64,000 bases of DNA from Phragmitibacter flavus (GTDB lineage: Bacteria; Verrucomicrobiota; Verrucomicrobiia; Verrucomicrobiales; Verrucomicrobiaceae). Both the position numbers and the translations under genes were made by a program. The notes below the pieces were generated by a model that was given only the letters and a program-made list of their open reading frames with translations, ran no database searches and was not told the DNA's origin. This document shows, one piece after another, positions 1 to 64,000 of this stretch; the stretch's first letter is position 1; the number at the start of each line of letters is the position of its first letter. The stretch is taken from the NCBI RefSeq assembly GCF_005780165.1, contig NZ_VAUV01000008.1:62001-126000 (forward strand). Direction: 5' to 3'.

Positions 1-1353
1 GAGTTCGCCGAAAACGAACCCATCTACGACTACCACACCCACCTCCCCATCGACGAAATCGCCAGCAACACGTCGTATGAAACCATCGGCCACCTGTGGC
101 TTGGTGGCGACCACTACAAATGGCGGGCCATGCGCGCCAACGGCATCCCCGAATCCCACATCACCGGCAACGCCCCCTGGAAAGACAAATTCACCGCCTG
201 GGCCAAAACCATCCCCCACACCCTGCGCAACCCCCTCTACCACTGGACCGCCCTCGAACTGAAACGCTTCTTCGGCATCGACGAACTCCTCAACGAATCC
301 AATGCCGCCAAAATCTGGGACCAGTGCAACGAACAACTCGCCACCTCCGACTTCAGCTGCCGCAGCCTCCTCACCCGCTCCAACGTCCGCCTCGTCTGCT
401 CCACCGACGATCCCACCGACACCCTCGAAGCTCATCAAGCGGTTGCCAAAATTGACGGCTTCACCACCAAAGCGTATCCCACCTTCCGGCCCGACGCCGG
501 CATGAAACTCGAAGACCCCGCCGCCTGGAACACCTGGACCGACAAACTTTCCAACATCACCGGCCAGCCCTGTGACAATCTTGAGTCCTTCCTCGCCGCC
601 ATCCGTCAGCGTCACGACTTCTTTCATGACAATGGCGGACGCCTCTCCGACCACGGCCTCACCGCCATGGACACCGAAACCGCCACAGACGACGAAGCCG
701 CCACCATCTTCAGCAAAGCCCGCCACCTCGACACCCTCAGCCAGTCCGACATCACCCGCTTCCGCAGCTATATCATGTTGTTCTTCGGCCAGCTCGACGC
801 CGAAAAAGGCTGGACCAAACAGCTCCACCTCGGAGCCCTGCGCAACACCAACACCCGCCTCTTCAACCAGCTCGGACGCGACATCGGCTGCGACTCCCCC
901 GACGACGTCGCCCATGCCGCCGGATTGAAATTCTACCTCGACACCCTCGAACAACGCGGCCACCTCCCCAAGATTGTCCTCTACAACCTCAACCCCAAGG
1001 ACAACTACATCTTCGCCTCCATCATCGGCAACTATCAAGGCAATGAAAACGGCATCGCCGGTCGCCTTCAATACGGCTCCGGCTGGTGGTTCCTCGACAC
1101 CCTTGAAGGCATGGAATGGCAGATCAACGCCCTCAGTTCCGTCGGCCTCCTCAGCCACTTCGTCGGCATGCTCACCGACTCGCGCAGCTACCTCTCCCCT
1201 CCAAGGCACGAATACTTCCGCCGCATCCTTTGCAACCTCCTCGGCAAGGACATGGACAACGGCCTCCTCCCCGACGACTTCGAACTTGTCGGCAACATGG
1301 TCAAGCGCATCTCCTACGGCAACGCCCACACCTACTTCGGCATGGACGTCTGA
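1..1353 (+). CDS. uxaC: Uronate isomerase (glucuronate/galacturonate isomerase), 5' truncated by window edge
   Basis: The reading frame is open from base 1 and ends at TGA 1351-1353, giving 450 visible residues; the family is about 470 residues, so only some 20 N-terminal residues are missing. The amidohydrolase-fold metal motif HxH is visible at partial residues 12-14 (YDYHTHLP), followed by the family block LWLGGDHYKWRAMRANG and the C-terminal NAHTYFGMDV end. The enzyme interconverts D-glucuronate and D-fructuronate, or galacturonate and tagaturonate, in the cytoplasm as the first step of uronate use. That fits a genome that degrades sulfated, uronate-containing polysaccharides. A CCGACG palindrome follows 15 bases after the stop. 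Identification is firm; the preferred uronate cannot be told. Confidence 0.93.
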   Translation, partial: EFAENEPIYDYHTHLPIDEIASNTSYETIGHLWLGGDHYKWRAMRANGIPESHITGNAPWKDKFTAWAKTIPHTLRNPLYHWTALELKRFFGIDELLNESNAAKIWDQCNEQLATSDFSCRSLLTRSNVRLVCSTDDPTDTLEAHQAVAKIDGFTTKAYPTFRPDAGMKLEDPAAWNTWTDKLSNITGQPCDNLESFLAAIRQRHDFFHDNGGRLSDHGLTAMDTETATDDEAATIFSKARHLDTLSQSDITRFRSYIMLFFGQLDAEKGWTKQLHLGALRNTNTRLFNQLGRDIGCDSPDDVAHAAGLKFYLDTLEQRGHLPKIVLYNLNPKDNYIFASIIGNYQGNENGIAGRLQYGSGWWFLDTLEGMEWQINALSSVGLLSHFVGMLTDSRSYLSPPRHEYFRRILCNLLGKDMDNGLLPDDFELVGNMVKRISYGNAHTYFGMDV

Positions 1354-1367
1354 TCACGGTCCCCTCG

Positions 1368-1389
1368 GACCACCGACGTTTCGTCGGTC
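1368..1389. repeat. CCGACG-TTT-CGTCGG palindrome, family copy 1
   Basis: A short palindrome (CCGACG, three bases, CGTCGG) flanked by GAC/GTC lies just after the uxaC stop. The same core recurs at 18620-18634, 18648-18662, 18680-18694 and, shortened, at 26613-26625. It may fold in the 3' end of the uxaC transcript, but no U-run follows, so it is not a canonical terminator. Confidence 0.6.
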
Positions 1390-1593
1390 ACCATTCCCCA
1401 TGCCCATCCACAGGGCCCTTCCCAACGCCTTTCCGATCGGCAAGGTGCAAAATCCACCCCAAGTCGTGGACCGTCTCACCAATACCCAGAAACCTCTCCC
1501 AAACCTATGAAACGATCTCGCGATAAACCGAAAATGTTCATCGAATACGCATCGTAATTCTCCAGGCGAAAATTTATAAAGGCTTGAAACGCT

Positions 1594-2709
1594 ATGGAAA
1601 AAGCCTACAACGTCGATCTACTTCCAGAGAAACTCGCTCAGCTAACCAATCTCATCAGAGAAGGTGAAAGCTCAGCCGCCGAAGAACTGGGAAGCTCTGG
1701 CAGTTCCAACGCCGTCGATGCCCTAACACTTGCATTGACAAGCAAAAGCTGGAATCTGCGCGACAAAGCACTCACAGGCATCCGCGCAGCCATAAAGAAA
1801 CACAGGGCAACGCCCAAATTTATGGAGGCTTTGGCAGATCCTATCGCGGCCATACTAAAGCATCCGTTCACGATAAAGAAAAGAGACCAGCCCCAGGATG
1901 CCCAATTCGCATGCCAGAAAGCCATCCAAATCCTTCCTCAGATAGATGGAGAAAAAGCAATCTCGCTGCTCAATGATCCAAAGATCTTGCGCTTGACCAA
2001 TCCAGACTTAACCGAGGTCCTAAAGGCCCTCAATGTTCTTCCGGGTGCCGTCAGGATTGACATCAACGACTGGCTAAAAACCATTCGTCCAGCTGCCGTC
2101 TCCGATACCTATCCCTACCCAAATATTTATAGCGAACTGCTGTGCTCGCTCGCTCATCATAACCATCCATCCCTTCAAGAACACACAAGAGACGTTGAAA
2201 AGAATTTCCCCTATTACAGCGACGCACAGGTAGGTGCTGCTGAAGCAAAGTGCATTGTCCGAGGCCTTCCGCACGACTTTGTCTCCCGGATCATCGAGAT
2301 CCACTACGAACTCCCTTGGGATCGCCTCTCCAAACCCGTCCAAAATCTGGCTGTTGCCATCGAACTGGATGCCTACACTTACTCGGGCATCGAGCAATAC
2401 ATCTTACAGGGCGGCCACCGTGTCGAATTCGCCATCGAAACCCTTCAAATAATGGGCAAGCACACACTGCTCTGGAAACTTCAGCAATGCATTGAACTCT
2501 TCGGCCCCGCCGGGATTCCAATCGACTTCAAAGAACGCGCAGACCGCATGGACGAAAATGATGGATTCATCTTTTCCTCCATCATGGATATGCAATATCA
2601 AGAAAACCTCAAGAGCCGAGATCTAAAAGTTCTCTATTACAATTTTGCCGCCCAACACGCCGAAGAAATCCTTCTTTGCCTGAAGGAAGCAACCTCTGCT
2701 GTAAAGTAG
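1594..2709 (+). CDS. HEAT-repeat-like N-terminus with a DMP19/DUF4375-like C-terminal domain
   Basis: This 371-residue soluble protein has no signal peptide or membrane segment. Residues about 20-150 form repeated helical pairs of HEAT/armadillo character. Residues about 245-360 (IEQYILQGGHRVEFAIETL, then ELFGPAGIPIDFKERADRM and a closing D-x-Y-x(n)-NL helix) resemble the DMP19/DUF4375 domain, whose role is unsettled (DNA mimicry has been proposed for one member). Codon use is clearly less C-ending than in flanking genes, which hints at transfer or weak expression. The ATG follows a TATAAA at 1575-1580 with no clear ribosome-binding site. Function unknown. Confidence 0.6.
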   Translation: MEKAYNVDLLPEKLAQLTNLIREGESSAAEELGSSGSSNAVDALTLALTSKSWNLRDKALTGIRAAIKKHRATPKFMEALADPIAAILKHPFTIKKRDQPQDAQFACQKAIQILPQIDGEKAISLLNDPKILRLTNPDLTEVLKALNVLPGAVRIDINDWLKTIRPAAVSDTYPYPNIYSELLCSLAHHNHPSLQEHTRDVEKNFPYYSDAQVGAAEAKCIVRGLPHDFVSRIIEIHYELPWDRLSKPVQNLAVAIELDAYTYSGIEQYILQGGHRVEFAIETLQIMGKHTLLWKLQQCIELFGPAGIPIDFKERADRMDENDGFIFSSIMDMQYQENLKSRDLKVLYYNFAAQHAEEILLCLKEATSAVK

Positions 2710-2787
2710 CCTCTCGGAATTCTACCTGTCAAGGACACCCCATCCTTGCCCACCTCCCAACCCCCGTCTAGTTTCCGCAACTCAACC

Positions 2788-3777
2788 ATGTCCTCACCAC
2801 GCATTCTCGTCACCGGCGGCGCCGGCTTCATCGGCTCCGCCCTCATCTGGGCTCTCAACCAGCAAGGTCACGAAAACATCCTCGTCACCGACTCCCTTGG
2901 CACCGACGAAAAATGGAAGAACCTCGTCGCCCTCAAATTTGCCGACTACCTCGACGCCAGCGACCTCCTCGAACTCGTCATCAACGATCCGGAAGGCCTC
3001 GGCAAATTCGACTTCATTTACCATCTCGGTGCCAACTCCGCCACCACCGAGCGCGACGCGCATCACCTGATGAAGAACAATTTCGAATACACCAAAATCC
3101 TCGCCCACTGGGCGCTCGATACCGGTGCCCGCTTTGTCTACGCCTCCTCCGCCGCCACCTACGGCGACGGTGCCCATGGCATGGATGACAAAATTGCCGA
3201 CATCACCAATCTCCGGCCACTCAACATGTATGGCTACTCCAAACACCTCTTCGACCTCTACGCCCAGCGCGCCGGGATCGACAAAGACATCGTCGGACTG
3301 AAATACTTCAACGTCTACGGCCCCAACGAAAACCACAAAGGCGACATGCGCTCCGTCGTCAACAAAGCCTTCGATCAAATCCGCGACCACGGCAAAGTCC
3401 AGCTCTTCAAAAGTCATCATCCCGACTACAAGGACGGCGAACAAATGCGCGACTTTCTCTACGTCAAAGACGCCGTCGCCATGACCCTCTTTCTCGGCAA
3501 CAACCCCGACGCCGGCGGACTCTACAACCTCGGCTCCGGCAAAGCCCACACCTGGCTGCAACTCGTCAACGCCATCTTCGAAGCCCTCAACCTCCCCCCC
3601 AACATCGAGTTCATCGACATGCCCGCCACCTTGCAGGCCAAGTATCAGTATTACACTTGCGCCGACATCAACAAACTCCAGTCCGCTGGCTACAACGGCA
3701 CCACCTATGTGCTCACCGAAGCCGTGCGCGACTACGTCCAAAACTACCTCGCCCCCAACAAACTCCTCGGCGATTAG
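2788..3777 (+). CDS. hldD: ADP-L-glycero-D-manno-heptose 6-epimerase family NAD-dependent epimerase
   Basis: An extended short-chain dehydrogenase/epimerase of 329 residues. The ATG at 2788 puts the nucleotide-binding GGAGFIGS motif at residues 9-16, as expected; an upstream in-frame ATG at 2746 would add an unlikely Pro/Ser tail. The catalytic Y-x3-K pair is Y149/K153 (YGYSK). The FNVYGPNENHKGDM and MRDFLYVKD blocks are typical of HldD, which converts ADP-D,D-heptose to ADP-L,D-heptose for the lipopolysaccharide inner core. It is cytoplasmic. No other heptose genes lie nearby. HldD is favoured over a generic UDP-glucose epimerase because of the conserved C-terminal half. Confidence 0.88.
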   Translation: MSSPRILVTGGAGFIGSALIWALNQQGHENILVTDSLGTDEKWKNLVALKFADYLDASDLLELVINDPEGLGKFDFIYHLGANSATTERDAHHLMKNNFEYTKILAHWALDTGARFVYASSAATYGDGAHGMDDKIADITNLRPLNMYGYSKHLFDLYAQRAGIDKDIVGLKYFNVYGPNENHKGDMRSVVNKAFDQIRDHGKVQLFKSHHPDYKDGEQMRDFLYVKDAVAMTLFLGNNPDAGGLYNLGSGKAHTWLQLVNAIFEALNLPPNIEFIDMPATLQAKYQYYTCADINKLQSAGYNGTTYVLTEAVRDYVQNYLAPNKLLGD

Positions 3778-3791
3778 TCCTTTCCTTGCTC

Positions 3792-4508
3792 ATGTCCAGA
3801 CTGATCCTCCCCTTCATCCTGTGGTTCATCAGCCTGGCCATCTCTCAAGCTGCCATCACTTCATCATTGGACGAAGCGAAAGCCCGCTTCGCCAAAGCTG
3901 ATCGCGAACTCAACGCCACCTGGGCCAAAGCCAAATCCCGGCTCGCTGAATCCACCTTCAACGACCTCAAACAGATCCAGCGCGATTGGGTCATCTTTCG
4001 TGATCAACAAGCCGAAGTCGCTGCCGGCGAAGACACCAACCCAAAAACCAACGCAACTTCCCTCATCGCCGCCGCAGAGTTGACCGAAGAACGCACCAAA
4101 TGGTTGCAAAGCCTCCTCAAAAACGAAGGCAACACTCTCGCCGGATTCTGGATCGACGGCAAAGGCGGCACTCTCTCCATCGTCGAAAAACCCGATCAAC
4201 TCCTCTTCGAATTCAACGTCGTTCGCGGCGAATCCTTCGACCTCGGTGCCCTTTCCGGCATCGCCCGATGGAACTCTCCCATCGGCTGGTTCAGCGACCA
4301 AGGACGCGACGCCGACAAGCCCGACGAGACCAGCATCGCCTTCATCCACCGTGGCCTGTATCTTGAAATCATCACCGCCAACGCCGACCATTACCACGGC
4401 AACCGCGCCCATTTTGACGGACGTTATTTCAAAGCAACCGCCCTCTCCCCTGAAGCCCAAGCCGTCACAAGTAAAGCCGCCGAAACCGGAAAGCCCTCCA
4501 TCGAGTAA
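3792..4508 (+). CDS. Secreted LprI-like (DUF1311) protein
   Basis: A 238-residue protein starting at ATG 3792, 15 bases after the hldD stop; the longer in-frame opening from 3657 would overlap hldD. Residues 1-20 form a signal peptide (LILPFILWFISLAISQA). Residues about 25-105 match the LprI/DUF1311 pattern, a helical domain with ADRELNATWAKAKSRL and QRDWVIFRDQQ. That domain is found in lysozyme-inhibitor LprI and in many uncharacterised periplasmic proteins. The C-terminal half (FWIDGKGGTLSIVEKPDQL onward) looks like a beta-rich domain of unknown role. No catalytic residues are evident. Confidence 0.65.
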   Translation: MSRLILPFILWFISLAISQAAITSSLDEAKARFAKADRELNATWAKAKSRLAESTFNDLKQIQRDWVIFRDQQAEVAAGEDTNPKTNATSLIAAAELTEERTKWLQSLLKNEGNTLAGFWIDGKGGTLSIVEKPDQLLFEFNVVRGESFDLGALSGIARWNSPIGWFSDQGRDADKPDETSIAFIHRGLYLEIITANADHYHGNRAHFDGRYFKATALSPEAQAVTSKAAETGKPSIE

Positions 4509-4616
4509 CCAACGCTCCCTGGAGCCACGGCATTCAACCCGGCCAAATTCGCCGACCTCCCCTGCGTTCCTTCCGATGTAAAAATCGACATCGGCACCGC
4601 GTTTCCTCAATCCCAC

Positions 4617-6563
4617 ATGAAACGCCTCGCCCTGCTCAGCCTCCTTCTCCTGCTGCTCCTCACCCACCGACTCCCCGGGCAGGAAAAAATCCACGACCTC
4701 CTTGTTTACGGAGGCACCCCCGCAGGCATCGCCGCCGCCTGCTCCGCTGCCGCTGAAGGCCGCACCGTCCTCCTCGTCGAGCCCTATTCTTTCGTCGGCG
4801 GCATGGTCACCAACGGACTCACCCACGCTGACTTCCGCTCCCTCCCCTCCCTCACCGGCTTCTGGTGGGACTTCAACCAACGCATCAAAAAACACTACGC
4901 TGACACTTACGGCCCCGACTCCCCCCAGGCCAAAGCCACCTTCGAAGGCAACTTCGCCGAGCCAAAAGTCAATCAGCTCGTCTTCGAGCAAATGCTCGCC
5001 GAACACCCCACCATCACCGTCCTCACCCGCCACACCCTCAGCGGCCTCGCCAGCACGCGCTCGCTCCCCTCCCGCATCCTCTCCGCCACCTTCCACCCCA
5101 GCGGTCAACCCGCCGAAACCGAATCCAACACACAAACCTTCCGCGCCAAAACCTACATCGACGCCACCTACGAAGGCGACCTCATGGCCAAAGCAGCCGT
5201 CAAATACATCGTCGGACGCGAAGATCAGGCCACCTACAACGAACCCGTTGCCAAGGACGTTCCCGAAGGCGGCGACTTCCTCGTCCAAGGTTACAACTAC
5301 CGATGGGCCGTTACCAACCAACCCAACAACATCGCCCCCACACCCAAACCCGCAGGCTACAACCGCGAAGATTTCCTCCCCCTCCTCGACCTCTTCGCCA
5401 GCGGCAAACTCACCCACGTCTTCGGCATCCAGCACGCCAATGGACTCGAAATCCCCAAAGACCTCGTCGCCGTCACCAGCAAAGCCATCTACAAACTCCA
5501 ACCCCCACTCCTCCCCAATTCCAAAGCCGACATCAACGACATGTCACGCGGCATCGTCCGCCTCTCCATGCCCGACATCAACGACGACTACCCCGAGGCC
5601 GACGAAACCAAACGCCAGCGCATCATCGACCGACACACCCGTTACCAGGTCGGCATGCTCTACTTCCTCCAGAACGACGACGCCGTCCCAGCCAACATCC
5701 GCGCCGACGCCCGCTCATGGGGCCTTTGCAAAGACGAATGGCCCAACCACCAGCACCTCCCCGAACAACTCTACATCCGCGAAGCCCGCCGCATGATCGG
5801 CCAGCATGTCTTCACCCAAAACGACACCCGCCTCACCGCCGACGACGTGCGCATCACTCTCATCAAAGACAGCATCGCCATCGGCGACTACTCCCACAAC
5901 TGCCACGGCAGCGGCCGCACCGGCACCCGCTTCGACGGACAACACTTCGGCGAATTCTACGTCCCCAACGCGCCCTTCCAAGTCGCCTACGGCACCATCG
6001 TCCCCAACGAAGTCACCAACCTCCTCGTCCCCGTCGCCGTCAGCGCGAGTCATGTCGGGTTCGGGGCCCTCCGACTCGAACCCGTCTGGACCGCCATGGG
6101 CCAGGCCGCCGGACTCGCCGTCCACCTCGCCCTAAAATCCGAAACCCCCAACCTTCAGGAAGTCGACGTCCCCCAACTCCAAAAACTCCTCCATCATCAC
6201 CGCGCTGCCACCATCTACGTCGGCGATGTCCCACCCGACCATCCCGACTTCATCTCCGTGCAAACCCTCGGCATGCTTGGCGGCCTCCACAGTCTCCACA
6301 AACCCGCCGACGGCAAACATGCCGAATGGCCCCGCTGGTTCGGTCAATACGCCCACCCCATGCCCTTGCACGACGTTCAACTCAGCCTACCCATCGACAC
6401 CGCGCTCCTCCCTCGCTGGATCGCCCTCGCCAAAACCCACAACAACCCCGAAGCCCAATTCGATCTCACCGCCGACACCAAAACCACCCGCGCCCAAGTC
6501 ATCCGCGCTCTCTTCCCCTCCAAACACAATCGCCCCCCAACTCACAAAGAGACAAAAAACTGA
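4617..6563 (+). CDS. Secreted FAD-dependent oxidoreductase (FAD_oxidored family)
   Basis: A 648-residue protein with a signal peptide (residues 1-21, leucine-rich, ending LPGQ). The dinucleotide-binding segment DLLVYGGTPAGIAAACSAA at about 27-45 is the GGTPAG variant typical of this family rather than classical GxGxxG, followed by the acidic strand end VLLVEP and GGMVTNGL. A second FAD-contact region (YIDATYEGDLMAKA) lies near residue 185, and LRLEPVWTAMGQAAGLAVH near 490 closes the fold. Such proteins are common in Planctomycetes and Verrucomicrobia; substrates are unknown, with sugars or xanthan-type alditols suggested. It is the last plus-strand gene before the convergent sulfatase operon. 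Confidence 0.85.
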   Translation: MKRLALLSLLLLLLLTHRLPGQEKIHDLLVYGGTPAGIAAACSAAAEGRTVLLVEPYSFVGGMVTNGLTHADFRSLPSLTGFWWDFNQRIKKHYADTYGPDSPQAKATFEGNFAEPKVNQLVFEQMLAEHPTITVLTRHTLSGLASTRSLPSRILSATFHPSGQPAETESNTQTFRAKTYIDATYEGDLMAKAAVKYIVGREDQATYNEPVAKDVPEGGDFLVQGYNYRWAVTNQPNNIAPTPKPAGYNREDFLPLLDLFASGKLTHVFGIQHANGLEIPKDLVAVTSKAIYKLQPPLLPNSKADINDMSRGIVRLSMPDINDDYPEADETKRQRIIDRHTRYQVGMLYFLQNDDAVPANIRADARSWGLCKDEWPNHQHLPEQLYIREARRMIGQHVFTQNDTRLTADDVRITLIKDSIAIGDYSHNCHGSGRTGTRFDGQHFGEFYVPNAPFQVAYGTIVPNEVTNLLVPVAVSASHVGFGALRLEPVWTAMGQAAGLAVHLALKSETPNLQEVDVPQLQKLLHHHRAATIYVGDVPPDHPDFISVQTLGMLGGLHSLHKPADGKHAEWPRWFGQYAHPMPLHDVQLSLPIDTALLPRWIALAKTHNNPEAQFDLTADTKTTRAQVIRALFPSKHNRPPTHKETKN

Positions 6564-6624
6564 TAACCCCATCCCCACTTCACCAGTCGCCCGATTTTAG
6601 ACGACCGGACAAGCCAGGCCACCA

Positions 6625-7602
6625 TCACCCTACCATCGCAAACAACTCCTCAAGCACCTGCTTGGTAAGCTTGATCCCCTCTTCCTCGGGGTGCTTGTCG
6701 CCTTCATACTCGATCCCCACATAACCCGAGTATCCCGCGCCCACCACAATCTTGATCAACCTCTCAAAATCCAGCGTCAACTCACGCCCTTCACGACGGT
6801 CTTCCGTGTAAAACTTGCCCGCGCCGGTATCCCAATCAAACGCCTTCGCGCTCATGGAGCCCCTTACCCACGGCATGAACTCACGCAATCCCAGATAAGG
6901 ATTGTAAAGTTCGCCCTTCGCCCGATCGGTATAAAAATTGCCAAAGTCAGGCAAAATCCCCACCCGCGCATGATCCGCGAGTTTCATCACCTCCGTCAGC
7001 CACTTGCCGTTTGACGACAACCCACCGTGGTTTTCCACCACCACAAACAACCCGCGCTTGTCACCCTCGACGCACAGCCGGTGCAACCCATCCGCCGCCA
7101 GCTTTGCCTGTTCCTCCCAGGTCAGCTTCGGATTGCTCGCCGCATTCACCCGGATGCTGTGACATCCCAAAAACTTCGCCGCATCCAGCCACTTCAAATG
7201 GTTCTCCACGGTCTGCTGGCGCTTCGCCTCATCCGGTTCTCCAAGATTCCCCTCGCGGTCCACCATGATCAGCAAGCTCTTCACGCCTTCGCCATCCGCC
7301 CGCGTCTTCATCTCCTTCAAATAATCCGCCCCCGCTGTCTTGTCGTCAAAACACTGGCTCACATATTCCACCGCATCGATCCCCATCGACTTCGCCGTTT
7401 TAGCAAAATCCAAATGATCCAACGGCTCCGCTCCCGCCTTCTTAAAAATGCGTTTATTCAGCGACCACTCCGCCAAAGACAACTTCAGCCCCGCCTTTTT
7501 CTCCTGAGCCAGCAACCCCGCCCCTCCAGGTAAAAGACTGGAAGCCGCCGTGGCAGCAAAGGCTTTAAGAAACGAACGACGATTGGATTCAATGGATGGC
7601 AT
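6625..7602 (-). CDS. Tat-exported sugar phosphate isomerase/epimerase-like TIM-barrel protein
   Basis: The ATG at 7602 gives a 325-residue protein beginning MPSIESNRRSFLKAFAATAA, a twin-arginine signal; an in-frame ATG at 7638 would only lengthen the n-region. The mature part is an AP-endonuclease-2-type (xylose isomerase-like) TIM barrel: DFAKTAKSMGIDAVEYV near the start, RVNAASNP and VVENHGGLSS in the middle (metal-binding Glu/His region) and GYVGIEYEG near the end. It is the distal gene of the minus-strand sulfatase operon, 39 bases after sulfatase 1, so an extracytoplasmic role on released sugars is reasonable. The reaction is unknown. Confidence 0.85.
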   Translation of the reverse strand: MPSIESNRRSFLKAFAATAASSLLPGGAGLLAQEKKAGLKLSLAEWSLNKRIFKKAGAEPLDHLDFAKTAKSMGIDAVEYVSQCFDDKTAGADYLKEMKTRADGEGVKSLLIMVDREGNLGEPDEAKRQQTVENHLKWLDAAKFLGCHSIRVNAASNPKLTWEEQAKLAADGLHRLCVEGDKRGLFVVVENHGGLSSNGKWLTEVMKLADHARVGILPDFGNFYTDRAKGELYNPYLGLREFMPWVRGSMSAKAFDWDTGAGKFYTEDRREGRELTLDFERLIKIVVGAGYSGYVGIEYEGDKHPEEEGIKLTKQVLEELFAMVG

Positions 7603-7641
7603 GCCCCACAACCTGCCGAAATCCCGCGCGCAGATCAATCT

Positions 7642-9057
7642 CTAATTTTTCTTGTTCCCTCGTTTCGGTGCTGTAATCGGCCAGTCCGCCGTCTCCGTGC
7701 GCGCCGTCTTCAAATAGCTTTCGAAAGCCTCCACCACCTCTGGGTTCTCAGAGGCCACGTTGACCTCCTCCTTCACATCCTTGCTCAAATCATAGAGCGT
7801 CAACGCCGCGTTCGGCTCAGGGCGAATCGCCTTCCAGTTTTTCCAACGCGACGCCTGCACAAATCCCCGCTCATGGAACTCCCAATAGAGGAACCGCTCC
7901 GCCAACTCCGGCTGCGCTTCCCCCATTAAAGTCGGTGTGACATCCAGACCATCCAATCCATCCGGTATCTTGCCGCTGGCAAGCGCGCCGAACGTCGGTA
8001 GCGCATCTGCAAAATACCACACCGCATCACTGACCTTTCCGCCAGGAACCTTGCCTGGCCACCACGCAATCGTCGGAACGCGAATCCCGCCATCGGTATG
8101 ATCGCGTTTGATTCCTCTGAACTCACCTGCCGAGTTAAAGTAAGCAGGAATGTGTCCACCTTCTTTGTGCGGGCCATTGTCAGAGCTAAAAATCACCAGG
8201 GTGTTTTTGTCGATGCCGAGCTCCTTCAACCGATCGAGCACCCGTCCCACATCACGATCCAATCTCGAAACCATCGCAGCAAAACCTTTCTGCGCATCGG
8301 GCCAATCCTCTTTTGCATAATCACCAAAATCCGGGACTTCCATCCCCTCTTGTTTGGCTTCGTTGTTGGCATGAGGCGTTGTTAGAGCCAGATAAAGAAA
8401 GAATGGCTGCTTCTGGTTCTCACCGTGAGTCTTGATGAACTTCAACGCCTCTTCAGCAAACAAATCATGCGTGTAATCCAGCTTGTTGTCTGACTTGCCC
8501 GCCCCCTCAGGCGTTTCATCCGGCACCGTGTTGCGTAACTTCTCCCTCGTCTCATTTCTCCACAAAAAAGTCGGATAGTAGTTGTGCGCATGACGTTGAT
8601 TTAAATATCCATAAAATTCATCAAACCCTTGCTTCCTGGGCAATCCAGACTCCGCCCCGCCGACATCACCAAGGCCCCACTTGCCAATCAAGCCCGTGTA
8701 ATAGCCAGAATCCTTCAACACCTCCGCCACTGTGACATCCTCATCACGCAATGCCTGTCTTGCTGGTTCGTTCTGACCGGCATTGCCACGAACCCGCGTG
8801 TTCCCCGTGTGTTTGCCTGTCATCAAAACCGAACGCGAAGGCGCGCACACGGTCGCGCCAGAATAGACACTCGTAAACCGCATCCCCTCTTCCGCCATGC
8901 GATCAAGATTCGGCGTCTTGATGCGTTGCTGACCATAACACCCCAGGTCTCCATAACCAAGGTCATCGGCAAGAATAAAAATGATGTTAGGTTTGCTTTC
9001 CGCTGCATGCAGCGACGCTGAGACCAATAGCGAAAGAAGGAAGACGATGCGTTTCAT
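7642..9057 (-). CDS. Sulfatase 1 (arylsulfatase-type, formylglycine-dependent)
   Basis: This 471-residue protein has a signal peptide (1-19) and the sulfatase metal site PNIIFILADDLGYGD with Asp31-Asp32. The formylglycine motif is C-A-P-S-R, with Cys71 to be oxidised by a maturase not present in this window. A second metal site is visible as FSSDNGPH. The ATG at 9057 is preferred to 9069 because it gives a compact signal peptide. It resembles arylsulfatase A-like bacterial enzymes that desulfate algal or host glycans. It lies 15 bases downstream of sulfatase 2 in an apparent operon. Confidence 0.92.
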   Translation of the reverse strand: MKRIVFLLSLLVSASLHAAESKPNIIFILADDLGYGDLGCYGQQRIKTPNLDRMAEEGMRFTSVYSGATVCAPSRSVLMTGKHTGNTRVRGNAGQNEPARQALRDEDVTVAEVLKDSGYYTGLIGKWGLGDVGGAESGLPRKQGFDEFYGYLNQRHAHNYYPTFLWRNETREKLRNTVPDETPEGAGKSDNKLDYTHDLFAEEALKFIKTHGENQKQPFFLYLALTTPHANNEAKQEGMEVPDFGDYAKEDWPDAQKGFAAMVSRLDRDVGRVLDRLKELGIDKNTLVIFSSDNGPHKEGGHIPAYFNSAGEFRGIKRDHTDGGIRVPTIAWWPGKVPGGKVSDAVWYFADALPTFGALASGKIPDGLDGLDVTPTLMGEAQPELAERFLYWEFHERGFVQASRWKNWKAIRPEPNAALTLYDLSKDVKEEVNVASENPEVVEAFESYLKTARTETADWPITAPKRGNKKN

Positions 9058-9072
9058 AAGGTGAAGCAAAAA

Positions 9073-10740
9073 TCAGGGAACGGTGTTGAGACTGGGGCCG
9101 CGACGGAGGTCTTCGGGCGTTTTGCCGCCGCCGCGTTTTTCCACATCTTTGGTGGGCCCCGCCATCGGAGGGGTTTCGAAAAATTTGCCGTTGTCGATCA
9201 CCCGTGGATCACCGGTATTCTTCAACTCATCCATCAGCCGCTTCTCCAACTGACTTTCCAAAGCAGCGTGTGCTGGATCTCCCGCGAGGTTCTTGGTTTG
9301 ATGCGGATCGTTTTTCAGATGGTAAAGTTCTGCCCGCGGGCGTTTGCCATAGGCCCGTTCGTAATAGGGTTTCCATTGCGGATCGTGACGCGCACCGACC
9401 AACCAGGCTTTCGTTGGGCCGGAATCTTCATCGGGAATGGTGGCACGGGTATCTTCAGTAAGCTCTTCGAGGGAGGGCGGATTCGGTCCATCAAGGCGGT
9501 AGGGCTCGCCCAATGGCCAGCGGTCGGGTTCAAAATTGATCACATACAAATGATCCGCCGTCCGGATGGCTCGTTGGGGATAGGGAAGAAAACCGTCCCG
9601 GGCATTTTCGACATGGCGTTCCCGACCAATAAAAACCGCATCGCGGGCTGGATCAATTTGGCCGCTTTGGGTCGATTGCAACAACGGCAGCAAATTACGA
9701 CCGGTCATCACCTCCGGCACCGGCACATTGGCCAGCGTGAGAAAGGTTGGCGCGAGATCGGTGAGGCTGGTGAGATCATCAACAACCCGACCACCCTTGA
9801 CCCCGGGTCCGGCGATGATCAGCGGAATGGCGGAGCCGAAGTCGTAAAGGTTGCATTTGCCGTGCGGAAATCCGGGAGGTCCGTGATCGCCGGAGATCAC
9901 CATCAAGGTGTTATCCAGCTCGCCAATCGCCTCAAGTTTCATCAACAACAGCCCCACCGCAGCATCAAGCGCCTGGATCTCGCCAAGATAATCGGCCACA
10001 TCTTCGCGCACCTCGGGAACATCAGGCAAGAAAGCGGGAAGTTTGCCTTTGAGCGTCTCTGGATCAATGTTCCACAGCGCGTTGCCAGAACCCTTGATCC
10101 ACTTGCGATGCACATTGGTGGGACCGAACCAAAACGTAAAGGGCTGATCCTTTTTGCGGTCGCTTAAGAAAGCGTCGAAGTTGCTGGAGACCTCATCGTA
10201 AAGGGTTTGTTTAGCCTCTTCCAAACCTTTTCCCGCGGCCACCATCCGCGTCACGTGCTGCGAAAACTGGTTGAACTTGCCCCCCGCTTTTTCATAGCTG
10301 TGCGCGCGACCGCCGTAGGGATCGACTTCGGCTGTTCCCGGGCCCCAAACCTTGTAGCTTTTGCCAATGTGATATCCCGCGTCACGCAGCATCAGCGGAT
10401 AGGCAGGATTGCTTCCGTCCCAGACGGCTCCGCGCAAAATCGCTGCGCGACCAGTGCGCCAGAAATGCTGACCTGAAATCAACGCGCTTCGACAAGGCGT
10501 GCAACTTGGGGATGATACAAACGCACGACGAAACAAAACTCCCGATGCCGCGATGCGGTCAATATTGGGCGTATGAACGGCATCGCTGATGGTGCCCGGT
10601 CCATCAAGTTTAGCGTAGGCGCTGGCAATACGGCCCCAGTCATCGGCGAAGATAAACAGGATGTTGGGTCGTTTGTCGGTGGCGGCATGCAGTGCCCCGG
10701 TCAGAAAGCTGCAAAGGAATAGGTATCTGAGGATCAACAT
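9073..10740 (-). CDS. Sulfatase 2 (N-sulfoglucosamine sulfohydrolase-like)
   Basis: A 555-residue secreted sulfatase. The signal peptide covers residues 1-20, [17 protein letters not shown] carries the first metal ligands, and the formylglycine motif is C-T-P-C-R at Cys80, the variant with a second Cys found in heparan N-sulfatase-like bacterial enzymes. [20 protein letters not shown] supplies the distal metal site. The C-terminus is long and ends in a charged tail after about residue 510. It sits 18 bases from sulfatase 3 and 15 bases from sulfatase 1. Fold and metal chemistry are certain; substrate assignment is by resemblance only. Confidence 0.9.
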
Positions 10741-10758
10741 GGTCGTTGGATTTAATTC

Positions 10759-12261
10759 TTATTCAGGAATGGCGTCGTTGTCACCAATAGGATTGCCTTC
10801 CCAAATGACGCTGCGGGTGGTCTTGTCGTAAGTCAGCACCCGATGGGCACTGCCGGGCGCCGGCGGACGATCCATCGTCGGCAACCAACGACGATGTTCC
10901 GCGATGATTGGCTGCGAATCCTTGTCGGCAGCCAGATTGTTCCATTCGTTAGGATCAGCCTCAAGGTCGTAGAGTTCCTCACTGCCATCCGCATAAACAA
11001 TGTAACGCCAGCGTTCACTGCGAACCGCGTGGTTGCCCTGATTGTGACTGGTGATCGCCGGACGTTCGCGACGCGCCTTCTCATCCGCCAGTTGCGGGAC
11101 AAGACTCTGTCCTTCGAGGTCGGTCCGGGGAGGCAGTCCGCACAACTGAATCAGCGTCGGATAAATGTCGAGCAACTCCGCTGGCTGCGTGCAGCGACCA
11201 TTCGCCGCGACCCCTGGCCCGGCGAAAATCAATGGCACCCGGGTGCTGCGTTCCCACAAGGTATTCTTTCCGGTGATTTCCTTTTCGCCAAGATGCCAGC
11301 CGTGGTCGCTCCAAAGCACGATGATGGTATTGTCAGCCTGACCCGACTCCTCCAGTGCAGCCATCAGTCGACCGACCTGCGCATCCACAAAACTGGTGCA
11401 TGCGAGGTAACTGCGCACCAGATTCCGCCATTGTTGATTCTCGCGAACCCATTTCAAGCGCGGTTCAGGAAGCGACCAATGCAGATACCATGAAAATCGC
11501 GGAGTGCCGGCCCGCTCGTCGGCTTTCACCGGAGGAAGCAGACTGTCATCATCGGGATAAAGATCGAACCATTTTTGTGTCGCATAACACGGCACATGTG
11601 GAAGGAAAAAACCCGCCGCCAAGAAAAACGGCTCCCCTTTTTTCGCCGTCTTGATCTTCTCCACCGCCCAAGTAGCCACTTGATGATCGCCCTTGTCCTC
11701 ATCGCGATGATCAAAAACTCCCCAATCCATCAACGGATGATCGCCCATGGGCGTCGCCGGGATGAGTTTCGTGTCAGGCTTGATACCGATGCCGCCATTT
11801 GGCCCCCAAACACCAAATTCCGCCGCCCGTTTGGCCGGTCCACCTGGATTCCCGTGGTAGATCTTACCCGCTGTCAGCGTCTGGTATCCATTCGCCTTGA
11901 AATGTTGCGGCAACGCCACCCGATTTTTGAACTCATCCAAATTTCGAAACCAAGGCGACAATCCATAAATACCGGTTGAGGTTGGTCTCAGCCCCAACAT
12001 CACGCTGGTGCGCGATGGATTGCAGAGCGGAGACTGACAATGGGCGTTAAGAAAAACCGTCCCACGTGCGGCCAATGCATCAATGTTTGGCGTCTTGGCC
12101 GCCGCATGCCCCATCGTTCCGATCCAGTCATTCTGGTCATCAATCGCGATGAACAGCACATTCGGTTTAACCGTCGCTGCTGAACATGGCTCGAGCCAGG
12201 CCCAACCGGACAGAAACGCTATAGATACAGACAAATAAGTGAGGCAGGCGGGCGCGCGCAT
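10759..12261 (-). CDS. Sulfatase 3 (iduronate-2-sulfatase-like)
   Basis: A 500-residue protein with an N-terminal signal peptide (cleavage near residue 28, PCSAA). It has KPNVLFIAIDDQNDW with Asp41-Asp42 as metal ligands, TPNIDALAARG, and the formylglycine motif LCNPSRTS at Cys80. The NAHCQSPLCNPSR and STGIYGL blocks are typical of the iduronate-2-sulfatase branch, and LWSDHGWHLGEK gives the second metal site. It is the first sulfatase of the operon, 46 bases after the TauE-like exporter. Together the three enzymes suggest stepwise desulfation of one polysaccharide. Confidence 0.92.
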   Translation of the reverse strand: MRAPACLTYLSVSIAFLSGWAWLEPCSAATVKPNVLFIAIDDQNDWIGTMGHAAAKTPNIDALAARGTVFLNAHCQSPLCNPSRTSVMLGLRPTSTGIYGLSPWFRNLDEFKNRVALPQHFKANGYQTLTAGKIYHGNPGGPAKRAAEFGVWGPNGGIGIKPDTKLIPATPMGDHPLMDWGVFDHRDEDKGDHQVATWAVEKIKTAKKGEPFFLAAGFFLPHVPCYATQKWFDLYPDDDSLLPPVKADERAGTPRFSWYLHWSLPEPRLKWVRENQQWRNLVRSYLACTSFVDAQVGRLMAALEESGQADNTIIVLWSDHGWHLGEKEITGKNTLWERSTRVPLIFAGPGVAANGRCTQPAELLDIYPTLIQLCGLPPRTDLEGQSLVPQLADEKARRERPAITSHNQGNHAVRSERWRYIVYADGSEELYDLEADPNEWNNLAADKDSQPIIAEHRRWLPTMDRPPAPGSAHRVLTYDKTTRSVIWEGNPIGDNDAIPE

Positions 12262-12307
12262 GAGTCCCTTGAAACGCGATCAACCGCGCAATCTATCCAA
12301 TTTCCAC

Positions 12308-13099
12308 TCAAGCCACCAACCGGATTGCAGCCAGCAGGGCAAACACAAACATCGCCCACTCAAAAACCTTCTGCGACATCACTTTCACCACCCGCCAGCC
12401 AAGAAAAATGCCTCCCACCACCGCCGGCAAGAGCAGGGCATTGGTCCATAAAGACGGCCCATTGATCAGTCCGATCTGCGCACTAAACGGCACCTTCACC
12501 AAATTAATGAAAAGGAAAAAGCGCGTGAAAACGCCCAGATAATCCGCCTTTCCATGCCGGTGAGCCAGCAAATAAACCGCCATCACCGGCCCTGCCGCAT
12601 TTGCCAGCATGGTCGTCACCCCCGCCGCCACGCCGATTCCCCATGTGAAAATCGCATGCCGATGCAGGTGCGCGAGCTGATCCCGCTTCCAATCCAACAG
12701 CAATTTCAGCGCGAGAAGCGCTAAAATCACCCATCCAATCGCCTGTCGGGCAAGCAGATTGTCCAGCTTGTCGAGCAGCCACCATCCGATCACCACCCCC
12801 AAAATGGCAGGCGGCGCCAACGGCCACACCTGTTTCCAGGAGCCACCACGCCGCAGCAGCCAGAAGCCCATCAAATCTGCCGCGATCAACAAAGGCAGCA
12901 CCACACCCGTCGAAGCTTTCGCTCCCAAAGTTTCCGCAAACAACACCACGCTCACCAATCCACAGCCCGCCAGGCCCGCCTTTGCCATGCCGATGAACAA
13001 GGCTCCGACCAGCGCGAGCAACAAAGCGCTGCCACTGGTTAGCAAAGTTTGGTCGAGAATCGAGTCGGGGAACGGCATCAAAGACCACCTGCCATCCAT
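12308..13099 (-). CDS. TauE/SafE family sulfite/anion exporter
   Basis: A polytopic membrane protein of 263 residues (256 if the second ATG, 13078, is used) with about seven to eight hydrophobic segments. The family's repeated half-domains are recognisable: FIGMAKAGLAGCGLVSVVLFAE near the N-terminus and VAAGVTTMLANAAGPVMAVYLL in the second half. TauE/SafE proteins export sulfite, sulfoacetate or related anions. It lies directly upstream of the sulfatases on the same strand, so it may remove sulfur oxyanion produced by desulfation; this is inference. A divergent gene starts at 13265, leaving 165 bases for both promoters. Confidence 0.85.
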   Translation of the reverse strand: MDGRWSLMPFPDSILDQTLLTSGSALLLALVGALFIGMAKAGLAGCGLVSVVLFAETLGAKASTGVVLPLLIAADLMGFWLLRRGGSWKQVWPLAPPAILGVVIGWWLLDKLDNLLARQAIGWVILALLALKLLLDWKRDQLAHLHRHAIFTWGIGVAAGVTTMLANAAGPVMAVYLLAHRHGKADYLGVFTRFFLFINLVKVPFSAQIGLINGPSLWTNALLLPAVVGGIFLGWRVVKVMSQKVFEWAMFVFALLAAIRLVA

Positions 13100-13228
13100 G
13101 CTAACAGGTCATGCGCAACGAAAAAACCGCAGGAAAATGTCACAAACGGATTTGCTGCTAATTTCTTACAAAAAGGCTGCAAACCGCCTGTTTACAGGAA
13201 AAAATTGCACATTGGCCAACAAAACCGT

Positions 13229-13257
13229 TCGCCAAATGCCGATGCTGTGCTATTCTA
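13229..13257 (+). promoter_or_regulatory. Extended -10 promoter for the 110-aa gene, probably giving a leaderless transcript
   Basis: TATTCT at 13252-13257 is preceded by TGC (extended -10) and lies 17 bases after TTCGCC (weak -35, 13229-13234). A start site about 7 bases downstream would fall on or beside the ATG at 13265, so the mRNA would have almost no leader. Inferred from spacing only. Confidence 0.4.
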
Positions 13258-13264
13258 GCTGTCT

Positions 13265-13597
13265 ATGGCTACCGTAAGAAAGACACGTTTTTCACGTAGG
13301 GTTCCTGATCATGTAACAGATGAATTGGTGAACGTTCTCTCGGAAAGCAAGACTTATGAATTCAATGTCTTGTTTGGTTTGGTTTACGAAAATCTCAAAC
13401 TAAAAAATGCGGTAAGTGGTGGCGAAGAAATGTTACGCCTCCGCTCCTACGAAAAACTTCAAAACCTCGTCGGTCGTGGTTTGGTTGAGAAAAAGCTCAA
13501 AAGCTATCGTGGCCTCAAAGGCATCGAACAAGCCGCCAGCACTTTTACTCTGGCCCGTGCCGAAGCCGCTGCAGCCGCAGCCGCAGCCGCTCGTTAA
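13265..13597 (+). CDS. Small basic protein with alanine-rich tail, unknown function
   Basis: A 110-residue cytoplasmic protein. Residues 1-15 are basic (ATVRKTRFSRRVP), residues 15-95 are predicted helical and mixed-charge, and the tail from about 97 is almost pure alanine (AEAAAAAAAAAR). It is followed by a good intrinsic terminator, so it is a single-gene unit. The region around RLRSYEKLQNLVGRGLVEKK is charged and could bind nucleic acid, but no known domain was recognised. The codon pattern and flanking promoter and terminator support a real, conserved-looking gene. Confidence 0.7.
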   Translation: MATVRKTRFSRRVPDHVTDELVNVLSESKTYEFNVLFGLVYENLKLKNAVSGGEEMLRLRSYEKLQNLVGRGLVEKKLKSYRGLKGIEQAASTFTLARAEAAAAAAAAAR

Positions 13598-13634
13598 TTA
13601 AGTCGTTTAGTTTCTACTCACCGTTCATTTCAAA

Positions 13635-13668
13635 AAGGCCGCCCGCACACCGGGCGGTCTTTTTTTGG
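13635..13668 (+). terminator. Intrinsic terminator of the 110-aa gene
   Basis: The stem CCGCCCG (13639-13645), a five-base loop CACAC, and CGGGCGG (13651-13657) is followed by TC and a run of eight T. It lies 38 bases after the stop codon of the 110-aa gene. Confidence 0.85.
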
Positions 13669-13706
13669 CTTCTAGTTCGCGAGCAGGCCACCCCAATCCA
13701 CCTCCG

Positions 13707-13874
13707 CCTTCCGCCTTCCGCCTTCCGCCTTCCGCCTTCCGCCTTCCGCCTTCCGCCTTCCGCCTTCCGCCTTCCGCCTTCCGACCTCCGACCTCCGACC
13801 TCCGACCTCCGACCTCCGACCTCCGACCTCCGACCTCCGACCTCCGACCTCCGACCTCCGACCTCCGACCTCCG
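13707..13874. repeat. Compound heptanucleotide array: 11 x CCTTCCG then 13 x ACCTCCG
   Basis: Two adjoining perfect tandem arrays with a 7-bp period: eleven CCTTCCG units (13707-13783) switch without a gap to thirteen ACCTCCG units (13784-13874). One strand is wholly pyrimidine apart from G and A at fixed positions. The array fills most of the 360-base gap between the terminator and nuoA; because 7 is not a multiple of 3 it reads open in several frames and makes spurious proteins (repeated RRSEVGG and RRKAEGG). No spacers separate the units, so it is not CRISPR. Confidence 0.97.
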
Positions 13875-13958
13875 ACTGCCCACTTGACACCACCGTCCCT
13901 CCACTTACTCTGCCCTCGTCGTTCCCCTCCCTCCTCCATTCGAACCGCCCCGCCCGTC

Positions 13959-14333
13959 ATGCTCGAAAACTACTCGCCCGTTCTTTTGCAAGCGCTCCTC
14001 GCCGCTGGTTTTGCTGGAATGACCCTGCTCCTGAGCGTGCTCTTCGGTCGATCCGCCAAACGCAATTCGATGAAGGACTCCGCTTACGAGTGCGGCATGC
14101 TCCCCATTACCGAAGGCCAGCCACGCTTCAGCGTGAAATTTTACATCGTCGCCATGCTGTTCGTGCTGTTCGACATCGAAGTTGTCTTCATGTATCCTTG
14201 GGCCGTCATCTATAAAGATTATCTGGTTGCCTACGGTGCCGACATCCTTTTCACCATGCTCGGTTTTGTCGGCATCCTGCTCGTCGCCTTCATCTATGCC
14301 TGGCGCAAGCGTGCGCTCGACTGGAGCTCATAG
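13959..14333 (+). CDS. nuoA: NADH-quinone oxidoreductase subunit A
   Basis: A 124-residue membrane protein with three transmembrane helices (about 8-30, 64-86, 94-116). NuoA signatures are present: SAYECGMLP, RFSVKFYIVAMLFVLFDIE and VFMYPWAV. The ATG at 13959 is chosen because everything upstream in the frame is heptanucleotide repeat. NuoA helps form the membrane arm and quinone entrance of complex I. It stands alone: no nuoB-N follows, only a Dabb-like gene and the haem genes, so the remaining subunits must be elsewhere. Confidence 0.95.
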   Translation: MLENYSPVLLQALLAAGFAGMTLLLSVLFGRSAKRNSMKDSAYECGMLPITEGQPRFSVKFYIVAMLFVLFDIEVVFMYPWAVIYKDYLVAYGADILFTMLGFVGILLVAFIYAWRKRALDWSS

Positions 14334-14369
14334 GCCGGTGGTCGCTAGGACGGTTTTCGAGATTTTATC

Positions 14370-14687
14370 ATGATCTGCCAGGTCTCCCTGTTCACCCTCA
14401 AACCCGAAATCACCGCCGAACGTTTGGAGGAGATGATGTGGACTTCACGCACCAGCCTGCTGCGCATTCGCGAAGTGCTGCACCTCAACGTCGGCAAACG
14501 CATCAAGGACAGCGATCCTTGGGACTGGTTCCTCAGCATCGAAGCCGAGAGCCTCGACAAACTCGCCATCCTCCAGGACGACGCCCAATATTTTAAGTTT
14601 GTCCGCGAAGTTCTCGATCCCTCGGTCGACAAACGCCAGGTCCTCACTTTTGAAATGGACCCCCGCAAGGACGTCAAATACTCCTGA
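14370..14687 (+). CDS. Dabb-like (stress-responsive A/B barrel) small protein
   Basis: A 105-residue soluble protein, 36 bases after nuoA. The layout MICQVSLFTLKPEITAERLE, then LHLNVGKRIKDSDPWDWFLSIE and a C-terminal DPSVDKRQVLTFEMD strand fits a ferredoxin-like Dabb/EthD-type barrel (beta-alpha-beta, small dimeric). Such domains are often stand-alone proteins of unknown role, or cyclases and haem-associated enzymes. No catalytic residue can be assigned. Its place between nuoA and the haem operon may reflect co-transcription only. Confidence 0.6.
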   Translation: MICQVSLFTLKPEITAERLEEMMWTSRTSLLRIREVLHLNVGKRIKDSDPWDWFLSIEAESLDKLAILQDDAQYFKFVREVLDPSVDKRQVLTFEMDPRKDVKYS

Positions 14688-14689
14688 CC

Positions 14690-14850
14690 TGCCGGGTCCC
14701 CGCCGACGTAGCCAATACTGGCAGGTTCCCATGCCGTCGCCCCTCGCAGAAAGCCTGCAAAGGTCGCCCCACCACAGGCTTGCGCAAGAAACGTCGTCTG
14801 GCATAGTAATCTGTTCAGGCCAGTGTTGCTTTTGCCCGCTGACCCCCTCA
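14690..14850 (+). ncRNA. Candidate rod-shaped structured RNA upstream of hemA (6S-like layout or cis leader)
   Basis: Nested complementary segments form one long rod: GGGTC 14694-14698 with GACCC 14841-14845; AGCCAATACTGG 14710-14721 with CCAGTGTTGCT 14820-14830 (one bulged C, one G-U); ATGCC 14731-14735 with GGCAT 14800-14804; CGC/AAGCCTG 14745-14757 with CAGGCTTGCG 14775-14784; and a 17-base apical loop. An asymmetric bubble (14722-14730 against 14805-14819) divides the rod. No convincing ORF occupies the gap. The shape recalls 6S RNA, but no 6S sequence signature was recognised; a regulatory leader of hemA is equally possible. The strand is uncertain because a rod folds either way. Confidence 0.45.
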
Positions 14851-14865
14851 CCCGTGCTTTTCTGA

Positions 14866-15951
14866 ATGTTCCTTTGCCTTGGCCTGAACCATCGCACGAC
14901 TCCCCTGGAGTTGCGCGAAAGGCTGGCCTTTGCCTCAAGCCACCTCCCCGAAGCCGCCCGCCAGGTCACCGCCTTGCCCGGGTTTGAGGAAAGTGTCGTG
15001 CTTTCCACCTGCAACCGCGTCGAGATCTACTCCGCCTGCAACGACGAAAACCCGGAGGAAGGATTGCAAAAGCTCCGCCAATACCTCGTCGACCACTTCG
15101 CCCTCAGCCCCGCCCAGCGTCAGGCCCTCACCACCTACCAGCTCAGCGAAGATGCCGCTGCCCGACACCTGTTCCGCGTCGTCAGTGGACTCGACTCCAT
15201 GGTCCTCGGCGAAACCGAAATTTTGGGACAAGTCAAAAGCGCCTACGACACCGCCCTCAAAGCCGGGGCCACCGGGCGCTCCCTCAACAAGCTTTTCCAA
15301 CGCGCTTTCACCGTCGGCAAACTGGTCCGCAACGACACCAACATCCAGCGCGGCACCACTTCCATCGGCAGCGTCACCGTCAAAATCGCCGAAAAAATCT
15401 TCGGCAACCTCCGCGACAGCAAAGTCCTTCTCATTGGTGCCGGCGACATGAGCCGCACCTGCGCCCAAAGCCTACTCTCCCGTGGTGCCAAAAGCATCAT
15501 CGTCTCCAACCGGTCTCACGATCGCGCCGTCCTGCTCGCCGAAGAAATGGGCGGCGAAGCGCTGCGCTTCGACCAGTGGGAACGCGCGGTCCATGATGTT
15601 GACATCATCATCAGCAGCACCAGCGCCCCCCATTTTGTCGTCAAACCCGAGCTCATCGGACCCGTCATGCGCAAACGCCATGGCCGCCCCCTCTACGTCA
15701 TCGACATCGCCGTTCCTCGCGATGTCGATCCCGCCATCGATGATTTCGACGAAGTCTACCTCTACGACATCGACTCCCTGCAGGTCATCGCCGACGAAGG
15801 CCGCCGCGAACGCGAACGCTCCCTTATCCAGTGCGAAGAACTTATCGAACAACAACTTCACAAATTCGGCTATCTCAGCACCCCCAGCAACCCCGCCTCA
15901 GCTCCCGCCCTGGTTCCCATCACCGCCACCGCACGCAACTCTCATCCCTGA
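14866..15951 (+). CDS. hemA: Glutamyl-tRNA reductase
   Basis: The 361-residue enzyme reduces glutamyl-tRNA to glutamate-1-semialdehyde, the first committed C5-pathway step to tetrapyrroles. The catalytic Cys is Cys49 in VVLSTCNRVEIY. The N-terminal GLNHRTTPLELRERL, the SGLDSMVLGETEILGQVK block (residues about 105-122), the NADPH-binding VLLIGAGDMS near 190 and IDIAVPRDVDP near 281 are all present. The C-terminal dimerisation helix is short, so the protein is about 50 residues below the usual length. It heads an operon with hemC (12-base gap) and cobA/hemD. Confidence 0.95.
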   Translation: MFLCLGLNHRTTPLELRERLAFASSHLPEAARQVTALPGFEESVVLSTCNRVEIYSACNDENPEEGLQKLRQYLVDHFALSPAQRQALTTYQLSEDAAARHLFRVVSGLDSMVLGETEILGQVKSAYDTALKAGATGRSLNKLFQRAFTVGKLVRNDTNIQRGTTSIGSVTVKIAEKIFGNLRDSKVLLIGAGDMSRTCAQSLLSRGAKSIIVSNRSHDRAVLLAEEMGGEALRFDQWERAVHDVDIIISSTSAPHFVVKPELIGPVMRKRHGRPLYVIDIAVPRDVDPAIDDFDEVYLYDIDSLQVIADEGRRERERSLIQCEELIEQQLHKFGYLSTPSNPASAPALVPITATARNSHP

Positions 15952-15963
15952 CCCGCCCGCCCC

Positions 15964-17043
15964 TTGACTCCACATACCCTGCGCCTCGGCACCCGCGGCA
16001 GCGAACTCGCCCTCAAACAAGCCGAAATGGTCGAAGCCACCCTGCGCGCCGCCCATCCTGAACTCCACGTTGAACGCGTCGTCATCGCCACCACCGGCGA
16101 CAAACGCCCCGACCTGCGCTTCAAAGAATTCACCGACGGCGACCGCCTCGACAAAGGCATCTTCACGAAGGAACTCGAGTTCGCCCTGCACGACGGCAGC
16201 ATCGACATCGCCGTCCACAGCCTCAAAGACGTCCCCACCGTTCTCGACGAAGCCTTTCTCATTGCCGCCGTTCTCGAACGCGCCCCGATTGAGGACGTCC
16301 TCATCAGCCGCGATGGTTACACCCTCGAAACCCTTCCCCCCGGCGCCAAGATCGGCACCAGCAGCGTCCGCCGCATCCGTCAAATCCACTGGCTTCGCCC
16401 CGACGTTGAATGCGTCGAAATCCGTGGCAACGTTCCCACCCGCATCAAAAAACTGCAACTTCCCAGCGACCTCGACGCCATTCTCCTTGCCAAAGCCGGC
16501 CTCGTCCGCCTTGGACTTCTAAGCAGTGACACAGGCTTGCAGCCTGTGGGTGAGACAGACATCCTGTCTGTCCCTTCCGACTCCACGCCCCCAACCTCAG
16601 CCTTAATCTCACCTCAATCCCTGGCAGACAACATATCTGCCTCACCCACAGACAAAATGTCTGTGTCACTTCCCGACTTCCCTATCACATTCCCCGCCGC
16701 CATTCTCCCCTGCGGGAAATTCCTTCCCGCCGCCGGTCAGGGAGCCATCGGCATCGAAGCCCGCAAAACCGACTCCGTCACCCTAGCCTACCTCGCCGCC
16801 ATCAACCACGCCCCGACCTTCGCCCGCATCAGCACCGAGCGCGAATTCCTCCATCTCCTCCACGCCGGTTGCCAAACCCCCATCGGAGCCCACACCGAAA
16901 TCATCGAAGACACCCTCACCTTCACCGCCTGGGTCTTCGACGAACAAACGCCCGACGCCCCCCCTCAAGTCATCAACACCAGCGCGCCCCTCACCCAACC
17001 CCTCCTCGCCGCTTCCCAGGCCGCCGCCGAAGTCACGCGCTAA
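15964..17043 (+). CDS. hemC: Porphobilinogen deaminase (hydroxymethylbilane synthase) with an in-frame repeat insertion
   Basis: The start is TTG at 15964, placing TLRLGTRGSELALKQAEMV at the N-terminus; no ATG fits. It has 359 residues against a usual 300-315. The excess is explained by a 144-bp inverted-repeat element (16526-16669, 48 codons) between VRLGLL and FLPAAGQGAIGIE, which encodes DTGLQPVGETDILSV and related sequence. Catalytic features flank it: KDVPT, the RRIRQI region, GNVPTRIKK and the dipyrromethane-cofactor Cys303 (LLHAGCQTPIG). The enzyme polymerises four porphobilinogens. The insertion sits in a loop region and keeps the frame, so the protein is probably active; that is inference. 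Confidence 0.93.
   Translation: MTPHTLRLGTRGSELALKQAEMVEATLRAAHPELHVERVVIATTGDKRPDLRFKEFTDGDRLDKGIFTKELEFALHDGSIDIAVHSLKDVPTVLDEAFLIAAVLERAPIEDVLISRDGYTLETLPPGAKIGTSSVRRIRQIHWLRPDVECVEIRGNVPTRIKKLQLPSDLDAILLAKAGLVRLGLLSSDTGLQPVGETDILSVPSDSTPPTSALISPQSLADNISASPTDKMSVSLPDFPITFPAAILPCGKFLPAAGQGAIGIEARKTDSVTLAYLAAINHAPTFARISTEREFLHLLHAGCQTPIGAHTEIIEDTLTFTAWVFDEQTPDAPPQVINTSAPLTQPLLAASQAAAEVTR
16526..16669. repeat. GTGACACAG inverted-repeat element, copy inside hemC
   Basis: The 144-bp element begins GTGACACAGGCTTGCAG and ends with the inverted counterpart CTGTGTCAC. Each roughly 47-bp arm holds two small palindromes separated by CTGTGGGTGAG or its complement, and the middle shares CTCCACGCCCCCAACC with the copy at 29403-29507. 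Both arms are open in the hemC frame. No target-site duplication is obvious. Confidence 0.9.
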
Positions 17044-17050
17044 TCTATCC

Positions 17051-17075
17051 ACTTCCGACTTCCGACTTCCCACTT
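17051..17075. repeat. Short heptanucleotide array ACTTCCG before cobA/hemD
   Basis: Units ACTTCCG, ACTTCCG, ACTTCCC and a partial ACTTT with a 7-bp period fill most of the 37-base gap between hemC and the next gene. Confidence 0.75.
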
Positions 17076-17080
17076 TCAAA

Positions 17081-18610
17081 ATGTCCGCTTCTTCCTCAAT
17101 CTCATCTTCCACTGAAACCCAAGGCATCTGCTACCTCGTCGGAGCCGGCCCCGGCGATCCGGGCTTGCTCACCTTACGCGCCAAAGAATGCATCGAAATC
17201 GCCGACGTCCTTCTCTACGACTATCTCAGCAACCCCGACTTCCTCCGCTACGCCAAACCCGACGCTGAAAAAATCTACGTCGGCAAAAAAGCCAAGGATC
17301 ACACCCTCACCCAGGACGAGATCAATGCCCTCATCGTCGCCAAAGCCAAAGAGGGAAAAATCGTCACCCGACTCAAAGGCGGCGACCCGGTCCTCTTCGG
17401 TCGCGGTGCCGAGGAAGCCCGCGAACTGCATGACGCCGGCATCGCTTTCGAAATCGTCCCCGGCATCACCTCCGCCATCGCAGGACCCATTTACGCCGGC
17501 ATCCCGGTGACCCATCGCTCCCACTGTTCCCAATTGACCATCTTCACCGGCCACGAAGACCCCACGAAACCCGAAAGCTCCCTCGACTACGCCAAGATCG
17601 CCCAAGCCGACGGCACCAAGGTCATGCTCATGGGCGTCGAACGCATCGCCGAAATTTCCGGCAAACTCATCGAACACGGCGCCGATCCCTCCACCCCCGT
17701 CGCCCTCACCCGCTGGGCCACCACCGGCCGACAGCAAACCATCGAAGGCAATCTGTCGACCATCGCAAAAATCATCGCCGACACCGGCTTCAAGGCCCCC
17801 GCCGTCTGCGTCATCGGCAGCGTGGTGCTCGAACGCGACACCCTCAACTGGTTCGAAAAACGCCCCCTCTTCGGCAAACGCATCGTCGTCACCCGCACCC
17901 GCCAGCAAGCCGGCGACCTCAGCCATCGCCTCAGCAGCCTCGGTGCCGACGTCCTCGAACTCCCCACCATCCGCATCGAGCCCCCCAAAGATCTCAACGC
18001 CTTCGGCCAGCTCGTCATGGACTGCCACACTTATGACTGGCTGGTCTTCACCAGTCCCAACGGCGTCGAAAAATTCTTCGACATGTTTTATAAACTCTAC
18101 AAAGACGCCCGAGCCATCGGCGGTGTGAAGATTGCCGCCATCGGACCCGGCACCGCCGAAAAAATCCGCAGCTACCGCTTCGATACCGACCTCATCCCCG
18201 CAAAAATCGTCGCCGAAGGCCTCGTCGCCGCCTTCAAAAAAATCAACGTCGAGAACCAAACCATGCTCTGGGTCAAGGCCGAGCAAACCCGCGAAGTTCT
18301 CGGCAACGAACTCACCGGCCTGCGTGCCATCGTCGATGAAGCCATCGCCTACCGCACCGTTCCCGAATCTGCCGACAGCGATGCCGTGCAGCGTTTCAAA
18401 GAACAAGCCCCCGACATCATCACCTTCACCAGCAGTTCCACCGTCGAACATTTCTTGAAGCTGAACCTCCCCCTGGCCGAAACCACCCGCATCGCCAGCA
18501 TCGGTCCCATCACCTCCAAAACCCTGCGCGACAACGGCCTGCGCATCGACATCGAAGCCAAAGAACACAGCATCCCCGGCCTCGTCAAAGCCATCCAGGA
18601 ACAAGCCTAG
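17081..18610 (+). CDS. cobA-hemD: Fused uroporphyrinogen-III C-methyltransferase / uroporphyrinogen-III synthase
   Basis: A 509-residue bifunctional protein. Residues about 13-255 are the SAM-dependent methyltransferase (YLVGAGPGDPGLLTLRA, then VTRLKGGDPVLFGRGAEEA and PGITSAIAGPIYAGIPVTHR) that makes precorrin-2 for sirohaem and cobalamin. Residues about 262-505 are HemD (KRIVVTRTRQQAGDLSHRL, FTSPNGVEKFFD, FTSSSTVEHF), which cyclises hydroxymethylbilane. The fusion is known from other phyla. With hemA and hemC it completes the path from glutamyl-tRNA to uroporphyrinogen III except hemL and hemB, which are not here. The ATG at 17081 follows a heptanucleotide array. Confidence 0.95.
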   Translation: MSASSSISSSTETQGICYLVGAGPGDPGLLTLRAKECIEIADVLLYDYLSNPDFLRYAKPDAEKIYVGKKAKDHTLTQDEINALIVAKAKEGKIVTRLKGGDPVLFGRGAEEARELHDAGIAFEIVPGITSAIAGPIYAGIPVTHRSHCSQLTIFTGHEDPTKPESSLDYAKIAQADGTKVMLMGVERIAEISGKLIEHGADPSTPVALTRWATTGRQQTIEGNLSTIAKIIADTGFKAPAVCVIGSVVLERDTLNWFEKRPLFGKRIVVTRTRQQAGDLSHRLSSLGADVLELPTIRIEPPKDLNAFGQLVMDCHTYDWLVFTSPNGVEKFFDMFYKLYKDARAIGGVKIAAIGPGTAEKIRSYRFDTDLIPAKIVAEGLVAAFKKINVENQTMLWVKAEQTREVLGNELTGLRAIVDEAIAYRTVPESADSDAVQRFKEQAPDIITFTSSSTVEHFLKLNLPLAETTRIASIGPITSKTLRDNGLRIDIEAKEHSIPGLVKAIQEQA

Positions 18611-18617
18611 CCCAACG

Positions 18618-18696
18618 CTCCGACGCATCGTCGGCCAACATGGAGCGCCGACGTGTCGTCGGCAAACCCCGTCGGACCACCGACGTTCCGTCGGTC
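18618..18696. repeat. Three tandem CCGACG-nnn-CGTCGG palindromes
   Basis: Palindromes at 18620-18634, 18648-18662 and 18680-18694 share arms CCGACG/CGTCGG with three-base loops CAT, TGT and TTC. They begin ten bases after the cobA/hemD stop and fill most of the convergent gap with the methyltransferase gene. They could form three hairpins at transcript ends from either side. Confidence 0.8.
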
Positions 18697-18724
18697 TCAG
18701 GCGCCCAAGCTCCCCCACTCCCCC

Positions 18725-19453
18725 TCACTTCCTCGCCAAAACCAAATACTGCCCCCCCAGCGGCAGTTTCCTCATCGACGGCTCCAGCCCCCGCATCCCC
18801 GCCAGCGATTTCGGAAATACAAACTGGTAGTCCTTTGCCACAATCTCAAACCCCGCCCCACGCAGCAACCGCATCGCATTCGCCGGGAACAGCATGATCG
18901 CATCCCGGTCAAACGGCACCCGCGACATCATCCACACCACCATCGGATTCCACGGATTGTTTTCCCAAAACGCAAACACCCCGCCCGGCTTCAGACTCTT
19001 CCAAACCATCGACGCCGCCTCTGCCCGATATTCCAACGGAATGTGATGGAACACCCCATTACAAAAAGCCAGATCAAAAACCCCCTCCGGAACCTCCGTC
19101 GCCACATTCGTAAACCGCACCGGCAGCCCGGGATTCAAATGGCGCGCCTGCTCAATGCTGTCCGCCGAAGGATCATATCCCACATACTCCCGGCACCCCA
19201 AACCCTCCAACAACACCGACGCCGAAGTCCCCGTTCCACAACCATAATCCAGCACTTTCTCCGGCATCGCCAACCCTTGCTCTCCCAACACCCGCTTCAG
19301 CCACTTCACCCGACCCTCCGCGTAATACTCCTTCGCCTCACCCGTGATCGCCAGTCCCTTGTTCAACGCGGCATCATAGTCATCCGCGTATTCATCAAAC
19401 TCAGATTTCCCGGGCGGCAAAGTTTCAGGCGACGGCATCCCGTTTGTTCTCAT
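18725..19453 (-). CDS. Class I SAM-dependent methyltransferase
   Basis: A Rossmann-fold methyltransferase with motif I KVLDYGCGTGTSASVLL, motif II YVGYDPSAD, the acidic FDLAFCNGVFHHIP (motif IV) and LKPGGVFAFWENNP (post-motif). The start at ATG 19453 (MRTNGMPSP) gives 242 residues; 19438 is also possible, while the long frame to 19552 would overlap the next gene by 47 bases. No operon partner hints at the substrate; the general shape matches methyltransferase-11 type enzymes acting on small molecules or lipids. It lies 52 bases downstream of the DJ-1 gene on the same strand. Confidence 0.85.
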   Translation of the reverse strand: MRTNGMPSPETLPPGKSEFDEYADDYDAALNKGLAITGEAKEYYAEGRVKWLKRVLGEQGLAMPEKVLDYGCGTGTSASVLLEGLGCREYVGYDPSADSIEQARHLNPGLPVRFTNVATEVPEGVFDLAFCNGVFHHIPLEYRAEAASMVWKSLKPGGVFAFWENNPWNPMVVWMMSRVPFDRDAIMLFPANAMRLLRGAGFEIVAKDYQFVFPKSLAGMRGLEPSMRKLPLGGQYLVLARK

Positions 19454-19505
19454 GAAAGCGCCAAATGCCAAGAAGAAAATCATCTCATATCTTTGCATCC
19501 ATCCA

Positions 19506-20048
19506 TCAATGCATGATCGCCACCGCAATCTCGCGACGCTTCTCCTCCCCAAACAACTGATTCACCAACACCAGCCCAAACTCCAGCGCCGTGCCGGCTC
19601 CCCGCGAGGTGATCACGTGATCATCAATCACCACCAACTCTTCCAACAGAGAATCCGGCAACTCATCCGTCACGCTTGAGTGCGAAGTATGACGCCGGCC
19701 CGGCAAAATCCCCGCATCCTTCAAAATCGTCGGCGCCGCACAAATCGCCGCCACCGGCTTGTCCGCCTCATAAAACTCCCGCGCCAAAATCGCCGCCCTG
19801 CCGTCCTCGCGCAACACCTTCACCCCCGGCCCACCCGGCAACAACAGCAAATCAAACATTTCTCCCGCCACCTCATCCAGCAGCACCTCCGCCTGCAATT
19901 TGATCCCGCTGCGCCCGGTCAGATCCAGCGAATCCTCCACCGAAGCCAGCACCACCTCCGCCCCCGCCCTGCGCAGCAGATCCACCGGACTCACCAGCTC
20001 AATTTCCTCAAATCCATTCGCCAAAAGACACAACACACGTTTGCTCAT
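19506..20048 (-). CDS. DJ-1/PfpI family protein (YajL-like)
   Basis: A 180-residue flavodoxin-like protein with the nucleophile-elbow Cys103 in PVAAICAAPTIL, conserved Glu15 (NGFEEIELVSP), the LLLPGGPGVKVLR loop and the terminal SRGAGTALEFGLVLV segment. This is the DJ-1/YajL/ThiJ subgroup, linked to glyoxal or protein deglycation and oxidative stress; the exact reaction is debated for the family. It is cytoplasmic and full length. Confidence 0.92.
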   Translation of the reverse strand: MSKRVLCLLANGFEEIELVSPVDLLRRAGAEVVLASVEDSLDLTGRSGIKLQAEVLLDEVAGEMFDLLLLPGGPGVKVLREDGRAAILAREFYEADKPVAAICAAPTILKDAGILPGRRHTSHSSVTDELPDSLLEELVVIDDHVITSRGAGTALEFGLVLVNQLFGEEKRREIAVAIMH

Positions 20049-20073
20049 AAACCAACCCTACCACATCCACTCC

Positions 20074-20730
20074 TCATTCGCCCACCTCCATTGGCGCAGG
20101 CGCAAAAATCTTCCCGGCCAGTCCTCCGTGCGCCTTGATGAATGCATCCGGCGGCACCCGATCCAGCGGAGCATCCGCATAACCCACCCCCGGATAAACG
20201 GCATCACTGCGTCGCACCTCAAAATGCAAATGCGCCCAATACTGACCATCCGCCGTCCCCACTGTCCCGATCTTTTTCCCACGTTCCACCACTTCTCCCG
20301 ACTTCACCTCCATCGACTCCAGATGCGCATACACCGTCTGGTAAACCGACCATCCCAACACCGCACCTTCATCCGCCACCCGATGCGCCAAGATCACCAT
20401 GTTTCCCCAGCCCGGTCCCGGAACCCCCGCATAAACCACCTTTCCCGTCCCACTAGCAAAAACCGCATCCCCTTTGTCTGAATTCCATCCTCCAATGCCA
20501 TTCCAATCGTCCCCCAAATGCCGCGTCACCCGAAACGGCTGCGCATTGTAAACCAACGCCCCATTCTCCCCGCCCATCGGCATTTCAAACCGCGTCGCCA
20601 GCGGCAACTCCGCCGCCTCAATCGGTGACAATCGCAGAAACGCCGCATCCAACGGCACCACCTCCGTCGGCACCTCCCGGCACCCGGACACCGCCATCAA
20701 AATCAACAAACCAAAAATCAACACCCTCAT
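20074..20730 (-). CDS. M23 family metallopeptidase, lipoprotein
   Basis: The ATG at 20730 gives a 218-residue lipoprotein: MRVLIFGLLILMAVSGC with lipobox Cys17. The in-frame extension to 20793 is only translated heptanucleotide repeat (KVESWELRVES). The LytM/M23 zinc site is complete: H-L-G-D-D (HxxxD), then VYAHLESMEVKSGEVV and the final HLHFEVR. It is predicted to cleave peptidoglycan cross-bridges or act as a LytM factor in the periplasm. It is 25 bases upstream of the DJ-1 gene on the minus strand and divergent from glyS. Confidence 0.88.
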   Translation of the reverse strand: MRVLIFGLLILMAVSGCREVPTEVVPLDAAFLRLSPIEAAELPLATRFEMPMGGENGALVYNAQPFRVTRHLGDDWNGIGGWNSDKGDAVFASGTGKVVYAGVPGPGWGNMVILAHRVADEGAVLGWSVYQTVYAHLESMEVKSGEVVERGKKIGTVGTADGQYWAHLHFEVRRSDAVYPGVGYADAPLDRVPPDAFIKAHGGLAGKIFAPAPMEVGE

Positions 20731-20736
20731 CAACAC

Positions 20737-20778
20737 ACTCTCAACTCTCAACTCCCAACTCTCAACCTTCAACTCCCT
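20737..20778. repeat. Heptanucleotide array, consensus ACTCTCA, six units
   Basis: Six 7-bp units (ACTCTCA, ACTCTCA, ACTCCCA, ACTCTCA, ACCTTCA, ACTCCCT) lie between the divergent M23 and glycyl-tRNA synthetase genes, six bases upstream of the M23 start. Confidence 0.85.
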
Positions 20779-20838
20779 TGCACATTCGCCCATCCATGGC
20801 TAGTTAAGCACCCCCCATCCCTCCAACCGCACCCACCT

Positions 20839-22617
20839 ATGTCCGCCGACAAAAAAGATACCGCCTCCATGGAAAAGCTCGTGAGCCTCTGCAAACGCCG
20901 CGGCTTCATCTATCAATCCAGCGAAATCTACGGCGGCATCGGCGGCTTCTGGGACTACGGCCCGCTCGGTGCCGAACTCAAACGCAACCTCCGCGAAGCC
21001 TGGTGGCGCACCATGACCCGCGACCGCGAAGACGTCGTCGGTCTCGATGCCACCATCATCATGCACCCCAAGATCTGGGAAGCGTCCGGCCACACCGCTA
21101 CCTTCGCCGACCTCATGCGCGAGTGCACCCTCACCAACAAACGCGTCCGCGCTGATCATGTCGATCCCCAATCCGGCACCATCATCCAGTTCAGCGGCGC
21201 GCAATCGCCCACCGGTTGGAAAATCGCCCGCACCATCCAGGTCCTCATCAAAAACGGTGAGCACATCGAAAGCTTCCGTAAACGCGTCCGCCAACTCATC
21301 GCCCAAAACGCTGGTGATGCCGCAGGCAAGCCTGAAGAAATCGAACTCCTCGACGAAACCAAACTCGACACCGTCGAAATCTCCGTCGACTTTCACCCCG
21401 AGTCCGGTGCCGCCCTCGGCCCGGCCCGACCTTTCAACCTCATGTTGAAAACCTACGTCGGCCCCACCGCCACCGAAGCCGACGTCGCTTACCTGCGCCC
21501 CGAAACCGCCCAGGCCATCTTCGCCCAATTTAAAAACGTCCTCGACTCCTCACGCGTCAAAGTCCCCTTCGGCATCTGCCAGATCGGCAAAGCCTTCCGC
21601 AACGAAGTCACCCCGAAAAACTTCACCTTCCGCTCCCGCGAATTCGAACAAATGGAACTCGAATTCTTCATCAAACCCGATGAAGCCATCGAGATCATCC
21701 ACGGTGCCGTCGCCCCTTGGTCCGAATCCGCCGACCTCAGCGAACCCCAACCCAACTGGGGCTGGGAAATGTGGCACCGCTACTGGGTCGACCAACGCAC
21801 CAAATTCTACGCCAGCATCGGCCTCGGCACCGACGTCCTCGACTACTACTGGCAGACCAACGACGACCTCGCCCACTACGCCCGCGCTTGCGTCGACATC
21901 CTCTTCAAATTCCCCTTCGGCACCGAAGAACTCGAAGGCATCGCCGCCCGTGGCGATTTCGACTTGAGCCAGCACCAAAAACACAGCGGCCGCCCCCAGG
22001 AATTTTTTGACGACGAACTCAAAGCCGCCGCCGCCAAACTCAGCGACGACCAAAAAGAAGCCCTCATCCAGAAACGTCTCGCCGCCGAGGCCTCCAAAAC
22101 CAAAGGCGAACCCCTCCCCGAACCCGCCGTCCGCGCCTGGTTTGAACGCCTCTTCAAAGGCAACTACGTCCCCCACGTCATCGAACCCTCCGCCGGCCTC
22201 GACCGACTCGCCCTCGCCGTGCTCTCCCTTGCCTACAACGAAGTCGAGAAAACCGACGACAAAGGCAAAACCGAGACCCTCACCATCATGCGATTCCACC
22301 CCAGCATCGCCCCCATCAAAGTCGGCGTGTTTCCGTTGGTGAAAAACAAACCCGAAATCGTCGCCAAAGCCCGCAGCGTCTATAACGCCCTCAAAAAGCA
22401 CCTCAACTGTTTTTACGACGAAACCGCCAGCATCGGTCGTCGTTATGCCCGTCAAGACGAAGCCGGCACCCCCTTCGGTGTCACCATCGACTTCGACACC
22501 CTCGGCGAAAAAGGTCCAGAGCTCCTCGACACCGTCACCGTCCGCGAACGCGACAGCGCCGCCCAACACCGCGTCCCCATCGCCGACCTCCTCCCCTGGC
22601 TGCTAGCCCGCATTTAA
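20839..22617 (+). CDS. glyS: Glycyl-tRNA synthetase, alpha2 type
   Basis: This 592-residue class II synthetase charges tRNA-Gly. Motif-type blocks are clear: the N-terminal GFIYQSSEIYGGIGGFWDYG, LRPETAQAIFAQFKN, PFGICQIGKAFRNEVTPKNF, FRSREFEQMELEFF and PHVIEPSAGLDRLALAVL. The C-terminal anticodon-binding domain starts near residue 490 (IAPIKVGVFPLVKN). This is the single-chain eukaryote/archaea-like form, not the alpha2beta2 GlyQ/GlyS form. It is longer than most because of an insertion around residues 385-440 (lysine/alanine-rich, LSDDQKEALIQKRLAAEA). Confidence 0.95.
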   Translation: MSADKKDTASMEKLVSLCKRRGFIYQSSEIYGGIGGFWDYGPLGAELKRNLREAWWRTMTRDREDVVGLDATIIMHPKIWEASGHTATFADLMRECTLTNKRVRADHVDPQSGTIIQFSGAQSPTGWKIARTIQVLIKNGEHIESFRKRVRQLIAQNAGDAAGKPEEIELLDETKLDTVEISVDFHPESGAALGPARPFNLMLKTYVGPTATEADVAYLRPETAQAIFAQFKNVLDSSRVKVPFGICQIGKAFRNEVTPKNFTFRSREFEQMELEFFIKPDEAIEIIHGAVAPWSESADLSEPQPNWGWEMWHRYWVDQRTKFYASIGLGTDVLDYYWQTNDDLAHYARACVDILFKFPFGTEELEGIAARGDFDLSQHQKHSGRPQEFFDDELKAAAAKLSDDQKEALIQKRLAAEASKTKGEPLPEPAVRAWFERLFKGNYVPHVIEPSAGLDRLALAVLSLAYNEVEKTDDKGKTETLTIMRFHPSIAPIKVGVFPLVKNKPEIVAKARSVYNALKKHLNCFYDETASIGRRYARQDEAGTPFGVTIDFDTLGEKGPELLDTVTVRERDSAAQHRVPIADLLPWLLARI

Positions 22618-22620
22618 TCC

Positions 22621-22830
22621 AGAGTAGCAGCCGACGTAAGGAGGCTCGATTCCGCCGACCGCCAACCGCAACCTCCGCGCCGAGGCCCCGGGGGCGTAGC
22701 TGCGCCCCTCAACAAAGTCCGCCCCATCTCAACCGATCCCATCATCAGCGCCGAAGGCGCAATCTAAGTTAGCCCTGGGTGCAACCCTGGGTATCCCACA
22801 GCCGTATCCCGAGCCCTGCAAGGGCGACAT
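22621..22830. repeat. Mosaic of short palindromes in the glyS downstream gap
   Basis: The 281-base gap holds no gene but several self-complementary words: GGGGCGTAGCTGCGCCCC around 22691-22708, GCGCCGAAGGCGC at 22748-22760, a direct pair GCCCTGGGT/ACCCTGGGT around 22772-22792, and GCCCTGCAAGGGC at 22813-22825. They look like units of dispersed intergenic repeats; no T-run follows any of them. Confidence 0.6.
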
Positions 22831-22898
22831 AAAATCCCCCGCTCGTTTCCACGATTTCGCCCTTTCCATTCGCAATCACATCAGGCAAACTCCCCCTC

Positions 22899-23660
22899 AT
22901 GTGTTGCTTCACCCGACCCGTCGACTACGTCAACAACACCCGCATCTTCGCCCGCCTCGGTGACGGAGTGAATCAGTTCATCGCTTACGCCATGTCCATC
23001 GGCGCTAACGAAGAACTCGCCATGGTCCTACCCGTCCCCGTGGTTCCCAACTCCGGCGAAAAAGCCATGAAGTTCATTGACCTCAGCAAATATCCCCGCT
23101 TCTTCGAGGACATGGAAAGCGGCTTCCCTGCACTCAGAAGAAAACAAGCCGGACCATTCTCCACCGACCGCGCCACGCCCCGCGCCGCCAAGCTCGAAGT
23201 CGTTTCCGTCGGCAGCTACGACGCCAGCTTCGTCCCCACCGTCGCCGACTTCACCCGCCTCGACGAACGTTTTCGCTTCCCCGCTGATACCTGGAAAAAA
23301 CTCCCCGGCTACGCCAACTATGGATTTGCCGTCTTCAAACTCAAACCCACCCGCGGCCCCGTCCATCCCATGGCCTTCACCTTCCCCAGCGCCCATCCCC
23401 AGCAACTCTTCTTCCCCACCGTCCACATCCACGACGGCGAAGTCCACGCCAAAGCCGAATTCGACCACACCCTCTACTGCCAGGGCGGCAACATCAACGC
23501 CAAAGACTGGCAGGAATCCCCCGGGATCGCCATCCAATTCATGAAATGCGGCCTCACCCACCACATGGTTCCCCCCAACCACCACATCTACCGCCGCAAA
23601 ATGAACGGCAACCTCGCCAACGGCGACCTCCTCCTCCAGGCCAGTAAACTTCCGGCCTGA
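22899..23660 (+). CDS. Conserved-looking protein of unknown function, 253 aa
   Basis: No signal peptide or membrane segment is obvious. The start MCCFTRPVDYVNNTRIFAR carries a Cys-Cys pair, and ELAMVLPVPVVPNSGEKAMKFIDLSKYPRFFEDM follows. A central region (YANYGFAVFKLKP, then HPMAFTFPSAHPQQLFFPTVHIHDGEV) is rich in His and aromatic residues and could bind metal. The C-terminus has a His/Pro cluster (LTHHMVPPNHHIYRRKM). Codon use matches the neighbours, supporting a real gene. I do not recognise the family. Confidence 0.7.
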   Translation: MCCFTRPVDYVNNTRIFARLGDGVNQFIAYAMSIGANEELAMVLPVPVVPNSGEKAMKFIDLSKYPRFFEDMESGFPALRRKQAGPFSTDRATPRAAKLEVVSVGSYDASFVPTVADFTRLDERFRFPADTWKKLPGYANYGFAVFKLKPTRGPVHPMAFTFPSAHPQQLFFPTVHIHDGEVHAKAEFDHTLYCQGGNINAKDWQESPGIAIQFMKCGLTHHMVPPNHHIYRRKMNGNLANGDLLLQASKLPA

Positions 23661-23743
23661 TCGTTAAACCGAAGCCAGCAAAAAAGGAATCCGCCTTGCC
23701 GTTATCATCTAACGGCCTTCAAAGGCGCACCTCTTATCGATCA

Positions 23744-24772
23744 ATGAAATCCATACTCCTTTCCCTCCTTTCCCTGGCCTCCCTCTCCTTCCTGCAGGCA
23801 GCCGAAAACCCGCGCATCGTCTTCGACACCGACATCACAGGTGACGTTGACGACGTGCTCGCCCTCGCCATGTGCCACACCCTCGCCGACCGCGGCGCCT
23901 GCGAACTCCTCGCCGTCACCATCTCCAAACACAATCCCCTCACCGTCCCCTTCGTCAACGCCACCAACACTTTTTACGGCCGTCCCAACCTCCCCATCGG
24001 CGTCACCCGCGACCCCACCGCTCAAAAGCGTGACAGCCGCTTCCTCAAAGCCATCGAATCCGGTCACTTTCCCCACACCCTGAAATCCAACGACGAAGCC
24101 CACGAAGCCGTCGACCTCCTGCGCCGCACCCTCGCCGCCCAGCCCGACCACAGCGTCACCCTCATCAGCGTCGGCATCGCCTCCAACCTCGCCAACCTCA
24201 TCAAATCCAAACCCGACCAACACTCCCCACTCAACGGTCCCGACCTCATCCGCCAAAAGATAAAGATCCTCTCCCTTATGGCCGGAGCCTTCACCAACGT
24301 CCACGACACCAACTATCACCTCGAAGCCAACATCTACAACGGCATCCCCGCCATGCAAACCGTCGCCAATCAATGGCCCAACGAAGTCCCCATCATCTGG
24401 AGCGGTTATGAGATCGGCCATGCCCTCCCCTATCCCCGCGACAGTATCCGACTCGACTTCAATTATCTCCCTCATCACATCGTCAAAGCCTCCTATCTCC
24501 TCTACCCCGGCCCCGATCAAGACCGACCCAGCTGGGACCAAAGCAGCGTCCTTTACGCCGTCTTCCCCAACCGAAACTATTTCGGCCTTTCCCCCACCGG
24601 CCGCGTCAGCGTCGCCAACGACGCCTTCACCAAATTTATCCCCGACAAAAAAGACCCAGGTCAGCCACCCGGTCGCGACCGCCACCTCACCATGACCCCC
24701 ACCCAAACCGCCCGCGTCCTCGAAGCCATCGTCCAGTTTGTCGTCCAACCACCCCGCCAACCCCAACCTTAA
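23744..24772 (+). CDS. Exported inosine-uridine preferring nucleoside hydrolase, paralog A
   Basis: A 342-residue protein with a signal peptide (residues 1-20, ending LQAA) and the family's calcium-binding signature IVFDTDITGDVDDVLALAM near the mature N-terminus. The conserved middle (VTLISVGIASNLANLIKS, KILSLMAGAF) and the C-terminal DQSSVLYAVFPNRNYF block are also seen. It should split ribonucleosides into base and ribose outside the cytoplasm. The ATG at 23744 is preferred over 23696. A paralog lies at 25554, with a convergent nucleotidyltransferase pair between them and ribokinase downstream. Confidence 0.9.
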   Translation: MKSILLSLLSLASLSFLQAAENPRIVFDTDITGDVDDVLALAMCHTLADRGACELLAVTISKHNPLTVPFVNATNTFYGRPNLPIGVTRDPTAQKRDSRFLKAIESGHFPHTLKSNDEAHEAVDLLRRTLAAQPDHSVTLISVGIASNLANLIKSKPDQHSPLNGPDLIRQKIKILSLMAGAFTNVHDTNYHLEANIYNGIPAMQTVANQWPNEVPIIWSGYEIGHALPYPRDSIRLDFNYLPHHIVKASYLLYPGPDQDRPSWDQSSVLYAVFPNRNYFGLSPTGRVSVANDAFTKFIPDKKDPGQPPGRDRHLTMTPTQTARVLEAIVQFVVQPPRQPQP

Positions 24773-24773
24773 C

Positions 24774-25304
24774 TTAACTGCCCATCCCGTCCTCGCCAAA
24801 AATTTCCTTGCTGTAGTGCTCACGTAAGAACACCAAATCCGCCGCATCCTTTTCCCGGTAAGTTTTCGACTTCATCCGCCACAGCAGCTTCGGCGAAGCA
24901 AACGGAATGGAAACGCCATCAATCACCCGCGTCACCGTATGCAAGCTCGCCTCCGCATAATCAATCCCCGAAGCCGACGCCATCAAATCGACCACAATTT
25001 CATCACAAACCCGCACCACCACATACTGGGAAACCTCGCCCGGCTTCAACTCCCTCACCACCTTGTCCGGCAAAAATTCCAATGCTTGAAACACCTTCGC
25101 CTCGTTCGCCAGGCTCGCATCAATCATCACATCCACATCACCAGTCGTCCTCGGATAACCCGCATTGATGATCGCAAACCCACCCACGATCACATACCTG
25201 ACACCCAGCTCATTCAACGCCCGGCACAACGCGACTACATCCTCCTGGGTCGGAGCCCGCGAAATCAATTCCCCTTCTTCGGACTCAACGTCTTCATCGT
25301 CCAT
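24774..25304 (-). CDS. Nucleotidyltransferase of the AbiEii/MNT-like type
   Basis: A 176-residue protein with a minimal nucleotidyltransferase core: VRYVIVGGFAIINAGYPRTTGDVDVMID (two glycines at 41-42, catalytic-type Asp56 and Asp58), then a third acidic strand in EIVVDLMAS. The C-terminal segment LLWRMKSKTYREKDAADLVFLRE is the KxxxxREKDxxDLxxL block shared by AbiEii-type and DUF6036-like proteins. Its start lies inside the upstream 77-aa gene (40-base overlap), implying coupled translation. A toxin or tRNA-modifying role is possible but not shown. Confidence 0.8.
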   Translation of the reverse strand: MDDEDVESEEGELISRAPTQEDVVALCRALNELGVRYVIVGGFAIINAGYPRTTGDVDVMIDASLANEAKVFQALEFLPDKVVRELKPGEVSQYVVVRVCDEIVVDLMASASGIDYAEASLHTVTRVIDGVSIPFASPKLLWRMKSKTYREKDAADLVFLREHYSKEIFGEDGMGS

Positions 25305-25498
25305 GCATTTGCCTCCTCATGACTGCGAAACCTATAGACTCCACGCCGCGCCATTACATGGCCGCCACTCTTCAAAAACTGGTTCAGCGTCTTCTGCATC
25401 GCAAATCCCGTCGCCAATCCGTCGGCAGAAGGACGACGTCTTCCCACGGTCTTCCCAATAAACTCCTCAACATTGATCACTGATCCACCTTGATCCAT
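25265..25498 (-). CDS. Small basic protein overlapping the nucleotidyltransferase gene, possible partner/antitoxin
   Basis: The 77-residue protein has a charged centre (KTVGRRRPSADGLATGFAM) and a basic C-terminus (GVYRFRSHEEANAWTMKTL) resembling small DNA-binding or antitoxin proteins. The frame overlaps the nucleotidyltransferase start by 40 bases, so the two are translationally linked. A promoter just upstream would place transcription initiation on the ATG. No named family was recognised; partner or antitoxin is an inference from gene order. Confidence 0.65.
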   Translation of the reverse strand: MDQGGSVINVEEFIGKTVGRRRPSADGLATGFAMQKTLNQFLKSGGHVMARRGVYRFRSHEEANAWTMKTLSPKKGN

Positions 25499-25504
25499 TG
25501 CGCT

Positions 25505-25533
25505 AGACTAGCACAACACCCAATCAACACCAA
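25505..25533 (-). promoter_or_regulatory. Promoter of the 77-aa/nucleotidyltransferase pair, leaderless spacing
   Basis: On the minus strand TTGGTG (25533-25528) is separated by 17 bases from TAGTCT (25510-25505), which is preceded by TGC. Six bases later comes the ATG at 25498, so transcription would begin at or next to the start codon. The -10 lies inside the palindrome GCTAG-A-CTAGC (25502-25512), a possible operator. Confidence 0.4.
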
Positions 25534-25553
25534 CACCAACGAGAATTCCCTTG

Positions 25554-26582
25554 ATGAAAATACCACTTCTCGCTTTCGCCCTCCTCCTCCCCTTCCTCGC
25601 CGCAGCCACCCTCGTTCACGCGCAGCCGGTCTCCATTATCTTCGACACCGACATGGGCAATGACGTCGATGACGCCCTCGCGCTCGGCATGATCCACACC
25701 CTCGAAAAACGCGGTGCCTGCAAACTCCTCGCTGTCACCATCACCAAAGACAACCCCAAAGCCGCCGCCTTCACCGACGTCATCAACACCTTCTACGGCA
25801 AACCCAACCTCCCCATCGGCATCGTGCGCGACGGCATGACCAAAGAAGACGGCAAATTTAACATCCTCGCCGACCAGCCCGACAAATACCCCCACGACCT
25901 CAAAAGCACCGGCCCCATTCCCGACGCCCTCACCGTCCTCCGCCAAACCCTTGCCGCCCAACCTGATCGCTCAGTCGTCATCGTCCAGGTCGGTTTTTTT
26001 ACCAATCTCGCCCGCCTGCTCGACACCCCGCCCGACGAACATTCGCCACTCAACGGTCGCGATCTCATCCAACAAAAAGTAAAACTCCTCAGCCTCATGG
26101 CCGGATCCTTCCAGACCATCGATTACAACAATGCCTACTCCGAATACAACGTTCGCATCGACATCCCTTCCGCCCAAAAACTCGCCACCCAATGGCCCAC
26201 TCCCATGCTCTGGAGCGGATACGAAATCGGCCGCGCCGCCGCTTATCCCCATCAAAGCATCGAACGCGACTACAACTACGTCCCCCATCACCCTCTTAAA
26301 GACGCCTACTATCTCTACAACCCCCCTCCCCACGACCGCCCTACCTGGGACCTGACCTCCGTCCTCGCCGTTGTTCATCCAGACCGCAACTACTTCACCC
26401 GCTCCCCCAAAGGCACCGTCGTCATTGATGACGACGGTTTCACCCGCTTCGTCAGACCCAAAAAAGACGAAAAAACCGGCCTCAGCCAATTCCTCATCAT
26501 GGATCCCCTGCAAGCCGAACGCGTCCGCGAAGCCTGCGTCCAACTCTCCAGCGAGCCACCCGCAGAACTCAAGCAGCCATAA
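25554..26582 (+). CDS. Exported nucleoside hydrolase, paralog B
   Basis: This 342-residue paralog of the gene at 23744 has a signal peptide ending VHAQP and the calcium-site signature IIFDTDMGNDVDDALALGM. Further shared blocks are TVLRQTLAAQPDRSVVIVQVGFFTNLARLL, KLLSLMAGSF and DLTSVLAVVHPDRNYF. Alignment by eye shows the same layout with many substitutions, so the duplication is old. The ATG at 25554 is used; a TTG directly before it is also in frame. It is followed 73 bases later by ribokinase, which would phosphorylate the ribose released. Confidence 0.92.
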   Translation: MKIPLLAFALLLPFLAAATLVHAQPVSIIFDTDMGNDVDDALALGMIHTLEKRGACKLLAVTITKDNPKAAAFTDVINTFYGKPNLPIGIVRDGMTKEDGKFNILADQPDKYPHDLKSTGPIPDALTVLRQTLAAQPDRSVVIVQVGFFTNLARLLDTPPDEHSPLNGRDLIQQKVKLLSLMAGSFQTIDYNNAYSEYNVRIDIPSAQKLATQWPTPMLWSGYEIGRAAAYPHQSIERDYNYVPHHPLKDAYYLYNPPPHDRPTWDLTSVLAVVHPDRNYFTRSPKGTVVIDDDGFTRFVRPKKDEKTGLSQFLIMDPLQAERVREACVQLSSEPPAELKQP

Positions 26583-26606
26583 GCCCACGACCCATCGAAC
26601 CAACGA

Positions 26607-26629
26607 ACCAACGACGTTTCGTCGGTCTT
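26607..26629. repeat. Shortened CGACG-TTT-CGTCG palindrome
   Basis: CGACG TTT CGTCG at 26613-26625 followed by GTC matches the palindrome family after uxaC and cobA/hemD. It lies 30 bases after the nucleoside hydrolase B stop, in the gap before ribokinase. Confidence 0.6.
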
Positions 26630-26655
26630 GCCTGCCTACCCACCATTCGCCCTTC

Positions 26656-27582
26656 ATGAGCCCACCCAAGCCCCACATCACCGTCGTCGGCTCCCTCAAC
26701 ATCGACTGGATCGCCCGCGTCCCCAAGCTCCCCAAACCCGGTCAAACCATTGCCTCGACCAGCCTCATCCAACGTTTCGGTGGCAAGGGTGCCAACCAAG
26801 CCATCGCCGCCTCCCGCCAAGGTGCGCAGATCTCCATGATCGGCTGCATCGGTGACGACCCCTCCGGAATCGCCTACCTCAACCATCTCGGAAATCATCA
26901 CATCCACCACGAGGCCATCCTCACCCTCTCCAAAAAGTTCACCGGCAGCGCGATGATCGCTGTCGACGACTCCGCCGAAAACCAAATCATCGTTAACGCC
27001 GGAGCCAACGCCCATCTCAAACCCCAGCACCTCCGCCAGCATGAAACCCTCATCGCCCAATCCCGCGCCCTTCTTCTGCAATGGGAAGTCCCTCAACCCG
27101 CCATCGTTGAATCCCTGCGCCTCGCCGAAAAACATCGTGTGCCCGTCATCATGAACCCTTCACCCTGGCATGATCAATTCCCCTGGGGCAAACACCCCAT
27201 CCACACCCTCGTCGTCAACCAGCACGAAGCCGCCGCCCTGTTCGGTCCCAAAACCCTCAAACAAATCTCCTCTCTCCAAAAAGCCCTCGCCACCCATCGC
27301 ATCAACCGCCTCATCATCACACGAGGAGCCAACTCAACTCTCGGCATCACCCCCGAAGCCCACATCGAAATGCCCGCATTCCCGGTTGACCCCCTCGACA
27401 CCGTGGGCGCAGGCGACACTTTCGCCGGCACCTACGCCACCTGTTTCGCCCAAAGACTCGACTTCCCCATCTGCCTTCAACACGCCAACACCGCCGCTGC
27501 CCTCGCCACCTTGAAACCCGGTGCCCAGGAAGCCATCCCCACCCACGCACAAGTCACCAAGGCACTGAGTCAGCGAAAGTAG
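26656..27582 (+). CDS. rbsK: Ribokinase (PfkB family carbohydrate kinase)
   Basis: A 308-residue cytoplasmic kinase. The sugar-binding SLNIDWIARV and GGKGANQAIAASRQGA motifs lie near the N-terminus, and the PfkB C-terminal signature DTVGAGDTFAGTYA carries the catalytic base Asp and the anion hole. It phosphorylates ribose to ribose-5-phosphate. The ATG at 26656 is chosen; the upstream 95 codons overlap the preceding gene in another frame. The stop codon TAG (27580-27582) lies inside the AAAGTAGAAGGCTCG repeat element. Confidence 0.9.
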   Translation: MSPPKPHITVVGSLNIDWIARVPKLPKPGQTIASTSLIQRFGGKGANQAIAASRQGAQISMIGCIGDDPSGIAYLNHLGNHHIHHEAILTLSKKFTGSAMIAVDDSAENQIIVNAGANAHLKPQHLRQHETLIAQSRALLLQWEVPQPAIVESLRLAEKHRVPVIMNPSPWHDQFPWGKHPIHTLVVNQHEAAALFGPKTLKQISSLQKALATHRINRLIITRGANSTLGITPEAHIEMPAFPVDPLDTVGAGDTFAGTYATCFAQRLDFPICLQHANTAAALATLKPGAQEAIPTHAQVTKALSQRK

Positions 27583-27639
27583 AAGGCTCGTCCCGAGCCT
27601 TTCATCCATCAAAAAGGGCCGGGGCGGCCCTTCTACTTT
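27576..27639. repeat. AAAGTAGAAGGCTCG inverted-repeat element, copy 1
   Basis: A 64-bp element whose 26-base left arm (AAAGTAGAAGGCTCGTCC...) is mirrored by the right arm ending CCCTTCTACTTT. Each arm contains its own small palindrome (GGCTCG/CGAGCC and GGGCC/GGCCC). It provides the final codon and the stop of ribokinase. A second copy is at 31174-31241. Confidence 0.85.
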
Positions 27640-27692
27640 CAAACCTCCCACTTGCACACCGTCCCATCCCGCCTTGAAGTAGGCACTTACCC

Positions 27693-29393
27693 ATGCTTCA
27701 CTCCGCCGCCCACTCCATCCTCCTCCGCGCCTGGCGCGCCGGAGTGCTCGTGGCCATTGCGTGGCTCATCCACCAACAACACGACTGGCTCAGCGCCCAG
27801 CGCGATGCCACCCTCACCCCGGACCGCATCCGCGACTTCTTCCCTGAAGCCGATTCCCTCGGCCCGCGCGACCCCCAGTCCGGCATCCAAAAAGTCCTCA
27901 ACACCTACGGCGACACCCTCGGCCTCGTCACCCAAACCTCGCCCGTCTCCGACAACATCATCGGTTACTCCGGTCCCACCAACTCCCTGATCGCTCTTGA
28001 TCCCCAGGCCCGCGTCATCGGCATCCGCATCCTCCACAGCGACGACACCAGCGACCATCTCGCCACCGTCCTCAAAAATCGCCCCTTCTTCAACACCTTT
28101 AAAAACCTCAAACTCGGCGACCTCCAACCCCCCGAAAAAATCGACCTCGTCAGCGGCGCCACCCTCACCAGCGACGCCATCGCCCAAGGCATCCTCAAAC
28201 GCCTCGGCGGCAACGCCCCCTCCCTGCGCTTCCCCGAACCCCTCACCCTCGCCGAGATCCAAAAACTCAAACCCGACGCCGCCCAACTCCAACCCCTCGA
28301 AAAACATCCCGACATCTTCCAAGTCCTCGACGCCCAACAAAACATCCTCGCCCAAGTCACCCGCACCGCCCCTCAAAGCGATGCCATCGTCGGTTACAAA
28401 GGCCCCAGCGACACCCTCATTGTCCTCGATCCCACCGGCACCAAAATCGAAAGCTTCCACCTGCGCAAAAGTTTCGATAACGCCGAATACGTGGCCTATG
28501 CCACCGGCGACAAATTCTTCGCCAAGACCTTCACCGGCATGACCCTCGACCAGCTTGCCACTCTCGACTTCAACGCCGCTGGCATCGCCGGAGCCACCGG
28601 AGCCACCCAAACCAGCTGGGCCATGTCCGAAGGGATGAAACGCCGCGCCGCCGCCCTCATCGAGCCCCCTCCAAGCGCTTCCCTCCAAATCCAACTCCCC
28701 ACCCTTAAACCCGCCGACTACGGCCTCCTCGCCGTCATCGCTTTTTCCGTGTTGATGACCTTCACCTCCCTGCGCGGCAAACGCTGGGCCCGAGCGCTGC
28801 ATCAAATCGCCCTCATTGGTTACGCTGGCCTCTACTCCGGTGCCATGATCTCCCAAGGTCTTCTCACCGGCTGGTCGCGACACGGTGTCCCTTGGCAATC
28901 CGCCCCCGTCCTGCTCCTCCTCACCGCCCTTGCTCTTGCCCTTCCCCTGTTTACCCGACGCCAATTCTATTGCCATCACTACTGCCCCCATGGAGCCCTC
29001 CAGCAATGGCTCTCAAAACGCCTCAAAAACAAAAACCATCTCCGCATCCCCGCCCCGCTCAACCGGCTGCTCGAAACCATCCCCCTGCTGCTGCTCACTT
29101 TCATCCTGGTGATCGTCATGCTCGGCCTCAACATTGACATCAACAAACTCGAAGCCTTCGACGCCTGGCTCGTCACCGTCGCCGGTTGGGGCATCCTCCT
29201 CACCGCCATTGCCGGACTGATCTTCTCCCTTTTCACCCCCATGGCTTATTGCCGCTACGGCTGCCCCACCGGAGCCCTGTTAAAATTCGTCCGCTACGCC
29301 GGAGCCAGCGATCACTTCGGCAAAAAAGATGCCGTCGCCCTCGCCCTCCTGCTCCTCGCCGCCCTCCTCCACTGGCAACTCGCATGGACCTAA
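27693..29393 (+). CDS. NosR-like flavoprotein: two FMN-binding domains plus Cys-motif membrane domain
   Basis: The protein has 566 residues. After an N-terminal membrane anchor (about 12-28) come two FMN-binding domains with covalent-flavin motifs SGATLTS (about 154-160) and AGATGATQTSWA (about 298-309). Roughly six membrane helices follow (about 330-565) carrying FYCHHYCPHGAL (Cys426/Cys430) and YCRYGCPTGAL (Cys520/Cys524) as in NosR/NapH-type membrane proteins; no full 4Fe-4S CxxCxxCxxxCP ferredoxin set is visible. The next gene is the flavin transferase ApbE, which would attach FMN to the Thr residues. It should move electrons between quinol or cytoplasmic donors and an external acceptor; no nosZ is present here. 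Confidence 0.85.
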   Translation: MLHSAAHSILLRAWRAGVLVAIAWLIHQQHDWLSAQRDATLTPDRIRDFFPEADSLGPRDPQSGIQKVLNTYGDTLGLVTQTSPVSDNIIGYSGPTNSLIALDPQARVIGIRILHSDDTSDHLATVLKNRPFFNTFKNLKLGDLQPPEKIDLVSGATLTSDAIAQGILKRLGGNAPSLRFPEPLTLAEIQKLKPDAAQLQPLEKHPDIFQVLDAQQNILAQVTRTAPQSDAIVGYKGPSDTLIVLDPTGTKIESFHLRKSFDNAEYVAYATGDKFFAKTFTGMTLDQLATLDFNAAGIAGATGATQTSWAMSEGMKRRAAALIEPPPSASLQIQLPTLKPADYGLLAVIAFSVLMTFTSLRGKRWARALHQIALIGYAGLYSGAMISQGLLTGWSRHGVPWQSAPVLLLLTALALALPLFTRRQFYCHHYCPHGALQQWLSKRLKNKNHLRIPAPLNRLLETIPLLLLTFILVIVMLGLNIDINKLEAFDAWLVTVAGWGILLTAIAGLIFSLFTPMAYCRYGCPTGALLKFVRYAGASDHFGKKDAVALALLLLAALLHWQLAWT

Positions 29394-30487
29394 CTAATCA
29401 ACGTGACACAGGCTTTCAGCCTGTGGGTGAGACAGGCATTCTGCCTGTCATCCCGAACGTCTCCACGCCCCCAACCCGTTCCATCACAGGCTACAAGCCC
29501 GCGTCACTTCTCCTACTCCTACTCACCCTCGTCCTCACCACCTGCCAGCCAGCCACCCAGCTCCACACCCTCGGCGGCCCAACCATGGGCACCACCTGGA
29601 CCCTCAAAATTTTCACCGACCACCCCGCCAACGTTCAGGACCTCATCCAATCTCGCCTCGACGAACTCGAATCCATCTTCAGCACCTGGCGCACCGATTC
29701 CGCCATCACCAACTTCAACCAATCTCCCAGCACCGACTGGATCCCCGTCCCTCAGGAACTCGCCGACCTCGCCCAGCAATCCCAGCACTTCTCCCAAATC
29801 ACTGACGGCGCCTACGACATCACCATTCCCCCCCTTCTGACTCTGTGGGGATTCGGACCTGACAAAAAACCCCGCCAGATCCCCTCCGCAACCGACATCA
29901 TCGCCGCCAAAGCCCACGTCGACTGGCAAAAACTCCACATCCAGACCACCCCACCCGCCCTGCGTAAATCCGATCCCGCCCTCCGCATCGACCTCTCCTC
30001 ACTCGTTGAAGGTTACGCCCTCGACCACCTAGCCACCCGGCTCCAACAAACCGGCCATCAACATTTTCTCCTCGAAATCGGCGGCGAAATCATCGCCTCG
30101 GGTCTCAGTGCCAAAAACACCCCTTGGACCGTCGGCATCCAAACCCCCGGCCCCGACCGCACCGCCATCGCCAGCACCACCCCCCTTCAGAACGAAGCCA
30201 TCGCCACCGCCGGCGTCTACCAGCAATACTGGGAACAAAACGGCCAGCGCCACTCTCACCTCATCAACGCCCGCACCGGTCGCCCCATCACCCACCCGCT
30301 CAGCTCCGTCACCGTCAAAGCCAAATCCGCCCTGCAAGCCGATGCCTGGGCCACCATCCTGCTCATCCTCGGCCCACAAAAAGGCCCCGCGTTGGCCAGC
30401 AAACACTCCATTTCTGCGCTTTTCCTTGAACAAACCATCCCCCCATCCCCACAATTTCTTGATTCACAACCATCATTGAAGCAATAA
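29384..30487 (+). CDS. apbE: FAD:protein FMN transferase, lipoprotein with repeat-derived N-terminus
   Basis: A 367-residue lipoprotein whose ATG overlaps the end of the NosR-like gene by ten bases. Residues 7-42 are encoded by the GTGACACAG repeat element (DTGFQPVGETGILPV); the hydrophobic core LLLLLLTLVLTTC then gives a lipobox. Family motifs follow: GGPTMGTTWTLKIF, the FSTWRTDSAITNFN region, RIDLSSLVEGYALD and the C-terminal HSHLINARTGRPITHP. ApbE transfers FMN from FAD to Thr in exported flavoproteins, and the upstream gene carries two such sites. The 36 extra residues before the signal core are unusual; GTG 29423 is a weaker alternative start. Confidence 0.92.
   Translation: MDLTNQRDTGFQPVGETGILPVIPNVSTPPTRSITGYKPASLLLLLLTLVLTTCQPATQLHTLGGPTMGTTWTLKIFTDHPANVQDLIQSRLDELESIFSTWRTDSAITNFNQSPSTDWIPVPQELADLAQQSQHFSQITDGAYDITIPPLLTLWGFGPDKKPRQIPSATDIIAAKAHVDWQKLHIQTTPPALRKSDPALRIDLSSLVEGYALDHLATRLQQTGHQHFLLEIGGEIIASGLSAKNTPWTVGIQTPGPDRTAIASTTPLQNEAIATAGVYQQYWEQNGQRHSHLINARTGRPITHPLSSVTVKAKSALQADAWATILLILGPQKGPALASKHSISALFLEQTIPPSPQFLDSQPSLKQ
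29403..29507. repeat. GTGACACAG inverted-repeat element, copy inside apbE
   Basis: The 105-bp element (35 codons) begins GTGACACAGGCTTTCAG and ends GCCCGCGTCAC, the inverted counterpart of its start. The left arm is nearly identical to that in hemC. The right arm is shorter and lacks the second small palindrome. It occupies the same codon phase as in hemC and provides nearly the same peptide. Confidence 0.9.
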
Positions 30488-30566
30488 TCTTAATATTCAA
30501 CCCACGCAAAACACGTTCCACACGCCATAATTCAGTCTCAAATTTGATAAACCGACCATAAAAGCC

Positions 30567-30650
30567 ATTTTAATCGGATTAAAACCCGATTAAAACTTGC
30601 TCTTTGGGGCCAGCGCGATTAAAACCGGATTGTAATTCGGTTTTTATCCC
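30567..30650 (+). promoter_or_regulatory. Operator-like cluster of GATTAAAAC repeats before the 86-aa gene
   Basis: Three 11-bp repeats lie at 30575-30585 (CGGATTAAAAC), 30586-30596 (CCGATTAAAAC) and 30615-30625 (GCGATTAAAAC), with a degenerate fourth from 30626. The first is half of the palindrome TTTTAATC-GGATTAAAA; the last region forms AAACCG-N10-CGGTTT. The block is AT-rich in a GC-rich genome and ends just before ATG 30661, so it may be an autoregulatory operator for the downstream protein. Confidence 0.6.
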
Positions 30651-30660
30651 GCCTTAATCC

Positions 30661-30921
30661 ATGGCCCGCCCCAAAAACAGTGTCGAAACCGAGAGCATGA
30701 CGATTGCGTTCACGCCTCAGTTGAAGCATTACCTTGAGGTGCTCGCCATGGAGGGTTTCTACGGTGGCGGCACCCCGCAAGACGTGGTGCGTTACCTGGT
30801 CAACAACGCCGTTCAGCAGCTCGTGAAGGACAAGCTCCTTCAGCCCGTGCAATGGCGCTCCCTAGGAGAAGGCAAGGTGGAAATCGTCGATTCGTCCCCT
30901 CAACCCGACACCGCTGAGTAA
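30661..30921 (+). CDS. Small protein, possible DNA-binding regulator (86 aa)
   Basis: Residues 1-12 are polar and basic (MARPKNSVETES), then MTIAFTPQLKHYLEVLAMEGF could be a beta strand followed by a helix, and PQDVVRYLVNNAVQQLVKDKLLQP is a second helix. That strand-helix-helix order resembles ribbon-helix-helix (CopG/Arc) proteins, which bind short tandem operators; the repeats directly upstream fit such a protein. The tail is acidic. No exact family was recognised. An 81-aa gene follows after four bases, so the two form one transcript. Confidence 0.65.
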   Translation: MARPKNSVETESMTIAFTPQLKHYLEVLAMEGFYGGGTPQDVVRYLVNNAVQQLVKDKLLQPVQWRSLGEGKVEIVDSSPQPDTAE

Positions 30922-30925
30922 CGTC

Positions 30926-31171
30926 ATGACCACGACCACCGTCTCCACCACCACTTTCAACATCGCCGACATCTCCCCCTGGCCCCCTACCCTCAACTTC
31001 ACCCCTGAAGTCGAATCGGGAGTCTCCGCCGCTGCCGCCCTCGCCTTCGGCCCCAATTGGGACACCCCCATGAACGAGCTCACCTCCGAGCAGATCATGC
31101 AGGACATGCTGCGCCTCAGCCCCGACATCGCCGAGGACATGTTCGCGATTGCCTTCGGCCTTCCCGTTTAG
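30926..31171 (+). CDS. Small acidic protein of unknown function (81 aa)
   Basis: The gene begins four bases after the 86-aa gene. The protein starts with a Thr-rich segment (TTTTVSTTTFNIADIS), has a Trp/Pro patch (PWPPTLNF) and ends with an amphipathic helix (IMQDMLRLSPDIAEDMFAIAFGLPV). It is net acidic and lacks a signal peptide. Pairing with a putative regulator suggests a small regulatory or toxin-type unit, but nothing in the sequence proves this. The AAAGTAGAAGGCTCG element starts directly after its stop. Confidence 0.6.
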   Translation: MTTTTVSTTTFNIADISPWPPTLNFTPEVESGVSAAAALAFGPNWDTPMNELTSEQIMQDMLRLSPDIAEDMFAIAFGLPV

Positions 31172-31173
31172 CC

Positions 31174-31241
31174 AAAGTAGAAGGCTCGTCCCGAGCCTTG
31201 CTGTGCATTTAACCCAAGGCTCGGGCCGAGCTTTCGACTTT
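31174..31241. repeat. AAAGTAGAAGGCTCG inverted-repeat element, copy 2
   Basis: The 68-bp element begins two bases after the stop of the 81-aa gene. Its left arm is the same as that at 27576 for 26 bases; its right arm (AAGGCTCGGGCCGAG, then TTTCGACTTT) is complementary with a few mismatches. In both copies the element directly follows, or contains, a stop codon on the plus strand. Confidence 0.85.
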
Positions 31242-31324
31242 CTGGCGTAAAAAGCCACCCGGACGACCCAACCCGCCGCTCCAACTCGTAGCTAAACAGA
31301 ACCCGCTGGCCACGTTCTGTCTTC

Positions 31325-32569
31325 ATGCGTCTCCTCGCCATCCTCGCCCTCCTTTCGTTCGCCCCAGTCCAAGCGACCGAAAGAGACGCGCATGCCGACC
31401 TCGACACCGCCCCCCATCTTTATTGGGAAACTCACCCTAAAGACCGCTTCACCCAGCTCGCCGACGCCATCGAAGCCGGTCGTATCTCTCTAACGCCTGG
31501 AGACGAACTTTCCGTCCTTCATCAACTTCTCGACGAGCTCGACATCCCCGTCTCCTCTCAGCTTCTCGTCTTCTCCGCCACCAGCCTGCAAAGCGGCCTC
31601 ATCAATGCCAACCGCCCCCGCGCCATCTACTTCAACGACGACACCTCCGTCGGTTACGTTCCCGGTGGCCGATTCGAAATCCTCTCCATCGACCCGGCCC
31701 TCGGCGCCATCTTCTACATCTTCGACATCCCCCGTGACGGCCGCCTGCCCGTCATCGATCGCTCCACCCGCTGCATGAACTGCCACTCCGGCGAACGCCA
31801 GAACTTCGTCCCCAGCCACGCCGTCGAATCCGCCATTCCCAGCATCACTGGCGGCACCCTCGAAGCCTTCCGGCGCAACCAATTTGGCCATGGCATCCCC
31901 TTTGAGGAACGTTTCGGAGGCTGGCACATCACCGGCGAAGGCTCCATCAAAAAACACCACGGCAACCTCGTCGGCAAACTGTCCCCGAAAGGCCTGCAAA
32001 CCCAATATTTCCGACCCGGAGAGCACTTCAACTGGAGCAACTATCCCGTGCAGACCAGCGACATGCTCGCCCACCTCCTTCACGAGCACCAGGCCGGCTT
32101 CATCAACCTCGTCATCGAAGGCACCTATCGCGCCCGCCACGCCCAACACCTGAGCAACGGCCAGCTAACCCAGGAACAACAATCCCTCCTCGATCAACAC
32201 GCTCAAAAAATCGTCCGCTACATCCTCTTCGCCGACGAAGTCCCCCTGCCCCCCGGCGGCATCGCCGGCGATCCGGCCTACAAAACCGCCTTCCAAAAAT
32301 TCAACCGTCACGCCCTCCCCAACCACCACAATGCCTCCCTACGCGACCTCGACCTCCGCACCCGACTCCTGCGCTTCCGTTGCAGCTACATGATCCACAC
32401 TGAACTCTGGGACCAAATGCCCGCCCCTCTCAAAGACCGCGTCCACCATCACCTCGCCTCCGCCCTCAATCTCACCAACCCCCACCCCGCCTACGCCTAC
32501 CTACCTCCCACCGAAAAACAAGCCATCCGTATCATCCTCACCCAGACCAAACACCTGACATTTCCCTAG
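31325..32569 (+). CDS. Secreted mono-haem cytochrome-like protein
   Basis: A 414-residue protein with a signal peptide (1-18, FAPVQA). A single c-type haem site RCMNCHSGERQNF lies at Cys150/Cys153/His154, and there are many His residues further on (WHITGEGSIKKHHGN, LLHEHQAGF). The haem sits between two poorly conserved regions, not in a compact cytochrome c fold. Similar proteins occur in Planctomycetes and Verrucomicrobia without a known function. The gene stands alone, downstream of a repeat element. Confidence 0.75.
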   Translation: MRLLAILALLSFAPVQATERDAHADLDTAPHLYWETHPKDRFTQLADAIEAGRISLTPGDELSVLHQLLDELDIPVSSQLLVFSATSLQSGLINANRPRAIYFNDDTSVGYVPGGRFEILSIDPALGAIFYIFDIPRDGRLPVIDRSTRCMNCHSGERQNFVPSHAVESAIPSITGGTLEAFRRNQFGHGIPFEERFGGWHITGEGSIKKHHGNLVGKLSPKGLQTQYFRPGEHFNWSNYPVQTSDMLAHLLHEHQAGFINLVIEGTYRARHAQHLSNGQLTQEQQSLLDQHAQKIVRYILFADEVPLPPGGIAGDPAYKTAFQKFNRHALPNHHNASLRDLDLRTRLLRFRCSYMIHTELWDQMPAPLKDRVHHHLASALNLTNPHPAYAYLPPTEKQAIRIILTQTKHLTFP

Positions 32570-32614
32570 TTCAAATCCCACACGGGAGAAGTAGTCTCGA
32601 AACGCCGTTATTGT

Positions 32615-32884
32615 TTACATCAATAGAAACCCGGTGGTGAGGAGAACAGTCCCGATCCCCAGAATTACCACCAGTGGAAATTCACGACTGGAACGATTCT
32701 TCATCCCATCCGAAACCGATGTAAAAAAATTTCGGATCCCGGAAACCAGCCCCCCGAGGATGAAGATGTCAAACATTTCAGCTGCTGACGAGGCTTTGTC
32801 CGTTGCTCGACAAGACATTGCCAACGTGCTGATGCCAACGAGCAGTCCACCCAGGACAGCCAATACAATTCCAGTCGTCTGCAT
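32615..32884 (-). CDS. Small membrane protein, two helices (89 aa)
   Basis: Hydrophobic segments at about 5-25 (GIVLAVLGGLLVGISTLAM) and 69-88 (FPLVVILGIGTVLLTTGFLL) enclose a polar loop with an FDIFILGGLVSGIRNFF stretch that may be a re-entrant or third helix. No family was recognised. Codon bias is weaker than in flanking genes. It lies 18 bases after the thioredoxin-like gene on the same strand and may be co-transcribed. Confidence 0.55.
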   Translation of the reverse strand: MQTTGIVLAVLGGLLVGISTLAMSCRATDKASSAAEMFDIFILGGLVSGIRNFFTSVSDGMKNRSSREFPLVVILGIGTVLLTTGFLLM

Positions 32885-32902
32885 ACAATTTTCCCTGGGG
32901 AT

Positions 32903-33364
32903 TTACCTCTTCTCCTCAGAAGCCCCCGAAGCACTCCCAGGCAATTTGCCTTTCAACTCCTCCAAAAACGTCTCCGAATACCCGCCCCAGCGGTTCACGA
33001 TCTTCCCTTCTGAATCCAACAAAATCACCGTCGGATACCCCGTCACTTCATACTTCTTCTTCAGCTCCGCATTCTGATCCGCCGTCCGCCGCACCAGCCG
33101 TCTCCCCTGCGGATAATCCAGTTCCACCAGCACCAGGTGCTCCCGCGCCATCTTCTTAAACTCCTGCTTCCCAAAAACTTCCTTGTCCAGCTTGATGCAC
33201 CACCCACACCAGTCCGACCCCGTAAAATCCAGCAACACCATCTTCTTTTCCTCCTTCGCCTTTGCGAGGCTCTTCTCATAATCATCGTCCCATCCCGGTT
33301 TCGTGGCGAAAACCGAACTCAATGACAGCAGCAAAATGCCCGCGGAGTAAAGCAGCGTTCTCAT
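32903..33364 (-). CDS. Exported thioredoxin-like protein (WCGWC)
   Basis: The ATG at 33364 gives 153 residues with a signal peptide (1-20, LSSVFA) and a thioredoxin fold: KMVLLDFTGSDWCGWCIKLDKEVF with Cys53/Cys56, then KYEVTGYPTVILLDSEGKIV, whose cis-Pro is in GYPT. The WCxxC active site with Gly-Trp is characteristic of DUF255/thioredoxin_7-type proteins found in these phyla. It may act as a periplasmic disulfide reductase. The tail is lysine/serine-rich. Confidence 0.85.
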   Translation of the reverse strand: MRTLLYSAGILLLSLSSVFATKPGWDDDYEKSLAKAKEEKKMVLLDFTGSDWCGWCIKLDKEVFGKQEFKKMAREHLVLVELDYPQGRRLVRRTADQNAELKKKYEVTGYPTVILLDSEGKIVNRWGGYSETFLEELKGKLPGSASGASEEKR

Positions 33365-33438
33365 AAGTTCCACCAGCCTATCAAGCCACCGAGACGCCGA
33401 CAACACCAAATCTCCGTCGATCCCGCCCCCAATTCAGC

Positions 33439-33468
33439 GTGACCCAAGCACCCGCCCCATGCTAGAAT
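33439..33468 (+). promoter_or_regulatory. Promoter of the PSCyt1/DUF1553 gene
   Basis: TAGAAT at 33463-33468 with TGC directly before it (extended -10) and GTGACC at 33439-33444 with an 18-base spacer. Expected transcription start about 33475, 64 bases before the ATG. Confidence 0.4.
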
Positions 33469-33538
33469 TTCCTCGCTTCGAACGTTTTACTTACTCATTC
33501 CGCCTCTCTCCGCTCAAACCAGTCAGTCCCGCCGCGTC

Positions 33539-36500
33539 ATGGATCTCACCATTCTCACCCACCCGCGCCTTGCGCTCCTCGGCTTCACCACGCTGATCGC
33601 CGCTGCAACGACGACATCGATCCTCGCCGCCAGCACTGCCCCCAACGCCGACAGCGTCCAGTTCAACCGCGACATCCGCCCCATCCTCGCCGAGGCCTGC
33701 TTTCACTGCCACGGACCCGATTCCGGCACCCGCAAAGCCGACCTCCGGCTCGACAAGGAAGATGGTTTCTTCTCCGATTCTTCCGACAGCGGCCCCACCA
33801 TCCTCAAAGGCAAACCGCAGGATAGTCCCCTCTACCAACGCATCGTCTCCACCGATCCCGATGAGTTGATGCCTCCCGAATCTTCCCACAAAACCCTCAC
33901 CGCCGAGCAAAAAGACCTCATCAAACGCTGGATCGAACAGGGGGCCAACTGGCAGCCGCACTGGAGCCTCATCAACCCCACGCGTCCCGAATCTCCGAAA
34001 ACTCAAACCCCGGAATGGGCGCGCAACGGCATCGACCACTTCGTCCTCGCCAAACTCGAAGACGCCAAGCTCACCCCCAATCCCGAGGCCGACAAACGCA
34101 CCCTCGCCCGCCGTGTTTCCCTCGACCTCACCGGCCTGCCGCCGTCTCCAGACCTCGTCGAAACCTTCGTCAACAACCCAAACCCCAACGCCTACGACCA
34201 GCTCGTCGACCAGCTCCTCCAATCGAAATCCTACGGCGAACACCGCGCCCGCTACTGGCTCGACGCCGCCCGCTATGGCGATACTCACGGCCTCCACTTC
34301 GACAACTACCGCGAAATGTGGCCCTACCGCGACTGGGTGGTCCGCGCCTTCAACAACAACCAGCCCTTCAACCAGTTCACCCTCGAACAACTGGCCGGCG
34401 ACCTGCTCCCCAATCCAACCACCGAGCAACTCATTGCCACCGGCTTCCAACGTTGCAACATCACCACCAACGAAGGCGGCACGATCGACGAAGAAACTTT
34501 GGCCAACTACGCCGCCGATCGCGTGCAAACCCTCGGCTGGGTCTACATGGGCCTCACCGTCAACTGCGCCCAGTGCCACGACCACAAGTTCGACCCCATC
34601 TCCATTCACGACTACTACGCCCTCACTGCCTTCTTCCGCAACACGACCCAGCCCGCCAAAGACGGCAACAAAAAGGACCCCGGTCCCATTCTCGTCCTTC
34701 CCTCCGCCGAAGATCAAACCCGCTGGACCGCCCTCCCCGCCGAACTCGCCGCCGCCGACACCCAAATCAAACAACGTCGCGCCGACGCCAAACCCCAGTT
34801 CGAACAATGGCTTGCCGCCACCACGCCTGATGCTTTCGACAAATCGCTCAGCGACGAAGGCCTCATCGCCCACATCCCCCTCAACGAAGGCGCTGGCAAT
34901 GAAGTCACCGCGATCTGCGGTCCGCCCGCCAAAATCAAAACCACCGGTCAGGTTTCCTGGAGCCCCAACGGCAAACTCGGACCCGCCCCCGTCATCAAGC
35001 CCGACTCCACCTTTGACATCGGCAACTCCGGCGACTTCGAAGGCACCGACAAATTCAGCTACGGGGCCTGGGTGAAAGCCGGACGCGACGGCCTCACCGC
35101 CGCCATCCTTGCCCGCATGGACGAAAAAGACGCCTATCGCGGGTGGGACCTCTGGCAGCAGGATCGCAAAATCGGCGTCCATCTCATCCACAAATTCCCA
35201 GACAACGCCCTCAAGGTCACCACCAAAAAGGCCGTTCTCAAACCCGGCACCTGGCAGCATGTTTTTGTCACCTACGACGGCACCGGAAAACCCGCTGGCG
35301 TCAAAATCTACCTCGACGGTGTTGAGCAAGATCTCAACGCCGACAACGCCAGCTACAAACCTGGCAGCACCCTGCGCACCACCACCCCCACCCGGATCGG
35401 CCAGCGCAGCCATGTCTCCGTTTTCGACAGCGGATCCATCCAGGACGTTCGCATCTACAGCCGCTCCCTCAAACCTGCCGAGGTCAAACAACTCGCCAGC
35501 CACAGCTCCCTGCGAAACGCCCTCGCCGCCGCCAGCGAAAAACGCACTCCCGAACAGCAGAACGCCCTCTACGATCACTACCTCCACACTCAAGATACCG
35601 AATTCCCTGCGCTCCTTCAGGCCTCCGCCAAATTGACCAGCGAACAAACCGCCATCCGCCAGCGCAGCCCCCTGACTCACATCCAGGAAGAGGTGCCCAA
35701 TGTGGAACCCATGGCCAAGATCCTCTTGCGTGGTCAATACGACAACCACGGCGAAGATGTCACCGCCGCGACACCCGCCGCGCTCCCGCCTCTTCCCGAG
35801 GGTGCCCCAAAAAACCGGCTCGGACTCGCCCAATGGCTCATCGCCGACAACAACCCTCTCACCGCCCGCGTGGTCGTCAACCGCTTCTGGCAGGAACTGT
35901 TCGGCAAAGGCCTCGTCTACACCTCTGAAGATTTCGGCATCATGGGCAGCGAACCCTCCCATCCCGAACTGCTCGACTGGCTCGCCGTCGAATTCCGCGA
36001 CAGCGGCTGGGACGTCAAACACCTGTATAAATTGATGGTCACCAGCGCCACCTACCGGCAGTCGCCCACCATCACCCCGGACAAACTCGCCACGGACCGC
36101 GACAACTCCCTCTTCAGCCGCGGCCCCCGCTTCCGCATGGACGCCGAAATGGTGCGCGACTACGCTCTCGCCGCCAGCGGTCTTCTATCCCCCAAAATGG
36201 GCGGACCCGGCACCAAACCTTATCAACCCGAAGGCGTTTGGGATGTCGTCGGACTCCCCGGCGGCGACACCCGCAATTACGTCCAGGACAATGGCGAAAA
36301 CCTTTACCGCCGCACGATCTACAACTTCTGGAAACGCATGGCCCCACCGCCAAGCCTCGACACTTTCAACGCTCCCAGCCGCGAAGTCAGTTGTGTCCGT
36401 CGCGAACGCACCAACACGCCTCTTCAAGCCCTCGTCACCCTCAACGACCCGCAGTTCATCGAAGCCGCCCGCCATCTCGCGGTGCAGACGCTTTGGGAAA

Positions 36501-36760
36501 CTCGTGGTGACGAATACGCCGCCCTCAACACCATCGCGTCCAGGATCCTTTGCCGACCCCTCACCGCCCAGGAAACCAGCATCCTGCAAGCCAGCCACGC
36601 CGACCTGCTGAAACACTATCAAGCCAACCCTGCCGATGCCGAAGCTCTCGTTAAAATCGGTGAATCCCCGCCCGACAAGACCCTCAGCCCTGCCTCCATC
36701 GCCGCCTGGACCATGGTCTGCAACCAGCTCATGAACCTCGACGAGGTCTTGAACAAATAA
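33539..36760 (+). CDS. PSCyt1-DUF1549-LamG-DUF1553 secreted haem protein
   Basis: A large protein of 1073 residues with an N-terminal hydrophobic export segment (about 10-32). PSCyt1 cytochrome domain: SVQFNRDIRPILAEACFHCHG (Cys54, Cys57, His58) to about 145. DUF1549 spans about 160-370 (NGIDHFVLAKLE, RYWLDAARYGDTHGLHFDNYR, CAQCHDHKFDPI with a second Cys-x-x-Cys-His). A LamG-like jelly roll follows at about 441-655 (FSYGAWVKAGRDG, IYLDGVEQ). DUF1553 runs from about 757 (RVVVNRFWQELFGKGLV to FNAPSREVSCVRRERTNTPLQAL). Such proteins usually pair with a DUF1501 sulfatase-like gene, which is absent here. Confidence 0.92.
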   Translation: MDLTILTHPRLALLGFTTLIAAATTTSILAASTAPNADSVQFNRDIRPILAEACFHCHGPDSGTRKADLRLDKEDGFFSDSSDSGPTILKGKPQDSPLYQRIVSTDPDELMPPESSHKTLTAEQKDLIKRWIEQGANWQPHWSLINPTRPESPKTQTPEWARNGIDHFVLAKLEDAKLTPNPEADKRTLARRVSLDLTGLPPSPDLVETFVNNPNPNAYDQLVDQLLQSKSYGEHRARYWLDAARYGDTHGLHFDNYREMWPYRDWVVRAFNNNQPFNQFTLEQLAGDLLPNPTTEQLIATGFQRCNITTNEGGTIDEETLANYAADRVQTLGWVYMGLTVNCAQCHDHKFDPISIHDYYALTAFFRNTTQPAKDGNKKDPGPILVLPSAEDQTRWTALPAELAAADTQIKQRRADAKPQFEQWLAATTPDAFDKSLSDEGLIAHIPLNEGAGNEVTAICGPPAKIKTTGQVSWSPNGKLGPAPVIKPDSTFDIGNSGDFEGTDKFSYGAWVKAGRDGLTAAILARMDEKDAYRGWDLWQQDRKIGVHLIHKFPDNALKVTTKKAVLKPGTWQHVFVTYDGTGKPAGVKIYLDGVEQDLNADNASYKPGSTLRTTTPTRIGQRSHVSVFDSGSIQDVRIYSRSLKPAEVKQLASHSSLRNALAAASEKRTPEQQNALYDHYLHTQDTEFPALLQASAKLTSEQTAIRQRSPLTHIQEEVPNVEPMAKILLRGQYDNHGEDVTAATPAALPPLPEGAPKNRLGLAQWLIADNNPLTARVVVNRFWQELFGKGLVYTSEDFGIMGSEPSHPELLDWLAVEFRDSGWDVKHLYKLMVTSATYRQSPTITPDKLATDRDNSLFSRGPRFRMDAEMVRDYALAASGLLSPKMGGPGTKPYQPEGVWDVVGLPGGDTRNYVQDNGENLYRRTIYNFWKRMAPPPSLDTFNAPSREVSCVRRERTNTPLQALVTLNDPQFIEAARHLAVQTLWETRGDEYAALNTIASRILCRPLTAQETSILQASHADLLKHYQANPADAEALVKIGESPPDKTLSPASIAAWTMVCNQLMNLDEVLNK

Positions 36761-36799
36761 GGTCCTTACAAATCCGCCGACGCCTCGTCTGCTTTATTC

Positions 36800-37366
36800 A
36801 TGTGGTTCAAGCGCCAATCGAAACCGATCCAAAACGCCCTGACCGGAGCGCCTTATTTTTTGCAGTCTCTGGATTCGGTCGATGCAACGGACGACCAACT
36901 AGAAAGGATCACTTCGATCTGCAACGAGCCTGCGGTCTACCGTTGGCTCTTTGAAAGTCGGTATTCCGGCCAGCCCTACCCCGGGTCCTCAGCAGCCGAA
37001 TGGCTTTCCTGGGGAGCGGATGGATGGATCAACCAAACGCATTTTGCCTTTGCCGTGTTGAATGCTGAAGGCAGAGTCGCCGCTGCCTGTGACATCAAAG
37101 ATACCAACCGTGATTCCGCCGAGATCGGATACTGGTCGGGTGCCGCGCACCGGGGCATCATGACCAACGCCGTTCAGGCCATGCTCGAACTAGGGCTAGA
37201 AGCCGGATTCCGAGGTTTCTTCGCAGAGGTGCATCAAGAGAATTTGCAGTCGCGCGGCGTCCTCACACGTGCCGGACTACAACTCACCGAACGAAGCCCC
37301 CGCAGACCGTTTTACCTCATTTACGAATGTGTGATGAGAATGCGTGAACATCCAGGGAGTTGTTGA
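36800..37366 (+). CDS. GNAT family N-acetyltransferase
   Basis: A 188-residue protein with the acetyltransferase_3 layout: IGYWSGAAHRGIMTNAVQAML corresponds to the acetyl-CoA binding loop and helix, NLQSRGVLTRAGLQL to the conserved N-x-x-S-x-x-x-x-x-x-x-G block. It may acetylate a ribosomal protein or small amine. Codon use is less biased than in the neighbouring PSCyt1 gene. It is followed by a repeat-rich gap and then the convergent atp operon. Confidence 0.8.
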   Translation: MWFKRQSKPIQNALTGAPYFLQSLDSVDATDDQLERITSICNEPAVYRWLFESRYSGQPYPGSSAAEWLSWGADGWINQTHFAFAVLNAEGRVAAACDIKDTNRDSAEIGYWSGAAHRGIMTNAVQAMLELGLEAGFRGFFAEVHQENLQSRGVLTRAGLQLTERSPRRPFYLIYECVMRMREHPGSC

Positions 37367-37473
37367 GGGAATGTTGCAAACATGATCGATGATCTTCATC
37401 AAATGCCACTTCACCGAACCCGGAAAGTCCAGCTTCCATATCAGGTCGCATCACTCGGAGCCCCAAAAACCCG

Positions 37474-37688
37474 CGTCCTGAAAAGGACGACTCATAATAG
37501 CCCGGCACACAGTGCCGGGTGGACGATACCGAAACAAATTCGTCCTGTAGGGACGATTCATGGGCGATGAGCGTCCCACGATGCGATGGAGAATCCTTGT
37601 CCATGAGGCGTCCCAACAGGACGCATGCCCTTCAATCTCGGATCCCGGCACCTTGTGCCGGGCTATTATGAGTCGTCCCGATAGGACG
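37474..37688. repeat. Composite inverted-repeat element between GNAT and atpC
   Basis: Left arm 37474-37519 (CGTCCTGAAAAGGACG, CTCATAATAG, CCCGGCACACAGTGCCGGG) is mirrored by right arm 37644-37688 (CCCGGCACCTTGTGCCGGG, CTATTATGAG, CGTCCCGATAGGACG). Within each arm are two further hairpins; the middle holds CGTCCTGTAGGGACG (37541-37555) and GCGTCC-CAACA-GGACGC (37608-37624). No ORF with protein-like codon use covers the region. Confidence 0.85.
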
Positions 37689-37829
37689 AATTCATTCTCA
37701 TTGAATCTGGTCTCTGCGCTTACCTGCCCATTTTGACTAACGCCTGAAGGCTGCATCCCCTGAAAAGGAGCGCGGACACTCTTTTCCGGTTCAATCAAGC
37801 TGCGGCGACAAAGTCGCCCCAAACCCCAC
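37689..37829. other. Gap between the repeat element and atpC: one small hairpin, no gene
   Basis: The only structure seen is GGCGAC-AAA-GTCGCC at 37804-37818, 12 bases beyond the atpC stop in the direction of transcription. No T-run follows on the minus strand, so it is at best a stability hairpin for the atp mRNA. Confidence 0.4.
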
Positions 37830-38246
37830 TTAAATCGAGGTCCGACGACGCTTGATATGCAACTGCGCCATCGATTTCTGAATCATCGCCTGCACCATCG
37901 CCAGCTCTTCGCTGCCAGTGTCGTGTTTGAGATTTTCCAAACGCTCCTGCGCACGGGCAAGGGCTTCTTCCACGGCTTTCTCGTCAATGTCACCTTCACC
38001 CATGGCCATGTCGGTCAGCACGGAAACTTTGTCTCCAGACACTTCCACAAATCCGGTGCCAACGGCGAGCGATTCGGTCTTGCCGGCTTTCGTGTAGGAC
38101 AGCTCACCAGGCTTGAGCGCGGTGACCAAGGGCACGTGACTGGTCAAAATGCCCAGTTCCCCTTCACTACCGGGAAGCACCACGATATCCACGGTCTCAG
38201 AGAGCACGCGTTTTTCTGGAGTGACGATTTCAAGTTGAAGGGACAT
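37830..38246 (-). CDS. atpC: ATP synthase F1 epsilon subunit
   Basis: A 138-residue protein with the N-terminal beta-sandwich (LQLEIVTPEKRVLSETVDIVVLPGSEGELGILTSHVPLVTAL) and the C-terminal helical hairpin (DEKAVEEALARAQERLENL). The epsilon subunit couples the c-ring and gamma and can inhibit ATP hydrolysis. It is the last gene of the operon, separated from atpD by 101 bases containing two opposed heptanucleotide arrays. Confidence 0.95.
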   Translation of the reverse strand: MSLQLEIVTPEKRVLSETVDIVVLPGSEGELGILTSHVPLVTALKPGELSYTKAGKTESLAVGTGFVEVSGDKVSVLTDMAMGEGDIDEKAVEEALARAQERLENLKHDTGSEELAMVQAMIQKSMAQLHIKRRRTSI

Positions 38247-38256
38247 GGAATAAAAG

Positions 38257-38336
38257 TGTTCAGGTTTCAGTGTTCAGGTTTCGGGTAGTTTCCGCAGCCA
38301 GGGCATTCCCTGAACACTGAAAACTGAACCCTGAAA
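38257..38336. repeat. Opposed heptanucleotide arrays in the atpD-atpC spacer
   Basis: Left array 38257-38284: TGTTCAG, GTTTCAG, TGTTCAG, GTTTCGG. Right array 38309-38336: CCTGAAC, ACTGAAA, ACTGAAC, CCTGAAA. The two sets are complementary over about 25 bases with few mismatches, so the mRNA could form a long imperfect hairpin between the beta and epsilon reading frames. Confidence 0.85.
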
Positions 38337-38347
38337 CCTTTGCTACT

Positions 38348-39871
<1,524 letters not shown>

Positions 39872-40765
39872 TTATTCGAGTGCCATCTTGGCGGTGGTGA
39901 TTTCGAGGAGTTCGTTGGTGATGGCGGCTTGACGCAGCTTGTTGTATTCCAGGGTAAGATCCTTGAGAATCTGCTTGGCATTGTCGGTGGCGTTTTTCAT
40001 CGCCACCATCCGGCTGGAATGTTCGGAAGCGCGGGCTTCAAGCAACATCTGCCAGATGGTGTTGTTCACGTATTGTGGCAGAATGACGGCAAAGACTTCC
40101 TTCGCGCTGGGTTCAAAAAGGTATTCGGTGACTTCAGTCGAGGTTTCCTCAACGGTGAGCGCGCTGCCCATGCCTTCGAAATCGCGTTTGCCACCAAGAG
40201 TCACTGGATTCACCGGAAGCACCTGCTCAACGGTTGGAACGATGGTAACGGTATTGACGAAGTTGTTGAAGGCCACCAGCACGCGTTTGTATTCGCCAGC
40301 GAGGAACTTTTCCTGCACGTAGTTGCCGACCGGACGAAGTTCCGCAAACTTGGCGGGATCTTTGACGGTGAAATCTGCCACCAGTTTCTTGCGCAAACGG
40401 CTTAGCGACTGGGCGGCCTTGCGACCAATGGTCACATAATCGACTTCTTCGCCGAGATTTTCAGCGATCAGCTTCTTGATAAGGTTGGTGTTAAACGCAC
40501 CGCAAAGACCCTTGTCACTGGCGATCACCAGAACGAGCGTTTTTTTGGACTCGTTCTCTCCGAAGAAAGGATGGGTGCCTTCTTCAACACCGTCCTTAAG
40601 GCTGACCAGCACCTTGTTGAGAAGCTCGGCATAAGGACGACCAAAGGTGGCCTGATCCTGAGCCTTCTTCATCTTCGCAGCCGCAACCATCTGCATGGCC
40701 TTGGTGATCTGGGCCGTGTTTTTGATCGATTTGATTCGACGTCTGATGTCGCGGGTGGAAGGCAT
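39872..40765 (-). CDS. atpG: ATP synthase F1 gamma subunit
   Basis: The 297-residue rotor shaft has family ends: PSTRDIRRRIKSIKNTAQITKAMQMVAAAKMKKAQ at the N-terminus and ASEHSSRMVAMKNATDNAKQILKDLTLEYNKLRQAAITNELLEI at the C-terminus. The GLCGAFNTNLIKKL segment is in the middle domain. It links rotation of the c-ring with catalysis in alpha3beta3. The 45-base gap to atpD contains degenerate GGTTGAA/GGTTGAT heptads. Confidence 0.96.
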   Translation of the reverse strand: MPSTRDIRRRIKSIKNTAQITKAMQMVAAAKMKKAQDQATFGRPYAELLNKVLVSLKDGVEEGTHPFFGENESKKTLVLVIASDKGLCGAFNTNLIKKLIAENLGEEVDYVTIGRKAAQSLSRLRKKLVADFTVKDPAKFAELRPVGNYVQEKFLAGEYKRVLVAFNNFVNTVTIVPTVEQVLPVNPVTLGGKRDFEGMGSALTVEETSTEVTEYLFEPSAKEVFAVILPQYVNNTIWQMLLEARASEHSSRMVAMKNATDNAKQILKDLTLEYNKLRQAAITNELLEITTAKMALE

Positions 40766-40818
40766 CGCTTAGGATTTGAAATTAGAAACTTTAAAGCTGA
40801 GATTCAAAACTCAGTTAC

Positions 40819-42348
40819 TTACTTCCAGGAACCTTTGAAATCGGCGAGGGCTGACTTGAGATCGTCGGTGACGTTATCAAGGGACTTCTCGTTGGCGATC
40901 TTGGCAAGGAGCGGCTCTTTGCGGGTATTCAAATAGTCTTCAAGAGCGGCTTGCGCTTCTTTGATGCGGTCGACAGCGACGTCATCGAAGTAACCGTTCT
41001 GCATCGCGAACAAGGAAGCAACCATGATCGGAAGGCTCTTCGGCTGATACTGCTGCTGTTTGAAGAGTTCCACAATGCGGGCGCCACGATCAAGCTTGGC
41101 TTTGGTGGCGGCGTCGAGGTCGGAACCGAACTGGGCGAAAGCAGCAAGTTCGCGGAACTGGGCCAAATCGAGTTTGGTCGTGCCGGACACTTTTTTGATC
41201 GCCTTGGTCTGTGCAGCGGAACCCACACGGGACACCGAAAGACCGACGGAAATCGCAGGGCGGATGCCTTGATAGAAAAGGTCGGTTTCAAGGAAGATCT
41301 GACCATCGGTGATCGAAATCACGTTGGTAGGAATGTAGGCCGAAACGTCACCCGCCTGGGTTTCGATGATCGGCAGAGCGGTCAAAGAACCACCACCGTA
41401 GTTCTCGTTCACACGAGCGGAACGCTCCAGCAAGCGGGAGTGGAGATAGAACACGTCACCAGGATAAGCTTCACGACCGGATGGGCGTTTCAACACGAGG
41501 GAAACCTGACGATAAGCAACGGCTTGTTTGGAAAGGTCATCAAACACGATCAGGGCGTCCTGACCTTGATCCATGAACCATTCGCCGATGGCGCAACCGG
41601 TGTAGGGGGAAAGGTATTGGTTCACCGCGGAGTCAGAAGCCGAGGCGCTGACGATGACGGTGTATTCCATGGCGCCAGCGTCTTCGAGGGTCTTGACGAC
41701 ACGGGCGACGTTGGATTGTTTCTGGCCGATGGCGACGTAGATGCAATAGAGAGGCTTATGGCCTTCGAGTTTGCCCTGCTCAGCCGCTTTGTTCTGCTGG
41801 GCCTGAGAAATGATGGTGTCGACCGCGATGGTGGTTTTGCCGGTGGAACGGTCACCAATGATCAACTCACGTTGACCACGACCAATCGGAATCATCGCAT
41901 CAATGGCCATGATGCCGGTCTGCACCGGAACAGAAACCGACTTACGGGTAATGATCCCAGGAGCGAGTTTCTCAACGGGGTATTCGGCTTCACCTTTGAT
42001 TGGGCCTTTGCCATCAATAGGCTGACCAAGTGCGTTGACCACGCGGCCAAGCAGCGATTTACCAACGGGAACGGAAAGAAGACGACCGGTGGTTTTGACT
42101 TCGTCACCTGCCTTGATGGTTTCGCCGGAGCCAAGAAGCACGCAACCGACTTCGGTTTCTTCAAGGTTGAGTGCCAGACCGTAGAGACCGCCGGGGAACT
42201 CGATCATTTCGTTGAGCATGACATCGCTCAAGCCTTCCACTTTGGCGACGCCATCACCAATTTCGCGGACGACGCCGACGTTGGACTTGGTGACGGAGGT
42301 GCGCAGGCCTGCGATCTCGGTTTCGATCTCCTGGAGGATGCTGCTCAT
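40819..42348 (-). CDS. atpA: ATP synthase F1 alpha subunit
   Basis: A 509-residue subunit with the non-catalytic P-loop [15 protein letters not shown] at about 168-182, [20 protein letters not shown], the [17 protein letters not shown] Walker B region, and the signature [17 protein letters not shown] near residue 365. The C-terminal helical domain is complete. It forms the stator hexamer with beta. It lies between atpH and atpG as in most bacteria. Confidence 0.97.
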
Positions 42349-42416
42349 GATGGTGTGCTAATAAGGTGTGGGATGTTGATGATTGTTTAAATGGGGTCGA
42401 TTCGACTCGATTCGAC

Positions 42417-42815
42417 TTAGGCGACTTTTTCGCGCAGGGCGTCAAGTTTGGCGCGGACACTGCCGTCCCAGACCTGGCTGCCAACGCGAACGCGCATGCC
42501 GCCGAGGAGAGCCGGGTTGAGATAAAATTCAATGGACAGGTCGTCTCCAAACTTGCGCTGAAGATCGGCGCGAAGCTGGTCGCGGACCGGCGTGGTCAAC
42601 TCAACCGCGCTCTCGACACGGGCCGAGCGTTTTTCGACTTCCAAGCGCACCAGGCGAAGAAACGCCGTGAGGATCGCCTGATAGTTGCGAGGCTTTTTCT
42701 CTCCGACCAATTTCACCACGCGCTTGATGCGGCTGCCATGCATCTTGCCGTTTGCGTCGGAACAGGCGCGAAACAACTGCCGGGCGGCGCGAAGGGCATC
42801 TTTGCTGATTTTCAT
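42417..42815 (-). CDS. atpH: ATP synthase delta subunit, short form
   Basis: A 132-residue protein in the position of delta. The C-terminal half is recognisable: VESAVELTTPVRDQLRADLQRKFGDDLSIEFYLNPALLGGMRVRVGSQVWDGSVRAKLDALREKV, which matches the family's conserved LGG-x-R-V-x-(V/I)-G-x-x-x-x-D-x-S. Typical delta subunits have about 175-185 residues with a six-helix N-terminal domain; here it is shortened by roughly 45 residues. No in-frame extension is available, because the atpF stop lies 30 bases upstream. Confidence 0.88.
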   Translation of the reverse strand: MKISKDALRAARQLFRACSDANGKMHGSRIKRVVKLVGEKKPRNYQAILTAFLRLVRLEVEKRSARVESAVELTTPVRDQLRADLQRKFGDDLSIEFYLNPALLGGMRVRVGSQVWDGSVRAKLDALREKVA

Positions 42816-42845
42816 CGGGTGGGTGGAGTCGGAACGAAAATAAGA

Positions 42846-43346
42846 TTAAAGGGCGACTTGGGCGGCCGTCTCGCGGTTGATACGGTCCTGGTCGTCGTTG
42901 GTGAGCACTTTGCCGGTGACGCGGCTGGTGGCGTCGACCACCATGCGACCGAACTCACGCTTGAGCTGGGAAAGCAACTGCTCCTGTTCGAGCTTGGAAG
43001 CTTCGCGGGATTTGGCGATGATGCCATTGGCTTCGGCGACAGCTTCCTGCTTTTTCTTCTCGGCCAAAGACGCGGCGTCTTCGCTGGCGGACTTGATCAA
43101 ACGGGTGGACTCGGCATTGGCCTTCTCAAGAATCGCTTTCGCGTTCTCTTCAGCAGCCGCGAGGTCGCGGGCGATTTTTTCGAGTTTGGCTTCACCATCA
43201 GCGATGCGCTTACGGCGTGCTTCAAGCATGGCCTGGATGGGACCGAAGGCGTTGCGCTTGAGGACAAAATACACCAGAGCAAAAATGATGACCTGAGCAA
43301 TCAGTTTGCCCCATTGAAGTCCGAATTGTCCTGCGATTTCCGTCAT
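42846..43346 (-). CDS. atpF: ATP synthase F0 b subunit
   Basis: A 166-residue single-pass protein: a membrane helix at about 12-30 (KLIAQVIIFALVYFVLKRNAFG) followed by a long charged coiled coil (ARRKRIADGEAKLEKIARDLAAAEENAKAILEKANAESTRL) that forms the peripheral stalk. It pairs with delta at the top of F1. Length is normal for the family (about 160). Only one b gene is present, so the stalk is a homodimer. Confidence 0.93.
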   Translation of the reverse strand: MTEIAGQFGLQWGKLIAQVIIFALVYFVLKRNAFGPIQAMLEARRKRIADGEAKLEKIARDLAAAEENAKAILEKANAESTRLIKSASEDAASLAEKKKQEAVAEANGIIAKSREASKLEQEQLLSQLKREFGRMVVDATSRVTGKVLTNDDQDRINRETAAQVAL

Positions 43347-43422
43347 GATGTGAAGTGGTGAAAGATGAGAGTGGGGAGGCGGCGAATTGCTTGCACCGCC
43401 TCCCGAAGAGGGACAGATTAAA

Positions 43423-43686
43423 TTAACGACCGCCGAAAGCGATGATCAAAGCGTAAATGGCAACCGCTTCTGCGAGCGCCATACCGATGATGCCAAGGGT
43501 AAGGATGTTACCGAAAGCACCCGGGTTACGGCCAACCGCTTCAACGGCTTTGCCGCCGATCATGCCAATGCCAATGGCTGCACCAGCACCAGCGACCGCG
43601 AGGGTCAGGGAGCCGTTAATGCCTTGGGCGACAACCGGAGCGTCAGCTGCTGCAGCTGCGCCCATCGAGATAAGGTCCATCATCAT
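43423..43686 (-). CDS. atpE: ATP synthase F0 c subunit
   Basis: This 87-residue hairpin of two membrane helices has the glycine-rich GAGAAIGIGMIGGKAVEAVGRNP and the ion-binding helix IIGMALAEAVAIYALIIAFGGR. The carboxylate is the Glu in MALAEAVAIY. The residues after it (Ala-Val) lack the Ser/Thr ligands seen in Na+-binding rings (ES/TT-G-IY), so a proton ring is more likely; this is inference from motif. It is preceded by an Ala-rich N-terminus. Confidence 0.95.
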   Translation of the reverse strand: MMMDLISMGAAAAADAPVVAQGINGSLTLAVAGAGAAIGIGMIGGKAVEAVGRNPGAFGNILTLGIIGMALAEAVAIYALIIAFGGR

Positions 43687-43773
43687 ATTAGTAGTAGTAG
43701 TGTATTTGGTGTTTCGTTGTTCTACCGTCGCCCACAGTCATAGCCATGGTCACAGCGGCAAAGGGTTCAGCAA

Positions 43774-44673
43774 TCAATGTTTTTCGTCGTGTGCGTGCTC
43801 GCCTTCGTGCTCGTGCTCGTCATGGGTGGTGGAAAGCTGGATGTAGACCGCGCAGAGAAGGGTGAACACCACCGCCTGCAACAGGCCGATCAGCAGTTCC
43901 ATAAAATAGAAGGGAATCGGAAACAGGATCGAGCCCAGCATTTCAAGCACAGGACCCTTACCGTCCAGCAGACCGCCCATGGTGTGAAGCAGCGTTTCAC
44001 CGGCATACACGTTGCCGTAAAGACGGAGGGAAAGGGACATTGGACGGAACACCATCGACACCACCTCAATGACACCAACCACAAAAAACACCAAGGCAAC
44101 GAAAATCCCGATCAGACCTCGCAGGCCGCCCTTAGGACCAAAGGTGTGTTTGATGAAACCCCACACGCCCAACTCACCAATGGTGATTGCCAGCCAGATC
44201 AACACAAAGCAAAGAGCCATGCCCAGAGTCATGTTCATGTCAGCCGTTGGCGGGCGCAACAGTGGTCGTTCCACGTAGCTGACGGAAAAGAAACCGTGAC
44301 TCTCGCCCCAGCCAATGGTGCCAATGCCGGGAAACAATCCAAACCAGTTGGAGATCAGGATGAAGATGAACAGGGTGGCCAGCAACGGAAATGCCTTTGG
44401 AGCCACTTTGGAGCCCACGATCGCCTCCACGCGGGCATACAAAAATTCGATGACCAACTCGAAAAAATTCTGCGCCTTGTGCGGCACCAACTGCATGTTG
44501 GTGGTGGCCTTGCGGGAAAACCACAGGATCACTCCCAACACCACCAGAGCAACCACCGTTGAGTTGGTGACAAAGGAGAGCAGGTTGTCCTGGCTCAACA
44601 ACGGCATCGCGGATCCGCTTACGGCTGCGAGCACTTGGAGCGGGGCGAGAACGTGATCAATAGAGCCAGTCAT
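43774..44673 (-). CDS. atpB: ATP synthase F0 a subunit
   Basis: A 299-residue membrane protein, first gene of the operon. The essential Arg lies in FRPMSLSLRLYGNVYAGETLLH in the fourth to fifth helix, followed by FYFMELLIGLLQAVVFTLLCAVYIQLST. The C-terminus is a His/Glu-rich tail (HDEHEHEGEHAHDEKH), an unusual feature that could bind metal or simply be soluble. No atpI or atpZ precedes it. The upstream 371 bases contain a CRP-like palindrome. Confidence 0.95.
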   Translation of the reverse strand: MTGSIDHVLAPLQVLAAVSGSAMPLLSQDNLLSFVTNSTVVALVVLGVILWFSRKATTNMQLVPHKAQNFFELVIEFLYARVEAIVGSKVAPKAFPLLATLFIFILISNWFGLFPGIGTIGWGESHGFFSVSYVERPLLRPPTADMNMTLGMALCFVLIWLAITIGELGVWGFIKHTFGPKGGLRGLIGIFVALVFFVVGVIEVVSMVFRPMSLSLRLYGNVYAGETLLHTMGGLLDGKGPVLEMLGSILFPIPFYFMELLIGLLQAVVFTLLCAVYIQLSTTHDEHEHEGEHAHDEKH

Positions 44674-44759
44674 GGAGTCGGAAAAGTCGGCGGTCAGCGA
44701 AACGGGACCCTGATTTAATAGGAGTGACTACAACACGCAAGGTTAATGTGCAAAAAGTT

Positions 44760-44775
44760 TGTGAAATTTTTCACA
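44760..44775. promoter_or_regulatory. TGTGA-N6-TCACA palindrome (CRP/FNR-family-like site) upstream of atpB
   Basis: The 16-base sequence TGTGAAATTTTTCACA matches the consensus for CRP-type dimers exactly in both half sites. It lies 87 bases upstream of the atpB start. On the minus strand a TTGCGT-16-TTAAAT pair downstream of it could be the operon promoter. Regulator and effect are unknown. Confidence 0.55.
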
Positions 44776-45001
44776 AGCGCCGTGCCATGCGGTTTCTAGC
44801 CTCATTGTGTTCGTGTTTGGAAAAACTGTTTCGGGCATGCAAAGCACTTGTTTGTGGTCGTGAAATCAAGCCTTCGAAACGCTCGAATGGCTCTCTCGTC
44901 AATTCATCAACTGCGACAATTTGGTCGCATGCCGTCACTCACGATGGCCCTTTCCCCAGGTTCTGTCAGATGCCTCTAATGCAACTCCTGAATTTTGCCA
45001 T
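44776..45001. other. Gap between the atp promoter region and the tRNA promoter, no gene seen
   Basis: Nothing protein-like is visible. ORFs here have no codon bias. A heptad pair TTTGCCA TTTGCCA spans about 44994-45007, ending inside the tRNA -35 region. Confidence 0.5.
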
Positions 45002-45030
45002 TTGCCATTTCCGGACACCCGATGTTAGAT
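45002..45030 (+). promoter_or_regulatory. Promoter of tRNA-Val
   Basis: TTGCCA (45002-45007), a 17-base spacer and TTAGAT (45025-45030), 14 bases before the mature tRNA 5' end. Confidence 0.5.
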
Positions 45031-45044
45031 GTTGTTCTAATTCC

Positions 45045-45119
45045 GCGCAGATAGCTCAGCGGTAGAGCGGCTCGTTTACACCGAGTTGGTCGGGGGTTCG
45101 ATCCCCTCTCTGCGCACCA
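45045..45119 (+). tRNA. tRNA-Val (anticodon UAC), CCA encoded
   Basis: The cloverleaf is complete: acceptor GCGCAGA (45045-45051) with TCTGCGC (45109-45115), D-arm GCTC/GAGC, anticodon stem GCTCG/CGAGT with loop TTTACAC, T-arm GGGGG-TTCGATC-CCCTC, discriminator A and encoded CCA (45117-45119). Anticodon TAC reads valine codons. Confidence 0.95.
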
Positions 45120-45162
45120 CGCTAATTACGACCGCTTTAGGCATCAGTTCATCAGCCCTAAG

Positions 45163-45823
45163 GAAGGTATCAGTGGTTTTGACGATCCCCGTTACGAGAA
45201 ATGTTCTCAACGGCTCGCAAAATTGAGGGAGATTCGGCGTTATGCTTGCCGCATTGATGTGCTGGAGTGCACGCAAGATTACGACGAAGTGACGGAGATT
45301 TTCGTCCGCTTGAACTCTCTCGGAGCCAAGTTGCGTAGTGCCGATCTGGCGTTGGCTCAGATCACGGCAAAGTGGCGTCATTCACTGGCGACCTTCCACG
45401 AGTTCAAAAAAAACAATTCCGCAGAGATGGCTTTGATCTCGATCTGGGCATCCACCTCAGGAACCTCATCGCTTTTGCCACGGGGCAATCGAGGTTTCAG
45501 ACGGTTGCCGGTCTTCCTCTGCCTATTCTCCAAGGTGCATGGAAGCGCTGCTGCCGGGGTATGGAATTCGTGTCGACAGCCCGGTGCTTCGATCCTCTCC
45601 GTTCCTCCTGGTGACTCTCGCCTTCTACGGTCATCGGCGAGACTATCATCTCAGTCTTCAGGAAGAGCGAAAACTTAACCTGTGGAGCCTGCTTGCCAAT
45701 GCCGAAGGCCGTTGTTCCCGGGGATCGAGTGAAACAAACCTCGATCACGACCTTGCCATTCTTCGGGAAGGAGGGGCCCGATTGTGCTCGAAGGTGCACG
45801 CAGATCTTCATTGCCGGAAGTGA
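45163..45823 (+). pseudogene. Broken DUF262 (GmrSD-type) gene fragment next to tRNA-Val
   Basis: Three successive frames together match the C-terminal half of DUF262/GmrSD N-domain proteins. 45163 to about 45415: FDDPRYEKCSQRLAKLREI, then EVTEIFVRLNSLGAKLRSADLALAQI. Then, after a run of eight A (about 45406-45413), the next frame gives DGFDLDLGIHLRNLIAFATG and TVAGLPLPILQGAWKR. From about 45570 a third frame gives VDSPVLRSSPFLLVTLAFYG, EERKLNLWSLLANAEGRCSRG and SSETNLDHDLAIL. The DUF262 N-terminus with its active-site motif is missing. The fragment starts 44 bases after a tRNA, a usual integration site, so it is likely a remnant of a defence island. Confidence 0.8.
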
Positions 45824-45907
45824 TGTTGAACCCGATCCATCTCTTCTACAGCGGTTCGAATCAATTCATCTTCCTCCATGCAGTCTTCTAGTGTGGGGGT
45901 AGACCAA

Positions 45908-48046
45908 CTACTTCGCACTCGCCGATGGCTGTTCTGGAAGCGCGAAAGCAACGATGCTGCCACCCGCAGGGCGACCGGATTTGCCGCCGCCCGCGGAGAT
46001 GACGACGAATTGTCGACCGCCGGCCATGTAGGTGCTCGGCGTCGCATTGCCGCTGAACGGCAGTGGAGCTTGCCAGAGGATTTCGCCGGTGTCCTTGTCG
46101 AAACCACGGATCGTTTCGTCGGCGGTTGCAGCAATGAAAATCACGCCGCCGCTGGTGACCACCGGACCGCCATAATTCTCCGTCCCTGTTGGCGGCAGGC
46201 CGCGCTCGGTGAGCGCCTTGTATTCGCCGAGCGGCACCTTCCATTTCAGCTCGCCGGTGTTGAGATCGACGGCGTTGAGCGTGCCCCACGGCGGTTTGAT
46301 GGCGGGGTAGCCTTCCTTGTCCAGAAACCGTTTGAATCCTGCAAACGCATAAGGTGGATCCTTGCGGGCCTTGGCAGGAGTCGCTGCGGTTGGTTCGTCA
46401 CTTCGGCCGGTGGCGGGTGGCGGAGCGATGCCGAGGATGTAATCGAGAATCGCTTCACGCTCGCCTTCCGAGAGGCGATCAAAGGCCGGCATGCGACCGG
46501 CACCGAGCTTGGTGACCTGCATCATCTGCTCGCGCGTCTTGCGCTGGAGCACCCCGACGAGTGGTGGAAACCCGCTCTGCAAATTACCGGTGAAATCCAG
46601 CCCGTGGCAGGCAGCACAGTTCAGCATGTATTCCTTTTTGCCACGTGGAAGCGGTGTGCCGTCGGCGTTGCGCGTCTCGACCATCTGCATGATCCACGGC
46701 ATCTCGTTGACGTTCACATAATAGACGCCATCGGGATCGACCGCGCCGCCTCCCCATTCCATGCCGCCATCAAAGCCGGGAAACATGATCGTCTCCTTGA
46801 TGCTAGGCGCAGGGAATGGACCGTGATTCGGAGAGCTCTGCACTTTGTTGATCGTAAGTAGGGCAGCCTCGGGCGAGATCGTGGAAATATCCTCCAAGGT
46901 ATAATTCTGCCGCATCAGCGGGGCAGGTTTGGTGGGGAAAGGTTGGGTCGGCCATGCCTGTTCGCCGCGCAGTTCGGAAGCTGGCACGGGTTTCTCTTCG
47001 ATCGGCCAAAGCGGCTCACCCGTCACGCGATCAAAGACGAAGACATAACCGTGCTTTGTGCCCTGCGCCACGGCGTCGATCTTCCTGCCTTGATGCGTGA
47101 CCGTGAGAAGAATCGGCGGGCAAGGAAGGTCCTTGTCGAGCAAGTCGTGATGCACAATCTGGAAATGCCAAAGCCGCTTGCCCGTGGTGGCGTCGAGCGC
47201 GACGATGGAATTGGCAAAGAGATTTTGTCCATGTCGATCTGCCCCATAAAAATCCGGCTCAGCGGTCTTCGTCGCGACATAAACAATCCCACGCTTTTCA
47301 TCGAGCGCCTGTCCAGGCCATGGCATCAGCCCCGTCGCTGTCTTGTAGGCCTCCGGCGGCCACGTGTTGTGACCCGCTTCACCTGGCCGCGGAATGAGAT
47401 GGAAAATCCAGCGCCGCGCGCCAGTCCGCACATCCAACGCCCGCACGGCCCCCGGACCGCCGATTCCGCCGATGATCATCGTGTCCTTGTAGATGATCCC
47501 GGGCGTGTTCAGTCCCACGGCAGGCGGTTTTTCGGTATCGAGTCCGGTGCCTAGATGAATCGACCCATTATCGCCGAAGCTGGCAAGCGTCTTTCCCGTC
47601 TTCGGATCAATGGCGAAAAGGTAATTCCCCACCGCCGTAAAAATCCGTTGCTCGCCGCCCTCGTCGTTCTGCCAGAACACAAGCCCGCGCTGCCGGCTCT
47701 TGCCAGCACCGGAGCGTTCGCCCGCCGGGTTCCATTCCCAAATTTTAGTCCCCGTGACTGCGTCGAGCGCGATCACCTTACGGGTCGGGGACGCCGTGTA
47801 GAGCACGCCTGCGACGATGAGGTTGTTCGCCTGATACTCGCCCTTGTCCCCCGTCTCGTAAGTCCACGCGACTTTGAGTTGCGCCACATTGCTGCGGTCA
47901 ATCTGCTTTAGCTGGGAGTAGTTGCTGCGCCCTTTGTCACCCAGATAAATCGACCAATCCTCATCGCCCGCGCGGGCAAATGGAGCGCATACATGCAGCG
48001 AAGAGACCATGGAAAGGCCGAGACCAAAAACGATGCGGGAAAACAT
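45908..48046 (-). CDS. PQQ-dependent dehydrogenase with cytochrome c insert
   Basis: A 712-residue quinoprotein with a signal peptide (1-26) and beta-propeller W-motif repeats (e.g. KVAWTYETGDKGEYQ, RLWHFQIVHHDLLDKDLPC). A cytochrome c domain is inserted at about 475-545 (YMLNCAACHGLDFTGN, then GRMPAFDRLSEGEREAILDYIL), and the propeller resumes at about 575 (KRFLDKEGYPAIKPPWGTLNAVDLNTGELKWKVPLGEY). It resembles membrane-independent glucose or alcohol dehydrogenases found in Planctomycetes and Acidobacteria. It should pass electrons from PQQ to haem in the periplasm. Codon use differs from the sulfatase region. Confidence 0.9.
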   Translation of the reverse strand: MFSRIVFGLGLSMVSSLHVCAPFARAGDEDWSIYLGDKGRSNYSQLKQIDRSNVAQLKVAWTYETGDKGEYQANNLIVAGVLYTASPTRKVIALDAVTGTKIWEWNPAGERSGAGKSRQRGLVFWQNDEGGEQRIFTAVGNYLFAIDPKTGKTLASFGDNGSIHLGTGLDTEKPPAVGLNTPGIIYKDTMIIGGIGGPGAVRALDVRTGARRWIFHLIPRPGEAGHNTWPPEAYKTATGLMPWPGQALDEKRGIVYVATKTAEPDFYGADRHGQNLFANSIVALDATTGKRLWHFQIVHHDLLDKDLPCPPILLTVTHQGRKIDAVAQGTKHGYVFVFDRVTGEPLWPIEEKPVPASELRGEQAWPTQPFPTKPAPLMRQNYTLEDISTISPEAALLTINKVQSSPNHGPFPAPSIKETIMFPGFDGGMEWGGGAVDPDGVYYVNVNEMPWIMQMVETRNADGTPLPRGKKEYMLNCAACHGLDFTGNLQSGFPPLVGVLQRKTREQMMQVTKLGAGRMPAFDRLSEGEREAILDYILGIAPPPATGRSDEPTAATPAKARKDPPYAFAGFKRFLDKEGYPAIKPPWGTLNAVDLNTGELKWKVPLGEYKALTERGLPPTGTENYGGPVVTSGGVIFIAATADETIRGFDKDTGEILWQAPLPFSGNATPSTYMAGGRQFVVISAGGGKSGRPAGGSIVAFALPEQPSASAK

Positions 48047-48824
48047 GCGATGAGCACTACCACAACATGATTCTTGTGGAAAAGAAAAAGCTCGCTACGT
48101 CAGGTGGTCGCCCTGGCAAGGCAATTCAGCACTTTGCCGCCCCCTCCGTCGCCGTCTCTCAGGCGGGAAGGGAGCAAAGATGTCAGCGCTTTCTCGCAGA
48201 CTCGCTACAAACGTCTCAGAATCGCGGAAGAAGGGTATGCTGGATGCTTGAGCGGACGGCATAGGTGGCATGAAGGGATGGCCAAAGAAAAGCCCTCCCA
48301 TTATCGGAAGGGCGATTTTGTGTGGCGTGTTGGTCTGTCCAGGCAATCACAGTTCCAACTGGCGGGTGGTGTGGCGGGCGCGGCCTTCGGCCTTCGGACC
48401 AGCGGCTCAGGCGGGCAATGTCTTGGTCCATAGGTTTATCGGTGTGCGAAGGGGACGGACTGGTTATCCGGCTTTTTTATATTCACAGTCAAAGAACATC
48501 CGGTGCAAGCATCGATCCAATTCGTCGCTAAATGGATCGGACCCAATGAATTTAAAGCACCGATCAGCAGCGTCTTCTCGTTCTGCGTCCATCACGTCGG
48601 TCGTAACGCCTGGATTGTCACTGTCCGTCAAACCAGCTTGTTCACCCCGGTCACCCTGGGCGATTTCAGCTCCGATTTTCTACCTCAAAATGTCCATGGA
48701 GACATCAGCGCTTTCCCGCTTTTCTGATGATCATTTCACCGCAGGTTTCATCCCCCTTGGGGGCGTTTTTCCTACTGAGACTAAAGGACTTGTCGGGTCG
48801 TCGCAAACTGGATTAACTGCTTCC
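48047..48824. other. 778-base gap between the PQQ dehydrogenase and glycan block, no confident gene
   Basis: A long frame (48270-48824) runs into the glycosyltransferase gene but has no protein-like composition, so it is left out. Hairpins are seen at 48291-48312 (GCCCT/AGGGC flanking ATTATCGGA) and at 48752-48770 (CCCCC-TT-GGGGG followed by CG and TTTTT), the latter terminator-like on the plus strand. Lack of codon bias and a mosaic look fit decayed DNA at the edge of a transferred block. Confidence 0.45.
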
Positions 48825-49556
48825 ATGTCTGGTCATCCCGAAAATGAAATTCCCCTCATCGGCTCGCTGAGCGTGGTCATGCCAGCCTATAACGAAGAAC
48901 GTTTCATCTACGCATGTCTTCTTCGTGTTCTCCGGGAACCATCAGTGAAAGAAATTATTGTCGTGGATGATGCCTCCCAGGACTCGACGGCGTCTGTAGT
49001 GGAGAGCATTGTCAAGCAATATCCTGCTGTGCGGTTGGAACGTCACCTCCATAACAAAGGCAAAGGAGCGGCATTGCGGACAGGGTTTGCCCTGGCTATT
49101 GGTGAGGTGGTTCTCGTTCAGGACGCGGATCTCGAATACGATCCCATCGAATACGAAAAGGTTCTCCGCCCCATTCTTCAGGGACACGCCGATGTCGTTT
49201 TTGGATCGCGATTTCTTGGAGGCGGGGCCCACCGGGTTCATTACTTCTGGCACTACGTGGGCAACAAGCTTCTTACTTTGCTGTCCAATTGCTTTTCCGG
49301 CCTGAACCTCACAGACATGGAAAGTGGCATGAAGTTGTTCCGCAGAGACGTATTGGAGCGGTTGGATCTAAAGGAATCTCGCTTTAGCATCGAGCCAGAA
49401 ATGGTTGCCAAAGTGGCGGGCTTGGGGGTGAGGGTCTATGAAGTGCCAATATCCTATTATGGTCGGAGTTATGCTGAAGGCAAAAAAATTGTCTGGCAAG
49501 ACGGAGCCCATGCCTTTTGGGCTATTCTGAAATACGGCATAGGTCGCTGGCTTTAG
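48825..49556 (+). CDS. Family 2 glycosyltransferase, dolichyl-phosphate mannosyltransferase (DPM1)-like
   Basis: Starting at ATG 48825 the protein has 243 residues: LSVVMPAYNEERFIYACLLRVLREP, EIIVVDDASQDSTASVVESIVKQY, GKGAALRTGFALAIGEVVLVQDADLEYDPIEYEKVLRP (DAD/DxD) and a C-terminal GVRVYEVPISYYGRSYAEGKKI. This is the soluble GT-A of the polyprenyl-phosphate sugar transferase type. The frame is open far upstream, so an earlier start (e.g. ATG 48694) cannot be excluded. It heads a plus-strand glycan block in which a UbiA-like protein and a membrane protein resembling GT-C enzymes could use a lipid-linked sugar. Confidence 0.88.
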   Translation: MSGHPENEIPLIGSLSVVMPAYNEERFIYACLLRVLREPSVKEIIVVDDASQDSTASVVESIVKQYPAVRLERHLHNKGKGAALRTGFALAIGEVVLVQDADLEYDPIEYEKVLRPILQGHADVVFGSRFLGGGAHRVHYFWHYVGNKLLTLLSNCFSGLNLTDMESGMKLFRRDVLERLDLKESRFSIEPEMVAKVAGLGVRVYEVPISYYGRSYAEGKKIVWQDGAHAFWAILKYGIGRWL

Positions 49557-49618
49557 CCAAACCACCGCCAGCCGAAACATAAAACCTAACTGGCATTGCT
49601 GACCTTATCCTTATAAAT

Positions 49619-51853
49619 ATGACCAATAAATCCACGCCAATCATTGTAGCGGGAATGCATCGATCAGGAACCTCGTTGGTGGCATCTCTATTATCTGCTC
49701 TTGGTGCCAACATGGGGCAGAAATTGTTGGCAGCAGATGAGCGCAATCCTCGCGGCTATTTCGAGGATGTGGATTTTCTTGATTTCCAGCGCAGACTTCT
49801 TGCCGACCATTGTCTGCCAGACGATAACGGTCATCCTGATTGGGGCTGGACAGAGAGTGAGCAGTTGGACCAACAAGGCATAAAGGCTTATGGCGAATAC
49901 GCGAGAAAATTGCTGATTACTCAAACGGAGGGTCGGGGATTATGGGGCTGGAAAGATCCTCGCACGACGCTTCTTCTCGACTTCTGGAACGCCTTGCTGG
50001 ACAACGCTGTCTACATTCTAGTCTATCGTTTCCCATGGGATGTGGCCGACTCACTCCAGAGGATAGGAGAACCGCTCTTTACTCGTCACCCGGATTACGC
50101 CTATCGGATATGGAGATTTTATAACCAACACCTTCTCGATTTTTATAGGAAGAACTCGTCCAAGTGCCTGCTTGTGTCTGTGAACGCCCTTCAGCAGAAT
50201 CCTAATCAATTGGCGACCCTGATTCACAATAAATTCAAACTTGAGTTGTCCTCAGTTGATTTGACGGGCCTATACGAAAAGGATTTGCTTGCCCGCACCG
50301 ATGCGGAAGATCCACTGATTGATCTTGTGGCAGCCACCTATCCGCAATGCACGAATTTGCTGGAGCAACTTGATGATCTCGCCGATCTCTCGAGTTATGG
50401 ACTTTGGCGGGTGAATCCACTGAAGTTCATATCCGGGACAAGCCAGGACCAACTCTCTTCCATTCCTGTGAAGGTGTCGGTTATTATCCCCTGTTTTAAT
50501 GACGGTCGATTTTTAATCGATGCCATTGCAAGCGTTGAAAGGTTTGCCCCTGAAAATTGTGAACTCATCTTAGTAAACGATGGTTCAAACGAAAAAGTAA
50601 CATTGGAGATCCTCGAAACCCTCGCAGAGACAGGATATCGCATCCTCAACCAGGAAAACCTTGGGCTTTCAGCCGCAAGAAATGCGGGAATTCACCAGGC
50701 TTCGGGGTGTTACATTCTTCCTCTCGATGCCGACAACCGACTGCGGGCTGGTTTTATCGAATCTGCCATCAAAGAACTCGAATCGTCATCAACTACAGGA
50801 GTCGTTTATGGCTACCGCCAATTCTTCGGGTTGAAAACAGGGACCGATGAAGTCGGGGAGTTTAATTTGGAGGAAATGCTGAAATTTAATTACATCGACG
50901 CCTGCGCGGTGTTCAGACGGCAGGTCTGGGACGATTGTAAAGGTTATGATCAAAACATGTCACCCCTGGAAGATTGGGATCTGTGGATTGGCGCAGCTGA
51001 AAAGGGGTGGCGTTTCCATCGTCTTACTCTAGTCACATTTGACTACCGGATAAGACCTGAATCGTTGCTATCAATGGTTGATGATGCAGCGTTGGTTGAA
51101 AGGTTGTTCGCGGCCATGATCGAGAAACACTACGAGCTCTATCAACCCCGATTGATCAAGCAACTGGCAGAGATGAAAAGAAACTCGGCGCACCTCACTG
51201 CCAGCGTCCGCCGCTTGTCTGATGAAAATGATCGGCTCAGGGGGGAATTGTTGACAACCTCGACCACGCATGGCCAGAGTCCGCAGCCTGTTGAGCACGG
51301 TGGATACGCCGGGAACCCAATTGCTCAAGACCGTCACACGATGAAACAGGGGCAGACCATCGCTCCCCCGCTTCTTGATGATCTGGTCAATGAGACAATT
51401 TCCGGCAGCCGTGATGTGCGTGTGGGAGATCGTTTTTTGCTCAAAGGCATCATCCCAAAGTGGGCTGCGGATAGTCTGCGATTGATCTGCCTTTGGGAGA
51501 GCTTGTTGGATCAACGCCTGAATGCCATTCAGGCAATCCACTTTGTTGCAGATGACGGAAAACTTTTGGGAGGGGCAGACCATCCACAGGATGAAAACAA
51601 CCGCTTCATCAGGCAGGGCCAGGTTTGGGTGGACATCGCAACCATGAGCAACACCCAGCTGAGCCATGCAAAATATTTAGGCTTCGGCATCTACATGCTG
51701 GGCGGGGAACTAATGCCCATTGAAAACGGGGTTCGCGATTGGAACAATCGCCGCCTGCTGGTCGACATTTTGGCTGAGACCGCACCGCCGGATAGCTTCC
51801 CGCAAGAGAGAACAAGTAATCCCCATTCGTCGAATACCACGTCAACCTCTTGA
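49619..51853 (+). CDS. Sulfotransferase-glycosyltransferase fusion
   Basis: The protein has 744 residues. Residues about 8-230 are a PAPS-dependent sulfotransferase: IIVAGMHRSGTSLVASLLSAL is the 5'-phosphosulfate loop and GLWGWKDPRTTLLLDFWN, VYILVYRFPWDVADSLQ the 3'-phosphate region. Residues about 288-480 are a GT2 GT-A domain (VSVIIPCFNDGRFLIDAI, LILVNDGSNEKV, GCYILPLDADNRLRAGF with DAD, LEDWDLWIGAAEKGWRF). A coiled stretch (about 525-550) precedes a C-terminal domain, about 590-744, of unknown type. The fusion could add a sugar and sulfate it. APS kinase is encoded 3.9 kb downstream. Confidence 0.85.
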   Translation: MTNKSTPIIVAGMHRSGTSLVASLLSALGANMGQKLLAADERNPRGYFEDVDFLDFQRRLLADHCLPDDNGHPDWGWTESEQLDQQGIKAYGEYARKLLITQTEGRGLWGWKDPRTTLLLDFWNALLDNAVYILVYRFPWDVADSLQRIGEPLFTRHPDYAYRIWRFYNQHLLDFYRKNSSKCLLVSVNALQQNPNQLATLIHNKFKLELSSVDLTGLYEKDLLARTDAEDPLIDLVAATYPQCTNLLEQLDDLADLSSYGLWRVNPLKFISGTSQDQLSSIPVKVSVIIPCFNDGRFLIDAIASVERFAPENCELILVNDGSNEKVTLEILETLAETGYRILNQENLGLSAARNAGIHQASGCYILPLDADNRLRAGFIESAIKELESSSTTGVVYGYRQFFGLKTGTDEVGEFNLEEMLKFNYIDACAVFRRQVWDDCKGYDQNMSPLEDWDLWIGAAEKGWRFHRLTLVTFDYRIRPESLLSMVDDAALVERLFAAMIEKHYELYQPRLIKQLAEMKRNSAHLTASVRRLSDENDRLRGELLTTSTTHGQSPQPVEHGGYAGNPIAQDRHTMKQGQTIAPPLLDDLVNETISGSRDVRVGDRFLLKGIIPKWAADSLRLICLWESLLDQRLNAIQAIHFVADDGKLLGGADHPQDENNRFIRQGQVWVDIATMSNTQLSHAKYLGFGIYMLGGELMPIENGVRDWNNRRLLVDILAETAPPDSFPQERTSNPHSSNTTSTS

Positions 51854-52056
51854 GCTTCCAAGACTGGAAAATCAGCCAAAATCTTACGAAGGCACGGCAT
51901 CATTGACTGGCGATTAAAATTGCTGCCTTTCCGTCGGCTAAGTTTAGTCTACGCAGTGGGTTAAAGTGTATTTGTGTGACGGCTTTGCCTTGCATGGCTT
52001 CAACGGGCGATGAACAGTCGAGTTCGAATCGCATCGGGACATCAGACCTGTCCGCG

Positions 52057-54831
52057 ATGTTGTTCACCTCTATTCTCATGCCCTCCCTGTTTAGAAAATC
52101 GATCCAACCCAGCACCCTACAGCGCATTACCGCACCGATCCTTTTGGGATTACTTTGTCTTTTGGTTTATAATGCAAATTTCCGGCAGATTGGTGCTGGG
52201 GATACCCTTCCTGCTCGATATCTCCCCCTGATTCTTTGGAGCAAAGGCACCCTAAAACTTGACGGAAACGCCCCCTTGGTTGCTCATGGTCATTCAATGT
52301 TTGCACCGCGGAACCGGCCTGCAGGCACTGAAAACAAAATCACTTACTTCGAGCCTTGGGCTTACTGGATTGTCCGCACGCGTCAGAATCAACTCGCCTC
52401 ATTGTATCCAGTAGTCACCCCATTGCTGGTGGCGCCACTATATCTGCCTGCCGTTTTCTGGCTGGATGCGAATGGTTGGGACCAACCGCACATTGGGCGG
52501 GCAGCCGAAATGATGGAGAAGATTTCGGCCTCGTTTCTGGCTTCGGTCGCCTGCATCCTCATGTATCTGGTGCTGCGTCGCGAATGCGGCAGCTGGAGTC
52601 TGCCTCTCGCCTTGGTGTTCGCATTTGGCACCAACACGTGGATGACTTCCAGCCAGGCACTTTGGCAGCACGGCACCGCGCAGTTCCTGATTGCACTTGC
52701 ATTGCTGCTGACCGTCCCTACCGCCTCACGGCTACGCACCGTGCTACTCGGCACGGTATGCGTTTTAATAGCGGCAAATCGGCCTCCAGACGCGCTGTTG
52801 GCAGGCGCATTCGTTCTTTTCACACTTTGGAGCCAAAGGCGTGACGCACTGTGGCTTCTCGCTGGAGCGGCGGTTCCACTGGCGGCTCTGCTTTATTATA
52901 ATCTCCACTTTGTCGGCCACTATGCCGGCAGCTACGCTCTCGGCAGGCCTCCTGATAACTTCTTTCAACCGGGCTTGTCAGGGCTGGCCGGATTACTCAT
53001 CAGTCCCTCACGCGGATTGCTCGTTTTTTCACCGTTCCTTGTTTTTGTTCCGCTCGGACTCATCCACCGTCTCCGCTCACCCGACTCAAGAGGTTTGGCC
53101 GTGGCACTGAGTTTTGCTGTTCTTGCCCAAATGATCGTCTATTCCCAGATCGACTGGCGCGCTGGTGAGTCATGGGGACCGCGATGGCTCACCGACATGT
53201 TGCCAATCTTGATGTGGATGCTTGCACCCGCGCCGATGCTTCTTCAACCATTCGCCCGGGGAGTGCTCGTGCTGACCATGGTGCTGTCGGTCGGCGTGCA
53301 AAGCATAGGTGCATTCTGGTATACCAAGACAAGTGACGAATTGATCTTCGCTGGCGACCCGGCTTCCATGAAGGGGGCATGGAAATTGAGCAACCTTCCA
53401 TTCCTTACCGAATTGAGCCATTCACCGGCGAAGCCCGAGCTATTATACGACGCCAAAGGTTCTCTTGACCGTGTAGGATCGACACGGCTGAATAGTCTCA
53501 CCGAGATTCCCCATCTGGAGTCTGGTTCAGTGCTTGAAGGGTGGGCACTTACCGGCGGACACACGCCGGCCCAACTGTTGGTGTTGATCGACGGAATTGT
53601 GGTCGCATCGACGACGGAGTTTCTGCCACGTGAAGATGTGAATGAAGCGATGAACACTCTGTCCCTTTCGGGGTGGAGGGTATTTGCAAACACCGACAAC
53701 ATCATACCGGGGGAAAGAGTGCTTCAACTCGCAGTCCGCATTGAACCAAGAAGTCATATCCGCATCATTCGCAACCAGAAGGTTTTCGTCATCGCCAAAC
53801 CTCATGTGGAGATCGCCACGGCACCCTTGAATCCCGCAACGGGACCGGAGTTGAAAGCGATGGCCAAGCATGCGGCTTCCATGCTGCGGGAACGGCAGTC
53901 CGAACAAGGCTTTTGGCTCACGGCATATACAGAAGGACTTCGTTATGAAAGTCCACAGCCCGAAATGAACACCTACCTAACTGCCCTGCTGGTGGATATG
54001 CTCACTCCAATCAAACACCAGCATGGCTTCGAGGAGGCGATAAGTCGATCGCGAAGGCACCTCGCTGCACAGATCGAAAGCAATGGATTGGTGCGCTATC
54101 ATGGACTGCCGGATGGCGCGACCATCGGCACAAAGGGTCACATCATCACCCCGGACTCAGACGATACAGCGCTTGCATGGAGAATCGCCGGGCTTGGTGC
54201 TGAAGACCCTAGAAGCGAGCGCATGTTGAAAGAGCTCTCTCGTTACCGCGATTCGAGGGGGCTATACCGCACCTGGCTTGCCCCGCAAAAAGATTATCGA
54301 GGGTTGGATCCTGGACGTGACCCCAATCCAACAGACATGACCATCCAGATGCATATCTATTTGATGCTGCGAGAACTTGACCCACCGGCCGCCAAAAAGC
54401 TGGGTGAGGCGATGCAACGCTCTTTCCACAACGAGGACGTCTGGGTTTATTATGCCAAGACGCCGCTGATCCCTTATCTTCGTAGTGTGGAATTGCGGCA
54501 GCTTGGATGCCCGCTTCCGGTGCCCACTGAGCGCCTGGTGCTTCCCGTCGAGGGTCAGGAGGTTTGGTGTGAAGCAGGGCGCCGGGTAGTTGAGATGGCA
54601 ACCGGGCCACGCGATGAGATCAAGCGCCAAGCGGTTCGCCATCTGCTTGGTCGCATTGGGCACAACAATTTCGCCCAGATTCGTGTCACGCCGGCGCTGC
54701 TCTATCACAATGATCTAAGTGCGACGGTAAAAAGATTCTACTGGTCCGAGGACTTCAGCTACGCACTTTGGCTTAGACTCTACGAAGCAGCAGGCCTTGG
54801 AAGCGAGCTCGATCAAGATCCATCGCAATGA
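52057..54831 (+). CDS. Polytopic GT-C-like membrane protein fused to a putative alpha/alpha-toroid domain
   Basis: About ten membrane helices lie between residues 20 and 420 (counted from ATG 52057), e.g. ITAPILLGLLCLLVYNANF and ISASFLASVACILMYLVLRR, like PMT/GT39 or ArnT-type glycosyltransferases. The first luminal loop contains GDTLPARYLPLILW in the place of their catalytic loop. A beta-rich segment (about 485-600) and a helical C-terminal part follow (about 625-924: KHAASMLRERQSEQGFWLTAYT, PDSDDTALAWRIAGLG, PNPTDMTIQMHIYLMLREL). That part resembles terpene-cyclase/prenyltransferase toroids, whose DxDD motif is here PDSDDT. Start options are GTG 51976, ATG 52057 and ATG 52078. Its ATGA overlap with the UbiA-like gene implies coupled translation. 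The reaction is unknown. Confidence 0.7.
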   Translation: MLFTSILMPSLFRKSIQPSTLQRITAPILLGLLCLLVYNANFRQIGAGDTLPARYLPLILWSKGTLKLDGNAPLVAHGHSMFAPRNRPAGTENKITYFEPWAYWIVRTRQNQLASLYPVVTPLLVAPLYLPAVFWLDANGWDQPHIGRAAEMMEKISASFLASVACILMYLVLRRECGSWSLPLALVFAFGTNTWMTSSQALWQHGTAQFLIALALLLTVPTASRLRTVLLGTVCVLIAANRPPDALLAGAFVLFTLWSQRRDALWLLAGAAVPLAALLYYNLHFVGHYAGSYALGRPPDNFFQPGLSGLAGLLISPSRGLLVFSPFLVFVPLGLIHRLRSPDSRGLAVALSFAVLAQMIVYSQIDWRAGESWGPRWLTDMLPILMWMLAPAPMLLQPFARGVLVLTMVLSVGVQSIGAFWYTKTSDELIFAGDPASMKGAWKLSNLPFLTELSHSPAKPELLYDAKGSLDRVGSTRLNSLTEIPHLESGSVLEGWALTGGHTPAQLLVLIDGIVVASTTEFLPREDVNEAMNTLSLSGWRVFANTDNIIPGERVLQLAVRIEPRSHIRIIRNQKVFVIAKPHVEIATAPLNPATGPELKAMAKHAASMLRERQSEQGFWLTAYTEGLRYESPQPEMNTYLTALLVDMLTPIKHQHGFEEAISRSRRHLAAQIESNGLVRYHGLPDGATIGTKGHIITPDSDDTALAWRIAGLGAEDPRSERMLKELSRYRDSRGLYRTWLAPQKDYRGLDPGRDPNPTDMTIQMHIYLMLRELDPPAAKKLGEAMQRSFHNEDVWVYYAKTPLIPYLRSVELRQLGCPLPVPTERLVLPVEGQEVWCEAGRRVVEMATGPRDEIKRQAVRHLLGRIGHNNFAQIRVTPALLYHNDLSATVKRFYWSEDFSYALWLRLYEAAGLGSELDQDPSQ

Positions 54832-55709
54832 GTTCCTACCGGCCCATTCGGGACTATGTGAGAGTCCTGGGACACTTCGCGTCTATTCGATCACTGGAGG
54901 TTTTGGTGCTGCAGGCCTCCCCTTTTTTCGGCGGGTTCCTTGGTGGCTTCCAATTCGAATGGGAAGACTTGATCCGCCTGATCTTGCTGCTTTTAGGCAG
55001 CCTTTTTCTCACCGCCCATATCTTCATCTTAAATGACTGGGCGGGGCACAATAGCGACAAACGGGATCCGCGCCGCACAACCCTCGTATTTACCCAACAA
55101 AAAATCAGCAGGGTCCAGGTCGCACATGTGGCCATCGCCTTTTTGATTGTGGCGAACATTTTCTTCTTCATGGTTGGCCCATTAACCATGCTGTTTGGTG
55201 CTGCAATTGCAGTCCTCAGCTTGCTTTATTCATGCTCACCTCGGTTCGGCAAAGTTACTCCCATCGCCGCTTCGATCAATCACCTGGTCGGAGGCATGCT
55301 GCATTTTTTGTTGGGATACACCCTGTTCCATGAGCTGGATGGGCGAGGTCTCGCGATCAGCCTCTTTTTCGGCCTGGTATTTGCCGGTGGCCATTTCAAT
55401 CAGGAGGTGCGTGACTATGAGGGAGATTCGATTAACGGAATTCGCACCAGTGCCGTGGTGTTCGGCCCTCGCCGCACGTTTCTTGCCAGTCTGAGCCTCT
55501 TTACCCTCGCCTACGCGTTGATTATCGGTCTGGCGGCAACGAGCATGCTGCCCAATTTGTTGTATGGCAGCTTCATCCCATGGTTCCTGCATGTCGCATG
55601 GTCAGTGCAAACCCTCCGACAAGGGTTGGGATTCGAGGCTATCCTGAAGATGCAACGGCGATTTCGCCTGCTGTTCGCAATCACCGGCCTTGCCATGCTC
55701 ATCAGATGA
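54828..55709 (+). CDS. UbiA-family prenyltransferase
   Basis: A 293-residue protein with about nine membrane helices. The first Asp motif is ILNDWAGHNSDKRDPRRTTLVF (N-D-x-x-x-x-x-x-D), the second FNQEVRDYEGDSINGIRTSAVVFG (D-Y-x-x-D). These match UbiA, and the second with RTSAV resembles decaprenyl-phosphate phosphoribosyl transferases and chlorophyll/bacteriochlorophyll synthases. The start ATG overlaps the stop of the preceding membrane protein (ATGA). A role in making a lipid-linked sugar for the glycan block is attractive, but quinone or haem-O type chemistry cannot be excluded. Confidence 0.85.
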   Translation: MSSYRPIRDYVRVLGHFASIRSLEVLVLQASPFFGGFLGGFQFEWEDLIRLILLLLGSLFLTAHIFILNDWAGHNSDKRDPRRTTLVFTQQKISRVQVAHVAIAFLIVANIFFFMVGPLTMLFGAAIAVLSLLYSCSPRFGKVTPIAASINHLVGGMLHFLLGYTLFHELDGRGLAISLFFGLVFAGGHFNQEVRDYEGDSINGIRTSAVVFGPRRTFLASLSLFTLAYALIIGLAATSMLPNLLYGSFIPWFLHVAWSVQTLRQGLGFEAILKMQRRFRLLFAITGLAMLIR

Positions 55710-55743
55710 TCCATTTTCCTTTCTCAGACACACAGAAAAACTC

Positions 55744-56301
55744 ATGAAGCATACTGAGCAAGAACCCTCGGCAATCTCGCCAGTTTATTGGTTCTTTGGC
55801 CGCTCAGGGGCGGGGAAATCGACACTCACCACCTGGATTGCCACACGTCTTCGACAGGAAGGCCATGCTGTTCTGCTGATTGATGGCGATCAGGTGCGTC
55901 GCGGACTTTGTAAGGATCTGGAATTTGACCCATCGAGCCGACTCGAAAATCATCGCCGGGTGGCGGAGGTCGCGACACTCGCCGCTTCCCAAAACATCGT
56001 GGTGCTGGTGGCCACGATGGCACCGCTCGCCTCTATTCGACGATCCGTGGAAAAGATCATCCCCTCTGCAGCATTGCACTGGATCTTCTTGGATGCTTCT
56101 TTGAGATCGTGCATCAAAAGGGATCCCAAGGCTCTTTACAAAAGAGCACCTGGCGAAGGAAACCCACAGGATTGCGAATACGAAGTGCCGCAACCGCAAG
56201 AGATTCATCTGCTGGTTCCCACTGAGACTTTGGCACAAAACGTGTGCGCCGACATCGCCTATCGCTACCTATCAAATCGCTTGGCGGCACGATCCATTTG
56301 A
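55744..56301 (+). CDS. cysC: Adenylylsulfate kinase (APS kinase)
   Basis: A 185-residue enzyme with Walker A GRSGAGKST at residues 19-27, YWFFGRSGAGKSTLTTWIA replacing the usual WLTGLSGAGKST. LIDGDQVRRGLCKDLEF is the DGDxxR APS-binding loop and ENHRRVAEVATLAA matches the NxRR motif. The lid region is partly altered (KALYKRAPGEGNPQD rather than KGLYKKAR). It phosphorylates APS to PAPS, the donor of the sulfotransferase at 49619. No sulfate adenylyltransferase is present here. ATG 55744 is chosen over 55690 because the longer version overlaps the UbiA-like gene. Confidence 0.88.
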   Translation: MKHTEQEPSAISPVYWFFGRSGAGKSTLTTWIATRLRQEGHAVLLIDGDQVRRGLCKDLEFDPSSRLENHRRVAEVATLAASQNIVVLVATMAPLASIRRSVEKIIPSAALHWIFLDASLRSCIKRDPKALYKRAPGEGNPQDCEYEVPQPQEIHLLVPTETLAQNVCADIAYRYLSNRLAARSI

Positions 56302-56340
56302 GCGCCAGCAGATTTTTGGGCGAACCTGCTCCACCGATTC

Positions 56341-59028
56341 CTACTTATCCAGTTTAGCCAATTCGCGTTCCAATTTAGCCAACCGTTGGTCATGACTGGA
56401 CATGGCTTCGACGACGGCCTCGTCAAACTTTCGTCGATGGCGGTCCACCCTGCGCAGCATTTTGAGGAGAATTTTCCGAGGGCCCTGGAACAGCAGTGTG
56501 CCAAAGGAGGGAACCGCAGCGACAATATTCAATGGGCGTTTCCATTGCTTGTGCAACGCTCTGAGTTGAGCCGAAAACCCGCTGCCCTTTGGCGCAGTGG
56601 GGACAAAACGGATGGCCTCTCGCTCGGTGACGGTGCACAGCTGTTCATACCGAGCCTGCACGGCACTGGCGCACTTTTCCAGGCTGAAACGCTCAGCAAG
56701 TTCTCGCGCGGCAATACGGCCTCGATGGGTTGCTTCTTCAGGATTGTTGTAGACCTGCCTCATCAGGCTGGCAGCGTGCTGCAGGTTGGGCTCCGCCCAC
56801 GTTGCCGTCGGGGAATACGGCGCGGAGCCAATCCCCACCGGCGTCATCTCAAAACGACACAAGTAGCTGTTTCGGTCATTCATGAATTCCATGTTTCCGG
56901 AGTAGGCCGTAGCGATGACGGGCCGTTCATGTCTCATGGCTTCGGCCATGGTTAAACCGAGCCCTTCGCTGCGATGGAGAGAAATGTAACATCCGCACGC
57001 TGCCGTAAGCGCCTGATTGGTGGCGACGTCAAGATAGCCGGATAAAATGATGATATCTTGACGGTCTCGTGAGGCGTGGCGGAGCTGTTCAAGTTCCGCA
57101 AGATGGCTTTCCCCATTGATACACTTGATGACCAGTGTAGGGCCTTCCTCAGGCGGGAAAGCCAGTTTGAACGCCTGAATGAGCCCAATGGGATTTTTGC
57201 GGCGAAAGATGCTGTGAAAGTCGAAGCTGAAATAAAAGAAGAATCCTTCAGGAATGCCCATCGCCTTGCGGTCCAGATCAACTTGGATTGTCTCAGGAAC
57301 GCCGAACGGCAAAGGAATGCAATGAACTGGAACAGGAGAAATCGCGGTCAGGATGTTACGGATAAACTCCGTGGCCACCCACACCTCCTCAACTTCTCTA
57401 AAGGCGGCATGCAGGGCTTTGGGGAAATGTTCCACTTCCCAAAACCACAAGCCTACGGTCCGACGATTACGGAAATAGTCTGACCCCAGACGCGCCTTGG
57501 TTTCCGCAACGCGGTCTGCGTTCACGCATAGCACACAACAGTCGAATGCCTGATCATGAGGAAGGATCGTTTCCCTATGTTCGTCCAATGAAGCTCGTTG
57601 CCGACTGTTGGGGGACGAGTCCACCAAAGTCGCGTAGGACAAGGTCGAATTGGCCAAACCCTGTGTCAGCAACCGCGCCGCCTGACCAACTCCCGATTCT
57701 GTGTGCAAATATCCGACGATTTCCAAACCCGGCACCAAAGTTGGTAGTGCCAATTCCCGCTGGGTATCCAGGGCTTGGGGGATCAGTCGTTCATTCAGCG
57801 CGAATTGCTTCACGCCATCTTTGCGCATCCACTCCACCAATCGGGTGGCATCCGCGCCTGATGGGTCCCCAAACTCAGCCTTCAAATCTTCACGAGTATC
57901 CCTGAGCAACAACGCCAAGCGGGGAATACGCGGATGGCTGCCCTCTGCAGGCAGCAATTCATTCGCCCAGTCGACAAAGGCCTTTTCGCCGTGCAGACCA
58001 AACGGCGATGGCGGTGGTGTGCGTTGCGCCTTCTCCGCTCTCACCAACTCTTTAAGGAACAAACGACGAATTTCTCGCGAAATAAGCCCTCCTCCCGGGA
58101 AATAATTGTAGGGGTATTCCGCTGTGGTATCAGAGCATTCGTGCTGCGCCGACTGGATCTCGGCAAGGTAATGCTGAGTCAGGCTTAGCAGGCCCGGTTG
58201 ATTGCTCAACAAAACACGCGGTTCACCCGCATGATGTTTGGTAAGGAGATGCGGTGCCCGCTCATCCAAACCGCTGTAGTGGAAGAACGACAGGGGTTTG
58301 CCATTGACCAGATACCCTCCATTCTGCGCCTCTACATGCCGCTGATCAGTGTTCCAATAGGCCACATTGAAAGTTTCATCCTTGGAAATGAAGCAGTCGA
58401 AGAAACAAGGCGCAAAATCCATCCAACGTTGGTCAGTAAATCGTTGCTGCGAAGGTGCGCTATAGCATTCCCTTAGCAAACGCTCGCACCACCAAGAAGC
58501 TACCTTGGACGCTGCGTGCTGATTCATGCCAAGAAAGCCTAAGTTGTAAATGCCGCTGCCCATGATATCGGATTCCGAAGGCTGGCAATGGTCCCTCATC
58601 ATGGGAGTCAGCACATGCGGCGTCAGCGCCAGTTCGTGCCTCTCGACCGATTCAAGCAAAGAGTTGATTGGAGCAAAAAATTCAATATCTGGATCAATAT
58701 AAAAAACATTCATTCCGGAGAGCCGCGCAACCGTTTCCATGGTCCATGGCTTGTATGCCGTCGCCACTTCAGTCAGATCATAGATCATACGAAAATTGGC
58801 AACCTCCCCCGCTGGCAGCCCGATCTCAGGCACTCTCAGTAAACGAATGTTCCGCTTCTTGACGGCATTTTCGGCCATGGATCCCAAAACCGAATCATCA
58901 ATAAGCAGCAACCAGAAACTCATTTCAGGATGGTGCCTCTTCAGCGAATCATGCATCACCAATGCCCGCCCAAGGTAGTTGGTCGAGACAATGGTGAAAA
59001 CGGCGAATGAATGAGGTAACCTTTCCAT
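56341..59028 (-). CDS. Two-domain glycosyltransferase: GT-A (GT8-like) plus GT-B (GT4-like)
   Basis: The 895-residue protein starts at ATG 59028 (MERLPHSFAVFTIVSTNYLGRAL). The N-terminal half resembles a GT-A retaining enzyme: VFYIDPDIEFFAPINSLL carries D-P-D as the metal motif, and CFFDCFISKDETFNVAYWNTDQR is in the acceptor region. From about residue 435 a GT-B glycosyltransferase 1 domain follows: PGLEIVGYLHTESGVGQAARLLTQG, SFDFHSIFRRKNPIGLIQAFK, and the family's donor site HRSEGLGLTMAEAMRHERPVIATAYSGNMEF. The C-terminus is a coiled coil (RHRRKFDEAVVEAMSS). It is convergent with cysC. Confidence 0.85.
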   Translation of the reverse strand: MERLPHSFAVFTIVSTNYLGRALVMHDSLKRHHPEMSFWLLLIDDSVLGSMAENAVKKRNIRLLRVPEIGLPAGEVANFRMIYDLTEVATAYKPWTMETVARLSGMNVFYIDPDIEFFAPINSLLESVERHELALTPHVLTPMMRDHCQPSESDIMGSGIYNLGFLGMNQHAASKVASWWCERLLRECYSAPSQQRFTDQRWMDFAPCFFDCFISKDETFNVAYWNTDQRHVEAQNGGYLVNGKPLSFFHYSGLDERAPHLLTKHHAGEPRVLLSNQPGLLSLTQHYLAEIQSAQHECSDTTAEYPYNYFPGGGLISREIRRLFLKELVRAEKAQRTPPPSPFGLHGEKAFVDWANELLPAEGSHPRIPRLALLLRDTREDLKAEFGDPSGADATRLVEWMRKDGVKQFALNERLIPQALDTQRELALPTLVPGLEIVGYLHTESGVGQAARLLTQGLANSTLSYATLVDSSPNSRQRASLDEHRETILPHDQAFDCCVLCVNADRVAETKARLGSDYFRNRRTVGLWFWEVEHFPKALHAAFREVEEVWVATEFIRNILTAISPVPVHCIPLPFGVPETIQVDLDRKAMGIPEGFFFYFSFDFHSIFRRKNPIGLIQAFKLAFPPEEGPTLVIKCINGESHLAELEQLRHASRDRQDIIILSGYLDVATNQALTAACGCYISLHRSEGLGLTMAEAMRHERPVIATAYSGNMEFMNDRNSYLCRFEMTPVGIGSAPYSPTATWAEPNLQHAASLMRQVYNNPEEATHRGRIAARELAERFSLEKCASAVQARYEQLCTVTEREAIRFVPTAPKGSGFSAQLRALHKQWKRPLNIVAAVPSFGTLLFQGPRKILLKMLRRVDRHRRKFDEAVVEAMSSHDQRLAKLERELAKLDK

Positions 59029-59296
59029 GAGACTTGTGCGACGTATTCTCAGGCAATGCACCTATCAACCGAAAATATTGAAACTGAACAACTTAGGCGG
59101 ATTCGCCAGCAGCCTGTCGGACTTCGCGAGCGACGAGTCCATTCACTGCTGGCGATGATCCAAGTTTCGATGTTCAAACACAGGCGACACGAGTTGCGTC
59201 ATCTGTGATTCAGTGGAATCGCGAACCAATTGTTTCCTACACGAGTTCCGGTGCGGGGCGTTTGTGAGCGAAGGAGCGCTGGCATCAGCATCAGCA
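59029..59296. other. Gap before the 417-aa paralog, no gene seen
   Basis: About 268 bases separate the glycosyltransferase start from the end of the next minus-strand gene. Small frames exist without codon bias. A hexamer run GCATCA x3 lies at about 59283-59301, just beyond the stop codon of the paralog. Confidence 0.5.
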
Positions 59297-60550
59297 TCAG
59301 TATTTGGGGAAGATCGCTGGCGTAGGAAAGCGGTCTTCGAGGTTGGAGCTCCCACTGTTGAGATACTCCTCCCGAGGCATGTGCACATCGGGCCAGCTGG
59401 TGGGACGGACGCGGACAATTCTGGCAGGGCGCATGCCTTCGGTGATGAGGTCTGTCTCAAAGCGGATCTGGATGCCACTGCTGCCCAGAGGTGCCTCTCC
59501 AGAGGTTTTCGTGACATCGAGAATGGGGCCTTTGGAGGCCATTTGGGCGGGTCCAGCGGTGCCGCCTTCGGTATGCTTCAAAGTGTTTTCGGCCCCATTC
59601 ATCAGCACCTGGCGGTCTTTCTGGAAATCGGCGTAAAGCGTGGCGTCCATGCCTCCGAACAAGGTCGCGGTCACGGTGGCGCGACCAAACTTCCCGTATT
59701 CGACGGCATCGACCCATGCAGGCATCCAACGGCTGCGAATGAAAGTTTTGTGGGTCTCTGTTTGCTGCCGGGCGGCGCGTTGGGTCGCAGCATCGTCCAG
59801 CCAGAGGTCGGAGATGTGGAAGCGGTTGAAAACTCCGCCTGGCGTGGGTTTCCAGGTGATTCCCAGCAGAACGGTCTGGCCATCGAGCGATTTCTTCCCA
59901 CTGGCGGGCCAGACACCCTCGGCAACGAGGTCCGCCGGAGCAAGGCATTCGCGACCACGCCAGATGCGGGTGGCGGCATCGAAGGTCATCGTTTCCTCGC
60001 TGGCATTGCCATCCCCGCCAGTTTTGGGTTCGCGGCTGGCAACGATCATTCCTTCGTGGTTTTTGAGGTCCATTTCTTTGAGCTTCCAGACCAACCCAAC
60101 GCGCTGGCAGTAGCTGGGCTCGTCTTCGAGGAGCAGCACGTGGTTCTCGGCGGGGGCCGTGCCAGCAGCGCCATAACTGGAAATTTTCTCCCTGTTGTTA
60201 ACCGGAAGCACCGGCACGGCGGCGATCTTTGGGTCAGGAGGAAGGAAGGCCCGAACATGCAGCACGGTGCCGAGCGGGATGTCGCGGAGATCCGCCGGTG
60301 CGCCGTGATAACGGATCACACCGTAGGGCAGCATGGCAAAGGGGTGAGGAGCGCTGAAGCGGAACACGCCAGTGGATTGCACGCGAATGCTGCCGCGGCG
60401 GTTGGCGTGATCGACGAACACCAGCTGGCCCCGGTAGGCGTGGGCTTTTTCCAAAGGGGGAAACTTCCCCGCTTCTGGACGGAAGGGTTCGTCAGCGGAA
60501 GGCGCGGCAGTGGTGACCAGACAGCAAAGGGCGGCGAGCAGAAATTTCAT
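59297..60550 (-). CDS. Secreted protein of unknown function, tandem paralog B (417 aa)
   Basis: The ATG at 60550 gives a normal signal peptide (MKFLLAALCCLVTTAAPSA) followed by [38 protein letters not shown]. The frame continues upstream to 60904, but that is an antisense reading of the other paralog. The mature sequence shares most residues with paralog A (60630-61901). Two parts are seen: an N-terminal OB-like or beta domain (about 40-150) and a helix-rich C-terminal part with [46 protein letters not shown]. No named domain was recognised. It is the last gene of the operon, following inverted heptanucleotide arrays. Confidence 0.8.
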   Translation of the reverse strand: MKFLLAALCCLVTTAAPSADEPFRPEAGKFPPLEKAHAYRGQLVFVDHANRRGSIRVQSTGVFRFSAPHPFAMLPYGVIRYHGAPADLRDIPLGTVLHVRAFLPPDPKIAAVPVLPVNNREKISSYGAAGTAPAENHVLLLEDEPSYCQRVGLVWKLKEMDLKNHEGMIVASREPKTGGDGNASEETMTFDAATRIWRGRECLAPADLVAEGVWPASGKKSLDGQTVLLGITWKPTPGGVFNRFHISDLWLDDAATQRAARQQTETHKTFIRSRWMPAWVDAVEYGKFGRATVTATLFGGMDATLYADFQKDRQVLMNGAENTLKHTEGGTAGPAQMASKGPILDVTKTSGEAPLGSSGIQIRFETDLITEGMRPARIVRVRPTSWPDVHMPREEYLNSGSSNLEDRFPTPAIFPKY

Positions 60551-60620
60551 GTTCTTAGTTCCCTGTTCCTTGTTGGTATCTGGCTGGGCAACGAAGAACC
60601 AAGAACCAGGAACCAAGAAC
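60551..60620. repeat. Opposed heptanucleotide arrays between the two paralogs
   Basis: Units GTTCTTA, GTTCCCT, GTTCCTT, GTTGGTA (60551-60578) and GAAGAAC, CAAGAAC, CAGGAAC, CAAGAAC (60593-60620) have a 7-bp period and opposite orientation, so about 21 bases can pair imperfectly. The left array directly abuts the ATG of paralog B. Confidence 0.85.
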
Positions 60621-60629
60621 AGATATTCA

Positions 60630-61901
60630 TCAGTATTTCGGAAACATGGACGGGGTCGGGAAGCGGTCTTCGTGGGTGAAACTGCCATCGCCCAAGTATT
60701 CCTCCCGAGGCACTTGAACGTGTGGCCAACTTGCAGGACGGACGCGAACGATTCGCGCAGGACGGATGCCTTCAATGATGAGGTCCGTTTCAAATTTGAT
60801 TTGAATGCCGCTGCTGCCCAAAGGCACTTCTCCAGACGACCTCGTAACGTCGCGAACGGGGCCTTTGGAGGCCATGTGCGCGGGGCCATAAGCGCCTCCT
60901 GCATGCTTCAAGGTATTCTCAGCCCCGTTCATCAACACTTGGCTGTCTTTCTGGAAATCAGCGTAGAGGGAGGGATCCATGCCGCCGAACAAGGTCGCGG
61001 TTACGGTGGCACGACCAAACTTGCCATACTCGACATCATCCACCCAGGCGGGCATCCAGCGGCTGCGGATGAAGGCCTTGTGGACTTCGGTTTGAACCTG
61101 GGCGGCACGCTGGGTGGCAGGCTCATCCAGCCAGATGTCTGAGATGTGGAAGCGGGTGAACACCCCGTCGGGCGTGGGCTTCCAAGTGATCCCAAGCAGG
61201 ACGGCCTGGCCATCGAGCGATTTTTTCCCGCTGACAGGCCAGATGCCTTCGGCCACGAGGTCTGCCGGGGTCAGGGACTCGCGACCGCGCCAGATGCGGG
61301 TGGCGGCGTCGAAGGTCAGCTTTTCCTCGCCGGTCTTGCCATCTCCGCCAGCCTTCGGTTCACGAATGGCGACGATCAATCCTTCGTTGTTTTTGGAGAG
61401 CTCAAGTTCTTTGAGTTTCCAGACCAATCCTTCGCGCTGGCAGTGGCTGGGTTCGTCCTCAAGCAGCAGGACGTGGTTCTCGGCGGGTGCAACACCCAGT
61501 CCACTGTAGCCTGCGGTTTTCTCCTTATTGTTGACCGGCAACACCGGCACGGCGGAGAGTTCCGGATCAGGAGGAAGATAAGCACGGACGTGCATCACGG
61601 TGCCAAGCGGGATATCGCGGAGATCTGCTGGTGCGCCGTGGTATCGGACGATGCCGTAGGGCAACAGGGCGAAGGGTTGCGGGGCGTTGCGGAAATACGT
61701 CCCCGCACTTGCCACGCGAACGCTGCCACGGCGGTTGGCATGATCCACGAACACCAGTTCACCCCGGTAAGCGTGCGCTTTTTCGAGCGGTGGAAACTTC
61801 CCCGCCTCGGGGCGAAACGGCTCGTCTGCGGCAGCGGCGCTGATGACGCATAAACCCAGAACGAAGAACAACGAACCAAGAACCAAGAACTGTTGTTTCA
61901 T
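60630..61901 (-). CDS. Secreted protein of unknown function, tandem paralog A (423 aa), signal peptide partly repeat-derived
   Basis: Starting at ATG 61901 in an ATGA overlap with DUF1552, the protein begins [20 protein letters not shown], a signal peptide whose core is encoded by five heptanucleotide units (61858-61892), then [31 protein letters not shown] as in paralog B. The two copies share the same layout to the C-terminal FPKY. Conserved Trp/Asp-rich [13 protein letters not shown] and [19 protein letters not shown] are present. The family is unknown; the context (DUF1552, DUF1585) suggests a periplasmic role in the same complex. Confidence 0.8.
61858..61892. repeat. Heptanucleotide array inside the signal-peptide region of paralog A
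   Basis: Five units on the plus strand (AGAACGA, AGAACAA, CGAACCA, AGAACCA, AGAACTG) read on the minus strand as [12 protein letters not shown] within the coding sequence. It is the same family as the arrays at 60593 and 63769. Confidence 0.85.
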
Positions 61902-63280
61902 AGTGCGATCACCTGGTTGCTGTCGCCGAACTTGTCGATCTCCACACCCATGCGTTGGGCCATGAGGAGCAGCAGGTTGCTCATGTGGGCGTCGCTGTTC
62001 ACCGGGCGGCTGCAGACCTGGTAATGCGCGGTGGTGAGCGCGCCGTCCGCCCCGAACGTGTAGCCCTCGAATCCCGGGGCGGCCTTGTTGAAATCCAAAT
62101 GCTGACCATGCTTCAGTCCAAGGTCGGAGCCGCCGGCGAGCACCAGCGGGAGGTTGGCATTGCCATGGCTGTGACCGTAGGACATGCCGCTGCCGAAAAG
62201 CGACATGGTGGAACCGAGCAATGACTTGCCGTGAAGGTCCTTGGTTTCCGAGAGTCGCGTGAGGAAGTAACTGAACTGCTCAATGGCAAAGGTGTCGTAG
62301 TTGGTGAGTTTCTCGATGTAGTCTGCATCACCTCCGTGGTGACTGAGTTGATGGCGCGACTCGGTAATTCCGATTTCGGGAATCGCGATCGCCTGGCCTT
62401 CGCCACCGAGGCTGAAGGTGGCCACGCGGGTGACATCCGTCTGAAACGCCAGCACCATCAAGTCATAGACTGCGCGGAAATAATCACCTGCCAGAGTGTC
62501 GGCGATGTCGCGGTTGGTGCGTTTGGCATCGGCTTCTGAAATGGCGGGCAGCGGCGTATCGAGCCATGCATCGGCCCGCCGCGTGCGGATCTCCGCCTCG
62601 CGCACGGAAGTGAGGTATTGATCCATGCGTCCCTTGTCCTCAGAGCCCATTTTTTTGTCGAGGCGGCGAACTTCAGCGAGGTTGTCATCGAGCACGCTGC
62701 CTTTGCGACGAAGGGCCCGTCGCTGGGATGCGATGCCGCCTTTTGGCTCGGCAAACATGGAGGAAAAGATCTCGCTGCAACGACGCAACGCGGGCAGACG
62801 CACACCGTCGGCAGTCCAAGCGAGCGACTCCTGGGTGATGGCAACTTCGAGAGATGGGTAGCGGGTATGCTGCGCGGTGACCGCGGCCATTTGTTGGTCG
62901 ACGGAAATGGTATTGCGATCAGTCGGCCCGAGCTTTCCACCGGTCAGCCAGATGCTGATGCAGTTATGGTGGTGACTGAGGCCTCCCGGATGATGCAATC
63001 CGCTGATGGGCGTGATGGACTCGCGATGTTTCTCCAGAGGCAAAAGCGACCGGGAAAACTGGTAGTCTTTCCCGGAAGTGGTGATCTGGTAGTTCAGCGA
63101 GTGAACGCCGTTGGCAAGATAAATGAAGGCGCTGCGCCGTGGCGTGGCGGTAATTTTCTCCGCAGCCGTGGCCCTGAACGGGACCATGCATTCCAGCAGC
63201 GGCAGGGAGATAAAAGTGCCCATCGCGCGAAGCGCATGCCGACGGTCAATCAGCCAGGATTGGGAGAGGTAGTTGCTCAT
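61898..63280 (-). CDS. DUF1552 domain protein with Tat-like signal
   Basis: A 460-residue protein. The N-terminus has [21 protein letters not shown], a twin-arginine-type signal region of the DUF1552 family. The family's domain follows: [64 protein letters not shown], and the late [29 protein letters not shown]1552 proteins are DUF1501/alkaline-phosphatase-like relatives of unknown function that accompany DUF1592/1588/1585 cytochromes, as here, except that a four-helix gene is inserted between them. Its stop overlaps the next start by one base (ATGA). Confidence 0.92.
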
Positions 63281-63281
63281 G

Positions 63282-63316
63282 GTTTTTGGTTCCTAGTGCT
63301 TGGTTCTTAGTTCTTC
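63282..63316. repeat. Heptanucleotide array at the 3' end of the four-helix-bundle gene
   Basis: Units GTTTTTG, GTTCCTA, GTGCTTG, GTTCTTA, GTTCTTC. Part of the array encodes the C-terminal residues (EELRTKH) of the four-helix-bundle protein. Bases 63296-63315 are an exact 20-base copy of 63708-63727. Confidence 0.85.
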
Positions 63317-63700
63317 GTTGAGGAGTTTGCGAGGGCTGGAGGCGCTGAGGAGATAGCGGATAAATCCTCCGACTTTGGAATGAGTTCGAGCGGCTTTTTC
63401 GTAGAGGGAGGCGAATTCAGCCTGCGTAATGTAGGTCTGGTCCAAGGCGACGTAGAGCTGACTCTGAACCTCTGAGCATGAGCGCTGCGAGTAGTGCAGA
63501 TACTTGACGAACTCGGCGTTACTTCCCCCATCGAATCCCTCGGCGATATTGTGCATGGCCGAGCCTGAGGCACGAGTCATCTGATCCCGCAGTCCAAAAT
63601 CTTTCGCAAACGCACCTTGCATCGCCACGACATAGACTTGCCTCGTCAGCTCCCGCGCCAACTGCCAGCCTTCAATGTCTTCGAAGCGACGGATACTCAT
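63293..63700 (-). CDS. Four-helix-bundle protein (S23/23S rRNA-intervening-sequence family)
   Basis: A 135-residue protein with the family signature: FEDIEGWQLARELTRQVYVVA, FGLRDQMTRASGSAMHNIAEGFD, SNAEFVKYLHYSQRSCSEVQSQLYVALD and a closing helix VGGFIRYLL. Members form pentameric four-helix bundles; relatives are found in 23S rRNA intervening sequences, and Avd proteins of diversity-generating retroelements share the fold. The gene interrupts the usual DUF1585-DUF1552 pair and is bracketed by direct heptanucleotide arrays. The C-terminus EELRTKH is read from one array. Function unknown. Confidence 0.9.
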   Translation of the reverse strand: MSIRRFEDIEGWQLARELTRQVYVVAMQGAFAKDFGLRDQMTRASGSAMHNIAEGFDGGSNAEFVKYLHYSQRSCSEVQSQLYVALDQTYITQAEFASLYEKAARTHSKVGGFIRYLLSASSPRKLLNEELRTKH

Positions 63701-63707
63701 TTTTTTT

Positions 63708-63742
63708 GTGCTTGGTTCTTAGTTCTTGGTTCTTGGTTCGGT
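63708..63742. repeat. Heptanucleotide array upstream of the four-helix-bundle gene
   Basis: Units GTGCTTG, GTTCTTA, GTTCTTG, GTTCTTG, GTTCGGT run up to eight bases (a T-run) from the ATG at 63700. It has the same orientation as the array at 63282-63316 and shares an exact 20-base stretch with it. Confidence 0.85.
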
Positions 63743-63768
63743 TCCCAGCTTCTTGGTGTCGAGATTAA

Positions 63769-63796
63769 CAAAGAACAAAGCACCAAGAACTAGGAA
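63769..63796. repeat. Inverted heptanucleotide array after the DUF1585 gene
   Basis: Units CAAAGAA, CAAAGCA, CCAAGAA, CTAGGAA are complementary to the GTTCTTG-type array at 63708-63742, so the spacer can form a hairpin. It begins two bases past the DUF1585 stop codon. Confidence 0.8.
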
Positions 63797-63798
63797 CT

Positions 63799-64000
63799 TC
63801 ATCTTTTCCGCATCAGTTCTGACATGGCCACGGCCCGGATGATGTCCTTGACCCCGTATTGGTTTTTCTTGGCCTCTGCCTCGATGGCGTTGAGGTCGTC
63901 CTGATCATCAACGGTCATTACGCGGCGTAGGCCGTAGGTGCAGAGGTGTTCGATGAAGGCGCGCACAAACTTGTCGCGGTCTTCAATCAAGAGGCGTTTG
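63799..64000 (-). CDS. DUF1585 C-terminus of a DUF1592/DUF1588/DUF1585-type protein, cut by the window edge
   Basis: Sixty-six residues are visible, entering at base 64000 in frame ([35 protein letters not shown], then [19 protein letters not shown]). This is the family's C-terminal DUF1585 domain. The complete proteins are secreted cytochrome-like giants of about 800 residues and are normally followed by DUF1552 genes. The rest lies outside the window. Confidence 0.88.

Follow-up and report, generated by a model that had tools for sequence, protein, structure and literature searches.

An in-frame, REPIN-like inverted repeat in hemC of Phragmitibacter flavus and its likely mobilisation by a RAYT-type transposase encoded next to argH

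The hemC locus and the inserted element

The window, i.e., the entire 64,000-nucleotide stretch of Phragmitibacter flavus DNA that was analysed, carries the essential haem gene hemC between hemA on one side and a cobA/hemD-type gene on the other, on a contig of 348 kb (Table 1). The TIGR00212 hemC model matches the open reading frame at 288 bits (cut-off 164), placing the product in the HemC family, and its nearest named relatives are the HemC proteins of Verrucomicrobium sp. BvORR034/106 (82%) and of a Phragmitibacter MAG (75%), which places the host among the Verrucomicrobiaceae. Two Porphobil_deam domains (Pfam) flank, one on each side, a segment encoded by a 144-bp unit of the form GTGACAC...GTGTCAC (window 16526-16669), through which the hemC reading frame (15964-17043) stays open without interruption. 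It is highly improbable that this hemC is decaying or mis-assembled, with the insert not translated within a working enzyme: the frame across the insert is intact, the coding signal is strong on either side of it (0.48 and 0.36), the invariant residues of the family are retained in the alignment, and the gene, in the setting described above, is the sole hemC, a HemC search of the genome having returned no second one and otherwise arm-derived peptides only.

Table 1. Features of the hemC locus and of a further element copy (positions in the window)
Feature	Position	Strand	Remarks
hemC (hydroxymethylbilane synthase)	15964..17043	+	359 codons; insert at about residues 188-235
Left arm	16526..16572	+	GTGA + hairpin (CACAGGCTTGCAGCCTGTG), then GGTGA + hairpin (GACAGACATCCTGTCTGTC)
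Spacer between arms	16573..16622		about 50 bp, little conservation among copies
Right arm, inverted copy	16623..16669	-	GTGACACAGACATTTTGTCTGTGGGTGAGGCAGATATGTTGTCTGCC on the - strand
Second element copy	29403..29507		about 105 bp; arms inverted; lies 5' of an apbE-like coding region

The arms of the hemC element measure 47 nt each and follow the pattern GTGA-hairpin-G-GTGA-hairpin. An inverted-repeat search paired 16525-16570 with 16625-16670 (78% complementary, 54 nt apart), and the best 46-nt inverted pair matched at 36 of 46 positions in the real hemC, compared with 21 to 26 of 46 in 15 codon shuffles. As single-stranded DNA, each arm is predicted to form two adjacent hairpins, with z values of -4.3 to -6.3 and no shuffle folding as well; the left arm folds at -15.7 kcal/mol (z -4.3). 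Two REP-type palindromes therefore form an inverted pair across a short spacer, which is how a REPIN is built. Within hemC the left arm is translated in frame +2 as (S)DTGLQPVGETDILSV. The element carries no gene. The arm is open in five of its six frames, and the idea that these open frames are special in themselves was rejected, given that 17% of shuffles have at least five open frames.

Position of the insert in the enzyme

HemC was found in 57 of the 59 genomes of the family Verrucomicrobiaceae (that of P. flavus included), and nearly all of the corresponding alignments jump from query residue ~189 to ~242-250, the native loop at this position being short and variable. The exception noted is the HemC of MAG Bin_29_9 (hereafter G005), where a single arm occupies this position. 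The first-pass annotation had reported a 144-bp inverted-repeat element inserted in frame in hemC, and had proposed that conservation of the segment in all relatives, or a second intact hemC, would speak against it; the open frame, the repeat family described below and the absence of the segment from nearly all relatives bear the insertion out, and the genome holds the one hemC.

Mapped on the Escherichia coli enzyme, the insert falls between HemC residues 181 and 185. In the AlphaFold model the HemC fold is preserved (mean pLDDT 87, most of the fold above 90; best PDB match 1pda, E 2e-31), and the insert block has a pLDDT of about 43-58, mostly below 60, with values below 50 confined to it. 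Based on this low confidence, the roughly 48 added residues probably form a disordered loop. The earlier proposal that the enzyme tolerates the 48 residues as a surface loop stands in so far as they model as a low-confidence loop at the mapped site; the tolerance itself is presumed, as is the function of HemC with its insert.

A dispersed repeat family

The element belongs to a repeat family for which copies were counted by searches and in fetched genome stretches. Blastn returned 79 matches to it across the genome (5.9 Mb). A pattern search for the outer hairpin plus linker that allowed up to three mismatches gave 66 arms, and a reversed control pattern gave none. Five copies match the element end to end and many others are single arms; the majority are extragenic, those in hemC, uvrA and recG being intragenic. 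It is a dispersed and very probably mobile inverted repeat. The first-pass annotation had set weight on an element length that is a multiple of three. Other copies measure 138, 144, 146, 151 and 181 bp, so divisibility by three is a feature of the hemC insertion and not of the element.

Among 38 copies no clear target motif was seen outside the arms, the sole trend being a C/A bias at positions -1 and -2, and inspection of copies by eye revealed no flanking duplication. The first tag is GTGA in 32 of 38 copies and the second is GTGN. When GTDB genomes were scanned for exact matches to GTGACACAGGCTNNNAGCCTGTGGGTG, none came up beyond the P. flavus genome, so this precise arm type is specific to that genome; the arm types of relatives were recovered with looser patterns. 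GTAG forms the second tag in 13 of 15 cases in a Phragmitibacter MAG (G004) and in 7 of 10 in G005, the first being mostly GTGG or GTGA.

A second arm subfamily (GTAACACGGAC...) is intermixed with the first. It reads GTAACAC[AG]GACTTCCAGTC[CT]GTGCGT... and often stands in tandem with the first (loci L193, L184, L024 and L021). The window also contains apparently non-coding tandem heptamers, i.e., ACCTCCG x25 (13700-13876) and a CCGACTT-type run (17048-17068), and CCGACTT-like runs adjoin element copies elsewhere, e.g., at locus L019.

A candidate transposase beside argH

About ten genes for Y1_Tnp (Y1/RAYT-type) transposases are present in the P. flavus genome (G000), and the arms bracket only one of these, a RAYT gene on contig C5 with argH on one side and a NUDIX gene on the other, so that the repeat flanks one specific RAYT gene as expected of a REPIN. 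On the argH side lies a single arm, which provides the argH stop codon, and on the other side lie two complete elements, open in frame, which join the RAYT to the NUDIX open reading frame. None of the further Y1_Tnp loci of the genome that were fetched has the arms, and the remaining Y1_Tnp genes were rejected as the source of the element since the inverted repeats there differ. As to the HUH motif and the Y1 tyrosine in a YIxxNPxKA context expected of a RAYT, the sequence at argH contains NHAHLIL and YIQQNPEKA. It scores over the cut-off for PF01797; against the NCBIfam model REP_Tyr_transpos (NF047646) it reaches 70.1 bits, below the cut-off of 80.

A close RAYT also adjoins argH in four other genomes of the family (G001, G005, G011 and G018). 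In G001, G005 and G018 this gene has its own, diverged inverted terminal repeats of 46-48 nt; in G011 the repeat finder returned no terminal pair, and single near-matches to the repeat of G001 occur on either side of the RAYT. The joint divergence of the gene and its ends makes the strongest case for the argH RAYT as the mobilising enzyme, and from these sequence comparisons we infer that it would transpose the element. Arm numbers vary widely, from 66 in P. flavus, about 103 in G004 and about 60 in G005 to three or four in G001 and G011. Arms are most abundant in G004, yet a close argH-type RAYT was not found there, and its arm-like hairpins occur near one RAYT locus only (L323).

In P. flavus, G005 and G001, a single open frame of about 500-560 aa runs through both the RAYT and the NUDIX hydrolase, the two being joined via terminal-repeat sequence (loci L074, 779-2464 on the - strand of contig C5 of G000; L118; and L345). 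A fusion protein or chance read-through are both possible readings of this joint frame.

In-frame insertions in other genes

A scan blind to frame, restricted to arm copies having coding signal on both sides, returned about 21 in-frame insertions in three genera. In P. flavus these concern hemC, uvrA, recG and the two elements in the RAYT-NUDIX open reading frame; in G004 mutS, valS, gcvP, hydantoinase B, a PPIC-type isomerase and two unnamed open reading frames; and in G005 hemC, mutS, mfd, polA, uvrA, PBP1C, sufD, a peptidase-U32/TrhP-like gene and feoB. The peptide DTGxQPVGETxILxV, a search for which in other proteins the first-pass annotation had suggested, was recovered in UvrA and RecG. 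Compared with solved structures in the PDB, the UvrA, RecG, ValS and GcvP inserts align at breaks or indels. Repair genes make up seven of the roughly 21 hosts (mutS twice, uvrA twice, recG, mfd and polA), a raw count for genes of any length. Most of the open reading frames that cross arms were rejected by coding score as N-terminal extensions or shadow frames.

All of the roughly 21 insertions use frame +2 (x|GTG) for the first arm, which thereby encodes the peptide [S/C/G]xTG(F/L)QPVGxTGILPV. Between genes, frame 0 is open in 27 of 58 readings of dimers and frame 2 in 32 of 58, counts which, like that of the insertions, are samples that ignore kinship and use semi-manual genic/intergenic labels and dimer extents. 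Since the two frames are near-equally open between genes, frame +2 would be expected by chance about half of the time. This constancy of frame +2 across hosts is a strong lead.

It could signify that the insert is a retained, selected peptide that is useful in HemC and its other hosts, e.g., in regulation, protein-protein contact or a stress response, a reading also favoured by the same HemC site, and the same MutS site, being occupied in two genera. We consider it very unlikely: the hosts and the sites are unrelated, the lengths and second-arm frames of the inserts differ among hosts, and close relatives lack them. Furthermore, the frame +2 peptide is rich in Gly, Pro and Thr, and that of frame 0 (VTQACSLWVRQAFCL) is hydrophobic and contains Cys and Trp. 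The fixed frame is thus most simply explained by purifying selection, which would also produce it if the frame 0 peptide were harmful and the +2 peptide harmless.

A bolder proposal, which we regard as doubtful but conceivable, is that a vertically inherited argH-RAYT-NUDIX locus seeds housekeeping, and preferentially DNA-repair, proteins with one flexible peptide, always in one frame, the element then being a mobile module that codes for protein and prefers one phase, be it by selection or by insertion chemistry.

Insertion sites shared across genera

The hemC insertion sites of P. flavus and G005 lie one codon apart in the same phase, and in either genome the arm found in hemC is of that genome's own type. 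In the HemC tree, two insert-free lineages are nearer to P. flavus than is G005, with moderate support (94/94), G005 branching below a clade of P. flavus, G004 and Verrucomicrobium (94/94). One could envisage an ancestral segment, present in hemC of the common ancestor of P. flavus and G005, lost in the other genera and with arms homogenised later, and both the single arm of G005 at this site, one codon off, and the branching of G005 below that clade are in line with such a history. It is nonetheless unlikely, as it requires one or more precise losses, arm type follows each genome, and the remaining HemC proteins of the family are without insert. Independent insertions into a tolerant loop are favoured over ancestry with losses.

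The MutS inserts of G004 and G005 (loci L285 and L335) are at the same residue, ALEIVP.LK.LI.E|CGTG. UvrA was hit at different sites in G005 and P. flavus (L349 and L016); the same is reported for both uvrA genes of Opitutus terrae (PMC3733652).

A REPIN-like element tolerated in HemC

We consider it very likely that the insert is a REPIN-like element that the argH RAYT mobilises and that HemC tolerates in the form of a disordered loop. It would represent a miniature mobile element made of an inverted pair of arms with two tagged hairpins per arm, the tags being GTGA and GTGN in P. flavus and GTGG/GTAG in relatives; the argH RAYT, a putative Y1 HUH enzyme, most likely acts in trans on the single-stranded hairpins, copying or moving the element. 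One copy would have entered hemC in a phase that kept the frame open, landing in a length-variable loop where the chain passes from HemC domain 2 to the strand that leads back into domain 1, and this copy presumably persists because it is nearly neutral. The term 'REPIN-like' is used since the copies inside hemC, uvrA and recG depart from the extragenic location of REPINs. Points against this reading are the score of the argH RAYT below the NCBIfam cut-off and the failure to find a close argH-type RAYT in G004, where arms are most abundant. A further one is that the inner hairpin of the hemC copy (GACAGACATCCTGTCTGTC) resembles the second arm subfamily. A transposase for that subfamily was looked for and not found; by this resemblance, a second transposase may have contributed to the hemC copy.

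Comparison with known systems

The first-pass annotation had considered mobile inverted repeats with an open frame to be unusual, a view that gives way to two precedents (PMC3733652), i.e., the Rickettsia palindromic elements (RPE) and the GTAG REPs of Opitutus terrae. The latter are the closest parallel: as described in the main text of PMC3733652, intragenic GTAG REPs in reading frames are most abundant in this verrucomicrobium, uvrA and other repair genes are among their hosts, the tag can take the form GTGG in O. terrae, and some RAYT-type genes have long terminal repeats. Hairpins with a GTAG/GTGG tag, here mainly those of G004 and G005, in-frame singles and dimers, repair-gene hosts and RAYT-type transposases are shared within one phylum, and the repair-gene share of seven in about 21, a raw count for genes of any length, echoes that report. 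The elements described here differ in that each arm consists of two tandem tagged hairpins, dimers reach 144 bp and the tag in P. flavus is mostly GTGA, and in having hemC, recG and mfd as hosts, which the main text of PMC3733652 does not name.

TIRtrons with their TIRYT genes, as outlined in the same text (PMC3733652), are similar in that a RAYT-type gene is flanked by long terminal inverted repeats of a dispersed family, whereas the repeats described here are tagged hairpins that also lie in frame in protein genes, and the locus is syntenic across genera. REPINs, i.e., REP doublets dispersed as inverted pairs and tied to one RAYT (PMC3116915), share that arrangement; those of Pseudomonas are extragenic (PMC3116915), in contrast to the common single arms and many intragenic copies observed here. 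RPE are likewise palindromes of ~150 bp that lie in frame in many genes and add a peptide segment (PMC10969869, PMC3733652). The passages of these two papers that deal with RPE mention no transposase, whereas one candidate RAYT is available here, and the likeness drawn here is to their mode of insertion.

In-frame palindromic elements, known since the Rickettsia work, raise the questions of how they move and why they stay in frame. The present set of relatives supplies the element, a candidate transposase with matching ends, expanded and unexpanded genomes and about 21 tagged proteins with a fixed frame, so that both can be put to the test in a lineage that is free-living. In-frame palindromic insertion as such is already known from the systems above; what is added here is that an intragenic family is linked to a single candidate transposase whose ends match, that the frame is fixed, and that hemC, recG and mfd are among the hosts.
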